From IMG/VR virus record IMGVR_UViG_3300005537_000041, positions 1-39,972 of that record: a stretch of DNA of 39,972 bases; one strand, given 5' to 3'. The notes beneath the pieces were generated by a model. It made no database searches and was not told the DNA's origin. It saw only the letters and a list, made by a program, of their open reading frames with translations. This document shows positions 1-39,972 of this stretch, piece after piece. The position numbers and the translations under genes were made by a program. The stretch is from a virus. Within the stretch, counting starts at the first letter, position 1. Each line of letters starts with the position of its first letter.

Positions 1-64
1 AAACCAATCGGCGCACCTCTTGCAGGAGTCGGTTGTTCGGATCGATAAAGCTGCTCACGGCCAT
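1..64 (-). CDS. Partial copy of the 83-aa hypothetical gene cut by the window edge
   Basis: The first 21 codons of the gene fully present at 39675-39926, beginning with ATG (complement of 62-64). It is truncated only because the window linearises a circle. An AGGAAA ribosome-binding-like sequence lies just upstream, in the 42-bp gap that separates it from the stop of the RNA ligase gene. It should not be counted as a second gene. Confidence 0.85.
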   Translation of the reverse strand, partial: MAVSSFIDPNNRLLQEVRRLV

Positions 65-110
65 GGGTCGATTTCCTAGTTACGAATGAAGCTCAAACAA
101 TGAACTTCAG
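1..110. repeat. Terminal direct repeat, left copy (circular genome)
   Basis: This stretch is identical, base for base, to 39863-39972. It shows that the molecule closes on itself or has short direct terminal repeats. The reading frame that starts at 39926 is reproduced here from base 64 leftwards, so the join preserves a gene. An assembly overlap of a circular or circularly permuted genome is the simplest explanation; true 110-bp packaging repeats are possible but would be unusual with a P22-like headful portal. Confidence 0.97.
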
Positions 111-1030
111 GCTGCGGGCTGCTCGAATTGCTGCTTCATGAGCTCGTCCTTGTACCACTCGGGTAAGCCGCGAGTGCAACCACGCAGAATGTGATGGCGC
201 GCGTATTCCCACAGGCGTTGTTGGATCTCGGGCACGCACTCTTTCTCCACGTCCGCCTGGACTTCCTTGATGAGATTGCCGATGTCGCGCGGCGAGCCTT
301 CGAGCTTCCCGGCCTCTTTCAGGTGCTGAATTGCTTTGTTCCAGCGCGCCGGGGTCCGCACACTCTCGATCAGCCCCGACACGACATCCGTAGTCGTGGG
401 GTTCTCCTTCTTCCACTCAGCCGCATGGACTTCCTTGAATGCCTCGGACACAAACTTGCCGATAAGCACCTTCTTGTCCGGACCGAAGCGTCGGTAGTTC
501 TTCACCACAACGCCCTCGATTTTTTGGCCTCCCAGCACCGACGTGCGATCGAGCATCGTCCGGAATTGCTCTGGTGTTTCGATGACGCCCTCGAAAACCA
601 GAGGGACACATTCCAGGCCGAGCCGATCGCACTCCGCTGCCTTAGCTGCATAGGGCAGATATTCTTCATGCCCCGTGTTGATGTCGAATACCATCAGGTG
701 CCGATTGGGAATCCGGTCGTATGCGAGCGAGTTGTGCTTCGGCTTCTTCAGGTATTCGGCGCGATACGTCCAGCCCACGGTAAGGGGGAGGTTTTGTGCT
801 ACCTCGACCGCCTCAGTGAACATCTTCTCGGGCGCGATCACATTCAACTGCGCGCCCTTGGATCGGCATTTGAAGTCCGTATGCGATCCGTCCTCGCTTA
901 GGAAAAGACCGAAGGAAAACTGGCTTCCATCGATCTTTTCTTCCACGATAACCGGGTCCAGCAAGAGTTCTGCAAGACCCCTATGGCCGATAGCGAAGGT
1001 GCTCGGGTAGCTGTGCCAACTGGTGAACAT
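107..1030 (-). CDS. RNA ligase (Rnl2-like nucleotidyltransferase)
   Basis: The 307-aa product has the motif order of the ATP-dependent RNA ligase / covalent nucleotidyltransferase family. Motif I is EKIDGSQ, with Lys32 as the expected AMP-accepting nucleophile. YRAEYL lies at 89-94, a FDI motif at 115-117, the motif IV box EGVVVK at 172-177, and a motif V lysine in IGKF near 192. Such enzymes seal nicked RNA or tRNA, which in T4-type phages repairs host anticodon-nuclease damage. Its start overlaps the stop of the upstream 73-aa gene region, in the leftward early operon. The family is clear; whether it seals RNA or another substrate is inference. Confidence 0.88.
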   Translation of the reverse strand: MFTSWHSYPSTFAIGHRGLAELLLDPVIVEEKIDGSQFSFGLFLSEDGSHTDFKCRSKGAQLNVIAPEKMFTEAVEVAQNLPLTVGWTYRAEYLKKPKHNSLAYDRIPNRHLMVFDINTGHEEYLPYAAKAAECDRLGLECVPLVFEGVIETPEQFRTMLDRTSVLGGQKIEGVVVKNYRRFGPDKKVLIGKFVSEAFKEVHAAEWKKENPTTTDVVSGLIESVRTPARWNKAIQHLKEAGKLEGSPRDIGNLIKEVQADVEKECVPEIQQRLWEYARHHILRGCTRGLPEWYKDELMKQQFEQPAA

Positions 1031-1252
1031 TCAGTCCTCTCTACGGGTTTTGTTACGCGGCTTGAACCGGCTGAGGGCTTCGGCCAATCCCGCGAAGGCG
1101 TACTCGCGCCGTTTCGTGGTGGCCCATGTCGTGTAGACCAGATTGCGCACCGACGTGGCGATAGGCTCGTCCTCTTGGTATGCCTCCTCTATCGTCCAGC
1201 GCCCTTGGTCTAGCGAGCGTGGAGCGTGATAGCGGTAGGGCGGATAAATCAT
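1031..1252 (-). CDS. Hypothetical 73-aa protein
   Basis: A basic, tyrosine- and arginine-containing small protein with no recognised domain. Its stop codon directly abuts the ATG of the RNA ligase gene, and its ATG follows the stop of the DUF551-type gene by four bases, so it sits inside a tightly packed leftward operon. The overlap pattern and direction, rather than similarity, support it as a gene. Function unknown. Confidence 0.65.
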   Translation of the reverse strand: MIYPPYRYHAPRSLDQGRWTIEEAYQEDEPIATSVRNLVYTTWATTKRREYAFAGLAEALSRFKPRNKTRRED

Positions 1253-1255
1253 GTT

Positions 1256-1471
1256 TCATTTGGGCGGCTCGGGTAGCGGCATCCACAACTTGACGCCTGC
1301 GCGAATCGGTCCAACCTCGTTCCAGTACCAGCAACCGTCTTCGTGGTCGTAGTTGCCGACGAAATACTGCGTGTCGTCGCAATAGCACAGCACATCGGCG
1401 CTGATGATCGGCGGCGCGTTGATCTCGCCCACCACGGCTACCGGCAAGTCGGTTTCTGCATCTCGCCACAT
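1256..1471 (-). CDS. DUF551-like small phage protein
   Basis: The 71-aa protein ends in WMPLPEPPK, the C-terminal signature seen in DUF551 proteins of phages and prophages. The preceding region has the pattern of that family: a CYCDD stretch and the aromatic run CWYWNEVG. An AAGGAG site lies upstream of the ATG. DUF551 has no established biochemical role; these proteins are usually found among small early genes, as here between a lipoprotein and an RNA-ligase operon segment. Confidence 0.7.
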   Translation of the reverse strand: MWRDAETDLPVAVVGEINAPPIISADVLCYCDDTQYFVGNYDHEDGCWYWNEVGPIRAGVKLWMPLPEPPK

Positions 1472-1504
1472 TGTCGTTCTCCTTCTTTTCAGTCCGTGAG
1501 CGTG

Positions 1505-1873
1505 TCAATCGCGCTCGTGCCACGCGCCCATCGCGTGTTGCATTTCGTGTCCGAAAATCGCCTCTGCGCATACATCCGAGAAACCCACCCTCTTGCGGAT
1601 ATGTACCTTGCAGTTGTTGAACTCGCAGGACGTACAGGCCAATGAAGTAGAGGGGCACTTGGAAATGTCGTCGTCCCAGTCCAGGCGCACGGAGCCGGAG
1701 GGAAACATCGGGATTTCCCTCTCATACCGATCCTTCATGCCGCACATCACGCCGGGGGATGCGCAACCCGGAAGCACCAACGACAAGCAGATCAGCACCG
1801 GGATCGACACCACGATCCGTCGTAGCACGGCGGGATTCGTCCAGAACCAGGTGAAGGCGTGCGCGCGGGTCAC
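1505..1873 (-). CDS. Lipoprotein with metzincin-type zinc motif
   Basis: The GTG start at 1871-1873 is chosen because GGAGG lies five bases upstream and the GTGA overlaps the previous gene's stop. The 122-aa product has an N-terminal hydrophobic segment (about residues 20-36) ending in the lipobox LPGC, so it is probably exported and lipid-anchored. Near the C-terminus residues 109-119 read HEMQHAMGAWH, an exact HExxHxxGxxH zinc-protease signature, and the protein ends three residues later. Six cysteines follow the lipobox. Small phage lipoproteins ending in a GHExxHxxxGxxH block are known as hypothetical proteins; protease activity here is unproven because no Met-turn region follows. Confidence 0.75.
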   Translation of the reverse strand: MTRAHAFTWFWTNPAVLRRIVVSIPVLICLSLVLPGCASPGVMCGMKDRYEREIPMFPSGSVRLDWDDDISKCPSTSLACTSCEFNNCKVHIRKRVGFSDVCAEAIFGHEMQHAMGAWHERD

Positions 1874-2058
1874 GCTTTCCTCCATGACTCCGCGAGCCCT
1901 CTCGTGATGTTGGCGAGGCTCCGGTCCTTCAAGATCAAGCTCGCGTCCATGGCAAGCCCGACATTCGGCTCCCCGGTCGCAAGCTCGGCCACGAACTCCT
2001 GCTCAAGCTCCGGCGTGAGGGCGTTGGCGTACAGGGCGCGTTTCAGGAGGCGGTTCAT
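1870..2058 (-). CDS. Hypothetical 62-aa helical protein
   Basis: ATG at 2056-2058 with GGAGGAA just upstream, and a four-base ATGA overlap with the stop of the 50-aa gene before it. The protein is acidic/helical (Glu- and Leu-rich, with repeated ALTPELEQEF-like helices) and has no recognised domain. The reading frame stays open further upstream, but that extension overlaps the neighbouring gene and lacks coding character, so the internal ATG is preferred. It lies in the recombination segment of the leftward operon. Confidence 0.65.
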   Translation of the reverse strand: MNRLLKRALYANALTPELEQEFVAELATGEPNVGLAMDASLILKDRSLANITRGLAESWRKA

Positions 2059-2207
2059 GCCTTCCTCCGCGCGTACCAGTCGCGCCGGTAGGCATTCCAC
2101 CTGTCTCGGTTCTTCGCCACCCAACGCATGTGCGCAGCCGTCGCGGAGATCCGGCGCTGGCGCGGCATCCTGGCCTTCGTGACTTCGGGAATGAGATCGG
2201 AGAGCAT
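2055..2207 (-). CDS. Small basic 50-aa protein
   Basis: A short gene with ATG at 2205-2207 overlapping the YqaJ gene stop, and TGA overlapping the next gene's ATG. The product is strongly basic, with many Arg residues and aromatic positions in a WVAKNRDRWNAYRRDWY-type helix, which suggests nucleic-acid contact. Similar Arg/Trp/Tyr helices precede HNH domains in other phage proteins, but no catalytic motif is present here. The call rests on its end-to-end overlaps with both neighbours. Confidence 0.6.
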   Translation of the reverse strand: MLSDLIPEVTKARMPRQRRISATAAHMRWVAKNRDRWNAYRRDWYARRKA

Positions 2208-2824
2208 CAGGCGGCTTTCCGAAGGGCGAGCAGCCCCTTGTGCTGGCGGTCCACTTCGGCCAGGAAGGCGGCGACTTCCTTCTCAAGCTCCGCGATGTAG
2301 GCGTCGTCGCGCTTCACGCGCTCGATGTAGAGCTGCATCCCCTCGGGCATCCGGGGATCGTAGGAAACGAAGTCGATCCATTTCCGTCCCGTCACCCACA
2401 TCTGACCTTGCACCTGGGCGCGATGCTCCGAAGGCATCCCGCCGTGGATCGTCTGGACGTGGATCACCGGGTTGTCGGGACACTTGATTTCTAACCCCCC
2501 ATCCGCGTCGATCAGGCCATCCGGCGAGCAGCCGACCCATTCCACCGTAGGATGGTGCAGGAAATCGGTCTGCGTCACGAACGCGCCGGTTTCGGCTTCG
2601 TAGGCGTCCCGCGCCTCGGGCTCAAGGAGCGTCCCGCGCTCCATCGCCTTGTTTGAGTACGTCTCACAGGGCGCGGCCATGATCCGCTCGGTCACGAGCT
2701 GCCAGCGGTAGCGCTGCCGCCCCATCGCTTCACCGACCTTCACCTTGGCGAGCACGTCAGCGAACCGGGAAGCGGTCGCATGGCCGGCGCGAGCGGCTTT
2801 CCACTCGGGGGTGCCCTGGGTCAC
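2207..2824 (-). CDS. YqaJ-type (lambda Exo-like) recombination exonuclease
   Basis: The 205-aa product matches the YqaJ viral recombinase fold. It has PEWKAARAG near residue 6, LEPEARDAYE at 67-76, and a PD-(D/E)XK core in which SPDGLID supplies Asp102 and GLEIKCP supplies Glu112 and Lys114. VQGQMWVTGR follows at 138-147. Such enzymes digest one strand of duplex DNA to leave 3' tails that are loaded with an annealing protein. It is coupled by a GTGA overlap to the ERF gene, the expected two-component recombination pair. The GTG start is at 2822-2824. Confidence 0.9.
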   Translation of the reverse strand: MTQGTPEWKAARAGHATASRFADVLAKVKVGEAMGRQRYRWQLVTERIMAAPCETYSNKAMERGTLLEPEARDAYEAETGAFVTQTDFLHHPTVEWVGCSPDGLIDADGGLEIKCPDNPVIHVQTIHGGMPSEHRAQVQGQMWVTGRKWIDFVSYDPRMPEGMQLYIERVKRDDAYIAELEKEVAAFLAEVDRQHKGLLALRKAA

Positions 2825-3561
2825 TTGGACGCCTCCCGGTCGGCCTGCTCGATGCGCGCCTTGCAGGCGTCCTTCACGGCGCCCAGCGTCTTACGCTGCG
2901 CCGCGGTGAGCGCACCCCATGCCTTCTGGAGCGCTGGCAGGGACGCGCAGCCTTCGAGGATCTTCTTGCCCTCGGCGTCCGGCTCGGTTTTGCCCTTCGG
3001 GTCGTTGCCGTCGTTGTCCAGATCCCCGATGGCGACGTTGAAAATCCCTTTCAGGAGGTAGCGCATTCCGTACTGCATCCCCGCGCCCGTGGCGTGGGTC
3101 TTCGTCATCACGTCACCGCCCTTGGCACCCTTGCCGTCCCGCGGCATGTCGATCGTGTAGGGCCGGGTATGCGCGCCCTTGGAAACCAGCGCGATCACTT
3201 GGATGTACTCGGCCCCCAGCGGTGAGGCGGCGGTGTTGTAGCTGATGGCGAAGCCGTGCCGGCTGTAGATCGGGCGCAGCGCGGCATCGAGTTGCGAATA
3301 TGTGGCGTAGTTGCTGCGCGTCTGCGGGTTGAAGGCGTCGGCGTGAACCTGCCGGACCTCCTTCTGGCATTCCGCCATCGCGTCATTCCAGGCGGTTTCC
3401 GCCTCGCGCGCCACGATGCGCTCGTACATCCCCATCAGGCGCTCCATCTTGTCGATGTCTGCCGCGGGGTTCTGCGCTGCGCTCTGGATCACCTGCAGGA
3501 GGGTCGTGGCGCTCGTAGCCACCGGAAGATCCTTCGGCATCACTTGGGGAACTGCGCTCAT
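2821..3561 (-). CDS. erf: ERF-family single-strand annealing recombinase
   Basis: The ATG at 3559-3561 follows a GAGAGG site; an upstream open extension overlaps the next gene and is not used. The 246-aa protein carries the ERF core: a region around YATYSQLDAALRPI, then HGFAISYNT, and a THATGAGMQYGMRYLLKG stretch typical of Erf-like annealing proteins. These form rings on ssDNA and promote RecA-independent annealing, useful for genome circularisation. Paired with the YqaJ exonuclease downstream and next to Ref and NinB upstream, it forms a full recombination cassette. Confidence 0.9.
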   Translation of the reverse strand: MSAVPQVMPKDLPVATSATTLLQVIQSAAQNPAADIDKMERLMGMYERIVAREAETAWNDAMAECQKEVRQVHADAFNPQTRSNYATYSQLDAALRPIYSRHGFAISYNTAASPLGAEYIQVIALVSKGAHTRPYTIDMPRDGKGAKGGDVMTKTHATGAGMQYGMRYLLKGIFNVAIGDLDNDGNDPKGKTEPDAEGKKILEGCASLPALQKAWGALTAAQRKTLGAVKDACKARIEQADREASK

Positions 3562-3824
3562 GCGAGCCTCTCGATAGTTTTGGCGAGCAGCTTCGTTTCG
3601 CTCGTTTTGTACCGGGCGTTGAAGGCCCGCTCGCCGAGTCCGTGAAAGCCCGTTGCGCCCTGGTGGTGCTCGGGGCACAGGGGAATGGTCAGGAAGTCAT
3701 TGCGATCGGCGCTGTCGCCGATGTGGTGAACCTGCGCGGGCACGTAGTCGCGCCCGAGCTCGCGGCAGAGGATGCAGCCGATGGAGGCGACGCGCTCCAT
3801 GTGGTGGCTGGCCTTCTTGGTCAA
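3558..3824 (-). CDS. Ref-like RecA-dependent nuclease (HNH fold)
   Basis: A TTG start at 3822-3824 is chosen because GGGAGG lies four bases upstream and it overlaps the previous stop in a TTGA. The 88-aa product has the hallmarks of the Ref (recombination enhancement, RecA-dependent nuclease) group: CILCRELG, VHHIG, the run IPLCPEHHQG and FHGLGERAF. The His and Cys pairs fit an HNH-type metal site. P1 Ref cuts DNA at RecA-made displacement loops. It is short and lacks the long N-terminal tail of P1 Ref, which is common in lambdoid homologues. Confidence 0.85.
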   Translation of the reverse strand: MTKKASHHMERVASIGCILCRELGRDYVPAQVHHIGDSADRNDFLTIPLCPEHHQGATGFHGLGERAFNARYKTSETKLLAKTIERLA

Positions 3825-4138
3825 GCGACCTCCCGCAGCATCGGGTCGGACCAGCGCACGCCGCGCTCGTCGCCGAATACGATGATTTGCGTGATGAGGT
3901 CGGCCATTTCGGGAACGACCAAGCCCCGAGAGGCGCGGACGTTCACCACGATGAATGGCGCGTGCGGGTCGAAGGGATTCGGCACGGTGCGCTGGCCGTG
4001 CGCCGCGGCGAGGAAAAGGCGTTTCCAGTCCTCCTCGCTCATGGAGCCGCCAGCCCATTCGAGTTGATCCGCGATGTCGCGGATGGCCGCATGGAACTTC
4101 TTGTTCTGTTCGGCCGTGCGGATCTCGTCGGGATTCAT
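3821..4138 (-). CDS. ninB: NinB-like recombination protein
   Basis: The ATG at 4136-4138 overlaps the previous stop. The 105-aa protein resembles NinB (lambda Orf family): RTAEQNKKFHAAIRDIA near the start, then a MSEEDWKRLFL stretch and a central VVPEMADLITQIIVFGDERGV segment. Lambda Orf binds ssDNA and helps RecA-type loading, replacing RecFOR functions. Here it sits ahead of Ref and ERF in the leftward operon rather than in a nin region on the right side. Confidence 0.85.
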   Translation of the reverse strand: MNPDEIRTAEQNKKFHAAIRDIADQLEWAGGSMSEEDWKRLFLAAAHGQRTVPNPFDPHAPFIVVNVRASRGLVVPEMADLITQIIVFGDERGVRWSDPMLREVA

Positions 4139-4377
4139 CCCTTTTTCACCTTCGCGGCCTTGCATTGGTGGTAGGCCTTGGAAGCCTTCTCCGCGCAGCC
4201 CATGGACTCGATCACGTCCACCGGCTGGGGCTGGGGAGGGATGCGGACAAAGACGGGTTTGGGGTCGTGCTGGTGCGAGACATAGCCCATGACTTCCAGC
4301 CCAAGGAAAACGCCCACGAGGAAGACCATCCCCGCAGCCCACCAGGCGGTCGATTTGCGCACGTAGAGATCGCTCAC
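4135..4377 (-). CDS. Small inner-membrane protein, 80 aa
   Basis: GTG at 4375-4377 overlaps the stop of the preceding 126-aa gene (GTGA). One strong transmembrane helix lies at about residues 11-32, from WWAAGMVFLVGVFLGLEVMGY. A Pro-rich linker (PVFVRIPPQPQP) and a Cys/Lys-rich tail with two cysteines (residues 61 and 72) follow. The short positive N-terminus suggests the tail is outside the cytoplasm. No family was recognised. Position as the second gene behind pL suggests an early role such as exclusion or host takeover, but that is inference. Confidence 0.65.
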   Translation of the reverse strand: MSDLYVRKSTAWWAAGMVFLVGVFLGLEVMGYVSHQHDPKPVFVRIPPQPQPVDVIESMGCAEKASKAYHQCKAAKVKKG

Positions 4378-4754
4378 CACGAAGGGCAACCCTCGTCTTC
4401 GCGCGTGTCGTAGCCGATTGGCTTGCGATCCTCGGCTTCTTCCCACTCGTATTGCTTGAGGAGGACCGGGTAATCGGCACCGAAGAAGGCTTTGCGGGAA
4501 GCGTCCGAATCCCCCGCGAAGACCGACTCGCGGAAGGTCATCATCTGGATCTCGAACATTTCGTTTTCCAGCGCGTGGAGTCCTTCCCGCTGGGGCTCCG
4601 TCATGTCCTGATAGCCAATCCCCGGAAGGTAGGCATGCACCTTCGCCTCGGCTTCCTGGATCGCTTGACGGTTGGCGGGAATGTCCACGTAGGCCGAGCG
4701 GAGCAGCCTTTCCATGGCGGCGAGCAGCGGGTCATTCCGGATTCGGTCGTTCAT
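4374..4754 (-). CDS. First gene of the leftward early operon, 126 aa, unknown
   Basis: ATG at 4752-4754 with a strong AAGGAGG six bases upstream; a longer in-frame start would include the operator region and is rejected. The product is acidic and mainly helical, with no recognised domain. Its place directly behind pL is where lambda carries its antiterminator N, but it lacks the Arg-rich N-terminus of N-type proteins, so an antitermination role is not supported. The preceding promoter carries two operator-like sites, so its expression should be repressed in the lysogen. Confidence 0.7.
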   Translation of the reverse strand: MNDRIRNDPLLAAMERLLRSAYVDIPANRQAIQEAEAKVHAYLPGIGYQDMTEPQREGLHALENEMFEIQMMTFRESVFAGDSDASRKAFFGADYPVLLKQYEWEEAEDRKPIGYDTREDEGCPSW

Positions 4755-4771
4755 GCTTTGCCTCCTTGATA

Positions 4772-4785
4772 TGAGGCATATTTGC
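4772..4785 (+). promoter_or_regulatory. Operator-like site A (pL region)
   Basis: The plus strand reads TGAGGCATATTTGC. It matches the consensus built from sites B, C and D (cTAGG-c/a-ATA-n-n-TGC). It overlaps the expected -10 region of the leftward promoter. It is a candidate binding site for the repressor or the Cro-like protein. Confidence 0.6.
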
Positions 4786-4807
4786 ATAGGTCAGCAGGCA
4801 TTGTCAA
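4780..4807 (-). promoter_or_regulatory. Leftward early promoter, pL-like
   Basis: On the minus strand a perfect -35 TTGACA (complement of 4802-4807) is followed 18 bases later by AAATAT, a weak -10. The -35 box is directly adjacent to operator-like site B. The promoter points at the 126-aa gene and the recombination operon. The -10 match is poor, so the exact start is uncertain. Confidence 0.55.
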
Positions 4808-4821
4808 GCATTTATGCCTAG
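4808..4821 (-). promoter_or_regulatory. Operator-like site B (pL region)
   Basis: The minus strand reads CTAGGCATAAATGC and is followed at once by the TTGACA of pL. Site C before the rightward promoter is arranged in the same way. Centre-to-centre distance to site A is 36 bp. Confidence 0.6.
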
Positions 4822-4836
4822 GTACAAGCAAATTTT

Positions 4837-5052
4837 TTAGCGGGGCGGGCAGCTCCGAATGCAGCCCTCAAGTGCCTGTTTGCACTGATAGTTATTGATG
4901 GCCTTGGGGATCACGGCTCCCGCGGGCGCTACGCAGAACGAATAATTCTGGCTACATTGCTGCGCACAAATTGGCTCGGCCTTCGTCATGTCTACATCGG
5001 CGATGCTAACGCAGCCGGCGCATGCGAGCGCGGCCAGGTAAATAGCCCTCAT
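4837..5052 (-). CDS. Secreted Cys-rich small lipoprotein co-transcribed with the repressor
   Basis: The 71-aa product starts MRAIYLAALACAGC, a short signal peptide ending in a lipobox-like ACAGC; the -3 residue is Cys instead of the usual Leu, so lipidation is likely but not certain. Seven further cysteines follow in the mature part, in CAQQC and C-x-S-C type arrangements that suggest disulfides in the periplasm. Its ATG overlaps the stop of the repressor gene (ATGA), so it should be expressed in the lysogen. That makes it a candidate lysogenic-conversion or superinfection-exclusion gene; the function is inferred from position only. Confidence 0.7.
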   Translation of the reverse strand: MRAIYLAALACAGCVSIADVDMTKAEPICAQQCSQNYSFCVAPAGAVIPKAINNYQCKQALEGCIRSCPPR

Positions 5053-5432
5053 TTGCTCTGCCTCCCTAGTTGTACGGCCATGTCTGCCGCTTCTTGGATC
5101 TTCTGGTAAAGCCGCTTTTCCGCGTCCGAAAGGGGCTGCAGGACGGGCGGGTTGCTGAGCGGCCAGTCCCCTTGGACTAGGAGCGCCCAGGGAGCTACGC
5201 CCAAAGCCTCGGCGATTTGGTGCAGCGTAGTGACTGAAAGCGAAGTTTTAGCCTTTAGCAGCTTGCTGATGAAGGTCTGATCAATCTTCGCGTCTCGAGC
5301 GAGCTGGGACTGGTTCCCGGCGATCGTGCCGTGCTGCTTATAGAGCCGGTTGATGTTGCCGATGACGACCGTATCAGTGCCAGAAAGGCCGCGGCGGCTT
5401 TCTGACTCCGGGACCATGGGCGGTTTAGGCAT
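5049..5432 (-). CDS. cI-like repressor (XRE-type HTH)
   Basis: ATG at 5430-5432 is preferred over longer in-frame starts that would run through the pR operators. The 127-aa product has a helix-turn-helix near residues 42-66: NQSQLARDAKIDQTFISKLL, followed by TLHQIAEALGVAPWALL, the usual XRE fold. A short C-terminal helical tail (DAEKRLYQKIQEAADM) may mediate dimerisation. There is no S24/LexA-type peptidase domain, unlike lambda CI. It is divergent from the cro-like gene and followed by the lipoprotein gene. Role as prophage repressor is inferred from fold and arrangement. Confidence 0.85.
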   Translation of the reverse strand: MPKPPMVPESESRRGLSGTDTVVIGNINRLYKQHGTIAGNQSQLARDAKIDQTFISKLLKAKTSLSVTTLHQIAEALGVAPWALLVQGDWPLSNPPVLQPLSDAEKRLYQKIQEAADMAVQLGRQSK

Positions 5433-5454
5433 TTCTGCATTGTCCCGCGCGGTC

Positions 5455-5468
5455 CTAGGAATATGTAC
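5455..5468 (+). promoter_or_regulatory. Operator-like site C (pR region)
   Basis: The plus strand reads CTAGGAATATGTAC, one base before the TTGACA of pR. Its first ten bases form an exact inverted repeat with ATATTCCTAG at 5486-5495. It shares the CTAGG-n-ATA core with sites A, B and D. Confidence 0.65.
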
Positions 5469-5469
5469 C

Positions 5470-5498
5470 TTGACATGTCCGGCAAATATTCCTAGACT
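5470..5498 (+). promoter_or_regulatory. Rightward early promoter, pR-like
   Basis: A perfect -35 TTGACA at 5470-5475 and a -10 TAGACT at 5493-5498 are separated by exactly 17 bases. Site C abuts the -35 box and site D overlaps the -10 box, so operator binding would block polymerase. The expected transcription start (about 5505-5506) coincides with the ATG of the cro-like gene. Confidence 0.75.
5482..5495 (-). promoter_or_regulatory. Operator-like site D (pR region)
   Basis: The minus strand reads CTAGGAATATTTGC, the closest match to the shared consensus. It lies between the -35 and -10 boxes and overlaps the -10 of pR. Centre-to-centre distance to site C is 27 bp. Confidence 0.65.
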
Positions 5499-5505
5499 TT
5501 GGGCC

Positions 5506-5709
5506 ATGAACGCTCCCGACATTCCAGCCCTTCGCGCTGAGGTGATTGCGCGAAAGGGGCAATGGGCTGCGCTTGCGCGAGTAGGCGAGCTCGATTATTC
5601 ATGGGTCGTTCGCTTCGCGCGCGGGGCCATCGCAGAGCCTCGGCTTTCGCGCCTGCAGACACTTCGTGATGCCCTGGACCGCCTCCCCATCGAGGCGCGT
5701 CCGCAATGA
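5506..5709 (+). CDS. Cro-like DNA-binding protein
   Basis: The 67-aa product is divergent from the repressor and is the first gene behind pR. A helix-turn-helix-like stretch lies at about residues 18-46: QWAALARVGELDYSWVVRFARG. This size and place fit a Cro protein that would shut off early transcription. No Shine-Dalgarno sequence precedes the ATG, and the promoter geometry puts the mRNA 5' end at or next to the ATG. The assignment rests on position and HTH pattern, not on close similarity to a named Cro. Confidence 0.75.
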   Translation: MNAPDIPALRAEVIARKGQWAALARVGELDYSWVVRFARGAIAEPRLSRLQTLRDALDRLPIEARPQ

Positions 5710-5756
5710 CCTCCTCCCCGCGCCTGTTTCACCGAGTGAAGACGGTAGGCGCGTTC

Positions 5757-5781
5757 GGCCCCGAGCAGGGGCCATTTTATT
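5757..5781 (+). terminator. tR1-like terminator between cro and cII
   Basis: A perfect six-base-pair hairpin GGCCCC / GGGGCC (5757-5762 and 5768-5773) with a GAGCA loop is followed by ATTTTATT. It lies between the cro-like and cII-like genes, exactly where lambda has tR1, so it may meter transcription into the replication genes. Confidence 0.75.
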
Positions 5782-5794
5782 GCGGTCGATTTTC

Positions 5795-6106
5795 ATGACG
5801 GCAGACGTTACCGACTTCCCCGCGCCCGAGTCACGCCCAAAGAGGGGCGCGCTTCGGGAACGCTTCGAGGAAATGAAGGACGCTGCGCTGGATGCGGCGA
5901 TGGGAAAGGGCGAGTCTTGGGCCAAGAAAGTCGGCTACGGAACCTCGGGGATCCTGCTTGATGACGTGCCGCGGCTAATCGACGTGCTGGGCCTCAAGTT
6001 GGTGGACAAGTCCAAGGTTTGCGTCGATCGCAACGTGTACGAGGCCTACAAGACATTGGCCGGCACGGCGATTACCGAGCCGCGGAAGCTCGATTGGGAC
6101 GAATGA
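5795..6106 (+). CDS. cII-like transcription activator
   Basis: ATG at 5795-5797. The 103-aa product has the CII-type pattern in its second half: SWAKKVGYGTSGILLDDVPRL, then GLKLVDKSKVCVDRNVYEAYKTLA, close to phage CII proteins that bind as tetramers and turn on the repressor. The N-terminal 40 residues are an acidic/basic helical extension not present in lambda CII. No clear ribosome-binding site precedes the ATG. It lies behind the tR1-like terminator and overlaps the next gene (ATGA). Confidence 0.75.
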   Translation: MTADVTDFPAPESRPKRGALRERFEEMKDAALDAAMGKGESWAKKVGYGTSGILLDDVPRLIDVLGLKLVDKSKVCVDRNVYEAYKTLAGTAITEPRKLDWDE

Positions 6107-6429
6107 GCGAACAGCTCTCCATCGACTGGACAGCCCAGCGAGACGAGGGAATCGCTCGAGCCCGCCGGCACGCTGAAAACGTTGATCCAGATTGGTCTTC
6201 AGTCGCCTACGCAATGCTTTGCGAGTTCTGCCAAGCCCGGAAGGGCTGCTACTTCACATCCGAAGATGTAAGGCGCTGGTGCCAGCTTCGGGGCTTCGAG
6301 ACTCCGGTTCCCAAGGCCTGGGGTGGAGTCTTCCTCAAGGCCTCGCGTTGCAAGCTCATTGTTCGACGTGGAACCGCGATCGCCAAGCAGCGGCATGGAT
6401 CCCCATGTCCTGAATGGGAGGTCGCATGA
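6103..6429 (+). CDS. Hypothetical early protein, 108 aa
   Basis: ATG overlaps the stop of the cII-like gene. The central part reads YFTSEDVRRWC and ends in PVPKAWGGVFLKASR, a pattern found in small phage proteins of replication regions that look like winged-helix domains (an FTxEDVR helix followed by an AWG turn). Function is unknown; a role in replication or its control is inferred from place only. Confidence 0.65.
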   Translation: MSEQLSIDWTAQRDEGIARARRHAENVDPDWSSVAYAMLCEFCQARKGCYFTSEDVRRWCQLRGFETPVPKAWGGVFLKASRCKLIVRRGTAIAKQRHGSPCPEWEVA

Positions 6430-6644
6430 TGAAGCCCAGCGAGTACCTGCGTACTCGAGCGCGCTGCATCTTCGAAGGCGATTGGCTCATTGCCCAGGGG
6501 CCGCTCCGAAAGGATTGGTTTCCCTTCGTCGCCCTCACGATGCCCGACTTCGAGGAGCGCTACGACCCCTCCGCGGGCGAGATTGAGGGCCATGTCTTGA
6601 GGCTTTGCCTTGCCGCGGCGATCGCGGAAGGGGAGGGCCAATGA
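6426..6644 (+). CDS. Hypothetical 72-aa protein
   Basis: Two adjacent ATG codons at 6426 and 6429 overlap the previous stop. The product contains RARCIFEGDWLIAQGPLRKDWFPFVAL and an acidic middle, with no known domain. Its end overlaps the start of the following gene in ATGA form, so translation is coupled along this early cluster. Confidence 0.6.
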   Translation: MMKPSEYLRTRARCIFEGDWLIAQGPLRKDWFPFVALTMPDFEERYDPSAGEIEGHVLRLCLAAAIAEGEGQ

Positions 6645-6850
6645 TTTTGCGCTTCGGTAGCCACGAGTTTGCAATTCCCCTTGATACCACTTTCGCGCCG
6701 AAGGCAGTCCAAGTCTGTCGGACGGACGCTAGTTCGGGTGTAGGGAATCGCTGTCGGATGCGGCAATCGCACGCTAGAAAGCTACGCGAAGCGAAGAGGC
6801 ATTTGTGGAAGCACAGCATTCCAACATGGAGCAAGTGGAAGGGCTGCTAG
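6641..6850 (+). CDS. Hypothetical basic 69-aa protein
   Basis: ATG at 6641-6643 overlaps the previous stop. The first half looks beta-rich (ILRFGSHEFAIPLD) and the second half is strongly basic (RKLREAKRHLWKHS). No family is recognised. The reading frame and overlap support a gene, but composition is unusual, so confidence is moderate. Confidence 0.5.
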   Translation: MILRFGSHEFAIPLDTTFAPKAVQVCRTDASSGVGNRCRMRQSHARKLREAKRHLWKHSIPTWSKWKGC

Positions 6851-6880
6851 ATAAGGCGTGTCTAGCCTAGCGAGGACTGG

Positions 6881-7531
6881 ATGGGATACCGCTACACGAA
6901 ACTGTTCGAGCAGATTCTTGAGTCAACAATTTGGTGTGAAGTCGATTCCACCCGCGTGGTGTGGATCACCATGCTTGCGATGGCGAGTCGGGACGGGGAA
7001 GTGCTCGCCAGCATCCCCGGCCTTGCGAAGCGCGCGAATGTCACCCTTGAGCAGTGCCAGGTTGCGCTAGAGCGGTTCCAGCAGCCCGACAAATTCAGCC
7101 GCACGCCCGACCATGAGGGCAGGCGTATCGCGGCCATTGATGGCGGCTGGAAGCTCCTGAATCACGCCAAATACAGGGATCTCTTGGACTCCGAAGCCGA
7201 GCGCGAGCGAAAGCGCAAGTGGTGGAATGAAAACCGCGGAAAGAAGAAGTTATCCACAGAAAAACTAGACGGCACTAGCGCGAACTCGACGCCACTAGTG
7301 AAACTAGCAGAAGCATCTACAACTACAACTACACCTACAGGTAGTGCTTTACCCCTCCCCCCTGTGGATAAGTTTTCCAAAAGCAAAGTCCCCAAGGGCT
7401 GGTACGCCAGCGACGAAGGGATCATGCAGGCCGGAAGGGCATTGGGAATGGAGGCAAAGCGAGGTGAGACGATGCCTTCCTACAAAGCGCGCATTGAAGC
7501 TCACATAAACGCTGCCGGAATAGCTGCATGA
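6881..7531 (+). CDS. O-like replication initiation protein carrying the origin
   Basis: ATG at 6881 follows GAGGAC. The first ~100 residues have a winged-helix pattern of phage replication proteins: YTKLFEQILESTIW, TRVVWITMLAMAS, then SIPGLAKRANVTLEQCQVAL and GGWKLLNHAKYRD. A basic linker (ERERKRKWWNENRGKKK) and a Ser/Thr/Pro-rich disordered middle follow; this middle is encoded by the iteron/DnaA-box DNA. The C-terminal part (KGWYASDEGIMQAGRALG) may contact a helicase or loader. The layout matches lambda O, whose gene also holds the origin. Coupled to the next gene by ATGA. Confidence 0.75.
   Translation: MGYRYTKLFEQILESTIWCEVDSTRVVWITMLAMASRDGEVLASIPGLAKRANVTLEQCQVALERFQQPDKFSRTPDHEGRRIAAIDGGWKLLNHAKYRDLLDSEAERERKRKWWNENRGKKKLSTEKLDGTSANSTPLVKLAEASTTTTTPTGSALPLPPVDKFSKSKVPKGWYASDEGIMQAGRALGMEAKRGETMPSYKARIEAHINAAGIAA
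7250..7371. other. Candidate replication origin (DnaA boxes and iterons)
   Basis: Perfect DnaA boxes TTATCCACA (7250-7258) and its inverse TGTGGATAA (7363-7371) bracket a tandem array of ACTAG words at 7264, 7274, 7294 and 7303, with a degenerate ACTCG at 7284. The period is therefore 10, 10, 10 and 9 bases, one helical turn. Next comes a CTACAA-type 6-bp repeat (about 7316-7342). Everything lies inside the O-like gene, as in lambda. Confidence 0.75.
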
Positions 7532-7779
7532 GCGCGCGCATAGAGAAACGACGAATTGAAGTGCCAATCGAGAGGGGCATACCGATTCCGCCTCTAGCCA
7601 AGAAGGCTAGAAGTTTCTGCCCAATGCGCCTAGCAATGATGAAGATTCAAATAGGCGAATCGATCCTATGCAAGACAGAAGGCAGCTATCAGAGTGCTAC
7701 GCGATCGGCGCAGCGCGTAGGCATCAAGGTGACGGCGCGCAGGGTGGAGGAGGGATGGCGGCTTTGGCGTATTGCCTGA
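7528..7779 (+). CDS. Hypothetical protein, tandem paralogue 1 (83 aa)
   Basis: ATG overlaps the stop of the replication gene. The last 55 residues align without gaps to the next gene: shared IGES/VGES, a Cys, a central Ala-rich helix, GIK, and a C-terminal VEEGWRLWRIA versus VEDGWRVMRVA (20 of 55 identical by eye). The N-terminal 28 residues are basic and Pro-rich (ERGIPIPPL). The pattern GES...R...A...GWR.WR is seen in small phage proteins of unknown function. Confidence 0.65.
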   Translation: MSARIEKRRIEVPIERGIPIPPLAKKARSFCPMRLAMMKIQIGESILCKTEGSYQSATRSAQRVGIKVTARRVEEGWRLWRIA

Positions 7780-7808
7780 CGCTCATAGGCCCCATCGAAA
7801 GGATCGAA

Positions 7809-7988
7809 ATGCCAGGAAGGCCCTTTAGCTATCTCGGAAAGAAAATCAGGGAGCTCCAAGTCGGAGAGTCATTTGTCTGCATGGCCGAGGACGTGAAAGA
7901 GGCCGCTCGAGCTGCAGCCAGGTATGCCGGCATCAAGATCCAGACCCGAAAGGTTGAAGATGGCTGGCGCGTGATGAGGGTGGCATGA
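7809..7988 (+). CDS. Hypothetical protein, tandem paralogue 2 (60 aa)
   Basis: ATG at 7809-7811 with AAAGGA upstream; an upstream ATG at 7755 in frame is also possible and would add 18 residues, including a PIER element that resembles the first copy. It contains QVGESFVC, an Ala-rich helix (KEAARAAARYAGIK) and a C-terminal GWRVMRVA. It is a divergent duplicate of the gene just before it and overlaps the DUF1064 gene (ATGA). Confidence 0.6.
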   Translation: MPGRPFSYLGKKIRELQVGESFVCMAEDVKEAARAAARYAGIKIQTRKVEDGWRVMRVA

Positions 7989-8353
7989 ACGCCGTCCTGG
8001 GCCGAGTAGTCGCAGGCTATGCCGGCGCGCGAAAGGCGAACAAGTACAAAGCCAAGCCCGTTGAAATCGACGGCATCCGCTTTCCCTCCATCAAACAAGG
8101 GAAGCGCTACAAGGCGTTAAAGCTCCTGCAGGCCGAGGGAAGGATCAGAAACCTCCGCCTCGAGGTGCCCTATGCCGTCAAGATAAACGGGGCTACGGTC
8201 TGCGTATACCGCGCCGACTTCGTTTATGACGAGTACGCCCACGGCTCGTGGGCGGAGGTTGTCGAGGACGTGAAGGGCATGAAAACGCCCGTATACAACC
8301 TCAAGAAACGCCTCATGAAGGCCTGCAACGGCATCGAGATTCGGGAGAGTTGA
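7985..8353 (+). CDS. DUF1064-family protein, putative PD-(D/E)XK endonuclease
   Basis: The 122-aa product starts its conserved part with KYKAKPVEIDGIRFPS, followed by GKRYKALKLLQAEG and EVPYAV. The nuclease-like core is YRADFVYDE and VVEDVKGM, giving an Asp, then Asp-x-Lys, as in PD-(D/E)XK enzymes; the C-terminus YNLKKRLM matches DUF1064. These small phage proteins occur where Holliday-junction resolvases are expected. Resolvase activity is inference. It overlaps the next gene by one base (TGATG). Confidence 0.75.
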   Translation: MNAVLGRVVAGYAGARKANKYKAKPVEIDGIRFPSIKQGKRYKALKLLQAEGRIRNLRLEVPYAVKINGATVCVYRADFVYDEYAHGSWAEVVEDVKGMKTPVYNLKKRLMKACNGIEIRES

Positions 8354-8658
8354 TGGGCGCTCCTCTTGGAAACCAGAATGCCGCTAAGGGCAAGCAATGG
8401 GCCGCCGCGATCGAGCGCGCCTTGGAGAGAATCGCGTCCGGTAAAGAGCGCCCCACGGACGTGAGCAAGAAGATGGCCGGCGTGGACATGGCAGCCGACG
8501 CCTTTGTGCGGAAAATGTTCCAAGATGCGGACTTAGGTTATTTCAAGGAACTGGGCGATAGATTGGACGGAAAGCCCCACCAGACTATCGCCGCCGAGGT
8601 GGACACGAACGTCACGGTCGAAGTGGTGAGATTTGGCACGGGTAAGACTGCCAAATAA
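8353..8658 (+). CDS. Putative terminase small subunit
   Basis: The 101-aa product begins MGAPLGNQNAAKGKQW, a start common in small phage proteins encoded just before the large terminase. It then has helical DNA-binding-like segments (AIERALERIASGK) and the conserved ELGDRLDGKPHQ turn before a beta-strand tail (TNVTVEVVRF). Small terminases recognise pac or cos DNA and present it to the large subunit. The call depends mainly on place and on this recurrent signature. Confidence 0.65.
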   Translation: MGAPLGNQNAAKGKQWAAAIERALERIASGKERPTDVSKKMAGVDMAADAFVRKMFQDADLGYFKELGDRLDGKPHQTIAAEVDTNVTVEVVRFGTGKTAK

Positions 8659-10057
8659 CTGGCGACCGCGGGACTACCAGCTACCCGCTTGGACGTACCT
8701 CGAGAACGGTGGGCGACACGCTGAGCTGGTGTGGCATCGCCGGGCTGGCAAGGATGCCATTGGGCTGAACCATGCTGCGTGCAAGGCCCATGAGCGTGTG
8801 GGGAACTACTGGCACATGTTGCCGGAGTACGCCCAGGCTCGTAAGGCTGTGTGGGATGCCGTGAGTCCCAGCACGGGCAAGCGTCTTATCGATGATGCAT
8901 TTCCTCCAGAGCTTCGAGCCTGGACGCGCAATGACGAGATGGCGATCGGCTTCAAGATCGGTTCTACGTGGCAAGTGCTGGGATCCGACCGCTATGACGC
9001 CCTGGTGGGCACAACCCCGGCTGGGATTGTCTACTCGGAATGGGCGCTCGCCGATCCTGCCGTCAGGGCTTACCTCCGACCGATCATCGCGGAGAACAAG
9101 GGCTGGCAGCTATTCATTACGACGCCGCGGGGTAGGAATCATGCTTACACCACGCTCAAGGCTGCAGAGCGGGAAATGCTGGCCGGCGGCGATGCATTCG
9201 CCCAAGTCCTGGATGCGACCGATACAGGGGTTTTCACCGCGGCCCAACTCGATTACGAGCTCAAGGCCTACATCGCCGAGTTTGGCGAGGACTATGGGCG
9301 GGCCAAGTTCGAGCAGGAATATCTCTGCAGCTTCGAGGCCGCCAACCTGGGATCCATCCTAGCCCGCACGCTCGGCATTGCGGAGAAGGAAGGCCGCATC
9401 ACCGACGATGTAGAGTTTGACGAGTTCGGCCAGCCCCTTGAAATCTTCGCAGACATCGGAAGGCGGGACACCGCAACCTGGTGGTTCTGGCAAGCGGCCA
9501 TCGGCGGTTATCGCATCATTGACCATGACTCTGGTTGGGGCATAGACGCCGAGGAATGGTGCTATCGCCTCAAGGAGAGAATCGGGCGCTACATGCTTCA
9601 GGGCCGAAAGTCTCCAATCGGCCGGATTTGGCTGCCCCACGACGCAAGGGCTAAGACCTTCTCCGCCCAACGTTCGGCGGTGGAGATATTCGCCAGCTTC
9701 TTCGGCTCCGACCATGTAGCAATCACCCCCAACAGCTCCAAGGCCGACAGGATCAACGCCGCTCGAGTCCTTACCTCTCGCGTTCGCTTTCACGCCACCA
9801 AGTGCGAGCAGGGCCTAAATGGCCTTCGCGCTTGGTCATTCGAATACGACGAGGAGAAAAAGACCTTCAGTTCCGAGCCGCTGCACGATTGGGCATCCCA
9901 CGATGGCGATGGCTACAGCTATGGGTGCCTAGTGATGAAGCAGGCCGAGCCTCCGCCGCCCAAGGACCCGCCAATTCGAGGCGTTGCAGTCGGAGTTCCA
10001 TCCGTCTCGCTTGAGGAATTGTGGAAGTCCACGAAAGCGCCGCGATCGAGAATCTAA
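8633..10057 (+). CDS. Terminase large subunit (packaging ATPase-nuclease)
   Basis: A TTG start at 8633 is chosen, overlapping the small-subunit gene by 26 bases. The 474-aa product has an Arg-rich Walker A, WHRRAGKD (34-41), a Walker B-like GIVYSEWA with Glu136 (131-138), and the coupling motif FITTPRGRN (161-169). The nuclease domain begins with IFADIGRRDT near 271-280, Asp274 being a likely metal ligand. It drives DNA into the procapsid and cuts it. The motifs place it with phage terminases of the P22/T7-like size class. Confidence 0.93.
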   Translation: MARVRLPNNWRPRDYQLPAWTYLENGGRHAELVWHRRAGKDAIGLNHAACKAHERVGNYWHMLPEYAQARKAVWDAVSPSTGKRLIDDAFPPELRAWTRNDEMAIGFKIGSTWQVLGSDRYDALVGTTPAGIVYSEWALADPAVRAYLRPIIAENKGWQLFITTPRGRNHAYTTLKAAEREMLAGGDAFAQVLDATDTGVFTAAQLDYELKAYIAEFGEDYGRAKFEQEYLCSFEAANLGSILARTLGIAEKEGRITDDVEFDEFGQPLEIFADIGRRDTATWWFWQAAIGGYRIIDHDSGWGIDAEEWCYRLKERIGRYMLQGRKSPIGRIWLPHDARAKTFSAQRSAVEIFASFFGSDHVAITPNSSKADRINAARVLTSRVRFHATKCEQGLNGLRAWSFEYDEEKKTFSSEPLHDWASHDGDGYSYGCLVMKQAEPPPPKDPPIRGVAVGVPSVSLEELWKSTKAPRSRI

Positions 10058-10163
10058 TTCTCTCCACGCGCTTGTGGTTTTTCTCCATGGAATCTACATG
10101 ACTTAGCGGTTAGTGCCGCATATTTTAAGGGCCACCTACTAATCCCTTGTAAAGGATTTGTCC
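10058..10163 (+). other. 106-bp intergenic gap after terminase
   Basis: A break between the terminase and the virion genes in an otherwise packed operon. It holds a weak GCGG / CCGC hairpin (about 10114-10127) followed by ATATTTT and a poor TTGTGG-17-TACATG promoter-like pair. Neither is strong enough to be called. The AAAGGA at 10151-10156 serves the next gene. Confidence 0.35.
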
Positions 10164-10895
10164 GTGGCCATCACCAATCGAACCCTTCCCGCCAAGCAGC
10201 TTCAGAACGTCGCCCAGGCGACTCGATGCGATTCCTACGGCAACCTTCTCACTGAACCGCTGACTCCGTTCCAGCAGGCGTGTGACGAAGGAACGTACTT
10301 CACCGCGGTCAACGCGAGCGACAACACGGCGATCACCGCTTCGATCGCCACGGCCTATTCCGGCACGGCCTCTGCGTTCATCGCGCTGCGCAACAACGAC
10401 AGCAACCCCGATGCGGGTTCAGGCAAACGCATCGTCCTGGACTACATCAAGCTGCTGCTGAAGACCGTTCCCGGCTCGGCGGCAGATTGGCGCGCTGTGA
10501 TTGACGTGGACAACGTGCAAGCCCGCTTCACTTCGGGCGGCACCGTGATCACGCCGGCCAACTCCAACATGCAGGCGACCTCGAACTCGGTTGCCTTGGT
10601 CAATGTGGGAGCGCTTACGACCGTAGCGCTCTCGGCTTCAGGCCGAACGTTGGGCCGCGCGATCCTGCGCTCCGCGATTCCGGTCACGCTGGACACGACC
10701 ATCTTCACATTCGGGGGTGTGGACAAGCCTTCCGGTGGCGGCGTGCTGAACGGAACGGCCGCGCAGATCATCACCATCAACTGCCCGCCGGTCATCCTTG
10801 GCCAGAACGCTTGCATGTGCCTCTCGCTCTTTGGCACGAGCAACGCGGCGACTGCGGCGACGTATCAGGTTGAAATGGGCTGGATCGAGCGCTGA
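10164..10895 (+). CDS. Virion-type protein, 243 aa, unknown
   Basis: GTG at 10164-10166 is seven bases after AAAGGA; a TTG six bases earlier lacks spacing. The product is rich in Ala, Thr, Ser and Gly and predicted mostly beta, with many short strand segments such as ASAFIALRNND and RIVLDYIKLLL. That composition fits a head-decoration, spike or fibre-like protein. It lies between terminase and portal with three other small structural-type genes. No specific family is recognised. Confidence 0.65.
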   Translation: MAITNRTLPAKQLQNVAQATRCDSYGNLLTEPLTPFQQACDEGTYFTAVNASDNTAITASIATAYSGTASAFIALRNNDSNPDAGSGKRIVLDYIKLLLKTVPGSAADWRAVIDVDNVQARFTSGGTVITPANSNMQATSNSVALVNVGALTTVALSASGRTLGRAILRSAIPVTLDTTIFTFGGVDKPSGGGVLNGTAAQIITINCPPVILGQNACMCLSLFGTSNAATAATYQVEMGWIER

Positions 10896-11227
10896 TGGCC
10901 GGCCTGAATGAAACGGCGGTCACAACCCCGCGGGCGTTCTCGCTTATCAGTGTGTCGCCCTCGGTGGTTTCCTACCCGCTGGCAGGGCCAACGGGTGGGA
11001 ATGCGGGCGATAGGCTCCAACGCCTGGTGTTCAACGTCCAGAACCCCAACAACGCTTCCATCCTCCTCTTTGATGGTGGGGAAGAATACGAGGCAATCCT
11101 ACCGGGGCCGAACATTCCTGTTGGCCCCATGCAGATCGAGCTCGGCGTGTATTCGATGCTCGGAGGTTGGTCGGTGATGGCCGGGGGCGGGATCCTCTCC
11201 TGCCTTGCGATCGGGAGCTTCAGCTAA
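10895..11227 (+). CDS. Virion-type protein, 110 aa, unknown
   Basis: ATG overlaps the previous stop (TGATG). The protein has a beta-strand pattern with Gly/Pro turns (SPSVVSYPLAGPTGGNAGDR, LVFNVQNPNNASILLFDGG) and ends in a hydrophobic glycine-rich strand pair. Probably a small capsid- or tail-associated protein. The call of virion part comes from context and composition. Confidence 0.6.
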   Translation: MAGLNETAVTTPRAFSLISVSPSVVSYPLAGPTGGNAGDRLQRLVFNVQNPNNASILLFDGGEEYEAILPGPNIPVGPMQIELGVYSMLGGWSVMAGGGILSCLAIGSFS

Positions 11228-11526
11228 TGCCCAATCTCAATACGGCGGGATTGAGGAGCCTGGGGCAGCAGCAGATCGCATCGTTTTCTACGGCAAAAGG
11301 GTGGACAGTTCCTTCGGGGACCACTCTCGCTCTCGTCACCGCGGAAACGAATGCCGTGCGCTGGCGAGACGATGGGACCGCTCCAACAGCATCAGTGGGC
11401 TATCCCCTCGCGGTCGGATCGGAACTCGCCTATGACGTAGTGGTGGGATCGCCGGGGTGGGAGCAAATGCTTTTCATCCCGCAAACGGGCTCGGCAACGC
11501 TGGACATCACCTACTACGGGCCGTAG
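11227..11526 (+). CDS. Virion-type protein, 99 aa, unknown
   Basis: ATG at 11227-11229 overlaps the previous stop. Features are VPSGTTLALVTAETNAVRWR, DDGTAPTASVGYPL and a C-terminal MLFIPQTGSATLDITYY, a jelly-roll-like pattern that recurs in small phage virion proteins. It is a plausible decoration or spike-base protein. No named family is claimed. Confidence 0.65.
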   Translation: MPNLNTAGLRSLGQQQIASFSTAKGWTVPSGTTLALVTAETNAVRWRDDGTAPTASVGYPLAVGSELAYDVVVGSPGWEQMLFIPQTGSATLDITYYGP

Positions 11527-12309
11527 ATGCCGAAGACCTCCGGCACCAACTACAACCCGGCCAGTGTTGCCATTACCGGAGGAACGATCTCCAACGTCAC
11601 GTTGGGCGGATCGACCAATGCCGAGGTCATCGTTGCGAAGTGGGCGATTCCGTTTGTCGTCGCCCCAACTGGAACGATGGCGAACAACGGCGCCATCACT
11701 CTCGGCACCGCGCTTGATACCACCTACAGCGACGGTATCTGGCTCTATCTTCCCGCGGGCGCCGTTGCCGCAGGGGTTCCCGCAGCCGCTGGGTGGTTGT
11801 GGTGTGTCATGTCCTCCTCGACGGTCGGGGCGGTCTACAACTCGACGTATACGAGCGGGACGCCGACCGCTGGAACCACGACCGCATTCAGCACGACGGG
11901 ACCGGGCGCTTATACGGGCGTCACGACACAGATTTCCGGGCCGACCATCACGATTCCGGGCGGCACGTTTGGCGCCAACGGCCAACTTCGCATCGTGAAT
12001 CACCTTGCGGCGACGAATAACGCCGATACGAAGATCATCGGAGTCGTCTATAACGCGACGGACTTTGATACCAACACGTTCGCCAGTGTCGCTCTCGGGC
12101 GGCATGAAACCTTCATCATGAACCGGGGCGCCACGGGCAACCAAGAGGGTTACACGCAGCAGTTCGCTAGCGGCAGCATCGTTACCTCGGCTTTTACGGC
12201 TGGGGCGGTTGATTCGACGGCCTCACAAACACTCACGATCAAGTACACCCGCGGCACGGCGACGGACAAGCTCACCCATATGTCCGGCGCGATCTACGCC
12301 ATCCAATGA
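11527..12309 (+). CDS. Tail-spike/fibre-like protein, 260 aa
   Basis: The frame starts directly after the previous stop. The N-terminal third has ITGGTISNVTLGGS, a repeat-type strand pattern of phage fibres. The middle reads YSDGIWLYLPAGAVAAGVPAAAGWLWC, followed by a Thr/Gly-rich region and NGQLRIVNHLAATNNADTK, which resembles C-terminal beta-domains of phage fibre or decoration proteins. It has no tape-measure or enzymatic motif. Likely an exposed virion protein; receptor binding is inference. Confidence 0.65.
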   Translation: MPKTSGTNYNPASVAITGGTISNVTLGGSTNAEVIVAKWAIPFVVAPTGTMANNGAITLGTALDTTYSDGIWLYLPAGAVAAGVPAAAGWLWCVMSSSTVGAVYNSTYTSGTPTAGTTTAFSTTGPGAYTGVTTQISGPTITIPGGTFGANGQLRIVNHLAATNNADTKIIGVVYNATDFDTNTFASVALGRHETFIMNRGATGNQEGYTQQFASGSIVTSAFTAGAVDSTASQTLTIKYTRGTATDKLTHMSGAIYAIQ

Positions 12310-12336
12310 ACTGCGCATTAGAAATGACAACGACCC

Positions 12337-14508
12337 GTGGCCGCTAAAACCATCGACTCCGACGTACAGCAGTGGATCAACGCCATTGCCGTGTATGAAC
12401 GCGAGTTCAAGAAATGGCAGGGCAGGGTCGAGAAGATCGTCAAGCGCTATCGGGATGAGGAGCGCAACAAAGACACGATGGAGTGTCGATTCAACATCCT
12501 TTGGTCGAACATCCGTGTCGCAAAGCCCGCAGTATTTTCACGCCTTCCGCGCCCCGATGTGAGCCGGCGCTTCAAGGATTCGGATCCCGTTGGGCGCGTA
12601 GCTGCATTGCTCCTCGAGCGTGCCCTGGAGTTCGAGATCGAGCATTATCCGGACTACCGGGCGACGATGAACTCCTGTGTCTTGGATCGCTTCCTTGGCG
12701 GCAGGGGGGTCTCGTGGGTTCGCTATGAGCCCCACATCTCCGCACAACCCGGTGATCTGAGCGAAGGCGTCCAAGTGAGCGAGGACACCGACGCCGAGGT
12801 GGACGAAACACTCGAGTATGAATCCGCGCCGACCGATTACGTCTACTGGAAAGACTTCGGCCACACGATCGCCCGGACGTGGGAGGAAGTAACCGGCGTC
12901 TGGCGCAAGGTCTACATGGACCGCGAGGCGCTGATCGAGCGTTTCAAGGAAGAAGGCGAGAAGATCCCGCTCGATACGACCCCCGAAGACAACAAGAGGA
13001 CGAGCGGCGGCGAGCAGAAATACGAAGCCCTGATCTACGAGATTTGGGACAAGAAAACGAAGCGGGCGCTCTGGCTTTCGAAGTCACTGGGCAAGTTCGT
13101 GGACGAAAAGCCCGATCCGCTGAAACTTGAAAACTTCTGGCCGTGTCCGCGCCCGCTCTTTGCGACCCTCACCAATGACAGCTTGGTCCCGGTCCCGGAT
13201 TACGCGCAATACCAGGATCAGGCGAACACGCTGGATCTCATTGCCGATCGCATCAATGGGCTGGTGAAGGCATTGCAAGTGAAGGGCGTCTATGACGATT
13301 CCTTCCCCGCACTTGCCAGACTCTTTACCGAGGGCGAGAACGGCACCCTCCTGCCCGTCAAGAACTGGGCTGCGTTTGCCGAGAAGCAAGGGCTTAGGGG
13401 CGCGATCGACCTTATAGACCTCACCGCGATCTTCAATGCCCTGAAAGAGCTTTACGCCGCTGCAGAGGTTCAAAAGAACCAGGTCTACGAAATCATGGGC
13501 CTTGCGGACATCATCCGCGGCTCGAGCGATCCCAATGAGACGGCGACCGCTCAGAAGATGAAGGGTAATTTCGGGTCCATGAGCTTGCGATCGATGCAGG
13601 CCGACGTTGCCCAGTTCGCCACCGAAATCCTCCAGATCAAGGCACAGATCATGTGCCAGCAGTTCCAACCCGAGACGCTGGCCGCGATTGGTGGGGCTTC
13701 GACGCTTTCGGACGAAGATCAGCAGCTTGTCCCGCAAGCCCTGCAGCTCCTGAAGTCCACGCCGCTTCGGGACTTCCGCATCGAGATAGAAGCCGATTCC
13801 ATGATCTACATGGACGAGCTTCAGGAAAAGCAGGACCGCATGGAGCTTGCCACCGCGCTCGGAAATTACCTGAAGGAGGCGATCCCAGCCGCTCAGTCCA
13901 TTCCGCAGATCGCTCCGCTTCTCCTTGAACTCCTGCGCTTCATTGTCTCCGGCTTCAAGGTCGGCAAGACCTTGGAGGGCGCGGTCGATCAGGCTGCGGA
14001 CGCCTTGAAGCAGGCGGCGGCGAATCCGCAGCAGAAGCCCGATCCCGAGATGGCGAAGGTTCAAGCCGAGGCTCAAGCGAAATCCCAAGAGCTCCAGCAG
14101 AAAGCTGCACAGGATCAGCAAGCCCTGCAAGCCAAAGCTGCCTACGACCAATTCAAGGCGAAGTTGGATGCTCAAGTTGCCCAGGCGCAGCAGGCGGCGC
14201 AGGCACGGCAGGCGATGCAGCAAAACCAAATGGAAGACGCGAGAGCGCAGCGCGAGGCGCAAATGAAGGCGGCAATCGATCAGCGCAAGGCCGAACTCGA
14301 TGCGCAATTCAAGGCCCAGGAATTGGACTTCGAGCGCTGGAAAGTGATGGAGGAGAACAAGACCAAGATCGCCGTCGCCGAGATCCAGGCGAAGACGACC
14401 CTCGCCGCCGCCGCTCTTTCGGCCGCAAAAGCCGAGGCCGAAGGCGGCGCGATCAAGGATCAGCCGCAGAAGACACAGGAGGCCCCAAATTCCAATGTAC
14501 CGGGCTAG
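12337..14508 (+). CDS. Portal protein, P22-like
   Basis: GTG start; no strong ribosome-binding site is seen. The 723-aa product is nearly the size of the P22 portal. The first 500 residues are a wing/stem region, with FNILWSNIRVAKPAVFSRLPRPDVSRR near the start and QVYEIMGLADIIRGSSDPNETATAQKMK, a typical portal stem element. The last 150 residues are a Gln/Ala/Lys-rich alpha-helical barrel (QAEAQAKSQELQQKAAQD and repeats), like the long P22 barrel. It forms the dodecameric DNA entry ring and headful sensor. Confidence 0.9.
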   Translation: MAAKTIDSDVQQWINAIAVYEREFKKWQGRVEKIVKRYRDEERNKDTMECRFNILWSNIRVAKPAVFSRLPRPDVSRRFKDSDPVGRVAALLLERALEFEIEHYPDYRATMNSCVLDRFLGGRGVSWVRYEPHISAQPGDLSEGVQVSEDTDAEVDETLEYESAPTDYVYWKDFGHTIARTWEEVTGVWRKVYMDREALIERFKEEGEKIPLDTTPEDNKRTSGGEQKYEALIYEIWDKKTKRALWLSKSLGKFVDEKPDPLKLENFWPCPRPLFATLTNDSLVPVPDYAQYQDQANTLDLIADRINGLVKALQVKGVYDDSFPALARLFTEGENGTLLPVKNWAAFAEKQGLRGAIDLIDLTAIFNALKELYAAAEVQKNQVYEIMGLADIIRGSSDPNETATAQKMKGNFGSMSLRSMQADVAQFATEILQIKAQIMCQQFQPETLAAIGGASTLSDEDQQLVPQALQLLKSTPLRDFRIEIEADSMIYMDELQEKQDRMELATALGNYLKEAIPAAQSIPQIAPLLLELLRFIVSGFKVGKTLEGAVDQAADALKQAAANPQQKPDPEMAKVQAEAQAKSQELQQKAAQDQQALQAKAAYDQFKAKLDAQVAQAQQAAQARQAMQQNQMEDARAQREAQMKAAIDQRKAELDAQFKAQELDFERWKVMEENKTKIAVAEIQAKTTLAAAALSAAKAEAEGGAIKDQPQKTQEAPNSNVPG

Positions 14509-14821
14509 GTGTGCCGTCTGTGAGAGCGAGGAGGACATCTTCCGTTCCTTCGCCCGCTATGACGACCTTCCCGAGTGCTGCGGGGAAAAGATGACGCGCG
14601 TGATCTGTCCCGCGATGGTCGCCAACGACATCCAACCTTATCGCTCGATGATCGATGGTTCGATCATTTCCAGCCGTTCGAGGCACCGCGAGCATCTTCG
14701 GGATCACAACTGCACCGAGATCGGAAACGAAACCAAGTATCTGCAGGCCAAGCCCCTTGCATCGCCACCGGGGCTCAAGGAAACGCTCATTCAGGTGGCG
14801 AATGAAAAGATAAGGAGTTAA
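14495..14821 (+). CDS. Small zinc-ribbon-type phage protein
   Basis: ATG at 14495 overlaps the end of the portal gene; AGGAGG lies upstream. The 108-aa product begins with CAVCESEED, followed by PECCGEKM, giving a C-x2-C...CC zinc-ribbon-like set similar to FmdB-type ribbons. A conserved-looking YRSMIDGSIISSRSRHREHLRDH follows, which recurs in small proteins beside podovirus portal genes. Role unknown. Confidence 0.7.
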   Translation: MYRARCAVCESEEDIFRSFARYDDLPECCGEKMTRVICPAMVANDIQPYRSMIDGSIISSRSRHREHLRDHNCTEIGNETKYLQAKPLASPPGLKETLIQVANEKIRS

Positions 14822-14823
14822 CC

Positions 14824-15204
14824 ATGGCTTATGCAAGGGAAGTGATGGGCGGTGGGTTTTCGGCGGGGCAAGCTCAGGCCCTCGGCGGTCAGGTGAATAG
14901 CTCGCTTGCCGCTGCGGGAAGTTCCCAGGCCGACGCTGCGCAACTCGTCTGCTCGCTCAACATCGTGACGGGCGCTGATGGCAGCAAGGGCGTGATTCTC
15001 CCCGCCGGCGTTCCTGGCGATGAGGCGCTCGTCTTCAACAACGCCGGTTCGACCCTCAAGGTTTACCCGCCCGTGGGTGCCGCGATTGCGGTTGTGGGGA
15101 CTGGACTTGGGACGGGCAATGCCGCGTTCTCTCAACTCACGTTCAAGTTCACGCAATACAACTGCGTGAGCTCTACGCAGTGGCTCGCTATGACCTCGGC
15201 TTAA
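14824..15204 (+). CDS. Head decoration-like protein, 126 aa
   Basis: AAGGAG precedes the ATG. The protein has a Gly/Ala-rich start and then VILPAGVPGDEALVFNNAGSTLKVYPP, GAAIAVVGTGLGTGNAAFS and FKFTQYNC, which look like a compact beta-sandwich. It lies directly before the scaffold and capsid genes, a common position for decoration or head-fibre proteins. The function is inferred from pattern and place. Confidence 0.65.
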   Translation: MAYAREVMGGGFSAGQAQALGGQVNSSLAAAGSSQADAAQLVCSLNIVTGADGSKGVILPAGVPGDEALVFNNAGSTLKVYPPVGAAIAVVGTGLGTGNAAFSQLTFKFTQYNCVSSTQWLAMTSA

Positions 15205-15214
15205 AGGAAAAGAC

Positions 15215-16192
15215 ATGGAAGAAACCGTCCAGCCGCAGACCACTCTGCGCGAAACTCTCGAAGCCAACGTAGAGCTCGCCGAAGCGGGAACACTCCCGAG
15301 CGCGGAGCAGCGGGCGCGAGACGATGCTGGGCGATTTGCGAAGAAGGAAGAAACGCCGGTCGTTCAGGAGGCTCCAAAGCCTTCGATCACGACTTGGCGC
15401 AAAGAATATCTCCCGTTGCAGGACAAGTTGGCCCAAGGCATTCCCCTCACGCCGGAGGAAGCCAAGAAACTCGCCGACTACAACATCCAGCGGGAGAACG
15501 ACTACAAAACGGGCGTCTCGACCTACAAGACCGAAGCCTCCAAAGCCGCTGAACTCTACGAAGCCATCAACCCTTTCATGGGGGAGCTTCAGAGCCGCGG
15601 CATGGCACCCGCTCAGTGGATTCGGGATTTAGGCCAAGCGCATTACGTGCTCGTGAAGGGCACGCCGGATCAGAAGTTGCAGCTCATCCAGACATTGGCC
15701 CGTCAGTACAACGTCCCGCTGGGCGCTCCCCAGCAGCCCAGTGGCGGCGTTCATCCGATCGTGGCGCAGCTCATGGAGAAGATTCAACAACTTGAATCTC
15801 AAGTGGGCGGCGTTGCGAACTGGAAGCAGCAAGCGGAATTGCAGGCGATTCAGCATGAGATTCAGAAAACGCAAGGGGATGCGCAGACCTATCCCCATTT
15901 CGACGCAGTCCGTGAAGACATGGCTCAACTCCTTGAGAAAGGTGCCGCGACGGATCTGCCCATGGCCTACAAGATGGCAGTGAGATTTCGTGACGATTTG
16001 TTCGAGGAGGAGGTAAACCGCCGCTCCCAACAAACCACGAAGACCAATGTCGTCCAGAAAGCCAGAGCCCAGGCTGTCAGTCCGAAATCTTCTACTCCTA
16101 GCGGACAGGTGACGACCAGCACGGCAAAGGACAGACGCTCCCAGCTCGAAGAAGCGTGGGAATCCCACGCAGGGCCGGGGGGTCGGGTTTGA
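15215..16192 (+). CDS. Scaffolding protein
   Basis: AAAGGAA precedes the ATG. The 325-aa product is charged, Gln/Glu/Lys-rich and largely helical, with long coiled segments (EKIQQLESQVGGVANWKQQAELQAIQHEIQK) and a basic C-terminal tail (AKDRRSQLEEAWESH), the usual plan of P22-like scaffolds, whose C-terminus binds coat. It is encoded just upstream of the major capsid gene. Sequence identity between scaffolds is low, so the assignment is by form and synteny. Confidence 0.85.
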   Translation: MEETVQPQTTLRETLEANVELAEAGTLPSAEQRARDDAGRFAKKEETPVVQEAPKPSITTWRKEYLPLQDKLAQGIPLTPEEAKKLADYNIQRENDYKTGVSTYKTEASKAAELYEAINPFMGELQSRGMAPAQWIRDLGQAHYVLVKGTPDQKLQLIQTLARQYNVPLGAPQQPSGGVHPIVAQLMEKIQQLESQVGGVANWKQQAELQAIQHEIQKTQGDAQTYPHFDAVREDMAQLLEKGAATDLPMAYKMAVRFRDDLFEEEVNRRSQQTTKTNVVQKARAQAVSPKSSTPSGQVTTSTAKDRRSQLEEAWESHAGPGGRV

Positions 16193-16215
16193 CACCTATC
16201 TAGGAGACCTCTTTC

Positions 16216-17217
16216 ATGGCAATCCCCAACAGTTCGGTGACGGACATCATCGCCACGACGATTCAAAGTCGTTCTGGCGTGCTGGCCGATAACCTGGAGA
16301 ACAACAACGCGCTCCTGCGACAACTGAGGAAGAAAGGCAACGTCCGCCCCGTGTCCGGCGGTAACGTGATCCTCGAGGAGCTGATGTACAACGACACGAC
16401 CACCAACAACGTGAATAGCTACTCGGGATATGAGTTCCTGAACGTCTCCCCGGATAGCCCTATCACCGCGGCGCAATTCAGCTTCACCCAGTACGCGGCG
16501 GCGGTCACGATGTCGGGCCTCGAGATGCTGCAGAACTCCGGCAAGGAACAGATCATCGACCTGCTGGATGGCCGCATGAAGGTTTCCGAAACCCGGATCC
16601 TCAACCGCATTGCGGCGGACATCTACCTGGATGGCACGGGTAACGGGGGCAAGAACATCACGGGCCTTGCGGCCGCGGTTCCCGACACCCCGAGCAGCGG
16701 AACCTATGGCGGGATTGATCGCGGGACGTGGACGTTCTGGCGCTCCTCGAAGTACTCGGGTGTCACGGATGGGGGCGCGGCTGTTTCGAGCGCGAACATC
16801 CAGCAGTACATGACGAACCTTGCCCTGAAGCTCGTCCGCGGCAATGATCGCCCGGACCTGTTCGTGGCCGACAACAACTACTTCAGTTTCTACGTGCAAA
16901 GCCTGCAGGCCATCCAGCGCGTCAATTCGGATGGGGACGGTTCTGCGGGTGCCGGCTTCGCCAAGCTGAAATTCTATGGCGGCGGCATGTCGGCGGACGT
17001 GGTGCTGGATGGTGGTATCGGCTCGAATGCGACCGCGAACCACATGTGGGCGCTCAACACCGATTACATCTTCTTCCGCCCCCACAAGGATCGGAACTTC
17101 GTGCCCATCGGTGGAGAACGCCAAGCGATCAACCAAGACGCCATCGTGAAGCTCTACGGATGGGCCGGCAACCTCACGACCTCTGGAAGCGAGTTCCAGG
17201 GCGTCCTGATCGCGTAA
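16216..17217 (+). CDS. Major capsid protein
   Basis: The 333-aa product follows the scaffold gene and has a coat-like pattern: DIIATTIQSRSGVLADNLENNNALLRQL, ILEELMYN, PITAAQFSFTQYAAAVTMSGLEMLQNSG and RILNRIAADIYLDG. The C-terminal part contains FVADNNYFSFYVQSLQAIQRVNSDG and ends in a Gly/Ala/Ser tail. It would form the HK97-fold shell. GGAGA precedes the ATG. The size and order beside scaffold and portal support the call strongly. Confidence 0.9.
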   Translation: MAIPNSSVTDIIATTIQSRSGVLADNLENNNALLRQLRKKGNVRPVSGGNVILEELMYNDTTTNNVNSYSGYEFLNVSPDSPITAAQFSFTQYAAAVTMSGLEMLQNSGKEQIIDLLDGRMKVSETRILNRIAADIYLDGTGNGGKNITGLAAAVPDTPSSGTYGGIDRGTWTFWRSSKYSGVTDGGAAVSSANIQQYMTNLALKLVRGNDRPDLFVADNNYFSFYVQSLQAIQRVNSDGDGSAGAGFAKLKFYGGGMSADVVLDGGIGSNATANHMWALNTDYIFFRPHKDRNFVPIGGERQAINQDAIVKLYGWAGNLTTSGSEFQGVLIA

Positions 17218-17226
17218 GGAGAAACC

Positions 17227-17757
17227 ATGTCCAACTACATCATCAGCAATCCCATTGCCGGCATCCTGCCCATCACGGGCACCGATTCCGGGGTCACTCA
17301 GGCCAACGCTTCGTCCGCGGCCCCCAGCCCCCCGATGTATCCGGGGATGGTCGTCCGCGCGACGGATGCGACCTTGGGTTCCGGTGAGTTCATCCTTCTG
17401 GCAGGTGTTGCCTCGACTGCCGTGGGCTCCGTGGTGACTTACAACACCGCGAGCTTCACGACCGCCCTGGCTCCAGTGGGAGCGAACAAGCCGCAGCCGA
17501 TCGCCATCGCCATGGTCGCCAATACCAGTTCCTCGAAGTGGAGCTGGTATCAGATCAGCGGGACGGCGGTTGCGAAGAAGACCTCGGCGCTGGCGCTCGG
17601 CTCCAATGCGGCGGTGGGTGTGCTTACCACGGGCCTCATTGCGGCCACGGCGACGGGCAAGGAAGTGCAGGGCGCTCTTACGGCCGCGAAGGCCACGACG
17701 CCCACGACGGTCACTCTCATCATCAACCGTCCGCACATGCAGGGCCGCATCACTTGA
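17227..17757 (+). CDS. Capsid-associated (decoration-type) protein, 176 aa
   Basis: A GGAGA ribosome-binding site precedes the ATG. The product is Ala/Thr/Gly/Ser-rich and beta-strand-like, with GSGEFILLAGVASTAVGSVVTYN and TTVTLIINRPHMQGR. It follows the major capsid gene, where many podoviruses place small head proteins. No enzymatic motif is seen. The last codons overlap the extended frame of the next gene. Confidence 0.7.
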   Translation: MSNYIISNPIAGILPITGTDSGVTQANASSAAPSPPMYPGMVVRATDATLGSGEFILLAGVASTAVGSVVTYNTASFTTALAPVGANKPQPIAIAMVANTSSSKWSWYQISGTAVAKKTSALALGSNAAVGVLTTGLIAATATGKEVQGALTAAKATTPTTVTLIINRPHMQGRIT

Positions 17758-17846
17758 AAACGGAATGGGTCCATTGGAACCCCGGAGCGAGTGAACCGCT
17801 CCGGGTTTCCCTTGATGTCGAGTGCAATACCTCGACGGAGAGAATC

Positions 17847-19079
17847 ATGGACAACATCCGCGTCAATTCTGCGGGACGCAAAGGATGGCAGAAGCTCGAA
17901 GAAGCACATGAGCGGATCGCCATCCTGTGCGGCTCGGGGCCGAGTCTTGCCGATACCCTGGGAGAAATCCAAGCCATCGATGGCGATGTCTTCGCCTTGA
18001 ATGGTGCCGGGAAATTCCTGTTCGGAAAGGGCATTACCCCGGAGTACCAAGTCATTCTCGATGCCCAAAGGGAAACCGCCGACCTCATCGGGCCGGCGAA
18101 GCAATATCTCTTTGCCTCCCAGGTGGATCCCGAGTGCTTCAAGCGGATTCCGAGCGCGAAGCTCTGGCACGCCACCCATGGGGAGATTGCTCCGGAATTT
18201 CCCGAGTATGAAGACGACTATTGCATGGTCGGTGGAGCGGTTACGGTCGGAAATGCTGCGCTCCTCCTCGCCTATGTGATGGGTTATCGCACCATCCACT
18301 GCTTTGGGTACGACTCCTCGCACCGCGGGGCCGCGGGGCATGCGTTCAAGCAGAGCATGAATGACGGCGACCCCCTCACGATCGTGGAGTTCAACGGCAA
18401 GGAATATACAGCCTCACTCACGATGCGGCTCCAAGCCCAATACTTCCCGAGCAGGGCGCGGGCTTTGATGGATGCGGGTTGCAAGATTTCGGTCCATGGC
18501 TCCGGCCTTCTTCCCGACATGTTCAACACGAAGCTCTCGGAGAAGGAGAAGTACCGCGCGATGTGGAAGGAAGATCAATACCGCATCGTGTCTCCGGGGG
18601 AATCGGTCGCCAATACCTTCGTGGAGGTTTGCGGAATCGATGCCGGCCACATGGTGATCGATTTCGGCTGCGGAACCGGGAGAGGGGGCCAGAGAGTCCG
18701 CGACATGACCGGAGCTCGCATGCGGCTTGTGGACTTCGCGGAGAACTGCCTGGACCGTGATGTCGATCTTCCTCTCACCATATGCGACCTTACCAAGCCC
18801 ATGGGGCTGCGTGCGGAGTATGGGTTTTGCGCCGATGTGATGGAGCACATTCCGCCGCAGGACGTTCGTTCGGTCCTCGAAAATATCTTCGCTTGCACGC
18901 CGAAGGCCTTCTTCCAGATCAGCCTCGAGCCCGATTCCATGGGCTCCCTCATCGGCAGGCAACTTCACCTTTCCGTCTTTCCCTATGCGTGGTGGGCGGA
19001 TCAATTTCGCTCGTTCGGGAAGATTCTTTGGTCCGAAAACCGGGGCGCATCTGCCCTTTTCTATGTGGAGAAAACATGA
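17847..19079 (+). CDS. MptE/DUF115-like domain fused to a SAM methyltransferase
   Basis: ATG at 17847 follows GGAGAGAATC; an alternative in-frame TTG at 17754, overlapping the previous stop, would add 31 residues that also look coding. The N-terminal part has ILCGSGPSLADTLGEI, then ITPEYQVILDAQRETADLI and MVGGAVTVGNAALLLAYVMGY with a HCFGYDSSHRG loop, the pattern of the DUF115/6-HMPDK (MptE-like) fold. The C-terminal part holds a class I methyltransferase motif I (DFGCGTGRGG) and EHIPPQDV. The two-domain product is unusual inside a head-gene cluster. Substrate unknown. Confidence 0.75.
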   Translation: MDNIRVNSAGRKGWQKLEEAHERIAILCGSGPSLADTLGEIQAIDGDVFALNGAGKFLFGKGITPEYQVILDAQRETADLIGPAKQYLFASQVDPECFKRIPSAKLWHATHGEIAPEFPEYEDDYCMVGGAVTVGNAALLLAYVMGYRTIHCFGYDSSHRGAAGHAFKQSMNDGDPLTIVEFNGKEYTASLTMRLQAQYFPSRARALMDAGCKISVHGSGLLPDMFNTKLSEKEKYRAMWKEDQYRIVSPGESVANTFVEVCGIDAGHMVIDFGCGTGRGGQRVRDMTGARMRLVDFAENCLDRDVDLPLTICDLTKPMGLRAEYGFCADVMEHIPPQDVRSVLENIFACTPKAFFQISLEPDSMGSLIGRQLHLSVFPYAWWADQFRSFGKILWSENRGASALFYVEKT

Positions 19080-19264
19080 CTTCCGATGAAGTGAAGATGC
19101 TTGCCATGGCGTTCGCAAAGGCCGATCAGCCGGACAACTCCGATCACGTCGAAAAGTACGCGGCGCTGGTGGTGAAGTACTTCGAGGAGCAGCAGCCCGT
19201 GTTTGCGCCGATTGTCGAGCCGGAGCCTGTTATCGAGCCCGCCCCCGTCGATCCCGCTTCCTGA
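19076..19264 (+). CDS. Small acidic 62-aa protein with Pro-Glu repeats
   Basis: ATG overlaps the stop of the methyltransferase gene. The C-terminal third is a Pro/Glu/Val run (VEPEPVIEPAPVDP), probably extended and exposed. The N-terminal half is a helix (KMLAMAFAKAD...VEKYAALVVKYFEEQQ). No function is recognised. Confidence 0.6.
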   Translation: MTSDEVKMLAMAFAKADQPDNSDHVEKYAALVVKYFEEQQPVFAPIVEPEPVIEPAPVDPAS

Positions 19265-19298
19265 AAACTCCCGACCTTTAATCCCTTAAAGGAAAGCC

Positions 19299-19973
19299 AT
19301 GGCCTCATCGCTTCTTGCCTCTGACCTGAATAACCCGGATTTTGCCGGCCCCGTCAATCCCGACAGTCGCCTGGCAGTTCGCTTCTTCAAGGAGGCGCTG
19401 CAGAACAACTTTCTCTCCGAGAAAGAGGGAAGGCCCATCTTCCAGGACGTGGACATGGTGCAGATCATGGTCCCAGGAGATGCCACGAGCATCGTGGTAA
19501 CGCCGGTTCGAGAGGATCACAAGCAGCGCTTCCCGCTGCAGTGGGCGCATTACGTGAACACCCACGGCTCGGACACTCGGGAAGTCGGAACCCCGCTTTC
19601 CCAGTGGCCGCGCCTCAGTCAGTCACAGGTCGAAGAACTGCGAGCGCTCAAGATTTACACCGTCGAGAACGTCGCCGGCATGACGGACGCGAACCTGCAG
19701 CGCATCGGAATGATCGCTGGCATGGGGCCACATGCCCTCCGGGATCATGCAATCCGGTTCCTGGCACTTGCCAAGGAGGATGCAGTTACGCAAGCGGCCG
19801 AGGATCGCGCGAAGGCCCTGGAAGAAGAAAACAAGAAGATCCGCGAGGACACGGAGAAGGCTTTGGCGGAGATGCGCGCTCAAATCGAAGCCGTTACCCA
19901 GGCGCGCATTGCGGAGTCCAAGCCGAAGCGCAAGTACACGAAGAAGACTAAAGAAGGGGTCGCGCCCGAATGA
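19299..19973 (+). CDS. Virion-associated protein with coiled coil, 224 aa
   Basis: AAAGGAA precedes the ATG. The first 110 residues are a compact domain (FLSEKEGRPIFQDVDMVQIMVPGD and HKQRFPLQWAHYV). A GLADANLQRI-type helix-hairpin-helix-like stretch follows (ENVAGMTDANLQRIGMIAGMGP), and the last 70 residues are a charged coiled coil ending in a Lys-rich tail. Similar proteins sit downstream of podovirus capsid genes. The precise role is unknown. Confidence 0.7.
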   Translation: MASSLLASDLNNPDFAGPVNPDSRLAVRFFKEALQNNFLSEKEGRPIFQDVDMVQIMVPGDATSIVVTPVREDHKQRFPLQWAHYVNTHGSDTREVGTPLSQWPRLSQSQVEELRALKIYTVENVAGMTDANLQRIGMIAGMGPHALRDHAIRFLALAKEDAVTQAAEDRAKALEEENKKIREDTEKALAEMRAQIEAVTQARIAESKPKRKYTKKTKEGVAPE

Positions 19974-20869
19974 CCACGATGCTTCAGCTCGTCCAGCAAG
20001 CCACGGGCGAGATGGGGCTTGCTGTGCCTGCGAGCGTGGCGGGCAATTCTTCAACGGACGTGATTCAGCAACTCGCGCTCCTCAATGCCGTGGGCTATGA
20101 GGTGTCGCGGGAATTTCCGTGGGAGGCGTTGAACAAGCAATACATCTTCACGACGACCTCGACAACCTTGGTCGGAGATACGGCCGCAGGATCTTCTACG
20201 GTCAGCAACATCGTATCTACCGCGGGCATCGACTCGAACTATCAAATCTCGGGCGTCGGGATCAACAACGGCACTTTCATCACAGCAGTGCCGAGCGGAT
20301 CGACGCTCACCCTTTCCCAGCCGGCAACTGGAACTGCTACGGGAACGACCTTCACCCTGGCGAAGGTCAAGTATGCGATGCCCTCGGACTATGACCGGCA
20401 GATCGATCGCACCCACTGGGACAAGACCAAGCACTGGGAAATGCTGGGGCCTGAGACGGCCCAGCAATGGGAATGGCTGATCTCGGGGTATATCTCGACC
20501 GGCCCGCGGATTCGCTATCGCATCTTCGGCTCGAAACTGCAGATTTGGCCCATGGTGACGACTGGCGATGTATTGGGATTCGAGTACATCGCCAATAGCT
20601 GGGCTGCGGATACCACGGGAGCAGCGAAGACCTCCCTCACGGTCGATACGGATACGTGCATCTTCCCCGACCGCTTGATGGTGTTGGGGCTGAAGAAGAA
20701 GTATTTCGAGATCAAGGGATTCGCCCCCGTCTTCGATAGGGACTACCAGAAGGAACTCGACATCGCCAAGGCGAACGATGCCGGTTCGCCCACGCTCTCC
20801 CTCGCGCCGAAAGTTTCCAACGTCCTCATCAACTGGACGCAGATCCCTGACAGCGGGTACGGCTCATGA
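19970..20869 (+). CDS. Head-tail adaptor / tail tube-type protein
   Basis: ATG overlaps the previous stop. The 299-aa product begins MLQLVQQATGEMGL and has the helical plus beta plan of podovirus adaptor/tail-tube A proteins: ALLNAVGYEVSREFPW, then a beta insertion rich in Thr/Gly, VKYAMPSDYDR and FEYIANSWA. P22 gp4 and T7 gp11 bind the portal in this way. Assignment by order and pattern; sequence identity not assessed. Confidence 0.75.
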   Translation: MTTMLQLVQQATGEMGLAVPASVAGNSSTDVIQQLALLNAVGYEVSREFPWEALNKQYIFTTTSTTLVGDTAAGSSTVSNIVSTAGIDSNYQISGVGINNGTFITAVPSGSTLTLSQPATGTATGTTFTLAKVKYAMPSDYDRQIDRTHWDKTKHWEMLGPETAQQWEWLISGYISTGPRIRYRIFGSKLQIWPMVTTGDVLGFEYIANSWAADTTGAAKTSLTVDTDTCIFPDRLMVLGLKKKYFEIKGFAPVFDRDYQKELDIAKANDAGSPTLSLAPKVSNVLINWTQIPDSGYGS

Positions 20870-22425
20870 TGGTCGCCACGCGCCGCGCTGTTGCGAAATC
20901 CACCTCGATCACCTCTCCCATTGGGGGTTTGAACGCTCGAGACTCCCTCGCGGCGATGCCTCCGCAGGATGCGGTCATCCTTGACAACTTCTTCTGCACG
21001 CCGACCACGGTTGATTTGAGGAAGGGCTATACGCAATGGGTGACGGGGCTTCCCGCCCATGTGGAAAGCCTCATGCCGTACACCTCGGCTACCAAGCAGG
21101 CCATGTTCTGCGCGTCGGGGACGGCCTTCTATGACGTGACCTCGAGCGGGGCTGTCGGCGCTGCAGTGCAGGCGGGGCTTACGAATGCCCGCTGGCAGTC
21201 GGCCAACATGGGAACGCCTGGGGGACAATATCTCCTTGCCGTCAACGGCGCTGACAAACTCCGCGGCTATGACGGAACTTCCTGGTGGACCGATGGGGAT
21301 GGAAGCCATGACATCACGGGAATAGATACCTCCAAGTGCATTCATGCCAACAGCTTCAAGAATCGCTTCTATTTGGTGGAGAAGAATAGCTTCCGGGTTT
21401 GGTATCTGCCGCTGAATAGCATTGCGGGGGCCGCAAACTCCCTCGATCTCTCGCCGCTCTTTACCTTGGGCGGCTACTTGATGGCGATGGCGACATGGAC
21501 CGTCGATAACGCTGCCGGCATCAATGAATATGCGGTTTTCCTGTCTTCGGAAGGACAGATCGCGGTTTATCAAGGCTATGACCCCTCGAACTCGGGAAGT
21601 TGGTCGCTTGTTGCGGTCTTCCGGGTCGGACGCCCCATTGGAAGACGCTGCTTCGAAAAACTTGGCTCTGATCTCATCATCATTTGCGCCGATGGGTTCA
21701 TGCCGCTTTCGAAGGCGATGCTCACCGATCGCTCGCAGCTTCAGGAGGCGCTTTCCTCCAAGATCCTCAATCTCGTCAACACGGACGTTGCGAGGTATGG
21801 CAACAACTTCGGCTGGCAGCCGATCCTCTATCCGATCGGGAACAAGTTCATCGTCAACGTCCCGCAGAGCGAAAACGCCACGCAGTACCAATATGTCCAG
21901 AACACGATCACGGGCTCTTGGAGTCGCTTCACCGGCTGGAATCCGAACGTCTTCGCCCTCCTGAAGGATGACCTCTGGTTCGGGAGCAATTTGGGGAGCA
22001 CGCCCAATTCCGCGTTCGTCGCCAAGTGCGATCGCGGAACCTCGGACGCCGGGACACTCATCTTTGGCGAAGTGCAGACCGCCTTCCAATACTTCGGGAG
22101 TCCTGGGCTTTTGAAGCGCTTCACGATGGTTCGGCCCGTCTTCAATACTGCGGGGACTGCAACGCCGGTGATCGGCCTGGACGTGGACTTTTCGAGCAAC
22201 AGCCCTACTGGGACGGCTTCCTTTTCCGGGTCGTCGGGGGTTCCGTGGAATACGACCCTCTGGAACACGACGCCTTGGGGTTCGACCACGCAGATTCAAA
22301 AGACTTGGCAGGGCGTGAATGGCGTTGGATATTCCGCGGCCATCCACATGAAGGTCGCCAGCAGTACCGCGCTTATCTCCTGGATGAGCGTGGACTATGT
22401 TTTTGAAGTCGGGGCGCAACTATGA
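20866..22425 (+). CDS. Tail stabilisation protein, P22 gp10-like
   Basis: Start overlaps the previous stop. The 519-aa product reads like a podovirus stopper/stabilisation protein: SPIGGLNARDSLAAMPPQDAVILDNFF and a following WVTGLPAHVESLM, then repeated beta-propeller-like units (GDVFAL-type strand turns, WYLPLNSIAGAAN, SEGQIAVYQGYDP) and KRFTMVRPVFNT. These seal the head and carry the tail hub. No lysozyme or enzyme motif is visible. Confidence 0.8.
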   Translation: MMVATRRAVAKSTSITSPIGGLNARDSLAAMPPQDAVILDNFFCTPTTVDLRKGYTQWVTGLPAHVESLMPYTSATKQAMFCASGTAFYDVTSSGAVGAAVQAGLTNARWQSANMGTPGGQYLLAVNGADKLRGYDGTSWWTDGDGSHDITGIDTSKCIHANSFKNRFYLVEKNSFRVWYLPLNSIAGAANSLDLSPLFTLGGYLMAMATWTVDNAAGINEYAVFLSSEGQIAVYQGYDPSNSGSWSLVAVFRVGRPIGRRCFEKLGSDLIIICADGFMPLSKAMLTDRSQLQEALSSKILNLVNTDVARYGNNFGWQPILYPIGNKFIVNVPQSENATQYQYVQNTITGSWSRFTGWNPNVFALLKDDLWFGSNLGSTPNSAFVAKCDRGTSDAGTLIFGEVQTAFQYFGSPGLLKRFTMVRPVFNTAGTATPVIGLDVDFSSNSPTGTASFSGSSGVPWNTTLWNTTPWGSTTQIQKTWQGVNGVGYSAAIHMKVASSTALISWMSVDYVFEVGAQL

Positions 22426-22874
22426 AGGTCATCTATGGGCAGGACCGCGTGGTGGCCGAGTGGGTGTGTGCCCGAGCTCCGCATTCCGATGGCGGCTTCG
22501 AAAAGTTCACGACTATTGGATTCGCGGATGATTCGGGATTGGTCGCCGGCCTGATTTATGACGAGTACCGCGGCAACAGTATGCGGATTGCGATGGCATC
22601 CTCGACGCCGCGCTGGGCCACGAGGGAGACTCTCTACGCGCTCTTTGCTTATCCGTTTTTGCAATTGAAAGTGAAGCGCCTGACAGCCTATACCGGGAAG
22701 TCCATGGCGTCCGTTCGCAGATTCCTCGAGCGACTTGGTTTCGTGTTGGAAGGAACCATCCGCGAGGGTTTTGCAGATGACGACTGCGTGATCTACGGCA
22801 TGTTGAGAAACGAATGCCGATGGATCGAAAGGACTTCTCGTGAAATCGAGCCCGAGCGCGCCGCCTGCGCCTGA
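22422..22874 (+). CDS. GNAT-type acetyltransferase
   Basis: ATG overlaps the previous stop. The 150-aa product follows the phage GNAT pattern: GLVAGLIYDEY, a helix with RETLYALFAYPF, and the acetyl-CoA-fold end SVRRFLERLGFVLEGTIREGF...DDCVIYGMLRNECRW. It is common in podoviruses beside tail genes. The substrate (protein or small molecule) cannot be told. It overlaps the next gene by 35 bases. Confidence 0.85.
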   Translation: MKVIYGQDRVVAEWVCARAPHSDGGFEKFTTIGFADDSGLVAGLIYDEYRGNSMRIAMASSTPRWATRETLYALFAYPFLQLKVKRLTAYTGKSMASVRRFLERLGFVLEGTIREGFADDDCVIYGMLRNECRWIERTSREIEPERAACA

Positions 22875-24228
22875 CCCGAGCCAGACAGCGGCTGCCCAGT
22901 CGCAATCGAATATTGCGACCGCAATTGCGAACGCCCAGCTAAATCGGGTCAACCAGCAGACCCCGTGGGGGAGCATCACCTATACCCAGGGGCCGGCGGG
23001 TCCGAATGGCGTTCCTACTTGGTCATCGAACATCCAGCTATCGCCGCAGCAGGCAGCGTTGCTCGCCCAGCAGCAGGGAATGTCTTCGACGCGAAACACT
23101 CTCGCATCGCAGATGCTCAATTCGGGGACGATCCGGCCGCTGGACTTATCGCACTTGCATTCGATGTATGACCCTTCGACCCGAAGCAACTATGCCGGCG
23201 CGGTGAACGCTGCACCTCCGACGCCTCAAGCGCAGCAACCGGGACAGTCGGGACAGCCGCAACTCTCGCCGCAAATGCTTCAGCAGATTGTCGCGGCGAT
23301 TTCATCCATGCAGGGCTCCCAATCGGGACAGTCCTCCCAGCAGTCACAGGCGCAGCCGTCACAGCAGCAACCGCCGACACCTCCACCTCAGCAGCCCCAG
23401 CCGACTCCGCAGAGCGGGAGCACTACGCAATTCATTCGGCAAATGCTGACCGGCAGCCCCACGGGTGGAGCAGCTAATGGCGGCATGCCTGCCAACGCCT
23501 TCGGGAGCTCTGGCATTGACTTCGCCAACGCCCTTGCGAGTGCTACAGCCGGCGGGCAGGTAGACCCGCGGCTTTCGCAGTATTACTCGACGGACATGCA
23601 GGGGAGCGAGACGCCCACTACGACATTTACCCCGCGCGATCCGAACGGCCCGAGCAACCAGGGCACGATCATGATGAACGGCCAGCCGTGGATCCAGCTT
23701 GCCGGCGCTACGGATAACACGACCCTTCGTAGCCGTGATCCCTCGATGTTCAAGACGGACCCGAAGTATGGGCTCCTCACCCCTGCGGCAAACGTTCATT
23801 CGGGAACGGATGCGTTCTCCGAGATTGCCCCCTGGCTGATGATGGCTCCCGTCGCTGGGGCCGCTCTTGGTGCCGCGATGGGCGGGGCTGGTGCTGGAGT
23901 GACTGCCGGCGGAGATACCGGGGCCTTCGATGTTGGAGGCTCAAGCGGCTTTGGCGGTTCGACGGCGCTTTCCTCTCCTGCAGGAACTGGCGCATTCGAC
24001 GTTGGAGGTTCGACGGGCTTCGGTGGAGCGAACCCGATCGGGGCCAACGCAGCACCCGTCACCGACCTCTCTACGACCGCGCAGCAGCCGAGCCTTTGGC
24101 AGCAAGGCATGACGAACCTATCGCAAGGTCGCGGGCTTTTGGGGCTTCGCCCCGGAGTCAGTAGCGGAATGTCCCTTCTTGCACAACTTCTCCGTCAACA
24201 ACCTCAATCGACGGGCGGGAGCCATTAA
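22840..24228 (+). CDS. Pro/Gln/Gly-rich virion protein, 462 aa
   Basis: GTG at 22840 with AAAGGA upstream. The first 100 residues contain a NQQTPWGSITYTQ beta hairpin typical of tail-tip associated phage proteins; the middle is Gln/Ser/Pro-rich and disordered. Near residues 340-380 the module TGAFDVGGSxGFGG occurs twice. A hydrophobic Gly/Ala run (WLMMAPVAGAALGAAMG) may be a membrane-inserting or helical segment. It is likely an ejected or tail-associated protein. The N-terminus MKSSPSAPPAPDP resembles the next two genes. Confidence 0.65.
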   Translation: MKSSPSAPPAPDPSQTAAAQSQSNIATAIANAQLNRVNQQTPWGSITYTQGPAGPNGVPTWSSNIQLSPQQAALLAQQQGMSSTRNTLASQMLNSGTIRPLDLSHLHSMYDPSTRSNYAGAVNAAPPTPQAQQPGQSGQPQLSPQMLQQIVAAISSMQGSQSGQSSQQSQAQPSQQQPPTPPPQQPQPTPQSGSTTQFIRQMLTGSPTGGAANGGMPANAFGSSGIDFANALASATAGGQVDPRLSQYYSTDMQGSETPTTTFTPRDPNGPSNQGTIMMNGQPWIQLAGATDNTTLRSRDPSMFKTDPKYGLLTPAANVHSGTDAFSEIAPWLMMAPVAGAALGAAMGGAGAGVTAGGDTGAFDVGGSSGFGGSTALSSPAGTGAFDVGGSTGFGGANPIGANAAPVTDLSTTAQQPSLWQQGMTNLSQGRGLLGLRPGVSSGMSLLAQLLRQQPQSTGGSH

Positions 24229-24843
24229 ATGAAAACACGCGCACAGCAGCCCCCGTCTCCGAGCGCTACTTATAGCGGAATGACCGCGCAGCGAATCATG
24301 GGCGGCGGGTATGACCCGACACAGGGAAACGCTCCGGCTAATTCGGGGAATTACACCAACCTGGGAAATCAGAGCCTCGGGCCAGCGGTTGCGTCTTCAG
24401 GTACTTCGTTTGGCCCGCAACAGCCGAGCGGTCCCGGCGGATATATGGCCCCCGGTAGTAACCCGAGCGCAAGCCCCGCGCCTCTGGGCCTGAATGGTAT
24501 GCCCGGCATTACCGTGAACCCATCGAGTGCCGGAAACCTGGCGAGCGGTCTACCCGGCTACAACGCGAATCCCTCCATCGGTGGATTCAACGTCAATACG
24601 GGACAGCCGATGCAGCAACAGCCCATGCAATTGCAACCCGGAATGAGCGCGAATCCGGGATTGAGCAGCCCATGGGGCAACACGCAGACTCCTCCCACGT
24701 CCATCGGTAGTGGGCAGCCGATGCCCATGCAGGCAAAGCCCATGCCCGTACAGGCGACGACGCAACCGATTACCACGGGCGGGCCTGATCCTCGAGCCAA
24801 CAAGATGGCGATGCTACTGCGCGCAAGGGGGGCGGGCGGATGA
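24229..24843 (+). CDS. Pro/Gly/Asn-rich protein, 204 aa
   Basis: The frame begins directly after the previous stop, with GGGAG upstream. The product is low-complexity: Gly, Asn, Pro, Gln and Ser form most of the chain, with a MQQQPMQLQPGM run and a basic C-terminal end. N-terminus MKTRAQQPPSPSA is like that of the 426-aa protein that follows. Probably a flexible virion protein; no known fold. Overlaps the next gene (ATGA). Confidence 0.6.
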   Translation: MKTRAQQPPSPSATYSGMTAQRIMGGGYDPTQGNAPANSGNYTNLGNQSLGPAVASSGTSFGPQQPSGPGGYMAPGSNPSASPAPLGLNGMPGITVNPSSAGNLASGLPGYNANPSIGGFNVNTGQPMQQQPMQLQPGMSANPGLSSPWGNTQTPPTSIGSGQPMPMQAKPMPVQATTQPITTGGPDPRANKMAMLLRARGAGG

Positions 24844-26120
24844 AGACTCAAAGCCAGCAACCTCCGGCTGCCGGCAACCCTTTGGCGCGGGGAACTGGCG
24901 CTGCGCCGAATACGGGCGGCATTCCCGGCACGAATCCGATTGCGAGCGGCTACGCGCCGACTGCGGCCAATACGCCGGCAAATCCCGGTGCCGGTGGCGA
25001 CCCATTCGGCGGGCATGACCCATGGGATGTGGCGATCGGGATGTATTCGAATCCCGCGCAGACTCCGGCAGCTCCGCCTTCTCCGCACGCGGTTCCCACG
25101 GCTCCGTCGCCTTCGATGCAGCCGGCGATCACGCAGAACGTGCAGCCCGCTCCGGCATCGGGACAGGTTGCGGCCCCGCCGAGCGCGATCGCTCCGCCTC
25201 CTGCTCCCATCACGCCTTCGACCTTCGACCAATCGAACTCCCAGCTATTCCCCGGCGGGAACGTCCCACAGGTCATGCAACAGGCGCAAGACGCGGCCTA
25301 CCACCAAGCCACAGGCTACCTCGATCCGCAATTTGCGAATCAGGAAGCCGCCTTGCGTTCCCAGCTCGCCAACCAGGGAATCATGGAGAACTCGGAGGCC
25401 TGGAATCGTGCGATGGACGATTTCCAGCGGAACAAACAATTGGCCTACAGCAGCGCCGAGAACGCGGCCTATGGGCAGGGCTTGACCGCGCAGAACCAGG
25501 TCGCCAATCAGGTGTTGGAGCAATTGGGACTGCGGACGCAGCAGAACGTCGCGCAGACCGGGGCTAACGCTTCGATGTACGGCTCCCAGTTGAACGCGCA
25601 AACCGCGGCGAACATCTTGGCCGAGCAGCATTCGCAGAACCAGTATTCGGACGCCCTGGGGCTTCGCAATCAGGACATCAATGAGCTTCTGCTAGAGCAG
25701 CAGAACCCGCTCTCCATGGCGAACCAGTTGACGGGCGGGCAGGGCGTTCAATCCCCCAATTTCACCAGCACGCCGGGAACGAACGTCGATCCCACGAACA
25801 TCGCGCAAATCATCCAGCAGGCATTGGGACAGCAGAACAACGTCTACAACACACAAGTGGGGGCGACGAACTCCTCCAATGCAGGTATGGCGACCATCAT
25901 TGCCGCGCTGCTCTCCGATCGCCGACTCAAGACGAACATCAAGCAAATTGGGATGCATGAATGCGGCGTCCCGCTCTACTCCTACAACTATGCAGATGGA
26001 AAACCCGGATTCGGCGTCCTCGCGGACGAGCTCGAAAAGGTCCGCCCCGATGCGGTATGGAGCGATGAAAACGGCCTCAAGGTCGTCAACTACGCGGCCA
26101 TCTCGAAGGTGGATCGCTAA
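24840..26120 (+). CDS. Virion protein ending in an S74-type autochaperone motif
   Basis: ATG overlaps the previous stop. Residues 1-150 are Pro/Ala-rich and disordered; the middle is a Gln/Asn-rich helix with NQEAALRSQLANQGIMENSEAWNRAM, a pattern of phage tail-associated proteins. The last 70 residues begin SDRRLKTNI (Ser359, Lys364), the catalytic Ser-Lys signature of the peptidase S74 intramolecular chaperone, followed by GFGVLADELEKVRPDAV. The S74 region is short compared with typical ones, about 70 residues. Autocleavage is likely but unproven. Confidence 0.75.
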   Translation: MKTQSQQPPAAGNPLARGTGAAPNTGGIPGTNPIASGYAPTAANTPANPGAGGDPFGGHDPWDVAIGMYSNPAQTPAAPPSPHAVPTAPSPSMQPAITQNVQPAPASGQVAAPPSAIAPPPAPITPSTFDQSNSQLFPGGNVPQVMQQAQDAAYHQATGYLDPQFANQEAALRSQLANQGIMENSEAWNRAMDDFQRNKQLAYSSAENAAYGQGLTAQNQVANQVLEQLGLRTQQNVAQTGANASMYGSQLNAQTAANILAEQHSQNQYSDALGLRNQDINELLLEQQNPLSMANQLTGGQGVQSPNFTSTPGTNVDPTNIAQIIQQALGQQNNVYNTQVGATNSSNAGMATIIAALLSDRRLKTNIKQIGMHECGVPLYSYNYADGKPGFGVLADELEKVRPDAVWSDENGLKVVNYAAISKVDR

Positions 26121-27808
26121 TGGCTACCGCCTTCGGTCTGCCGGAGATTGCATCCCTCTACGATCCGAATATCGCGGTCGATCAAGTCGCGCTGCAACGG
26201 CGTATGGCGATTGCGCAAGCGTTGCGTCAGCAGGCCATGACGCCGCTGGATACCTCGGGCCGTCAGATCGGCGGCATGGGCTACAAAATCAGCCCGTGGG
26301 AGGGCGTTGCAAAAGCCGTGCAGGCCGTGATGGCGGGCCAGCAGGACACCGCGAACGATCAAGACCGCCTTGCGTTGCAGCAGAAGATGGCGCAGGCGCT
26401 TCTCGGGCAACAGGCTCCTCAAGGGCAACCCGCGCCTCAGCAAGCCCCCGCGCCCGTATCTTCCGCGGGAGCGCCCTCGTCGCCACTGCCGCAGGGACAG
26501 CCAACTGCACAACCGGCGCAAGGCCCCGCCATCGGCGGAATTGGCATTGGCGACTTATTCAAGGGAGGTGTCGTCAACGACATCGGCGGTCCCGCGATGG
26601 CTGCGGCGTATGCGAAGAACTTCGAGCCGACAGATTTCGCGCGAGCGCTCCGCTCCGCAGGCATCGATCCCAATTCCGCGCTCGGGCATCAATTGGCGCA
26701 GGACAACATTGCCAAGGGGAACTATATCCCGCCCGTTTCCGGCCGTCCCGGCGGCTACCTTGAAGACCCGAAGACGGGGCGGATCACGTCTCTCCCGAAC
26801 ACGCCTCCGGGCTATGTCGCCACACAAGACCCGAACTCTCCGACCGGCTTTACCACGCAGCCTCAGCCTGGCGGTCCTGCGGCCGTGCAGGGTGCCGCGA
26901 AGGCGAAAGCTATCGGCGAGGCGTTCGGCGATGTGCAACCGACCGTTGACCGGAGCGGACAGCCGCAGCCGGTTCAGAGTAGGGCCAAGGCGCTGGGCTA
27001 TGGAGATGACGGGAATGTCGCTCCCGCCACACAGACGGCGCGTGATGCGCAGTCGCGTCAGTTGCTCGCCGACGAACTGCGCAAGTGGCAGGCGGCCCCG
27101 GATTCCTCGGCCAAGGTGGCGAACATTAAAGACATTCAGACGCAGATGGGCGGCCTTACGGATCAGCCCTCGGCGTCCTATGTTGCCCCGCCCCTTGGCA
27201 CGTCGGAAGCGCAAATCTCCCTCGATAAGAAATGGGAGTCGCAACTCGCGGCGAATAAAGAAGCGATGACGACGAGTTCATATTTGGACAACATCGTTTC
27301 GGCTGCTCACAAGGGGGCAATCGTTGGCCCTGGCGCTGATCGGCGCGAGCTCGTGCAGGGGTTCCTTCAACTCGCTGGCATCAATGAAAACGTCAACAGC
27401 GATGCGGTGACGCAAACCCAATTGCTGGACAAGTATCACAACCAGATTGTCGCGCGTTTGGGCCAAGGTGGCCTCGGGACGGATGCCGCGCGCGCGATTC
27501 TCGATACAGCCTATCCCGGCAAGCCGATGAATATCGGTGCCATTGATGAGGCCGCGGCCAATCTCAAGGGAGCGCAGGCGATGACGCAGGCGCGGACGCG
27601 CTTCCTTCAGCCTGCCGCTAGTAAGCGCGATCAAAACGACTATGCCAATCGGGAAATCCAGTTTGACCAAGCTGCCGATCCGCGTATTTGGCAATTCAAA
27701 AATCTTCAAGACCCAGCGGCGCGCTCGGCTTTTGCGAAACAGGTTCTCTCGCAAGATCCCTCATTTCCCGCTCGCATCAAGCAACTTGAATCTATGGGAG
27801 CGCTGTGA
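26120..27808 (+). CDS. Internal/ejection-type protein, 562 aa
   Basis: ATG overlaps the previous stop (TAATG). The first 100 residues are helical and Gln-rich (QRRMAIAQALRQQAM), then come a Pro/Gln-rich linker and a domain with PPVSGRPGGYLEDPKTGRI. The C-terminal 200 residues are helical, with AAANLKGAQAMTQART and YANREIQFDQAADPRIW. It lacks enzymatic motifs, and its place before the larger ejection protein fits an internal virion protein. The name is based on context. Confidence 0.65.
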   Translation: MATAFGLPEIASLYDPNIAVDQVALQRRMAIAQALRQQAMTPLDTSGRQIGGMGYKISPWEGVAKAVQAVMAGQQDTANDQDRLALQQKMAQALLGQQAPQGQPAPQQAPAPVSSAGAPSSPLPQGQPTAQPAQGPAIGGIGIGDLFKGGVVNDIGGPAMAAAYAKNFEPTDFARALRSAGIDPNSALGHQLAQDNIAKGNYIPPVSGRPGGYLEDPKTGRITSLPNTPPGYVATQDPNSPTGFTTQPQPGGPAAVQGAAKAKAIGEAFGDVQPTVDRSGQPQPVQSRAKALGYGDDGNVAPATQTARDAQSRQLLADELRKWQAAPDSSAKVANIKDIQTQMGGLTDQPSASYVAPPLGTSEAQISLDKKWESQLAANKEAMTTSSYLDNIVSAAHKGAIVGPGADRRELVQGFLQLAGINENVNSDAVTQTQLLDKYHNQIVARLGQGGLGTDAARAILDTAYPGKPMNIGAIDEAAANLKGAQAMTQARTRFLQPAASKRDQNDYANREIQFDQAADPRIWQFKNLQDPAARSAFAKQVLSQDPSFPARIKQLESMGAL

Positions 27809-29838
27809 GCCTCGCTGATGACTTCCTACAAGCTGCGGATGTAGCCGATCAGGGGATGCCGTCATCCCTCTCCGATCAGTTCGCTCAAGCCGCCCAAGGC
27901 GCGCCGCCCCCGCCTCGTCGGCCATTGCAGCCTCCGCAAGAGCTTTCCTTGATGGACCGGCTCCTCGCCCACGTTCCGGATTCGCTCGTCAACAACAGGG
28001 CAATGACTGCGGTGCGCGGGACTGTGATGGGCGCTGCCGATCCGGTTGTGGGAACCGCACAGGCGGCGGCGAACCTCTTGCCGAACTCGACGGGCATTCC
28101 GCAGGCCGTCAACCAGGCCGTGACGGACAAGGATGCGCAGTACCAAGCCGAGCGCCGCGGGCAGGGCATGACCGGCTTTGACCCCGCGCGCATGGGCGGC
28201 AACTTCCTGTCGCCCGTCAATTTGGCGATGGCGTTGCGCGCCGCTCCGGCGGTGACTGCTACGGCGCGGGCTTTTCAGGGGGCGGGAACTGGATTTGTTG
28301 GGGGCCTAACCGCGCCTGTCGATGTCGGACCCTCCGGAAACTACTGGGCACCCAAGGCCGTGCAGACCACCCTTGCAACCGCCGCCGGAGGTGTATTGGC
28401 TCCCGCCGCCGGCTGGATTGGGGACAAGGCCATTCCGGCCGTGAACTCTCTTATTGCAAGATTCAAAGGCGGCATGGATCCAGCCGAGGCCGCAGCGAAG
28501 ACGGATTCGATCCTCTCTGATGCCCTCTCGGAGACGGGGCAGACGACAGAAAATGTTCCGCCCGCGCAACTCGCCGTGGTGCGCCAGCAAGTTCAGGATG
28601 CGCTATCGAAGGGCAAGAAGCTAGATGCCGCCGCAGCGCTTCGTCTCTCCGATTTCGAGGCGCAGGACATTCCTTCCACGCAAGCTCAGATCACCCGCGA
28701 CCCGATGCAGTTTGCCGACGAGCAGACCATGCGGTCTATTAGCCGGCCCCTCAATCAAACGATGGAGCTCGGCAACAAGAAGGTAACGCAGGGCATCGGG
28801 CAATACAGCGCAAACGCTGCAGAGGCTCCGGTTGCGGCCGCGGATCTCGCTACGGCGCTACGCAACTATGACGCCAGCAAAGCCGCAAACGTAAGGACCG
28901 CATATGCAACTGCTCGCGCCTCAGCCGGGAAGGATCTGGAGGTTCCAACCGCGGGCCTGACGGATGCCTATAAGCAAACCATGGAGGATTTTGGCGATTA
29001 CGTTCCCAAGGTACTGCAAGACAAATTCTCGGCGCTAGAGAAACAGCCCCTCACCTTTGAAGGGGCCGACAAACTACGCCAGAGCATCAATACTCTTGTA
29101 ACCAATGATCCGAATGACCGCACGAACCTTGCCCTTGGGACGCTGCGCTCCGCGCTGAATAATGCGCAGAAGGAGGTATCCGCGACTGGTGGGCCTTTCG
29201 CCCCCGCGGTGAAACTTGCCTCTGAGCGATTCGGACAGCAGGAAGCCATTCCAGCCCTTGGGGCCGCAGTCAACGGAGATGCCGGCGACAACTTCGTCCA
29301 AAAGTATGTCATCAACGGGCAGACGCAGGATGTTCAAAAACTCGCTTCACTCCTGCGCGAACAAGCGCCGGATGCGTTCGACCAAACTCGGCAACAGATC
29401 GGGGCGCATCTCGCGCGCAAGGCGTTCGGCGAGAACGTAGCCGCCGACAAAGCCGTCGCCCAGGAAAGCTACAACAAAGCGCTTCGTGAGCTCGGGACCG
29501 GAAAGCTAGGGGCGTTCTTCGAGCCGCAGGAGGTGGATCAACTTCAGCGCCTCGGAAGAATTGCGGCCTACCAACAATCGAATCCTGCCGCAGCGGCCTC
29601 CAACTTCTCGAACAGTGCTGGCGCGTTTGCGAATCTTCTGAGGAGCGGGGCGGGGCTTCCCTTTGCGGGAAAGACCCTGCAGTTCGCAGGAGAAAAACTA
29701 GGCGGCTACGCCGCTACGCATCCCGTTGTTCCCATCACCGGGAACATGAGCGATGCGCAACTACTGATGCTCTCGAACCTGCTCCGTGGCGGAAGTGGCG
29801 CGGCTGGCCTTGCGCTTTCCGGGGCTGTAGGACAGTAG
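27805..29838 (+). CDS. Large DNA-ejection protein, 677 aa
   Basis: GTG at 27805 overlaps the previous stop. This is the second largest protein. The N-terminal third has a hydrophobic/amphipathic segment (VMGAADPVVGTAQAAANLLP and VGGLTAPVD), then long helices rich in Ala, Gln and Asp (AADLATALRNYDASKAANVRTAY). The last residues form another hydrophobic Gly/Ala run. The plan matches ejection proteins of P22/T7-like phages that cross the envelope. No lytic transglycosylase motif was seen. Confidence 0.7.
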   Translation: MSLADDFLQAADVADQGMPSSLSDQFAQAAQGAPPPPRRPLQPPQELSLMDRLLAHVPDSLVNNRAMTAVRGTVMGAADPVVGTAQAAANLLPNSTGIPQAVNQAVTDKDAQYQAERRGQGMTGFDPARMGGNFLSPVNLAMALRAAPAVTATARAFQGAGTGFVGGLTAPVDVGPSGNYWAPKAVQTTLATAAGGVLAPAAGWIGDKAIPAVNSLIARFKGGMDPAEAAAKTDSILSDALSETGQTTENVPPAQLAVVRQQVQDALSKGKKLDAAAALRLSDFEAQDIPSTQAQITRDPMQFADEQTMRSISRPLNQTMELGNKKVTQGIGQYSANAAEAPVAAADLATALRNYDASKAANVRTAYATARASAGKDLEVPTAGLTDAYKQTMEDFGDYVPKVLQDKFSALEKQPLTFEGADKLRQSINTLVTNDPNDRTNLALGTLRSALNNAQKEVSATGGPFAPAVKLASERFGQQEAIPALGAAVNGDAGDNFVQKYVINGQTQDVQKLASLLREQAPDAFDQTRQQIGAHLARKAFGENVAADKAVAQESYNKALRELGTGKLGAFFEPQEVDQLQRLGRIAAYQQSNPAAAASNFSNSAGAFANLLRSGAGLPFAGKTLQFAGEKLGGYAATHPVVPITGNMSDAQLLMLSNLLRGGSGAAGLALSGAVGQ

Positions 29839-29907
29839 CCATGAATAAAAAGCGATGCCTGCCCCCATGGCGAGGACTCTCAAGATGATGTCCAAAGCGA
29901 AATCCAT
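29761..29907 (-). CDS. Possible antisense small membrane protein
   Basis: A minus-strand frame from ATG 29905-29907, 48 aa, overlapping the end of the ejection gene but partly filling the 107-bp gap before the fibre gene. Residues 5-25 form a convincing transmembrane helix (LDIILRVLAMGAGIAFYSWL), followed by a basic tail. No strong ribosome-binding site precedes it, and the direction opposes all late genes, so it may be chance. Confidence 0.25.
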   Translation of the reverse strand: MDFALDIILRVLAMGAGIAFYSWLLSYSPGKRKASRATSATEQVREHQ

Positions 29908-29945
29908 GGGGCAAACCCTACACCTGAATTTCGAAGGAGGCAACC

Positions 29946-31028
29946 TTGCCCTTTAATGGCTCCGGCCTCTTTTCCCGTGTCTATAGCTGGGTTGTCGATG
30001 CTGGCAACAATGTGGAAATCGATGCTGCCCGGATGGACACAGATACCAACGACATCGCAACGGGCCTATCCAACTGTGTCACGAAGGACGGCCAGCAGAC
30101 GATTACGGCGAACTTGCCCATGTCGGGATTCAAGCTCACGGGCCTTGGCATTGGCACTGCGGCCGCGGACTCGGCGATCGTCTCGAACGCCAACTCCCTA
30201 ATGTGCGAGTTCCGCCTGACTCTCACCAGTGGAACTCCGGTCACAACTTCCGATGTGACGGGGGCGACAACGCTCTATTGCTCGCCCTACAAGGGGAATC
30301 GCATTGCCCTGTTTGATGGAACTAACTGGCATATGCGCTCCTCGGCTGAGTTCAGCATCGCGCTTGGGACTTTGACGAGCGCGCTTCCATATGACGTTTT
30401 CTGCTACGACAATTCGACCGTCCCGACGCTGGAAATTCTGGCATGGTCTAGCGCAACAGCTAGAGCAACTGCGCTTACCTTGCAGGACGGCGTGCTGTCG
30501 AAGACTGGGGCTTTGACCCGTCGCTATCTCGGCACGTTCTACACGACCGCTACGACCACGACGGAAGACTCCCTCGCCAAGCGCTTCGTCTGGAACTACT
30601 ACAACCGCGTGAGAAGGCCCATGCGGGTCACGGAGGCGACGGATACCTGGAACTATTCAACCGCGACAGTTCGGCAGGCCAATGCTTCCACGGCGAATCA
30701 GTTGGACATGGTTATTGGGGTGAGCGAAGACCTTGTCTCGGCGGAAATCAATGCCGGCGTTCTTCCGGGGAGTGGCAGCACGGCAACGATTGTCGGTGTC
30801 GGCGTTGATGTCACGAACGCTTTCACTAGCGGTGGATTGTTTGGAAACGCCTCGGGTAGCACTGTTGCCATTTGGCTGAAGGCATCTTGGAAGGGTTTCC
30901 CCGGCGTCGGACGGCACTTCCTCTCATGGAATGAATATGCGGCAGCGAGCGGGACTTCTACGTGGCGCGGCGATGGCGGGGCTCCGACGTTGGAGCAGAG
31001 CGGCATTCATGGCGAAGTTTGGAGTTAG
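29946..31028 (+). CDS. Tail fibre-type protein, 360 aa
   Basis: TTG start at 29946 is chosen because GGAGG lies five bases upstream. The N-terminal part has AARMDTDTNDIATGLSNCV and LPMSGFKLTGLGIGTAAADS, the phage fibre motif in which an MxGxKLTxLG element precedes a beta domain. The middle contains YKGNRIALFDGTNW and the rest is beta-rich with Thr/Ser/Gly. It probably binds the host surface. It follows the ejection genes and precedes the lysis cassette. Confidence 0.8.
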   Translation: MPFNGSGLFSRVYSWVVDAGNNVEIDAARMDTDTNDIATGLSNCVTKDGQQTITANLPMSGFKLTGLGIGTAAADSAIVSNANSLMCEFRLTLTSGTPVTTSDVTGATTLYCSPYKGNRIALFDGTNWHMRSSAEFSIALGTLTSALPYDVFCYDNSTVPTLEILAWSSATARATALTLQDGVLSKTGALTRRYLGTFYTTATTTTEDSLAKRFVWNYYNRVRRPMRVTEATDTWNYSTATVRQANASTANQLDMVIGVSEDLVSAEINAGVLPGSGSTATIVGVGVDVTNAFTSGGLFGNASGSTVAIWLKASWKGFPGVGRHFLSWNEYAAASGTSTWRGDGGAPTLEQSGIHGEVWS

Positions 31029-31030
31029 GA

Positions 31031-31399
31031 ATGCAAGAGGAGATCAAGGAGGGGAGTCGCGGCCTTCTCGGTCTGTTCGGAGATTGGCGGGAAGTCGTCA
31101 TTGCCTGGGGCATTGCGATTCTTGGGGGGTTAGCGCGCTATGCCAAATCGTTATCTGAGGGGTCGCCCGAAAAGGTCACATATGCGAAGGTCGCTGGAAA
31201 ACTCTTCCTCGCTGGATTCTCCGGCCTCCTCTTCTATTGGCTCACTGCGGATTGGCAAGTCGCGCCCCACTGGAAAGCCCTTGCAATCGCCCTCTCGGGA
31301 CACATGGGAGCCGAAGGAATCGAGTTCCTTGAAGGAGCCTTCAAAGACGCTGTACGCAAGTGGGTTGGATCGCAGGAAGAACCCAAGGGGGACCAGTAG
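31031..31399 (+). CDS. Holin (three-helix type)
   Basis: ATG at 31031-31033 has an AGTTAGGA region upstream. The 122-aa product has three hydrophobic segments, near VVIAWGIAILGGLARYA, LFLAGFSGLLFYWLTADW and WKALAIALSGHMGAEGIEF, and a charged C-terminus. The form is that of phage holins (LydA/HP1-type), which make lesions in the inner membrane at lysis time. The genes after it are the small membrane protein and the DUF5675, Rz and Rz1 genes. Confidence 0.8.
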   Translation: MQEEIKEGSRGLLGLFGDWREVVIAWGIAILGGLARYAKSLSEGSPEKVTYAKVAGKLFLAGFSGLLFYWLTADWQVAPHWKALAIALSGHMGAEGIEFLEGAFKDAVRKWVGSQEEPKGDQ

Positions 31400-31400
31400 G

Positions 31401-31502
31401 GTGAATTTCTGGCCCCTATGGAGATTCTATAAGCGCGCTGCCCGCGTGGGGTTTCTCATCCTCCTCATTGCAGGAGCCTGCAAGGTGATCGCGCTCCTGT
31501 GA
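31401..31502 (+). CDS. Tiny membrane protein of 33 aa
   Basis: GTG at 31401-31403, between the holin and the DUF5675 gene, its stop overlapping the latter's GTG. It has a basic aromatic start (FWPLWRFYKRAARVG) and a single transmembrane helix (FLILLIAGACKVIALL). A small protein after a holin is a candidate antiholin or lysis timing factor. Evidence is position and hydrophobicity only. Confidence 0.55.
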   Translation: MNFWPLWRFYKRAARVGFLILLIAGACKVIALL

Positions 31503-31879
31503 ACCTCATGCTGCAACGTGAGCCGTTTTCAGACTTCTCCGTGAAGGGCGAGCTCTACATGGATGGCGTGTATTTTTGCTACACGCTCGAAAGGCCGGAA
31601 GAAGGAGAGATCAAGGCGATTCCATCGGGAACCTATCCCGTGGTGATTTCCTACTCTTCTCATTTCCAGCGGAACCTCCCGCACATCATGGACGTGCCCG
31701 GTCGTTCTGCAATCCTCATGCATGGAGGGAACAAGCCCGAAGACTCCCTCGGTTGCGTTCTCTGCGGCTACAGCGAACTGGGAGAGGATTCCATCGGGGA
31801 TGCTCAGGCTGTAACCGATCTTCTCAGCGCCCTGGTGGACGCTGGGGGTCATGCCCGTATCGCGGTGCTCGACCCATGA
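31499..31879 (+). CDS. DUF5675 protein in endolysin position
   Basis: GTG at 31499 overlaps the previous stop. The 126-aa protein has the DUF5675 pattern: LMLQREPFSDFSVKGELYMDG, YTLERPEEGEIKAIPSGTYPV, then VPGRSAILMHGGNKPEDSLGCVLCG. The HGG...S-x-G-C block (His75, Ser83, Cys86) resembles the catalytic His/Cys spacing idea of L,D-transpeptidase folds. No muramidase, amidase or peptidase is otherwise visible in the lysis cassette, so this may be the phage's cell-wall enzyme. That is a hypothesis. Confidence 0.8.
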   Translation: MNLMLQREPFSDFSVKGELYMDGVYFCYTLERPEEGEIKAIPSGTYPVVISYSSHFQRNLPHIMDVPGRSAILMHGGNKPEDSLGCVLCGYSELGEDSIGDAQAVTDLLSALVDAGGHARIAVLDP

Positions 31880-32406
31880 TCGTCTTCCTCAAAGCCGCAT
31901 GGGCGGTCGCCAAGCTGATTCCGTGGCAGGTGTATGCGGTCGTTGTCGCCGCCATTTGGGTCTACGGCTATGGCGTTCACGAACATACCTTGGGCTACAA
32001 CGAAGCGAAGGGCGAAGACGCCAAAGCCCAAGCCGAACAAATGGCGTTCTACCAGAAGCGCGTTGCGGAGATCCAAGCCAAGCAACAGGAAGTCATCATC
32101 AAGACGGTCACGGTCTACCGCGACCGAATCAAAATCGTGAAGGAGAAAGGCGATGAAGTCATCCGCGAGATTCCCGTCATTGTTGGCGATGCTCCTGTTC
32201 TTTCTGGCGGGGTGCGCGTCGCCCATGATGCCGCCGCCCTTGGTCACTTGCCCGACGATCCCGAAGGAGCTGCTCGAGCCGCCGCCCCCGTTGAAACCAC
32301 TACCTTGCTGCGAACCGTCGCAGAGAACTACGAATCCTGCGAAGCAACCCGACAACAACTCATAAGCCTTCAGTCCCTCGTGTCAACCCTAGGAGAAAAG
32401 CAATGA
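31876..32406 (+). CDS. i-spanin (Rz-like)
   Basis: ATG at 31876-31878 overlaps the previous stop. The 176-aa product starts with one transmembrane helix (KLIPWQVYAVVVAAIWVYGYG) and continues as a long periplasmic helix (EQMAFYQKRVAEIQAKQQEVIIKTVTVYRDRIKIVKEKG), the plan of lambda Rz. It pairs with the o-spanin encoded inside it to bridge and fuse the membranes at the last lysis step. Confidence 0.85.
   Translation: MIVFLKAAWAVAKLIPWQVYAVVVAAIWVYGYGVHEHTLGYNEAKGEDAKAQAEQMAFYQKRVAEIQAKQQEVIIKTVTVYRDRIKIVKEKGDEVIREIPVIVGDAPVLSGGVRVAHDAAALGHLPDDPEGAARAAAPVETTTLLRTVAENYESCEATRQQLISLQSLVSTLGEKQ
32153..32365 (+). CDS. o-spanin (Rz1-like), embedded in the Rz gene
   Basis: A second frame inside the i-spanin gene. 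The 70-aa product has a signal sequence ending in the lipobox LAGC (near residue 21) and a Pro-rich mature part (PMMPPPLV, LLEPPPPLKPLP), as in Rz1. The complete nesting in a different frame is typical of lambda-type spanins. Confidence 0.85.
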   Translation: MKSSARFPSLLAMLLFFLAGCASPMMPPPLVTCPTIPKELLEPPPPLKPLPCCEPSQRTTNPAKQPDNNS

Positions 32407-33053
32407 ACGAAGCTCTACTCGTCACCGTAGGCGTAGCGGGTGTCTGCATCCTCGTCGCCTTTGAAGTCCTGAAGTGGGCCAAGGCTCACCAGTCCAATCC
32501 CCTCGTGCAGCAGGTCGAGGCCAAGGTTCCTCCTGCGGTCCTGTCGGCGGCTGGAATCCCCGCCGTGACCGGCGAGCACCTGGTCGCGGCCGTGACCGCT
32601 ACCGGAGCGGCTGTCGCTCAAGCTGTGCAGGCGGTTGCTACCGTGGGGGGCGTGCCGGCGAATCAGGCCGCGCTATTCCTCGGCCAAGGCACCGTGGATG
32701 CGGCGGTCAACCGCCTGTCTGCCCCCCAGCCGATTCCTGAAGCTGCCGCCCCCCCTGCCCAAACGCCTCCCTTCCCCGGCGTGTGGATTCAGGATGCCGC
32801 GAAGGATCAGACCATCACTTCGCAGCCCATGATCCTCCCTGGGGGCTTCAGCTACATGCTGTGGGCGGAGTCGCCGGTCTACTTCAAGGACTTCACCCTG
32901 TCCGGCCTCGGCCCGATCGCGGTAAATGGCAGCGTGACGGTCACTGCGGATACGGTCTGCACCCTCTCCGCGACCTGCTACGGCAATCCCTCGAATCCGA
33001 CCGGGCAGGCCCGTCTGCAATGCCGGCTGGATAAGCACCCCATCAAGCCGTGA
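32403..33053 (+). CDS. Hypothetical membrane-anchored protein, 216 aa
   Basis: ATG overlaps the Rz stop. An N-terminal transmembrane helix (LLVTVGVAGVCILVAFEVL) is followed by an Ala/Val-rich helical stretch, a Pro-rich linker and a C-terminal beta domain (YFKDFTLSGLGPIAVNGSVTVTADTVCTLSATCYG). It lies after the lysis genes, where morons often stand. It resembles no known family here; being membrane-tethered, it could be a late or lysogenic accessory protein. Confidence 0.6.
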   Translation: MNEALLVTVGVAGVCILVAFEVLKWAKAHQSNPLVQQVEAKVPPAVLSAAGIPAVTGEHLVAAVTATGAAVAQAVQAVATVGGVPANQAALFLGQGTVDAAVNRLSAPQPIPEAAAPPAQTPPFPGVWIQDAAKDQTITSQPMILPGGFSYMLWAESPVYFKDFTLSGLGPIAVNGSVTVTADTVCTLSATCYGNPSNPTGQARLQCRLDKHPIKP

Positions 33054-33163
33054 CCCCGTGCGGCGCTATCCGCTTCCTCAAATACCTGGCCGACGACTTC
33101 TCCGTGTTGGTCAGGTGTCGGAGGTTGCGGCTCGAGCGTGGGAGAACCTTCGTCCTGCATTGA
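33050..33163 (+). CDS. Possible 37-aa protein overlapping previous stop
   Basis: A GTGA overlap with the previous gene starts a basic 37-residue frame (LADDFSVLVRCRRLRLERGR). There is no ribosome-binding site beyond coupling and no similarity, so it is only a candidate. A 64-codon frame in another phase from GTG 33058 covers the same DNA. Confidence 0.3.
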   Translation: MTPCGAIRFLKYLADDFSVLVRCRRLRLERGRTFVLH

Positions 33164-33174
33164 GGGAGCCGAGC

Positions 33175-33252
33175 ATGGGCGTCTTCTTCGCCCTGCTCGC
33201 CTTCTTCGCGCTGGGGGAATGGCTCCTGGACCGGCTGATGGCGGGGTGGTGA
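33175..33252 (+). CDS. Possible 25-aa single-helix membrane peptide
   Basis: ATG 33175 follows GAGGGAG and encodes a hydrophobic helix (VFFALLAFFALGEWLLDRL). It may be the end of the 64-codon frame starting at GTG 33058, or a small peptide of its own. The evidence is a good ribosome-binding site and hydrophobicity. Confidence 0.35.
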   Translation: MGVFFALLAFFALGEWLLDRLMAGW

Positions 33253-33253
33253 T

Positions 33254-33280
33254 GGGCCTCCTGATGGGCTTCGGAGGCCC
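33254..33280 (+). terminator. Strong hairpin at the end of the late operon
   Basis: GGGCCTCC (33254-33261) and GGAGGCCC (33273-33280) form a perfect eight-base-pair stem with an 11-base loop, just after the last rightward genes and before attP. No T-run follows, so it may be a weak or factor-assisted terminator or only an RNA end structure. Confidence 0.4.
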
Positions 33281-33294
33281 GATTGACCCTCAAA

Positions 33295-33310
33295 GGTTCC
33301 ATGTGGAACA
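33295..33310. promoter_or_regulatory. parS-like palindrome beside attP
   Basis: Read on the minus strand it is TGTTCCACATGGAACC, two mismatches from the chromosomal parS consensus TGTTCCACGTGGAACA. It includes a perfect GTTCCA / TGGAAC inverted repeat around TG. It lies 40 bp from the attP core and could instead be an arm-type integrase or excisionase site. Confidence 0.35.
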
Positions 33311-33350
33311 TTGAAAACAGGCACTTAGCATCTTCCGGGGCGGGGCAAAA

Positions 33351-33398
33351 GGACTTTTAATCCGTTGGTCACTGGTTCGAATCCAGTACGCCCTACCA
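33351..33398 (+). other. attP core: 3' half of a tRNA-Lys(TTT) gene
   Basis: From GGACTTTTAATCC (anticodon stem-loop with TTT) through the T-arm ACTGG-TTCGAAT-CCAGT (33371-33387) and acceptor strand ACGCCCT to the encoded ACCA end, this is the 3' part of a tRNA-Lys. No D-arm or 5' acceptor strand is present upstream, so it is not a whole tRNA gene. It lies 14 bp from the integrase stop and is the expected crossover region that restores the host tRNA after integration. Confidence 0.88.
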
Positions 33399-33411
33399 AT
33401 AAATCAAGGAC

Positions 33412-34404
33412 TTAGGCCGCTTTCTTGGCCTTCGTCCTTTTCCTGATGGGCGCTCTGATGGGCTTGAGCGCCTTTTCCAGGGCTTTCCTTCGGGCTCCCA
33501 TGTCCGTATGGACGTAGCGCCGATGGGTCTCCACGGACTTGTGCCCCATGATGTCCATGGACACCCGTAGATCGGCCCTGGAACGCGCCAGGGCGCTCGC
33601 CACCATGTGGCGAAGGTCATGGTAGCGGATGTCGAGCTTGGCCTTCTCACGGGCTCGCTCGAAGCCCCTATAGACATTCCGCCAGCCGGCGCGGAAGGGG
33701 ATTTGGGATAGGTGGGGCTTCAACTCGGGCAGGATGGGGATGATGCGATCGGCCCCGTTCTTCGTGTCTCGGGCGACGATTACCCCGCCTTTCACGTCCG
33801 ACGGAGTGAGCTTCAGGACTTCCCCCAGGCGAAGGCCGGTATAGGCCGAGAGGGCGATGAGGGCCTTGGCCCTAGCCGTGGAGGCTTTCTCGATCAGGAG
33901 CGCGGCCATTTCGGGGGTCACTTCCCGGCGCTCATACTTCTTCTCCGGTAGGAGCTGGATCCTCGAGGAGAGGTTTTCTTCCGTCCAGCCCTTGCGCCAT
34001 GCGAACTTGGCGACGGCCTTTAGGATGCAGAGCCGGCGATTAATCGTCCCCGGCTTGAGCGTTCCCACCTTAATGCATTCAACTGCCCGTCCAAGCTCGC
34101 CCAAAGCAAATCCATCTGATACTGAAATAACGCAGCTTGCGTGGCTTCGCGTTGCCTTTTCGCTCTTTCGTCCCGTAACCGCTTCAGCCAACCAGGTGTT
34201 GATGGCGCTTTCAAGGGTGACATTTGGCCTCTTTCCTATGACCGCTTGGTCGATGTAGTCGTGCCGGAGACGAGTTTCAAGCTGGGACGCCTGCTCTTTC
34301 GTCGCGCCGGGCGGGAGCCGTCGAAAAATACGACTTCCGCGCACCTCGAACTCGACGGCATAGCGCTTCCTGCCTTGCTCGTCTTTCCATCCCCGGACCC
34401 CCAT
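33412..34404 (-). CDS. int: Tyrosine-family integrase
   Basis: The 330-aa protein has a basic N-terminal arm-binding domain (RGWKDEQGRKRYAVEFEVRG), a core-binding domain (about residues 60-160) and a catalytic domain with the full set: Arg192 in TGLRLGEVL, Lys215, His262 and Arg265 in YHDLRHMVAS, His288 in MGHKS and the nucleophile Tyr297 in RRYVH. It recombines attP with the tRNA-Lys attB. Located at the end of the leftward operon next to attP, and its start is inside the excisionase frame. Confidence 0.95.
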   Translation of the reverse strand: MGVRGWKDEQGRKRYAVEFEVRGSRIFRRLPPGATKEQASQLETRLRHDYIDQAVIGKRPNVTLESAINTWLAEAVTGRKSEKATRSHASCVISVSDGFALGELGRAVECIKVGTLKPGTINRRLCILKAVAKFAWRKGWTEENLSSRIQLLPEKKYERREVTPEMAALLIEKASTARAKALIALSAYTGLRLGEVLKLTPSDVKGGVIVARDTKNGADRIIPILPELKPHLSQIPFRAGWRNVYRGFERAREKAKLDIRYHDLRHMVASALARSRADLRVSMDIMGHKSVETHRRYVHTDMGARRKALEKALKPIRAPIRKRTKAKKAA

Positions 34405-34559
34405 TTGATCCTCTTTTTGTAAGCCTCAATCGCTTCAAGGGGGAAGCGTACACAGCGCTTGGAGACAATACCGTACTCCAATTCCCCGCGAGCCTTCAAC
34501 CGCTTCACGGTGGAGGGCGAGACGTTGAGCTCGAGCGCGGCTTGTTTGATCGTCAGCAC
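34236..34559 (-). CDS. Excisionase (AlpA/HTH_17-like), overlapping int
   Basis: GTG at 34557-34559. The first 50 residues form a MerR-type winged helix (TIKQAALELNVSPSTVKRLKARGELEY and RFPLEAIEAYKKR), typical of excisionases that bend DNA at att sites. The rest of the 107-aa frame overlaps the first 169 bases of the integrase gene in another phase, and its C-terminal part looks less conserved, so the useful protein may be mainly the first 55 residues. The role is inferred from family and place. Confidence 0.75.
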   Translation of the reverse strand: MLTIKQAALELNVSPSTVKRLKARGELEYGIVSKRCVRFPLEAIEAYKKRIKWGSGDGKTSKAGSAMPSSSRCAEVVFFDGSRPARRKSRRPSLKLVSGTTTSTKRS

Positions 34560-34583
34560 GTTCTACGCTTCAGCAGTGACAAG

Positions 34584-34967
34584 TCAGGGTTTTGACTCGC
34601 ATACGCAAACATAGCGACCCCGCTCGGCGCTCGCCACTCGATCAAAGCGGTGCTTGGCTCCCGGCTCTTTGCTGCAATTGTTTCTGTCGCGCGTTGGCGT
34701 ACCAGCGGCAAGCCATTCACGATGCTCCATGTATCGTTCGTACTCGGTCAGGAGATGTGGTTTCGCCGAGATCCACTTTGCGAGGCAGGGAAGGGCGCAG
34801 AAGTGATGCGGGCGGTCGATGGGCGGCGCGACGGCCATCATCGTCACGGATGCGCCTACCGACGGCTTGAACTCACTTTCCACGACGAGCCGATAGCCTT
34901 CGCAGTTGCCGGTGGATGTGATGTCTTCTCCGCACTGATCGCAAATTGTTCGCGGGCTTTCTCGCAT
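34584..34967 (-). CDS. Cys-rich zinc-type phage protein, 127 aa
   Basis: ATG at 34965-34967; an ATG at 35015 in frame would add 16 residues that overlap the neighbour. The product has CDQCGEDITSTGNCEG near the start and HFCALPCLAKWISAKP in the middle, consistent with a small zinc-binding fold, then a tail with GAKHRFDRVASAERGRYVCVC. It is one of three cysteine-rich small genes in this stretch. Function unknown. Confidence 0.65.
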   Translation of the reverse strand: MRESPRTICDQCGEDITSTGNCEGYRLVVESEFKPSVGASVTMMAVAPPIDRPHHFCALPCLAKWISAKPHLLTEYERYMEHREWLAAGTPTRDRNNCSKEPGAKHRFDRVASAERGRYVCVCESKP

Positions 34968-34981
34968 AGTCGTTTCACTTT

Positions 34982-35284
34982 CTATGGGGCGTTCTTCGGT
35001 TTGCGAATCGGCCATCCCGCAATCGACAGGGCGGCGGCTGCCCGCGCGAGCTGCGCTTGCGAGTCGTAGGCGCAATTCACGGTCGGGTTGCGACGATGCT
35101 TTGCGAGCGTCCAGCCGACGGGCTTGTTGCAGCTCCACCACCATAACGCGGCCTCCGCGACTGCCAACAGGCGCTCGGTATCCGCGTCCTGCGATGCCTT
35201 GCGCTCCGCATCAACACGCGCAGCTTCCTCGGGCGTGAACCCGCAGGCTCGATCTACCATTTGCTGAATAGGTGAACGGTTCAT
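34982..35284 (-). CDS. Hypothetical 100-aa helical protein
   Basis: ATG at 35282-35284; a GTG at 35296 in frame, right after the previous stop, is an alternative. The product starts NRSPIQQMVDRACGFTPEEAARVDAERKASQD and is mostly helical, with a WWWSCNKP motif in the middle. No family is recognised. It is part of the leftward operon. Confidence 0.6.
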   Translation of the reverse strand: MNRSPIQQMVDRACGFTPEEAARVDAERKASQDADTERLLAVAEAALWWWSCNKPVGWTLAKHRRNPTVNCAYDSQAQLARAAAALSIAGWPIRKPKNAP

Positions 35285-35296
35285 ATCGGATGGCAC

Positions 35297-35578
35297 TCAG
35301 GGATGGTCGGATGCCGTGCGCTCAACCTCTTGCAGCGCGTCCTGTATCTCGTGCCACGAGTACGCGCGCTGGTCATAGCTGAGATTCAGGCGGCGCGTGA
35401 ATATCTCGCGCACGGATCGCGCCGGAATTACCCCGTGCTTCCCCGCGCAAAGTTCCGCGATCTTGTCCGCCGCACGATGGCAAACGTGATCCTTGGGCGT
35501 CTTGCCCTTGCTCCAGCGCGTGCTCTGCCACGCCTTCGCGTGCAGTTCCTCTACCAATCGTTCGGGCGAATCGCTCAT
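35297..35578 (-). CDS. Hypothetical 93-aa protein
   Basis: ATG at 35576-35578 with AGGTGA upstream; a GTG four codons earlier is possible. The chain is charged and helical, including AWQSTRWSKGKTPKDHVCHRAADKIAEL and YSWHEIQDALQEVER. No known domain. It abuts the start of the next gene. Confidence 0.6.
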   Translation of the reverse strand: MSDSPERLVEELHAKAWQSTRWSKGKTPKDHVCHRAADKIAELCAGKHGVIPARSVREIFTRRLNLSYDQRAYSWHEIQDALQEVERTASDHP

Positions 35579-35604
35579 CGATTTTTTCACCTAAGAGGGG
35601 TGAT

Positions 35605-35778
35605 TCAAAGTAGTTCCATCATCGCGCGTTCCAACACCTTGTCGCGCGCGTCTTCGACGATCTTGGCCGCAATGGCTATGCACTCGTCGCAGATAAAAAC
35701 GTCCGGCCCGGCGATCAGGTGCTTAACGTGCTCCTGGTCGTTGTTGCAGAACGAGCAGCGTAGCAATGGGGTGTTCAC
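35605..35778 (-). CDS. Stand-alone ClpX-type zinc-binding domain protein
   Basis: GTG at 35776-35778 overlaps the previous stop (GTGA); a GTG at 35802 would add eight residues. The 57-aa product is nearly all one zinc domain: [21 protein letters not shown], then [15 protein letters not shown], with Cys8, Cys11, Cys30 and Cys33. This is the N-terminal zinc-binding domain of ClpX, which recruits adaptors and substrates, but without the AAA+ motor. It could compete with or redirect host ClpXP; that is inference. Confidence 0.85.
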
Positions 35779-36011
35779 TCTGATACGCTCCCGGAATGAC
35801 ACGCGAGATCATGCTCGCAATTGGTACATGCCTCGGGGTAGTCCCGCATCGGCACGAAGTTCTTGCATAGCGGCCCGATGTTCGGGGGACTGCCCCACTC
35901 TAGCGGCTCGCATACGCAACCCCTGGGGGCGCTGCAGGGCGTTCGCTCAAAGACGTGATGCTGAGCCTTCGGCAGACCGCATTCCAAGCAACGATCAAGG
36001 TACTTTCTCAT
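35775..36011 (-). CDS. Cys-rich 78-aa protein
   Basis: ATG at 36009-36011 overlaps the DUF5131 gene stop (ATGA). The chain has nine cysteines in [21 protein letters not shown] and [12 protein letters not shown] groups, suggesting one or two zinc sites. It is directly followed by the ClpX-type zinc protein. Family unknown; similar small Cys-rich proteins occur in early phage operons. Confidence 0.65.
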
Positions 36012-36766
36012 TCGCGGAACTCCTCGTGAACAACATCGGGGAACGCGCGGTACTCGCGGCCATCGAGCAGCGGCGCGACGTTGCGCGGCCCCCATTGCTT
36101 GAAATGGAAGGGCACGCCGTAGTCGGCACACTGCACGCGGATGTCGCGCACCCAATCCGGGTTCATCGCGCGCGCGCCGGGGCCGCTCTCGCCGCCGACG
36201 ATCACCCAATCGACGGCCGGATCATCAGCAGCGGCCCGGTTGAAGTAGGGCGCAAGGCGCAGCGGTCCCAGCAACGGCTCGCACGACAGCCAGCGCTTCG
36301 CCACCTGGGGCGCGGCGCCCAGGAGCTTCGGAATGTCGCGGTCGGCCTCCTCCTGGTTCACGACGGTGATCCCGAGCCATACTGACGGCGGCGGCCAGTG
36401 CATTGACCGAAGGTTCCCGATCCGCTTCGTGAGGAGCATCCACGTTAGCGCGGGGGTCTCGTGGATCAGGTCGAACAGGTCCGCTCGCCACTCGGCCGGA
36501 ACCTCGTTGTCGTACACGTCCGCCAGGCTGGCGCAAAACACGCGCCACGGCTTGCCGGAAGCCGCCGCCAGCTTGTTCCAGCGCCGGGGTTGGTCCCATG
36601 TCTTGGTCCGTTGCCGCGCCTCGCCAGCGCCCCATTTCACGCGGCCATAGCGGGTGTCCATGAGGGTCGCGGCGTAGCAATGGTCACAGCCGGGCGACAC
36701 GCGCGTGCAGCCGATCCACGGATTGAACGTGGAGTGAGCCCAGGAAATGTCGGTCGTTTCAGCCAT
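36008..36766 (-). CDS. DUF5131 (phage Gp37/Gp68) family protein
   Basis: ATG at 36764-36766. The 252-aa protein carries the family signature STFNPWIGCTRVSPGCDHCYA with three cysteines arranged like an iron-sulfur ligand set, then RRWNKLAAASGKPWRVFCASLADVYDNEVP, WMLLTKRIGNL, LGITVVNQEEADRDIP and WVIVGGESGPGARAM. The family is predicted to be radical-SAM related, with unknown reaction. It is common in phage and plasmid accessory operons. Confidence 0.85.
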   Translation of the reverse strand: MAETTDISWAHSTFNPWIGCTRVSPGCDHCYAATLMDTRYGRVKWGAGEARQRTKTWDQPRRWNKLAAASGKPWRVFCASLADVYDNEVPAEWRADLFDLIHETPALTWMLLTKRIGNLRSMHWPPPSVWLGITVVNQEEADRDIPKLLGAAPQVAKRWLSCEPLLGPLRLAPYFNRAAADDPAVDWVIVGGESGPGARAMNPDWVRDIRVQCADYGVPFHFKQWGPRNVAPLLDGREYRAFPDVVHEEFRE

Positions 36767-36854
36767 CGGTCCGTGATGCGCCTGTCGCATTCCACGATCG
36801 CGCGAAGGCCCGCTCGATTGCCGCCAAGGCTTCCGCGAGTTGTTTAACCGTCAT
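36759..36854 (-). CDS. Small 31-aa protein before DUF5131
   Basis: ATG at 36852-36854 overlaps the previous stop in ATGA, and its stop overlaps the DUF5131 start. The chain is one helix (VKQLAEALAAIERAFARSW) with a polar tail. Too short for similarity, but both overlaps fit the coupled operon. Confidence 0.5.
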   Translation of the reverse strand: MTVKQLAEALAAIERAFARSWNATGASRTDG

Positions 36855-37177
36855 CGAACGTTCCCTTGCGAAGGCGTGTTTCGCTCGAACACCAGCTTGC
36901 GCATGTCCGCGAGGTGATCGCGCAGGGCGTTGACGTGCTCGCTCGGATACTTCGCCTCGGTCGGGCGCAGCCCCTCATTCCAAAGGGCATCCATGAGACT
37001 CTGAGCGGCCCTGCCGTCGAGTTCCAGCGTGGGCTGCATCAGATCCCCCGGCTTGCGTTCGACAAGCTCCAGCGGTCCCAGCGGTGGCACCACGCGGCGC
37101 TCGCCGTGGAATCCCGGCTCCTCCATCAGTAGCATCACGCCGTCTTGGCACCAGTTCTTTCCGGCCTTGAAGATCAT
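36851..37177 (-). CDS. Hypothetical 108-aa protein
   Basis: ATG overlaps the previous stop. It has a GLRPTEAKYPSEHVNALRDHLADMRKLVF C-terminal helix and a LMDALWNEG middle, with PTLELDGRAAQSLMD. Similar small proteins are seen in phage early regions without known role. Overlaps the small gene downstream. Confidence 0.65.
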   Translation of the reverse strand: MIFKAGKNWCQDGVMLLMEEPGFHGERRVVPPLGPLELVERKPGDLMQPTLELDGRAAQSLMDALWNEGLRPTEAKYPSEHVNALRDHLADMRKLVFERNTPSQGNVR

Positions 37178-37422
37178 GGCTTCTCCGAATCACGCTCACC
37201 TGATGGCGCGTAGACGCGGGGCTTGGCGATCCACCCAGCGGCGTGAAGCCGTTCGAGCATCCCGACTTGGGATTTCACGCACGCCTGCAACGTCGAGAGC
37301 GGCAGGTTGACGCGCGGGTCGGCGTCGCCGTTCACCATGTCCTCGACGTCATTGCCGCCCGTGTTGATGATGTGCTCGCGGAACGGCTCCATCCACTTCG
37401 GCATCTTCCACTTGCGGCTCAT
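37174..37422 (-). CDS. Hypothetical 82-aa protein
   Basis: ATG at 37420-37422 overlaps the previous stop. The chain begins with a basic aromatic helix (KWKMPKWMEPFREHII) and continues with an acidic NDVEDMVNGDADP stretch and a helix with one cysteine. No recognised domain; it is kept on operon fit. Confidence 0.6.
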   Translation of the reverse strand: MSRKWKMPKWMEPFREHIINTGGNDVEDMVNGDADPRVNLPLSTLQACVKSQVGMLERLHAAGWIAKPRVYAPSGERDSEKP

Positions 37423-37649
37423 GTTCTTTTCTCCACGCGAGTCTCTTTTGGTCCCGGCCCATCGGGCCTGTGATCGTCGCCCCTGCCGCGAGCGGCAGTT
37501 ACTTGGACCGACGGAACGGGATTTGCCCCGAGGTAGCCTTGGATGGCGTCCTCGATCATGGCGCGCTCGGCGAGCGTCGGCGTGTAGCCAGCGCCGCCAT
37601 CGAAGCGAAATTCATAGTCGATCACGTACTCATGAACGCTTGGCATCAT
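37419..37649 (-). CDS. Hypothetical 76-aa protein
   Basis: ATG at 37647-37649 (or the next ATG) overlaps the end of the preceding gene by 20 bases, with a G-rich site upstream. HEYVIDYEFRFDGG is a beta start, followed by LAERAMIEDAIQGYLGAN. The basic tail (GRGDDHRPDGPGPKETRVEKR) is disordered. Function unknown. Confidence 0.6.
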   Translation of the reverse strand: MMPSVHEYVIDYEFRFDGGAGYTPTLAERAMIEDAIQGYLGANPVPSVQVTAARGRGDDHRPDGPGPKETRVEKRT

Positions 37650-38421
37650 TCCCCCCCACTTTCCGCTCTGTTACAGGGGCGTTAGGCTCACGCCACTCCG
37701 GGCAGCTCGCGGCGTGGCCCATTCCTGCGGCTGCACCGCAATCCGCGCACGGTCCCAGCCCGACCGGCCCCGAGTCCTCCGTACTAAGCCCCGTCATTTC
37801 AGACGGCCCCGCTTTCGCGGCGGAAGGCTCGGCGGTGATGCGGCCGGAAGGGTTGGGATTCTTGGCGAGCGCGGCGCGCGCACGGCGGAAGTCTTGCCAC
37901 TCGTAGCGATCGGCCGGCACCCAATCGGTAACGAGATCGAGCGCCCATTCCAGGTGGCCTCGAAGTTCCTCTGCGTAAGGCAAGTTGGCCTTGAGGCGCA
38001 TGTTCTCGGCGTTGAGCGCGATCACGCGCTGATTCAGGCGCTCCATCTCGCCCGCGAGCGGCTGCGTGGCGCTCTCAAGGTCGCCCTCGACCTTCTCCGC
38101 GTGGCGGATCGCCCTCTCGGCATCGGCCCCGGCGCTCACAGCCATCGCGTCGGCTGCGGCTAGGTCGCGGACGAGACATTGCACCACCTGCACGGCGCTC
38201 GTGCACATGCTGACCGCGTGGCAACCGCTGTCGTCGCACTCCGACTCGTAATACTCGATCGCGATGTCCTTCGCGTCCTGAGTTCCTTTGGAGAGGCGTG
38301 ATTCGGCCTCCTCGGCCCGCTTCTTCCAGTGGTCGCGCTCCTGGCCGAGCATCCCGGTAGCTTCCGTGTGCAGCGCTTGCTGCTCGTAGTAGGCGTCCTT
38401 CCAGTCTTCGAGGGTTTTCAC
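37630..38421 (-). CDS. Coiled-coil protein with C-terminal Cys pair, 263 aa
   Basis: GTG at 38419-38421 overlaps the previous small gene's stop. Residues 5-150 are heptad-rich coiled coil (WKDAYYEQQALHTEATGM, RLSKGTQDAKDIAI, LNQRVIALNAENMRLKANL). A C-terminal CADCGAAAGMGHAASC motif near 233-248 looks like a zinc knuckle. The long helix may be a scaffold or a host-interacting protein. No known family. Confidence 0.65.
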   Translation of the reverse strand: MKTLEDWKDAYYEQQALHTEATGMLGQERDHWKKRAEEAESRLSKGTQDAKDIAIEYYESECDDSGCHAVSMCTSAVQVVQCLVRDLAAADAMAVSAGADAERAIRHAEKVEGDLESATQPLAGEMERLNQRVIALNAENMRLKANLPYAEELRGHLEWALDLVTDWVPADRYEWQDFRRARAALAKNPNPSGRITAEPSAAKAGPSEMTGLSTEDSGPVGLGPCADCGAAAGMGHAASCPEWREPNAPVTERKVGGNDAKRS

Positions 38422-38498
38422 GTCGTTCTCCCTGATGGGAATGCTGAGTGAACCTCATCCGTGGAATCGCCTGCGATTTCGCAGATTTGCCCGCTCAT
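38418..38498 (-). CDS. Possible 26-aa coupling peptide
   Basis: ATG 38496-38498 overlaps the methylase remnant stop, and its stop overlaps the next gene's GTG. The chain is acidic (CEIAGDSTDEVHSAF). It may be a real small protein or only a translational-coupling element. Confidence 0.4.
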   Translation of the reverse strand: MSGQICEIAGDSTDEVHSAFPSGRTT

Positions 38499-39102
38499 GC
38501 CGCGCGACCCGCAGATTTGGCTGCGCCGCGCCGCTTGGCGATGCGCTCCTCCTGCTCCTGGTCCAGCCACGCCACAGCGCGCTGCGCCCGCGTGTGCATC
38601 GCCGCTTGCCGTAGCCCCTCCGAGGCGTTGGCCTCGAACACCGCCCGCGCGAAGCCCGGAGGGGTGGCGGCTCGCAAGTTGGCGCGATTCTCGGACGGCG
38701 CCATGAGGTGCATCTTCGAGCCCTCCGTGGGCTCTACCCATGTCGGCTTGTCGAACATATCGCCCGGCTTGATGACGGGCGGCATGCGGAAGCCGTTACC
38801 GGTCCAAAGCCAAGTTTCCTTTGTGTACGGGTCGCCGTAGTCGTTTGGGTCGAACTTGAAGTTCGGCTCCCCGATGTGGGGGATCGAGACGAGACAGGTG
38901 ACGGGGTGCTCGACCATGTAGGGTGCCCCCGACCATGCCCCGGCCATCCGGGCGGCCTCGAAGGTCTCCAGATGTTCCCTTCCTTCCTGGGCTTGCGGAT
39001 CGAATGCTGCGTATCGACGCACCAGCACTCCACGCCAGCGTCCGCCCAAGGCTCCGCCATGATCGGAGTCTTGCTGCACAGGAAGATGGCGATGATGTTC
39101 AT
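38495..39102 (-). pseudogene. Broken phage DNA-methylase gene (centre deleted, frame shifted)
   Basis: From ATG 39100-39102 one frame gives IIAIFLCSKTPIMAEPWADAG and CWCVDTQHSIRKPRKEGNI, the start of a phage SAM-dependent DNA methylase. The matching C-terminal part is in another frame: TFEAARMAGAWSGAPYMVEHPV, YGDPYTKETWLWTGNGF and TPPGFARAVFEAN. The join lies near 38975. The middle, which in relatives carries the WGD and PPC catalytic part, is missing. Family recall is from known phage proteins, so the exact modification is not stated. The C-terminal frame could still be made as a fragment. Confidence 0.75.
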
Positions 39103-39251
39103 TACTTGAGGAACTCGCGCCGAAGCTCACAGCGCCTATTTGCAGCCGCGATACGCTCGTCCATGTTGTTGCGTTGCCACCAGCCGGAAGCCTTGAGGCG
39201 TTCGATTTCGTTGTCCCGCTGAATCTCTTCGTAGGTTCTCGGGTCTTTCAT
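39102..39251 (-). CDS. Hypothetical 49-aa protein
   Basis: GGAGGCGGAA precedes the ATG (39249-39251). The chain is one charged helix (TYEEIQRDNEIERLKASGWWQRNNMDERIAAANRRCE) and ends at a stop that overlaps the methylase-remnant ATG (TAATG). Small, but with good signals at both ends. Confidence 0.6.
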   Translation of the reverse strand: MKDPRTYEEIQRDNEIERLKASGWWQRNNMDERIAAANRRCELRREFLK

Positions 39252-39260
39252 TTCCGCCTC

Positions 39261-39434
39261 CTATCGGGTTGCGAGTGCGGTGGCGAGCCGCGCATCCACG
39301 CGGTCGATACCTTCGGCTGCCCCGGTTTCGTACACGAGGCGCAGGGCGATCTCGCAATCGTGCGGTGTGCCGCCGCGGATGATTTCCAGCACCTCGCCGT
39401 ATTCCTTCGTTTTCTTCCAGTCATCGAAAGTCAT
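39261..39434 (-). CDS. Hypothetical 57-aa protein
   Basis: GAGGAA precedes the ATG (39432-39434). The chain has MTFDDWKKTKEYGEVLEIIRGG, a single cysteine and a C-terminal helical part ending in ALATR. No domain is recognised. Its stop lies nine bases before the next gene's ribosome-binding site. Confidence 0.55.
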   Translation of the reverse strand: MTFDDWKKTKEYGEVLEIIRGGTPHDCEIALRLVYETGAAEGIDRVDARLATALATR

Positions 39435-39445
39435 GGTGATTTCCT

Positions 39446-39493
39446 CTATTGATTCCGCGTCTCGAAGTAGCGATCCTGCAATTCCTTCGTCAC
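39446..39493 (-). CDS. Possible 15-aa mini-ORF
   Basis: GTG at 39491-39493 overlaps the stop of the 59-aa gene in GTGA form and encodes a short polar peptide (KELQDRYFETRN). It ends 11 bases before the next ATG. It may act as a re-initiation bridge rather than a product. Confidence 0.25.
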   Translation of the reverse strand: MTKELQDRYFETRNQ

Positions 39494-39669
39494 CTCGACG
39501 TGGCGAGTTCTTGCACGCCCTGGCCGAGCACGGCGATCTTCTCGTCGATCTCCGCTTGCTTGAGCGTGGCCTTCGCCTTCGCGGTGGACGCGCGCAAGGG
39601 CGCGAGGGCTTCGTCGATCTTCTCTTTCGAGAGGGCGATGAGCTCTTTGAACGGTTTCAGCGTGAACAT
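39490..39669 (-). CDS. Hypothetical 59-aa helical protein
   Basis: ATG at 39667-39669. The chain is one long Lys/Glu/Ala-rich helix (KPFKELIALSKEKIDEALAPL, KAKATLKQAEIDEKIAVLG). It could form a coiled coil. The ribosome-binding site is weak. It follows the 83-aa gene, five bases from its stop. Confidence 0.5.
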   Translation of the reverse strand: MFTLKPFKELIALSKEKIDEALAPLRASTAKAKATLKQAEIDEKIAVLGQGVQELATSR

Positions 39670-39674
39670 GGTTG

Positions 39675-39926
39675 TTATGCCTTTCTGGTCAGTAGGAGGC
39701 GGGTGTTCATGTGCTTTGGCGGTGCTGGGGTCGATTGCTGTGTGTCTACCAGTTGATCCGGGTCTTTCATCGCGGCTTGCTTATCGAGCCACTCGCCCTT
39801 GCTGAGGGTGCGCCCCGGCAATAGCCGATCATTGGTCTGGTCGTATTTCAAATGCCCCTCCGAAACCAATCGGCGCACCTCTTGCAGGAGTCGGTTGTTC
39901 GGATCGATAAAGCTGCTCACGGCCAT
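39675..39926 (-). CDS. Hypothetical 83-aa protein spanning the circle junction region
   Basis: ATG at 39924-39926 lies inside the terminal repeat; AGGAAA is upstream. The first 40 residues (FIDPNNRLLQEVRRLVSEGHLKYDQTNDRLLPGR) look like a short helix-beta domain, and the tail is Pro/Gln-rich. In the circular genome it follows the RNA ligase gene directly. No known function. Confidence 0.6.
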   Translation of the reverse strand: MAVSSFIDPNNRLLQEVRRLVSEGHLKYDQTNDRLLPGRTLSKGEWLDKQAAMKDPDQLVDTQQSTPAPPKHMNTRLLLTRKA

Positions 39927-39972
39927 GGGTCGATTTCCTAGTTACGAATGAAGCTCAAACAATGAACTTCAG
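39863..39972. repeat. Terminal direct repeat, right copy
   Basis: Exact copy of bases 1-110. It includes the start codon region of the 83-aa gene and the 3' end of the RNA ligase stop region. Removing one copy gives a circle of 39,862 bp. Confidence 0.97.

Follow-up and report, generated by a model that had tools for sequence, protein, structure and literature searches.

A repeated operator-like word at both early promoters of an uncultured temperate phage with a lambda-like early region

Phage lambda carries divergent cI and cro genes with operators at both early promoters, a CII gene after cro, and exonuclease and annealing-protein genes on the left. The lambda-type CII site is TTGC-N6-TTGC. 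The closest documented layout that we found for the locus described here is the immB region of phages phiKO2 and N15, a likeness drawn from the operator layout in part of the published description. The portion of that description used here gives five 16-bp operators that overlap promoters, three of them (OR) between the repressor gene and cro and two of them OL, and states that self-cleavage residues were not detected in the repressor, CB (PMC4997575). In lactococcal phage TP901-1, according to the cited portion of the source, a repressor that lacks a peptidase domain is still inducible via an unknown RecA-dependent route (PMC11149083).

We analyzed a 39,972-base virus record of 60% G+C (referred to here as the window), the first 25 kb of which had no megablast match among 50,697 phage records. 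Its switch region contains a small CI-like repressor gene (5049-5432, minus strand; 127 aa; best PHROG phrog_4583) and a Cro-like gene (5506-5709, plus strand; 67 aa; weak phrog_9425 match, E = 2.9e-4), with a CII-like regulator (phrog_725) at 5798-6106 on the plus strand. An exonuclease and Erf-like gene pair reads leftward, and an integrase match lies at 33415-34404 (minus strand). Considering the integrase, the exonuclease/Erf pair, the small HTH repressor, and the Cro-like and CII-like genes together, the record represents a temperate phage whose early region resembles that of lambda. The left early operon begins with a gene of unassigned function (4374-4754, minus strand; 126 aa) that has AAGGAGG before its ATG. 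Downstream of the repressor gene is a 71-aa ORF (4837-5052, minus strand) whose ATG overlaps the repressor stop codon. Its product is cysteine-rich and small secreted or lipoprotein-like, with a signal-like N-terminus; family scans of this ORF gave no match, and it is a candidate lysogeny gene, positioned like rex in lambda or hex in 434. Elsewhere in the window, an RNA-ligase family protein (phrog_548; 107-1030, minus strand) is an unexpected passenger for a temperate phage of this size, and a DNA methyltransferase match (phrog_757) is present at 38498-39130 (minus strand). We propose that the switch region is very probably a bipartite operator of the lambda/N15 type, with two OL and two, probably three, OR sites that are bound by the 127-aa repressor and keep the prophage silent.

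Operators and promoters of the switch region

The operators share the word TAGG(C/A)ATA-NN-TGC and are imperfect 16-bp palindromes with the ideal form TAGGCATATATGCCTA. On the left, operator A (OL; 4773-4788, GAGGCATATTTGCATA) overlaps the -10 region and operator B (OL; 4805-4820, CAAGCATTTATGCCTA on the plus strand) abuts the -35 box. On the right, operator C (OR; 5456-5471, TAGGAATATGTACCTT) abuts the -35 box, and the CCTA end of operator D (OR; 5479-5494, CCGGCAAATATTCCTA) runs into the -10 box. A fifth, probably OR3-like site, operator E (5426-5441, TAGGCATTTCTGCATT), lies over the repressor start codon. The original prediction had placed four sites at 4772-4785 (plus strand), 4808-4821 (minus strand), 5455-5468 (plus strand), and 5482-5495 (minus strand), and all four were found at these positions and on these strands, with 0 mismatches to its 14-mer CTAGGMATANNTGC in B and D, 1 in C, and 2 in A. 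It had counted four sites in all and overlooked E, which at 5425-5438 (plus strand) has 2 mismatches to the 14-mer and 1 to a 13-mer version of the word (TAGGMATANNTGC) and overlaps the repressor ATG (5432, minus strand). The convergent orientation that it described within each pair is real but means no more than that each imperfect palindrome has its better half facing outward.

Since a consensus built from the sites themselves is circular, we used a consensus-free statistic, the best set of similar 14-mers across the two promoter regions. The score was 18, compared with a maximum of 15 across 1,471 control positions of matching geometry in the window and a maximum of 14 among 1,000 dinucleotide-preserving shuffles. 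Allowing up to 1 mismatch, the 14-mer had 3 matches against 0.16 expected, a number reached in none of 100 shuffles, and the 13-mer occurred five times and no more in the 39,972 bases, each time inside 4773-5494. At up to 3 mismatches, the word was not enriched in the window (39 found versus 34.3 expected), and it is therefore how well the copies match and how they cluster that carries the signal. When a matrix was trained on the right-side sites only, its top match in the rest of the window was left site A; site B was only seventh outside the gap. A repeat search of the window switch region revealed no other convincing repeated word.

TTGACA occurs six times in the window, both strands included, and two of these occurrences are the perfect -35 boxes of PL (4802-4807, minus strand) and PR (5470-5475, plus strand). 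B adjoins the left box and C the right, just as had been predicted. The PR -10 box, TAGACT (5493-5498, plus strand), follows a 17-bp spacer that holds most of operator D, and it starts with the last two letters of D. The left promoter repeats the right-side order on the opposite strand. Its candidate -10 box, AAATAT after TGC (4778-4783, minus strand; extended -10; 18-bp spacer), is weak and was read from the sequence by eye, a consensus scan having failed to find it. The expectation that the second site of each pair would fall at the -10 region was borne out on the right, where D overlaps TAGACT, and on the left, where A contains the -10 box if this weak best guess is correct. A candidate PRM -10 box, GACAAT (5439-5444, minus strand), was also read by eye and would put the start of the repressor transcript at or next to the repressor ATG, where operator E lies. 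The cro ATG lies 7 nt after the PR -10 box and has no visible Shine-Dalgarno sequence. The corresponding distance is 7 to 9 nt, again with no Shine-Dalgarno sequence, across the window (5493-5509) and a second uncultured virus, L127 (2364-2381), described below, so the cro message may be leaderless in both. Despite the CII-like gene, no TTGC-N6-TTGC site was found near cro or cII; the sole copy in the window is at 28800-28813.

The word and the layout in other phages

We ran a blind DNA pattern consisting of site D and TTGACA alone on 2.9 million viral contigs and obtained 32 stretches. Most of these lie inside long open frames and look like chance. An HTH_3 match was present in 8 of the 32 records, in 6 of which the site lies at these HTH genes or at the promoter paired with them. 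These six records represent four phages (L115, identical to L128; L126, identical to L131; L124; and L127), whereas the HTH gene of L133 and that of L135 lie ~3 kb from the site. A composite exact pattern of the whole OR had no match. Two contigs matching CTAGGMATANNTGC plus TTGACA (L107 and L108) were set aside as chance: they are near-identical around the match and have no second site within 1 kb, their two matches each at up to 1 mismatch being at least 1.3 kb apart.

L127 (IMGVR_UViG_3300037657_000068) was thus found via the DNA word and not via protein similarity. It encodes a peptidase-less, 131-aa repressor and a divergent, 76-aa Cro-like protein that belong to the same PHROGs as those of the window (phrog_4583 and phrog_9425, respectively), and it contains two clusters of the word. 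Its cro is preceded by CTAGGCATGTATGCC-TTGACA-18 bp-TAGAAT, and its leftward gene is preceded by the same operator-promoter arrangement; at both early promoters, one operator abuts TTGACA and the second is merged into the -10 box. Compared with those of the window, the four L127 sites are nearly perfect palindromes, with a center spacing of 24 bp on both sides, and only a half-site is present at the E position. In an alignment of the right-region DNA of the two phages, the operators and promoter formed the best conserved block. A matrix built from the four L127 sites alone ranked the five window sites first to fifth in the whole window (B, A, E, C, and D, in that order), and a matrix built from the five window sites ranked the four L127 sites first to fourth. 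When the half-columns of the L127 matrix were permuted, the top five matches all fell within 750 bp in 2 of 2,000 runs.

These comparisons bear on several parts of the original prediction. The check that it had named beforehand, a search for the word in related phages, yielded L127 and three further phages, all by DNA pattern, and its OL/OR reading gains support from L127, in which both early promoters around a repressor/Cro pair carry two operators each. Two sites per side holds as the core of the arrangement but leaves out a probable third on the right (3 + 2, as in N15/phiKO2). E is third-best in the window by the L127 matrix, with half of it coding and only its half-site counterpart in L127; its GGCAT half is also the complement of Met-Pro codons in the repressor coding sequence. 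We consider E a probable third right-side operator. Finally, the word had been called new. In the literature searched, it was not found in any of four spellings, and its GGAATATTCC core gave heat-shock-factor matches only, but the word is shared with other uncultured viruses.

Besides L127, the word lies beside small HTH genes in L126, L115, and L124, the second site in L115 being poor (6 mismatches). L124 has three copies at 2251-2367, flanked on one side by a Cro-like gene and on the other by an opposing TTGACG promoter. No repressor gene was recognized to the right of these copies, and L124 may hold a switch whose repressor is different or has been lost. The same contig encodes a protein with many near-identical AASGDYSQL/AASGDSSKL repeats (3437-4363, plus strand).

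Protein searches found no relatives of the repressor or Cro in IMG/VR viral contigs, nothing closer to the repressor than E = 3e-5 in INPHARED phages or E = 3e-4 in plasmids, and no relative of the L127 repressor in phages or plasmids at E = 0.01. Scanning genome contigs with the repressor alignment gave two distant matches, in Sphingosinicella and Streptomyces. Among the relatives in the terminase clade (80 kept of 200), no locus contained a relative of the repressor, Cro, or the lipoprotein, and none had the exact 13-mer; a phrog_4583 search in 47 of the 80 records returned four weak matches. Separately, three of these relatives carry 15-base tandem repeats (L020, about 2036-2261; L060, 856-961; and L063, 9-144). 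The word itself can be searched for and could locate the switches of uncultured phages in which repressor divergence defeats protein searches.

Phages in which the small repressor is distantly related use words of their own, again at both promoter regions. Three sites per side are present in Pseudomonas phages 8P and USP_25, and Acetobacter phage phiAP1 has 3 + 2 sites, with the third at the repressor start; Paracoccus phage Pthi1, Mae-JY02, and Pkon1 also keep the layout with their own words. In a held-out test of six phages, training was confined to the right side and the remainder of each record was scanned; a left-side site came first in four (the window, phiAP1, Pthi1, and 8P). The test failed in Pkon1 and Mae-JY02, where automatic training picked another word. 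The consensus-free score was above local controls in four of six loci (the window, L083, L084, and L088) and not above controls in L086 and L082. The window matrix found no switch cluster in 8P, phiAP1, Mae-JY02, or Pkon1, and only one second-ranked match in the repressor-cro gap of Pthi1, as one would predict for a word that goes with the repressor. When whole loci were scanned for repeated palindromic words, tandem repeats in coding sequence dominated the output. One further candidate, L091, which resembles a chromosomal regulator of the cupin type, was excluded. In the Paracoccus phage paper, the term operator is absent from the main text, and in the cited portion only one CI-like protein is given an S24 domain (PMC6536676).

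The regulators and the reading of the word

Family scans of the repressor used the longer open frame at 5052-5522 (157 aa). Pfam returned only HTH-type families for this frame (HTH_3/HTH_26, PF01381/PF13443) and no S24 peptidase domain, while the repressors of IFTN4 and PAJU2, included as positive controls, showed PF00717. The AlphaFold model of the repressor was poor (mean pLDDT, 50.5). Over the whole alignment, the window and L127 repressors are 27% identical, but their helix-3 regions are alike (IDQTFISKLLKA and IDQKTVSRALNE, respectively; 37% identity over 38 aa). Their Cro-like proteins gave no mutual alignment. The similar repressor helix 3, together with the nonaligning Cro-like proteins, favors the view that the repressor reads the word in both phages. 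We infer from these sequences that the repressor is the protein that binds the word, and Cro may bind it too.

Several other readings can be weighed against this one. It is conceivable, though we hold it to be doubtful, that the switch is of a distinct design, with promoter-fused operators (the distal right-side TA forming the first letters of TAGANT and the other site abutting TTGACA), a leaderless cro, and a peptidase-less, 127-aa repressor that acts on five sites at two promoters with no CI self-cleavage. The phrog_4583/phrog_9425/TAGGCATATATGCCTA module would then be distributed across uncultured phages, the word going with the recognition helix and not with the phage lineage, and lysogeny and induction would have to run without CI self-cleavage.

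We think it improbable that the word is mainly the target of the Cro-like protein (or of a CII-like regulator) and that the repressor acts through other sites. The word seems to go with the recognition helix of the repressor: although phrog_9425 is common to the Cro-like proteins of the window, L127, L124, and phage 8P, 8P combines this Cro PHROG with a repressor that differs in helix 3 and with another word. The Cro-like proteins of the window and L127, moreover, fail to align although their words are the same. L124, with its word copies by the Cro-like gene and no recognized repressor gene, fits a Cro target better, but in the window switch region no second convincing word is available as the repressor's other sites.

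Less probable still is that the sites belong to a host regulator (LexA or a nucleoid or stress regulator) and were borrowed for induction. All five copies are confined to the switch of the phage itself, the word is found again next to different phage HTH genes, and the window contains no CTGT-N8-ACAG box, although this motif may not be the LexA box of the host; these points count against such borrowing even though a peptidase-less repressor needs some tie to host stress and phages such as GIL01, in the portion of the source cited, use LexA directly (PMC4551915). There is next to no probability that A+T-rich promoter spacers in a genome of 60% G+C are alike here by chance, because the consensus-free, composition-matched tests and the independent L127 matrix in practice exclude this, however A+T-rich the promoter regions, however ordinary the number of matches at up to 3 mismatches, and however easily short consensus words are found by eye.

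We therefore return to a bipartite operator read by the repressor. At the locus, the repressor and Cro-like genes diverge from an intergenic operator region, the same operator word stands at the right and left early promoters, and the operators overlap the -35 and -10 elements of these promoters, the left -10 being weak. In the proposed working of the switch, repressor dimers would occupy C/D and B/A and cover the -35 and -10 boxes. Repression would turn off the cro and cII-like operon rightward and the exo/erf recombination operon leftward, and with both PL and PR shut off, the prophage would be silent. The most likely role of site E, which covers the repressor ATG, is to adjust how much repressor is made, and some or all of the sites are probably contested by Cro. 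Because the repressor lacks an S24 domain, induction would probably proceed by an antirepressor or another non-cleavage route. No antirepressor family was recognized in the genes scanned; in Gifsy phages, antirepressors are described, in the portion of the source cited, as being under LexA control (PMC9879122). Judged by its domain content, the window would add one more phage whose repressor is not cleavable by the SOS route. The analysis gives a complete regulatory map of an uncultured temperate phage, with five sites, two promoters, one repressor, and one Cro.

Comparison with known switches

Similar to phiKO2 and N15, as far as the cited portion of their description goes (PMC4997575), the window has 16-bp sites that overlap promoters, two of them OL and two, probably three, OR. 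The phiKO2/N15 operator motif, T-A-N10-T-A, is unlike the window's word, the N15-like OL precedes repA whereas the window OL precedes the recombination operon, and the phiKO2/N15 Cro is reported there to bind OR3 only. The window shares with lambda the divergent repressor and cro genes, operators at both early promoters, a CII-like gene after cro, left-side exonuclease and annealing-protein genes, and the spacing, the centers of C and D being 23 bp apart. In contrast to the self-cleaving CI of lambda, the window repressor has 127 aa and lacks an S24 peptidase domain, and its cleavage by RecA is unlikely. Lambda has six operators, by the count in the same source portion (PMC4997575), against five in the window, and the window's word is new relative to lambda.

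TP901-1, as presented in the cited portion of its description (PMC11149083), resembles the window in its related palindromic operators and in a repressor with no peptidase domain. It differs in having the antirepressor MOR instead of Cro and another operator layout and in being a Gram-positive phage; its CI has a helical C-terminal domain, none being identified in the window repressor. Phages phiAP1, Pthi1, 8P, and USP_25 are like the window in their small XRE repressors, divergent Cro, and repeated word at both promoter regions, and unlike it in that the words are their own (TTCGCA-N3-TGCGAA type, AGGAATATTCCT, and TCCGTATNCGGA). Set beside these systems, the switch of the window is largely ordinary in kind and well conserved, and what is new is its word.

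Follow-up and report, generated by a model that had tools for sequence, protein, structure and literature searches.

In lambda and the Stx phages, iterons and an AT-rich tract are located in the middle of gene O, and the tract is needed for unwinding (PMC7466680). In the F plasmid, a RepE dimer binds two inverted repeats between the promoter and repE, while the iterons of the origin also bind RepE, a strict division of labour being questioned in that article (PMC13028717). A third system for comparison is the DnaA-trio element (BUS) of bacterial oriC, in which double-strand sites stand beside a repeat of short step that could bind protein on one strand (PMC8287927).

Here, we describe a locus in a stretch of 39,972 bp, referred to as the window, in which the linker-coding part of an initiator-like gene is likely a replication origin of the lambda type, where the initiator belongs to a new family and a hexamer array recurs, a functional assignment deduced from the DNA and its relatives. 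We assign a probability of roughly 75% to the full reading, namely that this linker is the origin of the phage, where the initiator would act on the iterons, opening would take place at the array, the C-terminal part of the protein would recruit the helicase, and sites upstream of the gene would serve autoregulation. The locus resembles the lambdoid origin in that the putative iterons of the initiator lie in the middle of the initiator gene and are followed by an adjoining tract, here the array as a candidate for unwinding, but it differs in that the AT-rich tract is replaced by tandem hexamers. The features are listed in Table 1.

Table 1. Features of the candidate origin and its gene. Positions refer to the window; L002 is the locus encoding the nearest relative.
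Feature	Position	Strand	Basis
Inverted repeat GCTAGA-N9-TCTAGC preceding the start codon, candidate operator; a further CTAG at 6867	6846..6866		Perfect 6-bp arms; upstream cores in the family
Initiator-like gene, 216 aa, holding the candidate origin	6881..7531	+	ORF and 98 related loci
Region encoding the conserved N-domain, predicted winged helix	6881..7231	+	33-member alignment, model pLDDT 84, CRP-like fold matches
Left TTATCCACA, DnaA-box consensus	7250..7258	+	Exact match; kept in L002
Five putative iterons, ACTAG/ACTCG at 7264, 7274, 7284, 7294 and 7303	7264..7307	+	Site search; 10-bp period in the family
Hexamer array of six CAnnnn units, candidate opening site	7308..7343	+	Run search, codon shuffling, array in the family
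Right TTATCCACA, facing the left one	7363..7371	-	Exact match; absent from L002
Region encoding the C-terminal piece, which presumably interacts with the helicase machinery	7372..7531	+	Similar end in L002

Pfam and PHROG searches of the window revealed an integrase, a Cro/C1-type repressor, a CII-like gene, RecE-, Erf- and NinB-like recombination genes, terminase and portal, and the window therefore most likely represents an uncultivated temperate phage. The repressor gene and the CII-like gene precede the initiator-like ORF, which is a usual place for a phage initiator. Among 20 ORFs of the window, no match to a helicase or helicase-loader family was obtained (PHROGs for 20, Pfam also for 10), a further difference from the lambdoid origin. 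The cumulative GC skew, proposed as a check in the preliminary description of this DNA, is approximately flat along the window and allows no origin call. In the recombination arm of this temperate phage, an RNA-ligase-like gene is located at window positions 110-1030 on the minus strand (PHROG 548 at 2e-22).

The preliminary description had called the 216-aa protein "O-like", a term that suits the layout of the locus but finds no counterpart in the sequence, as the protein itself matches no Pfam or PHROG family at 0.01, including the models for lambda O and replication initiation; in this, too, it differs from the known O families. Relatives are encoded by 114 IMG/VR stretches, from which 80 loci were kept, and genome contigs added 18 loci. 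The resulting family set of 99 sequences (window, 80 viral loci and 18 from genome contigs) was thinned to 82 by shared 4-mers. An initial profile scan of genome contigs had given no confirmed relative, and the C-terminal 52 aa as query retrieved none. Among named phages, no relative of the protein or of two other N-domains of the family was found in 50,697 records, nor was there one in 72,556 plasmid records with one family N-domain as query.

Across the 33 aligned members, the first 100 residues are strongly conserved. The N-domain is predicted to be a winged helix, with Z values of up to 7.5 to CRP-like domains; the VIA-align Z values remain below 8 among the matches listed, which belong to a common fold. 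Foldseek returned nothing at E 0.001 against the PDB. A viral library gave two matches at E 0.001 or better, one of which is an uncharacterised phage protein. The aligned members give a few weak matches to DnaD-like or replication PHROGs (best 0.015), and 8 of the 33 match HTH_36 weakly in Pfam, where DUF1376 and Phage_rep_org_N are matched at 0.1 by none of the 33. When 10 C-terminal parts were scanned, one matched Phg_2220_C and one resembled DnaT below the cut-off. On the basis of fold, neighbours and modules, and not of a direct homolog of known function, the best reading of the protein is that of a replication initiator. Among loci L003-L081, one type of N-domain is joined to differing C-terminal parts, such as Phg_2220_C (L025), a DnaT-like part (L017) and a part with the motif "FWxxYPKK" (L004 and others), and the variety of these parts looks as if recruitment modules had been exchanged downstream of the origin.

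ACTAG units one helical turn apart, within the initiator-like gene and in DNA shared with its Ser/Thr-rich linker, had already been proposed as iterons. The four ACTAG units and the single ACTCG at 7284 were found again, in steps of 10, 10, 10 and 9 bp, the stretch translates as a Ser/Thr-rich linker, and a period of 10 bp turned out to be family-wide. Four ACTAG within 40 bp occurred in 0/200 order-3 Markov simulations, and CTAG is the most enriched of the 256 tetramers in 6700-7650, with 13 copies compared with 0.66 expected in this interval, which was chosen after the sites had been seen. In L002, whose protein shares 61% identity with that of the window, 22 consecutive linker bases are identical to the window, and 9 of the 10 CTAG in 8630 bp are located in the linker or just before the start codon. 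Loss of the iterons in relatives keeping the protein had been named beforehand as speaking against an origin; instead, CTAG sites remain clustered in L002 and the 10-bp period extends over the family, so that the iterons persist together with the protein, whereas the facing DnaA boxes do not.

In 58 members, the self-similarity of the 72 nt preceding the array peaks at lag 10 (0.391 compared with 0.298, z 11.2) and is raised at lag 20 (z 6.1) relative to a control of synonymous codon shuffling with the codon usage of each locus, z values which are somewhat overstated because the members are related and the counts are not fully independent. Since ten is not a multiple of three, this period cannot be demanded by the protein. 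A repeated GTnnnn core (GTAACG, GTAGAA, GTGGAC, GTTAGC and others) was identified in 55 of the 82 members, and 155 of 199 successive core spacings measure 9-11 bp; the iterons of the window are of the CTAG type, without the GT core typical of the family. The steps of about 10 bp are shorter than the iterons of lambda, which are 18 bp long. The GTAACG iterons of L022, L033, L048 and L060 alternate between steps of 10 and 11 bp, so that two helical turns span 21 bp. The iteron core showed no significant co-variation with residues of the N-domain (best partial r 0.15; 95% permutation limit 0.165). A 14-mer from the window linker used as search query retrieved at least 120 stretches, which were judged to be mostly chance matches, and the loci L082-L161 were left unused.

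The second element, the hexamer array, was absent from the preliminary description, as were the CTAG sites upstream of the start codon. In the window, it consists of the units CAGAAG, CATCTA, CAACTA, CAACTA, CACCTA and CAGGTA in register and is the longest CAnnnn run present, the next best having 4 units. A six-unit run appeared in 0/200 Markov simulations and in 0/2000 codon-shuffled window linkers. In the family, the array is a 6-bp tandem repeat directly 3' of the iterons with the consensus CAGAnn. Scored by CA and period 6, it is found on the coding strand in 58 of the 82 linkers and on the other strand only in 2, compared with 99/1640 codon-shuffled linkers, and a run of four or more CA at period 6 occurs in 51/82 linkers as opposed to 132/2430 shuffled ones. 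No array is recognisable at the threshold in 22/82 linkers, among them that of L002, although a 12-bp repeat below this threshold occupies the position of the array there. After CA, which is fixed by the run-finding method, the family unit continues with G (78%), A (83%), A/T/G and G/A, and T accounts for 7% of the family array. Iteron cores and array were both placed in 38 members, and in 21 of these the distance from the start of the last core to the array is 11-12 bp. The GC content of the linker is 48%, compared with 58% and 55% in the flanks, and that of the window array is 42%, compared with 58% in the part encoding the N-domain. As judged from these alignments and repeats, array and iterons are conserved at the DNA level and their order is kept across the family.

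By analogy, the closest concept for the array would be the DnaA-trios, with the likeness in layout given at the outset. However, the unit here comprises six bases, with A at the middle position of only one trio in two (49% at position 5), and the family has no fixed DnaA box, exact boxes being found in the window and L002 only. A reading of the array as DnaA-trios would fit only half of the trios.

Arrays were also sought beyond the family by scanning viral contigs for (GCAGAR)4, (CAGATA)4 and, as a control, (GACGAR)4, each scan giving at least 120 stretches, of which 80 loci were listed and used. Although the (GCAGAR)4 scan was based on DNA only, 43 of its 80 listed loci fall in the initiator family, compared with 1 of 80 for (CAGATA)4 and 0 of 80 for the control. 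From 9 or 10 of the 37 non-family (GCAGAR)4 loci, 10 ORFs were sent to PHROGs, and 6 of them match replication initiation, O-like or DnaD-like families. The ORFs of the control array mostly match head and scaffold PHROGs, with no initiator among the best 25 of 44 families. For (CAGATA)4, the scan covered 76 of the 80 loci, leaving aside one with too short an ORF and three whose ORFs were too long. A single DnaD-like helicase-loader PHROG is matched by 47/76 ORFs, and matches to other initiator PHROGs are frequent, as seen in the best 25 of 84 families; in Pfam, 11/76 match DUF1376 and 4/76 Phage_rep_org_N. These arrays are preceded by repeats at lag 11 (z 6.5; 66 distinct sequences), and no repeats precede the control array (lag 10 z -1.2, lag 11 z -0.5; 74 distinct sequences).

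YdaU (DUF1376) and other initiators of temperate phages share the layout of repeats followed by a short GATACA linker array, which among seven named phages examined was found in short forms in Rac-SA53 ydaU, Pseudomonas phage D14H and Acinetobacter phage Silvergun. They differ in their N-domains and in the shorter or weaker arrays of the named phages and of K-12 Rac, whose ydaU has a weak form. For the Rac prophage of E. coli K-12, an active origin is described under the name oriJ (PMC3945230). A Geobacillus phage carries (GAAAAA)n, PfDIW6 a GAGAA-like repeat and 683R6 a weak form, and SPN1S has no clear array, so the exact hexamer unit is not universal. A description of the hexamer array in phage initiators was not found in the literature searched, most subscription papers lying outside the reach of this search. 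We tentatively raise the idea, doubtful as it is at present, that a T-poor CAGAnn/CAnnnn array could be a general, strand-specific origin-opening signal of temperate phages, common to unrelated initiators, read six bases at a time by the helicase-loading machinery as a phage counterpart of DnaA-trios and hidden as AEAEAE, DTDTDT, SASASA or KQKQ linkers.

Recurrence of the arrays with unrelated initiators is also what would be expected if a host factor were involved, and the array might then serve host primase or a step of single-strand binding that follows opening, rather than opening itself. CTG is the start triplet of E. coli primase, and two of the commonest units put it on the other strand. 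Nevertheless, we regard this explanation as unlikely, as CTG occurs frequently in DNA of any kind, CAG is present in no more than 2 of the 6 units of the window, and units such as CACCAA and GAAAAA lack it.

A further explanation, which we rate as rather improbable, is that the array is a coding microsatellite in which slippage yields flexible AEAEAE or DTDTDT linkers, with no function of the DNA itself. Several non-family (GCAGAR)n ORFs indeed have AEAEAE stretches in products that, judged by eye, resemble structural proteins and not initiators, and the copies within one array are not independent of each other. However, the Ala codons in the AEAEAE stretches are GCA in 163/163 cases, compared with 30.8 expected from the usage of each locus, and the 43 members concerned agree on this codon. 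The array word is also used in other frames, giving KQKQ in L067 and DTDT in L062 and L076, and on the opposite strand, giving LPLP or SASA in L056 and L017. Its fixed place beside the iterons and the absence of the control hexamer from the initiator family among the loci listed likewise argue for a signal in the DNA.

The iteron core recurs 10-60 bp before the initiator start codon, often as an inverted pair. When the linker core of each member was sought in the 150 bp before its own start codon, 59 sites were found over 54 members, 32 of which have at least one. This corresponds to 6.74 cores per kb as opposed to 0.35 per kb outside the gene, and to 1.09 cognate cores per member compared with 0.097 when cores were swapped between members (0.24 at most in 300 swaps). 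If one mismatch is allowed, 16 upstream pairs are inverted at 12 bp, whereas the linker repeats are direct at 9-11 bp. Of all the evidence, these upstream cognate cores point most strongly to a single protein reading both the linker and the upstream sites, in the simplest case the initiator, and by analogy with RepE of the F plasmid they suggest autoregulation of the initiator. The likeness to iteron plasmids of the RepE type (PMC13028717) comprises direct iterons at the origin, cognate inverted repeats before the gene and DnaA sites near by. The differences are that the candidate origin is placed inside the coding sequence, that the protein family appears to be another one, and that autoregulation would be a property inferred by comparison; a check for Rep homology gave one predicted winged-helix-like domain and, by sequence, chance matches only to the solved structures in the PDB, while the fold matches listed would allow a relationship to Rep. 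A perfect inverted repeat TCTAGCC-N5-GGCTAGA at window 7593-7611 lies in the gene after the initiator, so the CTAG sites reach beyond the origin.

The cores could instead be operators of another regulator (C1-, Cro- or CII-like), in which case the linker sites would be an intragenic silencer and not an origin. The cognate cores before the start codon, with their frequent inverted pairs, and the regulator genes adjoining the initiator gene are in line with this. We nonetheless hold it to be very unlikely, as it is hard to see what a repressor would gain from direct repeats at each helical turn and a conserved array within an initiator-like gene. In addition, neither sigma-70 promoters nor terminators were found in window 6600-7600, which is weak evidence and leaves the candidate operator without an assigned promoter.

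The preliminary description had framed the origin by perfect facing TTATCCACA boxes. The boxes themselves are as described, facing each other with 104 bases between them and with no other exact copy in the 39,972 bp; an order-3 Markov model built on the window predicts a mean of 0.035 exact boxes, and an inverted pair within 150 bp appeared in 0/200 simulations. As the frame of the origin they did not hold up, since the L002 linker has only the left box, in the same place, and an exact linker box is present in 0/80 other relatives, i.e. in 1/81 overall, L002 being the nearest. From this distribution, the TTATCCACA boxes are not a family feature but a lineage-specific, local addition, which may recruit host DnaA. 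That host DnaA binds the facing boxes as the core, looping and opening the DNA between them with the ACTAG units only assisting, would agree with a pair far above chance, with the box kept in L002 and with the DnaA sites at the origin of iteron plasmids such as F (PMC13028717), but is hardly probable given the loss of the right box and a family that keeps iterons and array instead.

In the preferred reading of the linker as an origin served by its own initiator, the winged-helix N-domain would bind the ACTAG iterons, one per helical turn, so that the protomers would line up on one face. The complex of initiator and iterons would then open the adjoining T-poor hexamer array. As A and T do not predominate in CAGAAG arrays, it is doubtful that base composition by itself would bring about opening; binding to one strand is more likely. 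The C-terminal part would help to bring in the host helicase, and the initiator may also occupy the CTAG sites shortly before its start codon and in this way restrict its own synthesis. Novel features appear to be the initiator family itself, its linker layout including a six-base array conserved as DNA, and the recurrence of such arrays in unrelated phage initiators. If the reading is true, origins of uncultivated temperate phages could be found by the rule of cognate iterons, then a six-base linker array, with the core before the start codon, and a low-complexity protein feature would become a DNA signal. It would also offer a direct test of phage origin opening, possibly a step common to unrelated initiators.

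In some loci, the origin-bearing linker contains an endonuclease-like insert, HNH-like in its text in L009 and MUG113/T5orf172-like in L013/L014, L506 and L525; of these, L009, L013, L506 and L525 were chosen by eye or by text pattern. In the (CAGATA)4 set, MUG113 and T5orf172 were each matched in Pfam by 2/76 ORFs, and homing of endonucleases into origins is possible.

Follow-up and report, generated by a model that had tools for sequence, protein, structure and literature searches.

A DUF5675 protein with a predicted L,D-transpeptidase fold is the probable endolysin of a podovirus lysis cassette

Enzymes of the YkuD fold act as transpeptidases, carboxypeptidases and endopeptidases and can detach proteins from the cell wall; the full YkuD motif is HG(S/T)-X10-(S/T)XGC-phi-R(M/L) (PMC12729407). 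An altered L,D-transpeptidase fold is found in the type VI effector Tlde1, and the catalytic residues of Tlde1a are His121, Ser128 and Cys131 (PMC9638812). For phages, PhaLP holds ten YkuD entries, and DUF5675 is not listed among its contents (PMC8310338). The idea of an L,D-carboxypeptidase/transpeptidase encoded beside a phage holin has already been partly anticipated by GenBank annotation of crAss-like phages. Protein gp30 of crAss001, which belongs to the DUF5675 family (33% identity by tblastn), carries this name and is encoded two genes after a 'lysis regulatory protein/holin'; the name comes from annotation only. The 2018 paper on crAss001 reports three genes of lytic function, and its main text has no mention of an endolysin, carboxypeptidase or transpeptidase. 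Elsewhere in the literature covered here, DUF5675 is mentioned in two papers, in gene lists only, and we found no enzymatic test or survey of the family.

The window analysed here is a whole virus record of 39,972 nucleotides (IMG/VR IMGVR_UViG_3300005537_000041) that carries a 110-bp direct terminal repeat (1–110 and 39863–39972). Because of this repeat we take the record as a complete, circularly assembled genome, so that the absence of a gene from it is meaningful. The original prediction, made from the sequence of the window, placed a DUF5675 gene in the endolysin position of a cassette with a holin, a tiny membrane protein and an Rz/Rz1 pair, and matches to PF18925, PF16083 and phrog_4952 together with a lipobox bear out this arrangement (Table 1). 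The virion protein gene ahead of the cassette marks the lysis slot, and the same gene order is seen in related podoviruses. The DUF5675 gene shares four bases with each of its neighbours: GTGA at 31499 joins the stop of the membrane peptide to the DUF5675 start, and ATGA at 31876 joins the DUF5675 stop to the Rz start. The membrane peptide is possibly a second holin or an antiholin.

Table 1. Genes of the lysis region and the conserved block of the DUF5675 protein (window coordinates)
Feature	Position	Strand	Evidence or remark
Tail-fibre/virion protein, precedes lysis cassette	29946..31028	+	phrog_13989
LydA-type holin (holin superfamily III), 122 aa	31031..31399	+	PF16083, E about 1e-14; phrog_785 holin, 1.8e-15
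33-aa single-span membrane peptide	31401..31502	+	translation VNFWPLWRFYKRAARVGFLILLIAGACKVIALL
DUF5675 protein, 126 aa, GTG start, proposed endolysin	31499..31879	+	PF18925
His75–Val87 codons, H-G-G-N...S-L-G-C-V block	31721..31759	+	homologue alignment
Rz-like inner-membrane spanin	31876..32406	+	phrog_4952, 5.8e-29; weak Rz-like spanin matches
Rz1-like outer-membrane lipoprotein spanin	32153..32365	+	lipobox LAGC; within Rz in another frame, as in Rz/Rz1 pairs

Two other features of the genome may be recorded here. A stretch at 33340–33400 (ttcgaatcc...) that looks like a tRNA 3′ half adjoins an integrase gene (33412–34404) and is probably the attP core; no whole tRNA was found by ARAGORN. 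Amid the head genes, a single ORF (17538–19079) matches MptE-like (PF01973) and methyltransferase domains.

The match of the 126-aa protein to DUF5675 (E 4e-25) lies above the Pfam gathering threshold (88.3 bits, cut-off 26.7) and covers most of the model (profile positions 2–105 of 114); the corresponding PHROG family, phrog_1501, is labelled 'unknown function'. The original prediction had singled out His75, Ser83 and Cys86 as recalling the catalytic residues of L,D-transpeptidases. All three occur at these positions, and in 88 distinct homologues the histidine and the cysteine are invariant (88/88) at a fixed spacing of 11, while 82 of 88 have Ser or Thr at the position of Ser83, forming an (S/T)-x-G-C block. 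Judged from sequence, such a cysteine with a preceding histidine is a mark of the YkuD superfamily, and we propose Cys86, His75 and Ser83 as the putative catalytic set of DUF5675. The full motif of YkuD proper is not present, the His-to-Cys spacing being 11 instead of about 16 and the Arg that classically follows GC being found in 0/88 homologues. Neither the window protein nor any of the 88 has a hydrophobic N-terminus, and no signal peptide is seen in the window protein. When 30 DUF5675 members were compared with Pfam, all stayed below the thresholds of both Tlde1 (PF10908) and YkuD proper (PF03734); Tlde1_dom was the second-best family in 7 of the 30 (best E 0.014) and YkuD matched in one (E 0.066). 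The window protein had no match to Tlde1 (PF10908) at E up to 10. At one other locus (L048, 6001–6948) the DUF5675 frame stays open through a further segment, which has a lipobox-like SCG and ends in low-complexity sequence, possibly an outer-membrane lipoprotein fusion or a frameshift.

Structure prediction, the check proposed for the suspected resemblance to L,D-transpeptidases, agreed with it. An AlphaFold2 model (model 1), calculated from an alignment of 30 diverse homologues with 35–43% identity to the window protein, reached a mean pLDDT of 93.7. When Foldseek candidates were re-aligned (VIA-align), 13 entries of YkuD/L,D-transpeptidase fold scored Z 7.2–8.9, and the next, unrelated rows 2.2. 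For an AlphaFold model of another DUF5675 member (model 2, pLDDT 96), 17 YkuD-fold entries scored Z 7.5–9.9 and the next row 2.1; among them were Pgp2 (Z 9.9, rmsd 2.5 over 108 residues), Csd6 (8.8), DpaA (8.7), Tlde1a (8.6), LdtMt2 (8.5) and YkuD (8.4). The relationship emerged only at the re-alignment step: Foldseek by itself gave no significant match against the PDB (best E 0.05), hhalign found no match to four E. coli LDTs, and a DUF5675 profile run against the sequences of solved structures gave chance matches only. Z values in this range can reflect a mere common arrangement, and we consider the relationship to go beyond that because all high-scoring rows belong to one superfamily in both models. 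Both confident models thus have the YkuD beta-sandwich fold.

Since DUF5675 lacks the classical Arg and has a His/Ser/Cys design like that of Tlde1a, the modelled family is best placed within the YkuD superfamily as a branch resembling Tlde1, outside YkuD proper. The solved structure of Tlde1a, one of the fold-library matches, aligns with model 2 over 106 residues at 20% identity. Both have a short His-to-Cys spacing (10 in Tlde1a, 11 in DUF5675), and in both the (S/T)-x-G-C block lacks the Arg of YkuD. They differ in context, Tlde1 being secreted as a toxin and paired with an immunity protein whereas DUF5675 occurs in phage lysis cassettes, and in sequence, the His of the Tlde1 (S/T)HGC being mostly another residue in DUF5675, whose scores fall under the Tlde1 Pfam threshold. 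Pgp2, Csd6 and DpaA, the closest solved folds to model 2 (Z 8.7–9.9), resemble it also in that they cut rather than build; however, they are cellular enzymes of another sequence family (about 9–16% identity to DUF5675), and the chains of Pgp2 and Csd6 (286–316 aa) are much longer.

The original prediction further held that the phage encodes no recognisable muramidase, amidase or endopeptidase. A Pfam scan of the 58 ORFs of this complete genome, in which 17 families were matched, detected no wall-hydrolase family. The genome is without a recognisable endolysin, undescribed families being possible. One candidate for a hidden endolysin, the gene at 20866..22425 (+) that matches phrog_5107 'amidase', was rejected: Pfam shows no amidase domain in it, and its relatives are P22 gp10-like stabilisation/neck or tubular tail B proteins. 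The 'amidase' label of phrog_5107 is a misnomer that misleads endolysin surveys.

Known lysin families were also sought across DUF5675 carriers. GH24 lysozyme was detected in 0/34 DUF5675 records compared with 9/26 sibling podovirus records that do not have DUF5675 (p = 7e-4 for 0/27 v 9/26). Six-frame searches found Amidase_2, M15_3, M15_4 and CHAP each in 0/29 DUF5675 records and NlpC/P60 in 0/34; the GH19 profile gave no match in these records, a negative that carries no information because the controls gave none either. SLT turned up in two DUF5675 records, where its frames are 824 and 413 aa long, GH108 turned up in a single record, and a cell wall hydrolase is annotated in the DUF5675 carrier Salinibacter phage M8CRM-1.

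A survey of gene neighbours, likewise proposed with the original prediction, also pointed to lysis. By crude ORF calls and a crude membrane-gene criterion, DUF5675 directly adjoins a small membrane-protein gene at 21 of 34 loci, compared with 5 of 63 control genes from the same loci (p = 2e-8); an adjacent small membrane gene was not detected at the remaining 13. Some loci, L006 among them, show the complete arrangement again: membrane protein(s), then DUF5675, an Rz-like gene and a lipoprotein. In large Vibrio and Pseudomonas phages the neighbour of DUF5675 is the portal gene and not a holin. In three records of large T4-like or Ackermannviridae phages (L182, L184 and L185) the portal gene is directly followed by DUF5675, no holin lies nearby, and GH24 lysozyme was not found. 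DUF5675-like domains also occur within very large proteins (BFVD A0A1L7N1E2_2 of Ralstonia phage RP31, and A0A8S5VTR0), suggesting virion-associated versions.

A line of evidence beyond the checks proposed with the original prediction came from related phages in which known endolysins take the place of DUF5675. Searches with the window's own holin and Rz gave too few relatives for matched pairs, and the pair L114/L126 was used instead; searching with the Rz of this pair yielded two more phages (L191 and L193). All four have a homologous Rz, and one gene alone separates the holin region from it. This gene encodes DUF5675 in L114 (the same record as L192), Peptidase_M15_3 (PF08291, 1.7e-6; PHROG endolysin) in L126 (the same record as L190), Peptidase_M15_3 (4.7e-18) in L191, and Phage_lysozyme GH24 (4e-12) in L193, and in 4/4 it shares four bases with the start of Rz. 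L114 and L126 are about 84–86% identical across ~14 kb of structural genes, and their similarity resumes at the Rz junction. A homologous holin is common to L191, L192 and L193 (L190 does not show it), and the DNA similarity between L192 and L191 spans holin and Rz and skips the lysin gene. Other relatives of the window podovirus have GH24, M15, CHAP or peptidoglycan-binding lysins in the corresponding region, and one has a GH19 endolysin there according to the note in its record. GH24 and M15 phage endolysins, unrelated to DUF5675 in fold and chemistry, are found in close relatives at the same place, ahead of the same Rz gene. From comparison of these sequences, the pattern is that of non-orthologous replacement of an endolysin, and it is the strongest evidence for DUF5675 as an endolysin.

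We consider it very probable that the DUF5675 protein is the endolysin of the window phage, with an activity that we infer and an L,D-transpeptidase fold where endolysins usually have that of a lysozyme, amidase or peptidase. This reading is well supported computationally: the gene lies in a holin–spanin cassette, the genome has no other recognised endolysin, the fold and the invariant residues fit, and relatives carry known endolysins at the same locus. To this extent the original prediction holds; its description of the role as a new functional assignment was too strong, as the GenBank names in crAss-like phages predate it.

As to mechanism, the lack of a signal peptide suggests holin-dependent release, as does the adjacent holin. 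DUF5675 would be made in the cytoplasm and reach the periplasm through the lesion formed by the LydA-type holin. There a Cys86–His75 thiol centre on the YkuD fold may attack the peptide stems of peptidoglycan. In the most likely reaction, the L-centre of meso-DAP3 on a donor stem would form an acyl-enzyme, D-Ala4 leaving together with anything attached to it. Resolution of this acyl-enzyme by water would open a 4,3 cross-link, an L,D-endopeptidase/carboxypeptidase activity. Rz and Rz1 would then disrupt the outer membrane. Cleavage by a thiol at mDAP–D-Ala is our assignment of the exact bond, and the case for it is about evenly balanced.

Several folds closest to the models belong to enzymes that could assist lysis instead of causing it. 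Thus, DUF5675 could detach outer-membrane lipoproteins in the manner of DpaA or trim tetrapeptides and so help the spanins, the wall itself being broken by an unrecognised enzyme or by inhibited wall synthesis. These closest folds include DpaA as well as two carboxypeptidases, Pgp2 and Csd6, YkuD enzymes can detach proteins from the wall (PMC12729407), and several virion proteins of the window have no assigned domain. However, the slot in near relatives is filled by true M15 or GH24 endolysins with no extra lysin, and the window itself shows no further recognised one. An accessory protein is not expected to swap places with an endolysin, and for this reason we regard such a role as unlikely.

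Less likely still is a role in modifying or re-cross-linking the wall as an L,D-transpeptidase, for example to block superinfection or to protect the cell until lysis; the place of the gene in the cassette would then be incidental. YkuD-fold enzymes are best known as cross-linkers, the GenBank names say transpeptidase, and the gene adjoins a portal gene, away from holins, in some large phages. Translational coupling between the membrane peptide and Rz, enrichment beside membrane genes, exclusion of other endolysins from DUF5675 genomes and the in-place swap with endolysins all argue against a merely incidental position. Finally, the real endolysin could lie elsewhere, for example as an undetected domain of the ejection proteins at 26120–27808 or 27805–29838, leaving DUF5675 with a structural or unrelated function. 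In the related Sulfitobacter phage phiGT1 the corresponding virion protein does include a FlgJ-like muramidase domain, and DUF5675 itself can be part of large virion proteins in jumbo phages. But phiGT1 also encodes an endolysin separately, so its virion domain is no replacement for one, and no muramidase-type domain was detected in the window proteins; we hold this to be very improbable, the least credible of the three.

If DUF5675 is an endolysin, a function would be given to a family that is of unknown function in Pfam and PHROG and occurs in more than 200 deposited phage records, those of crAss-like gut phages included, and the gap of the missing endolysin would be filled in many DUF5675 phage genomes. 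Lists of phage lytic domains would gain a Cys-dependent, L,D-specific class now scarcely present in them, and lysins of this type would cut a bond untouched by the usual muramidases, amidases and D,D-endopeptidases. In its broadest form, the proposal is that DUF5675 constitutes a widespread endolysin class with thiol acyl-transfer chemistry at mDAP3–D-Ala4, where the acyl-enzyme is possibly resolved by water or by free D-amino acids and a cross-linking fold has turned into a cross-link breaker; it might equally prove right or wrong. Carriers of the family include crAss-like, Vibrio, Campylobacter and Salinibacter phages and the ssDNA Microviridae. In a microvirus with a 6.4-kb ssDNA genome, DUF5675 (L180, 3650–4042) lies between the pilot-protein and replication genes; M15 endolysin-like genes were noted earlier in Microviridae (PMC3394797).
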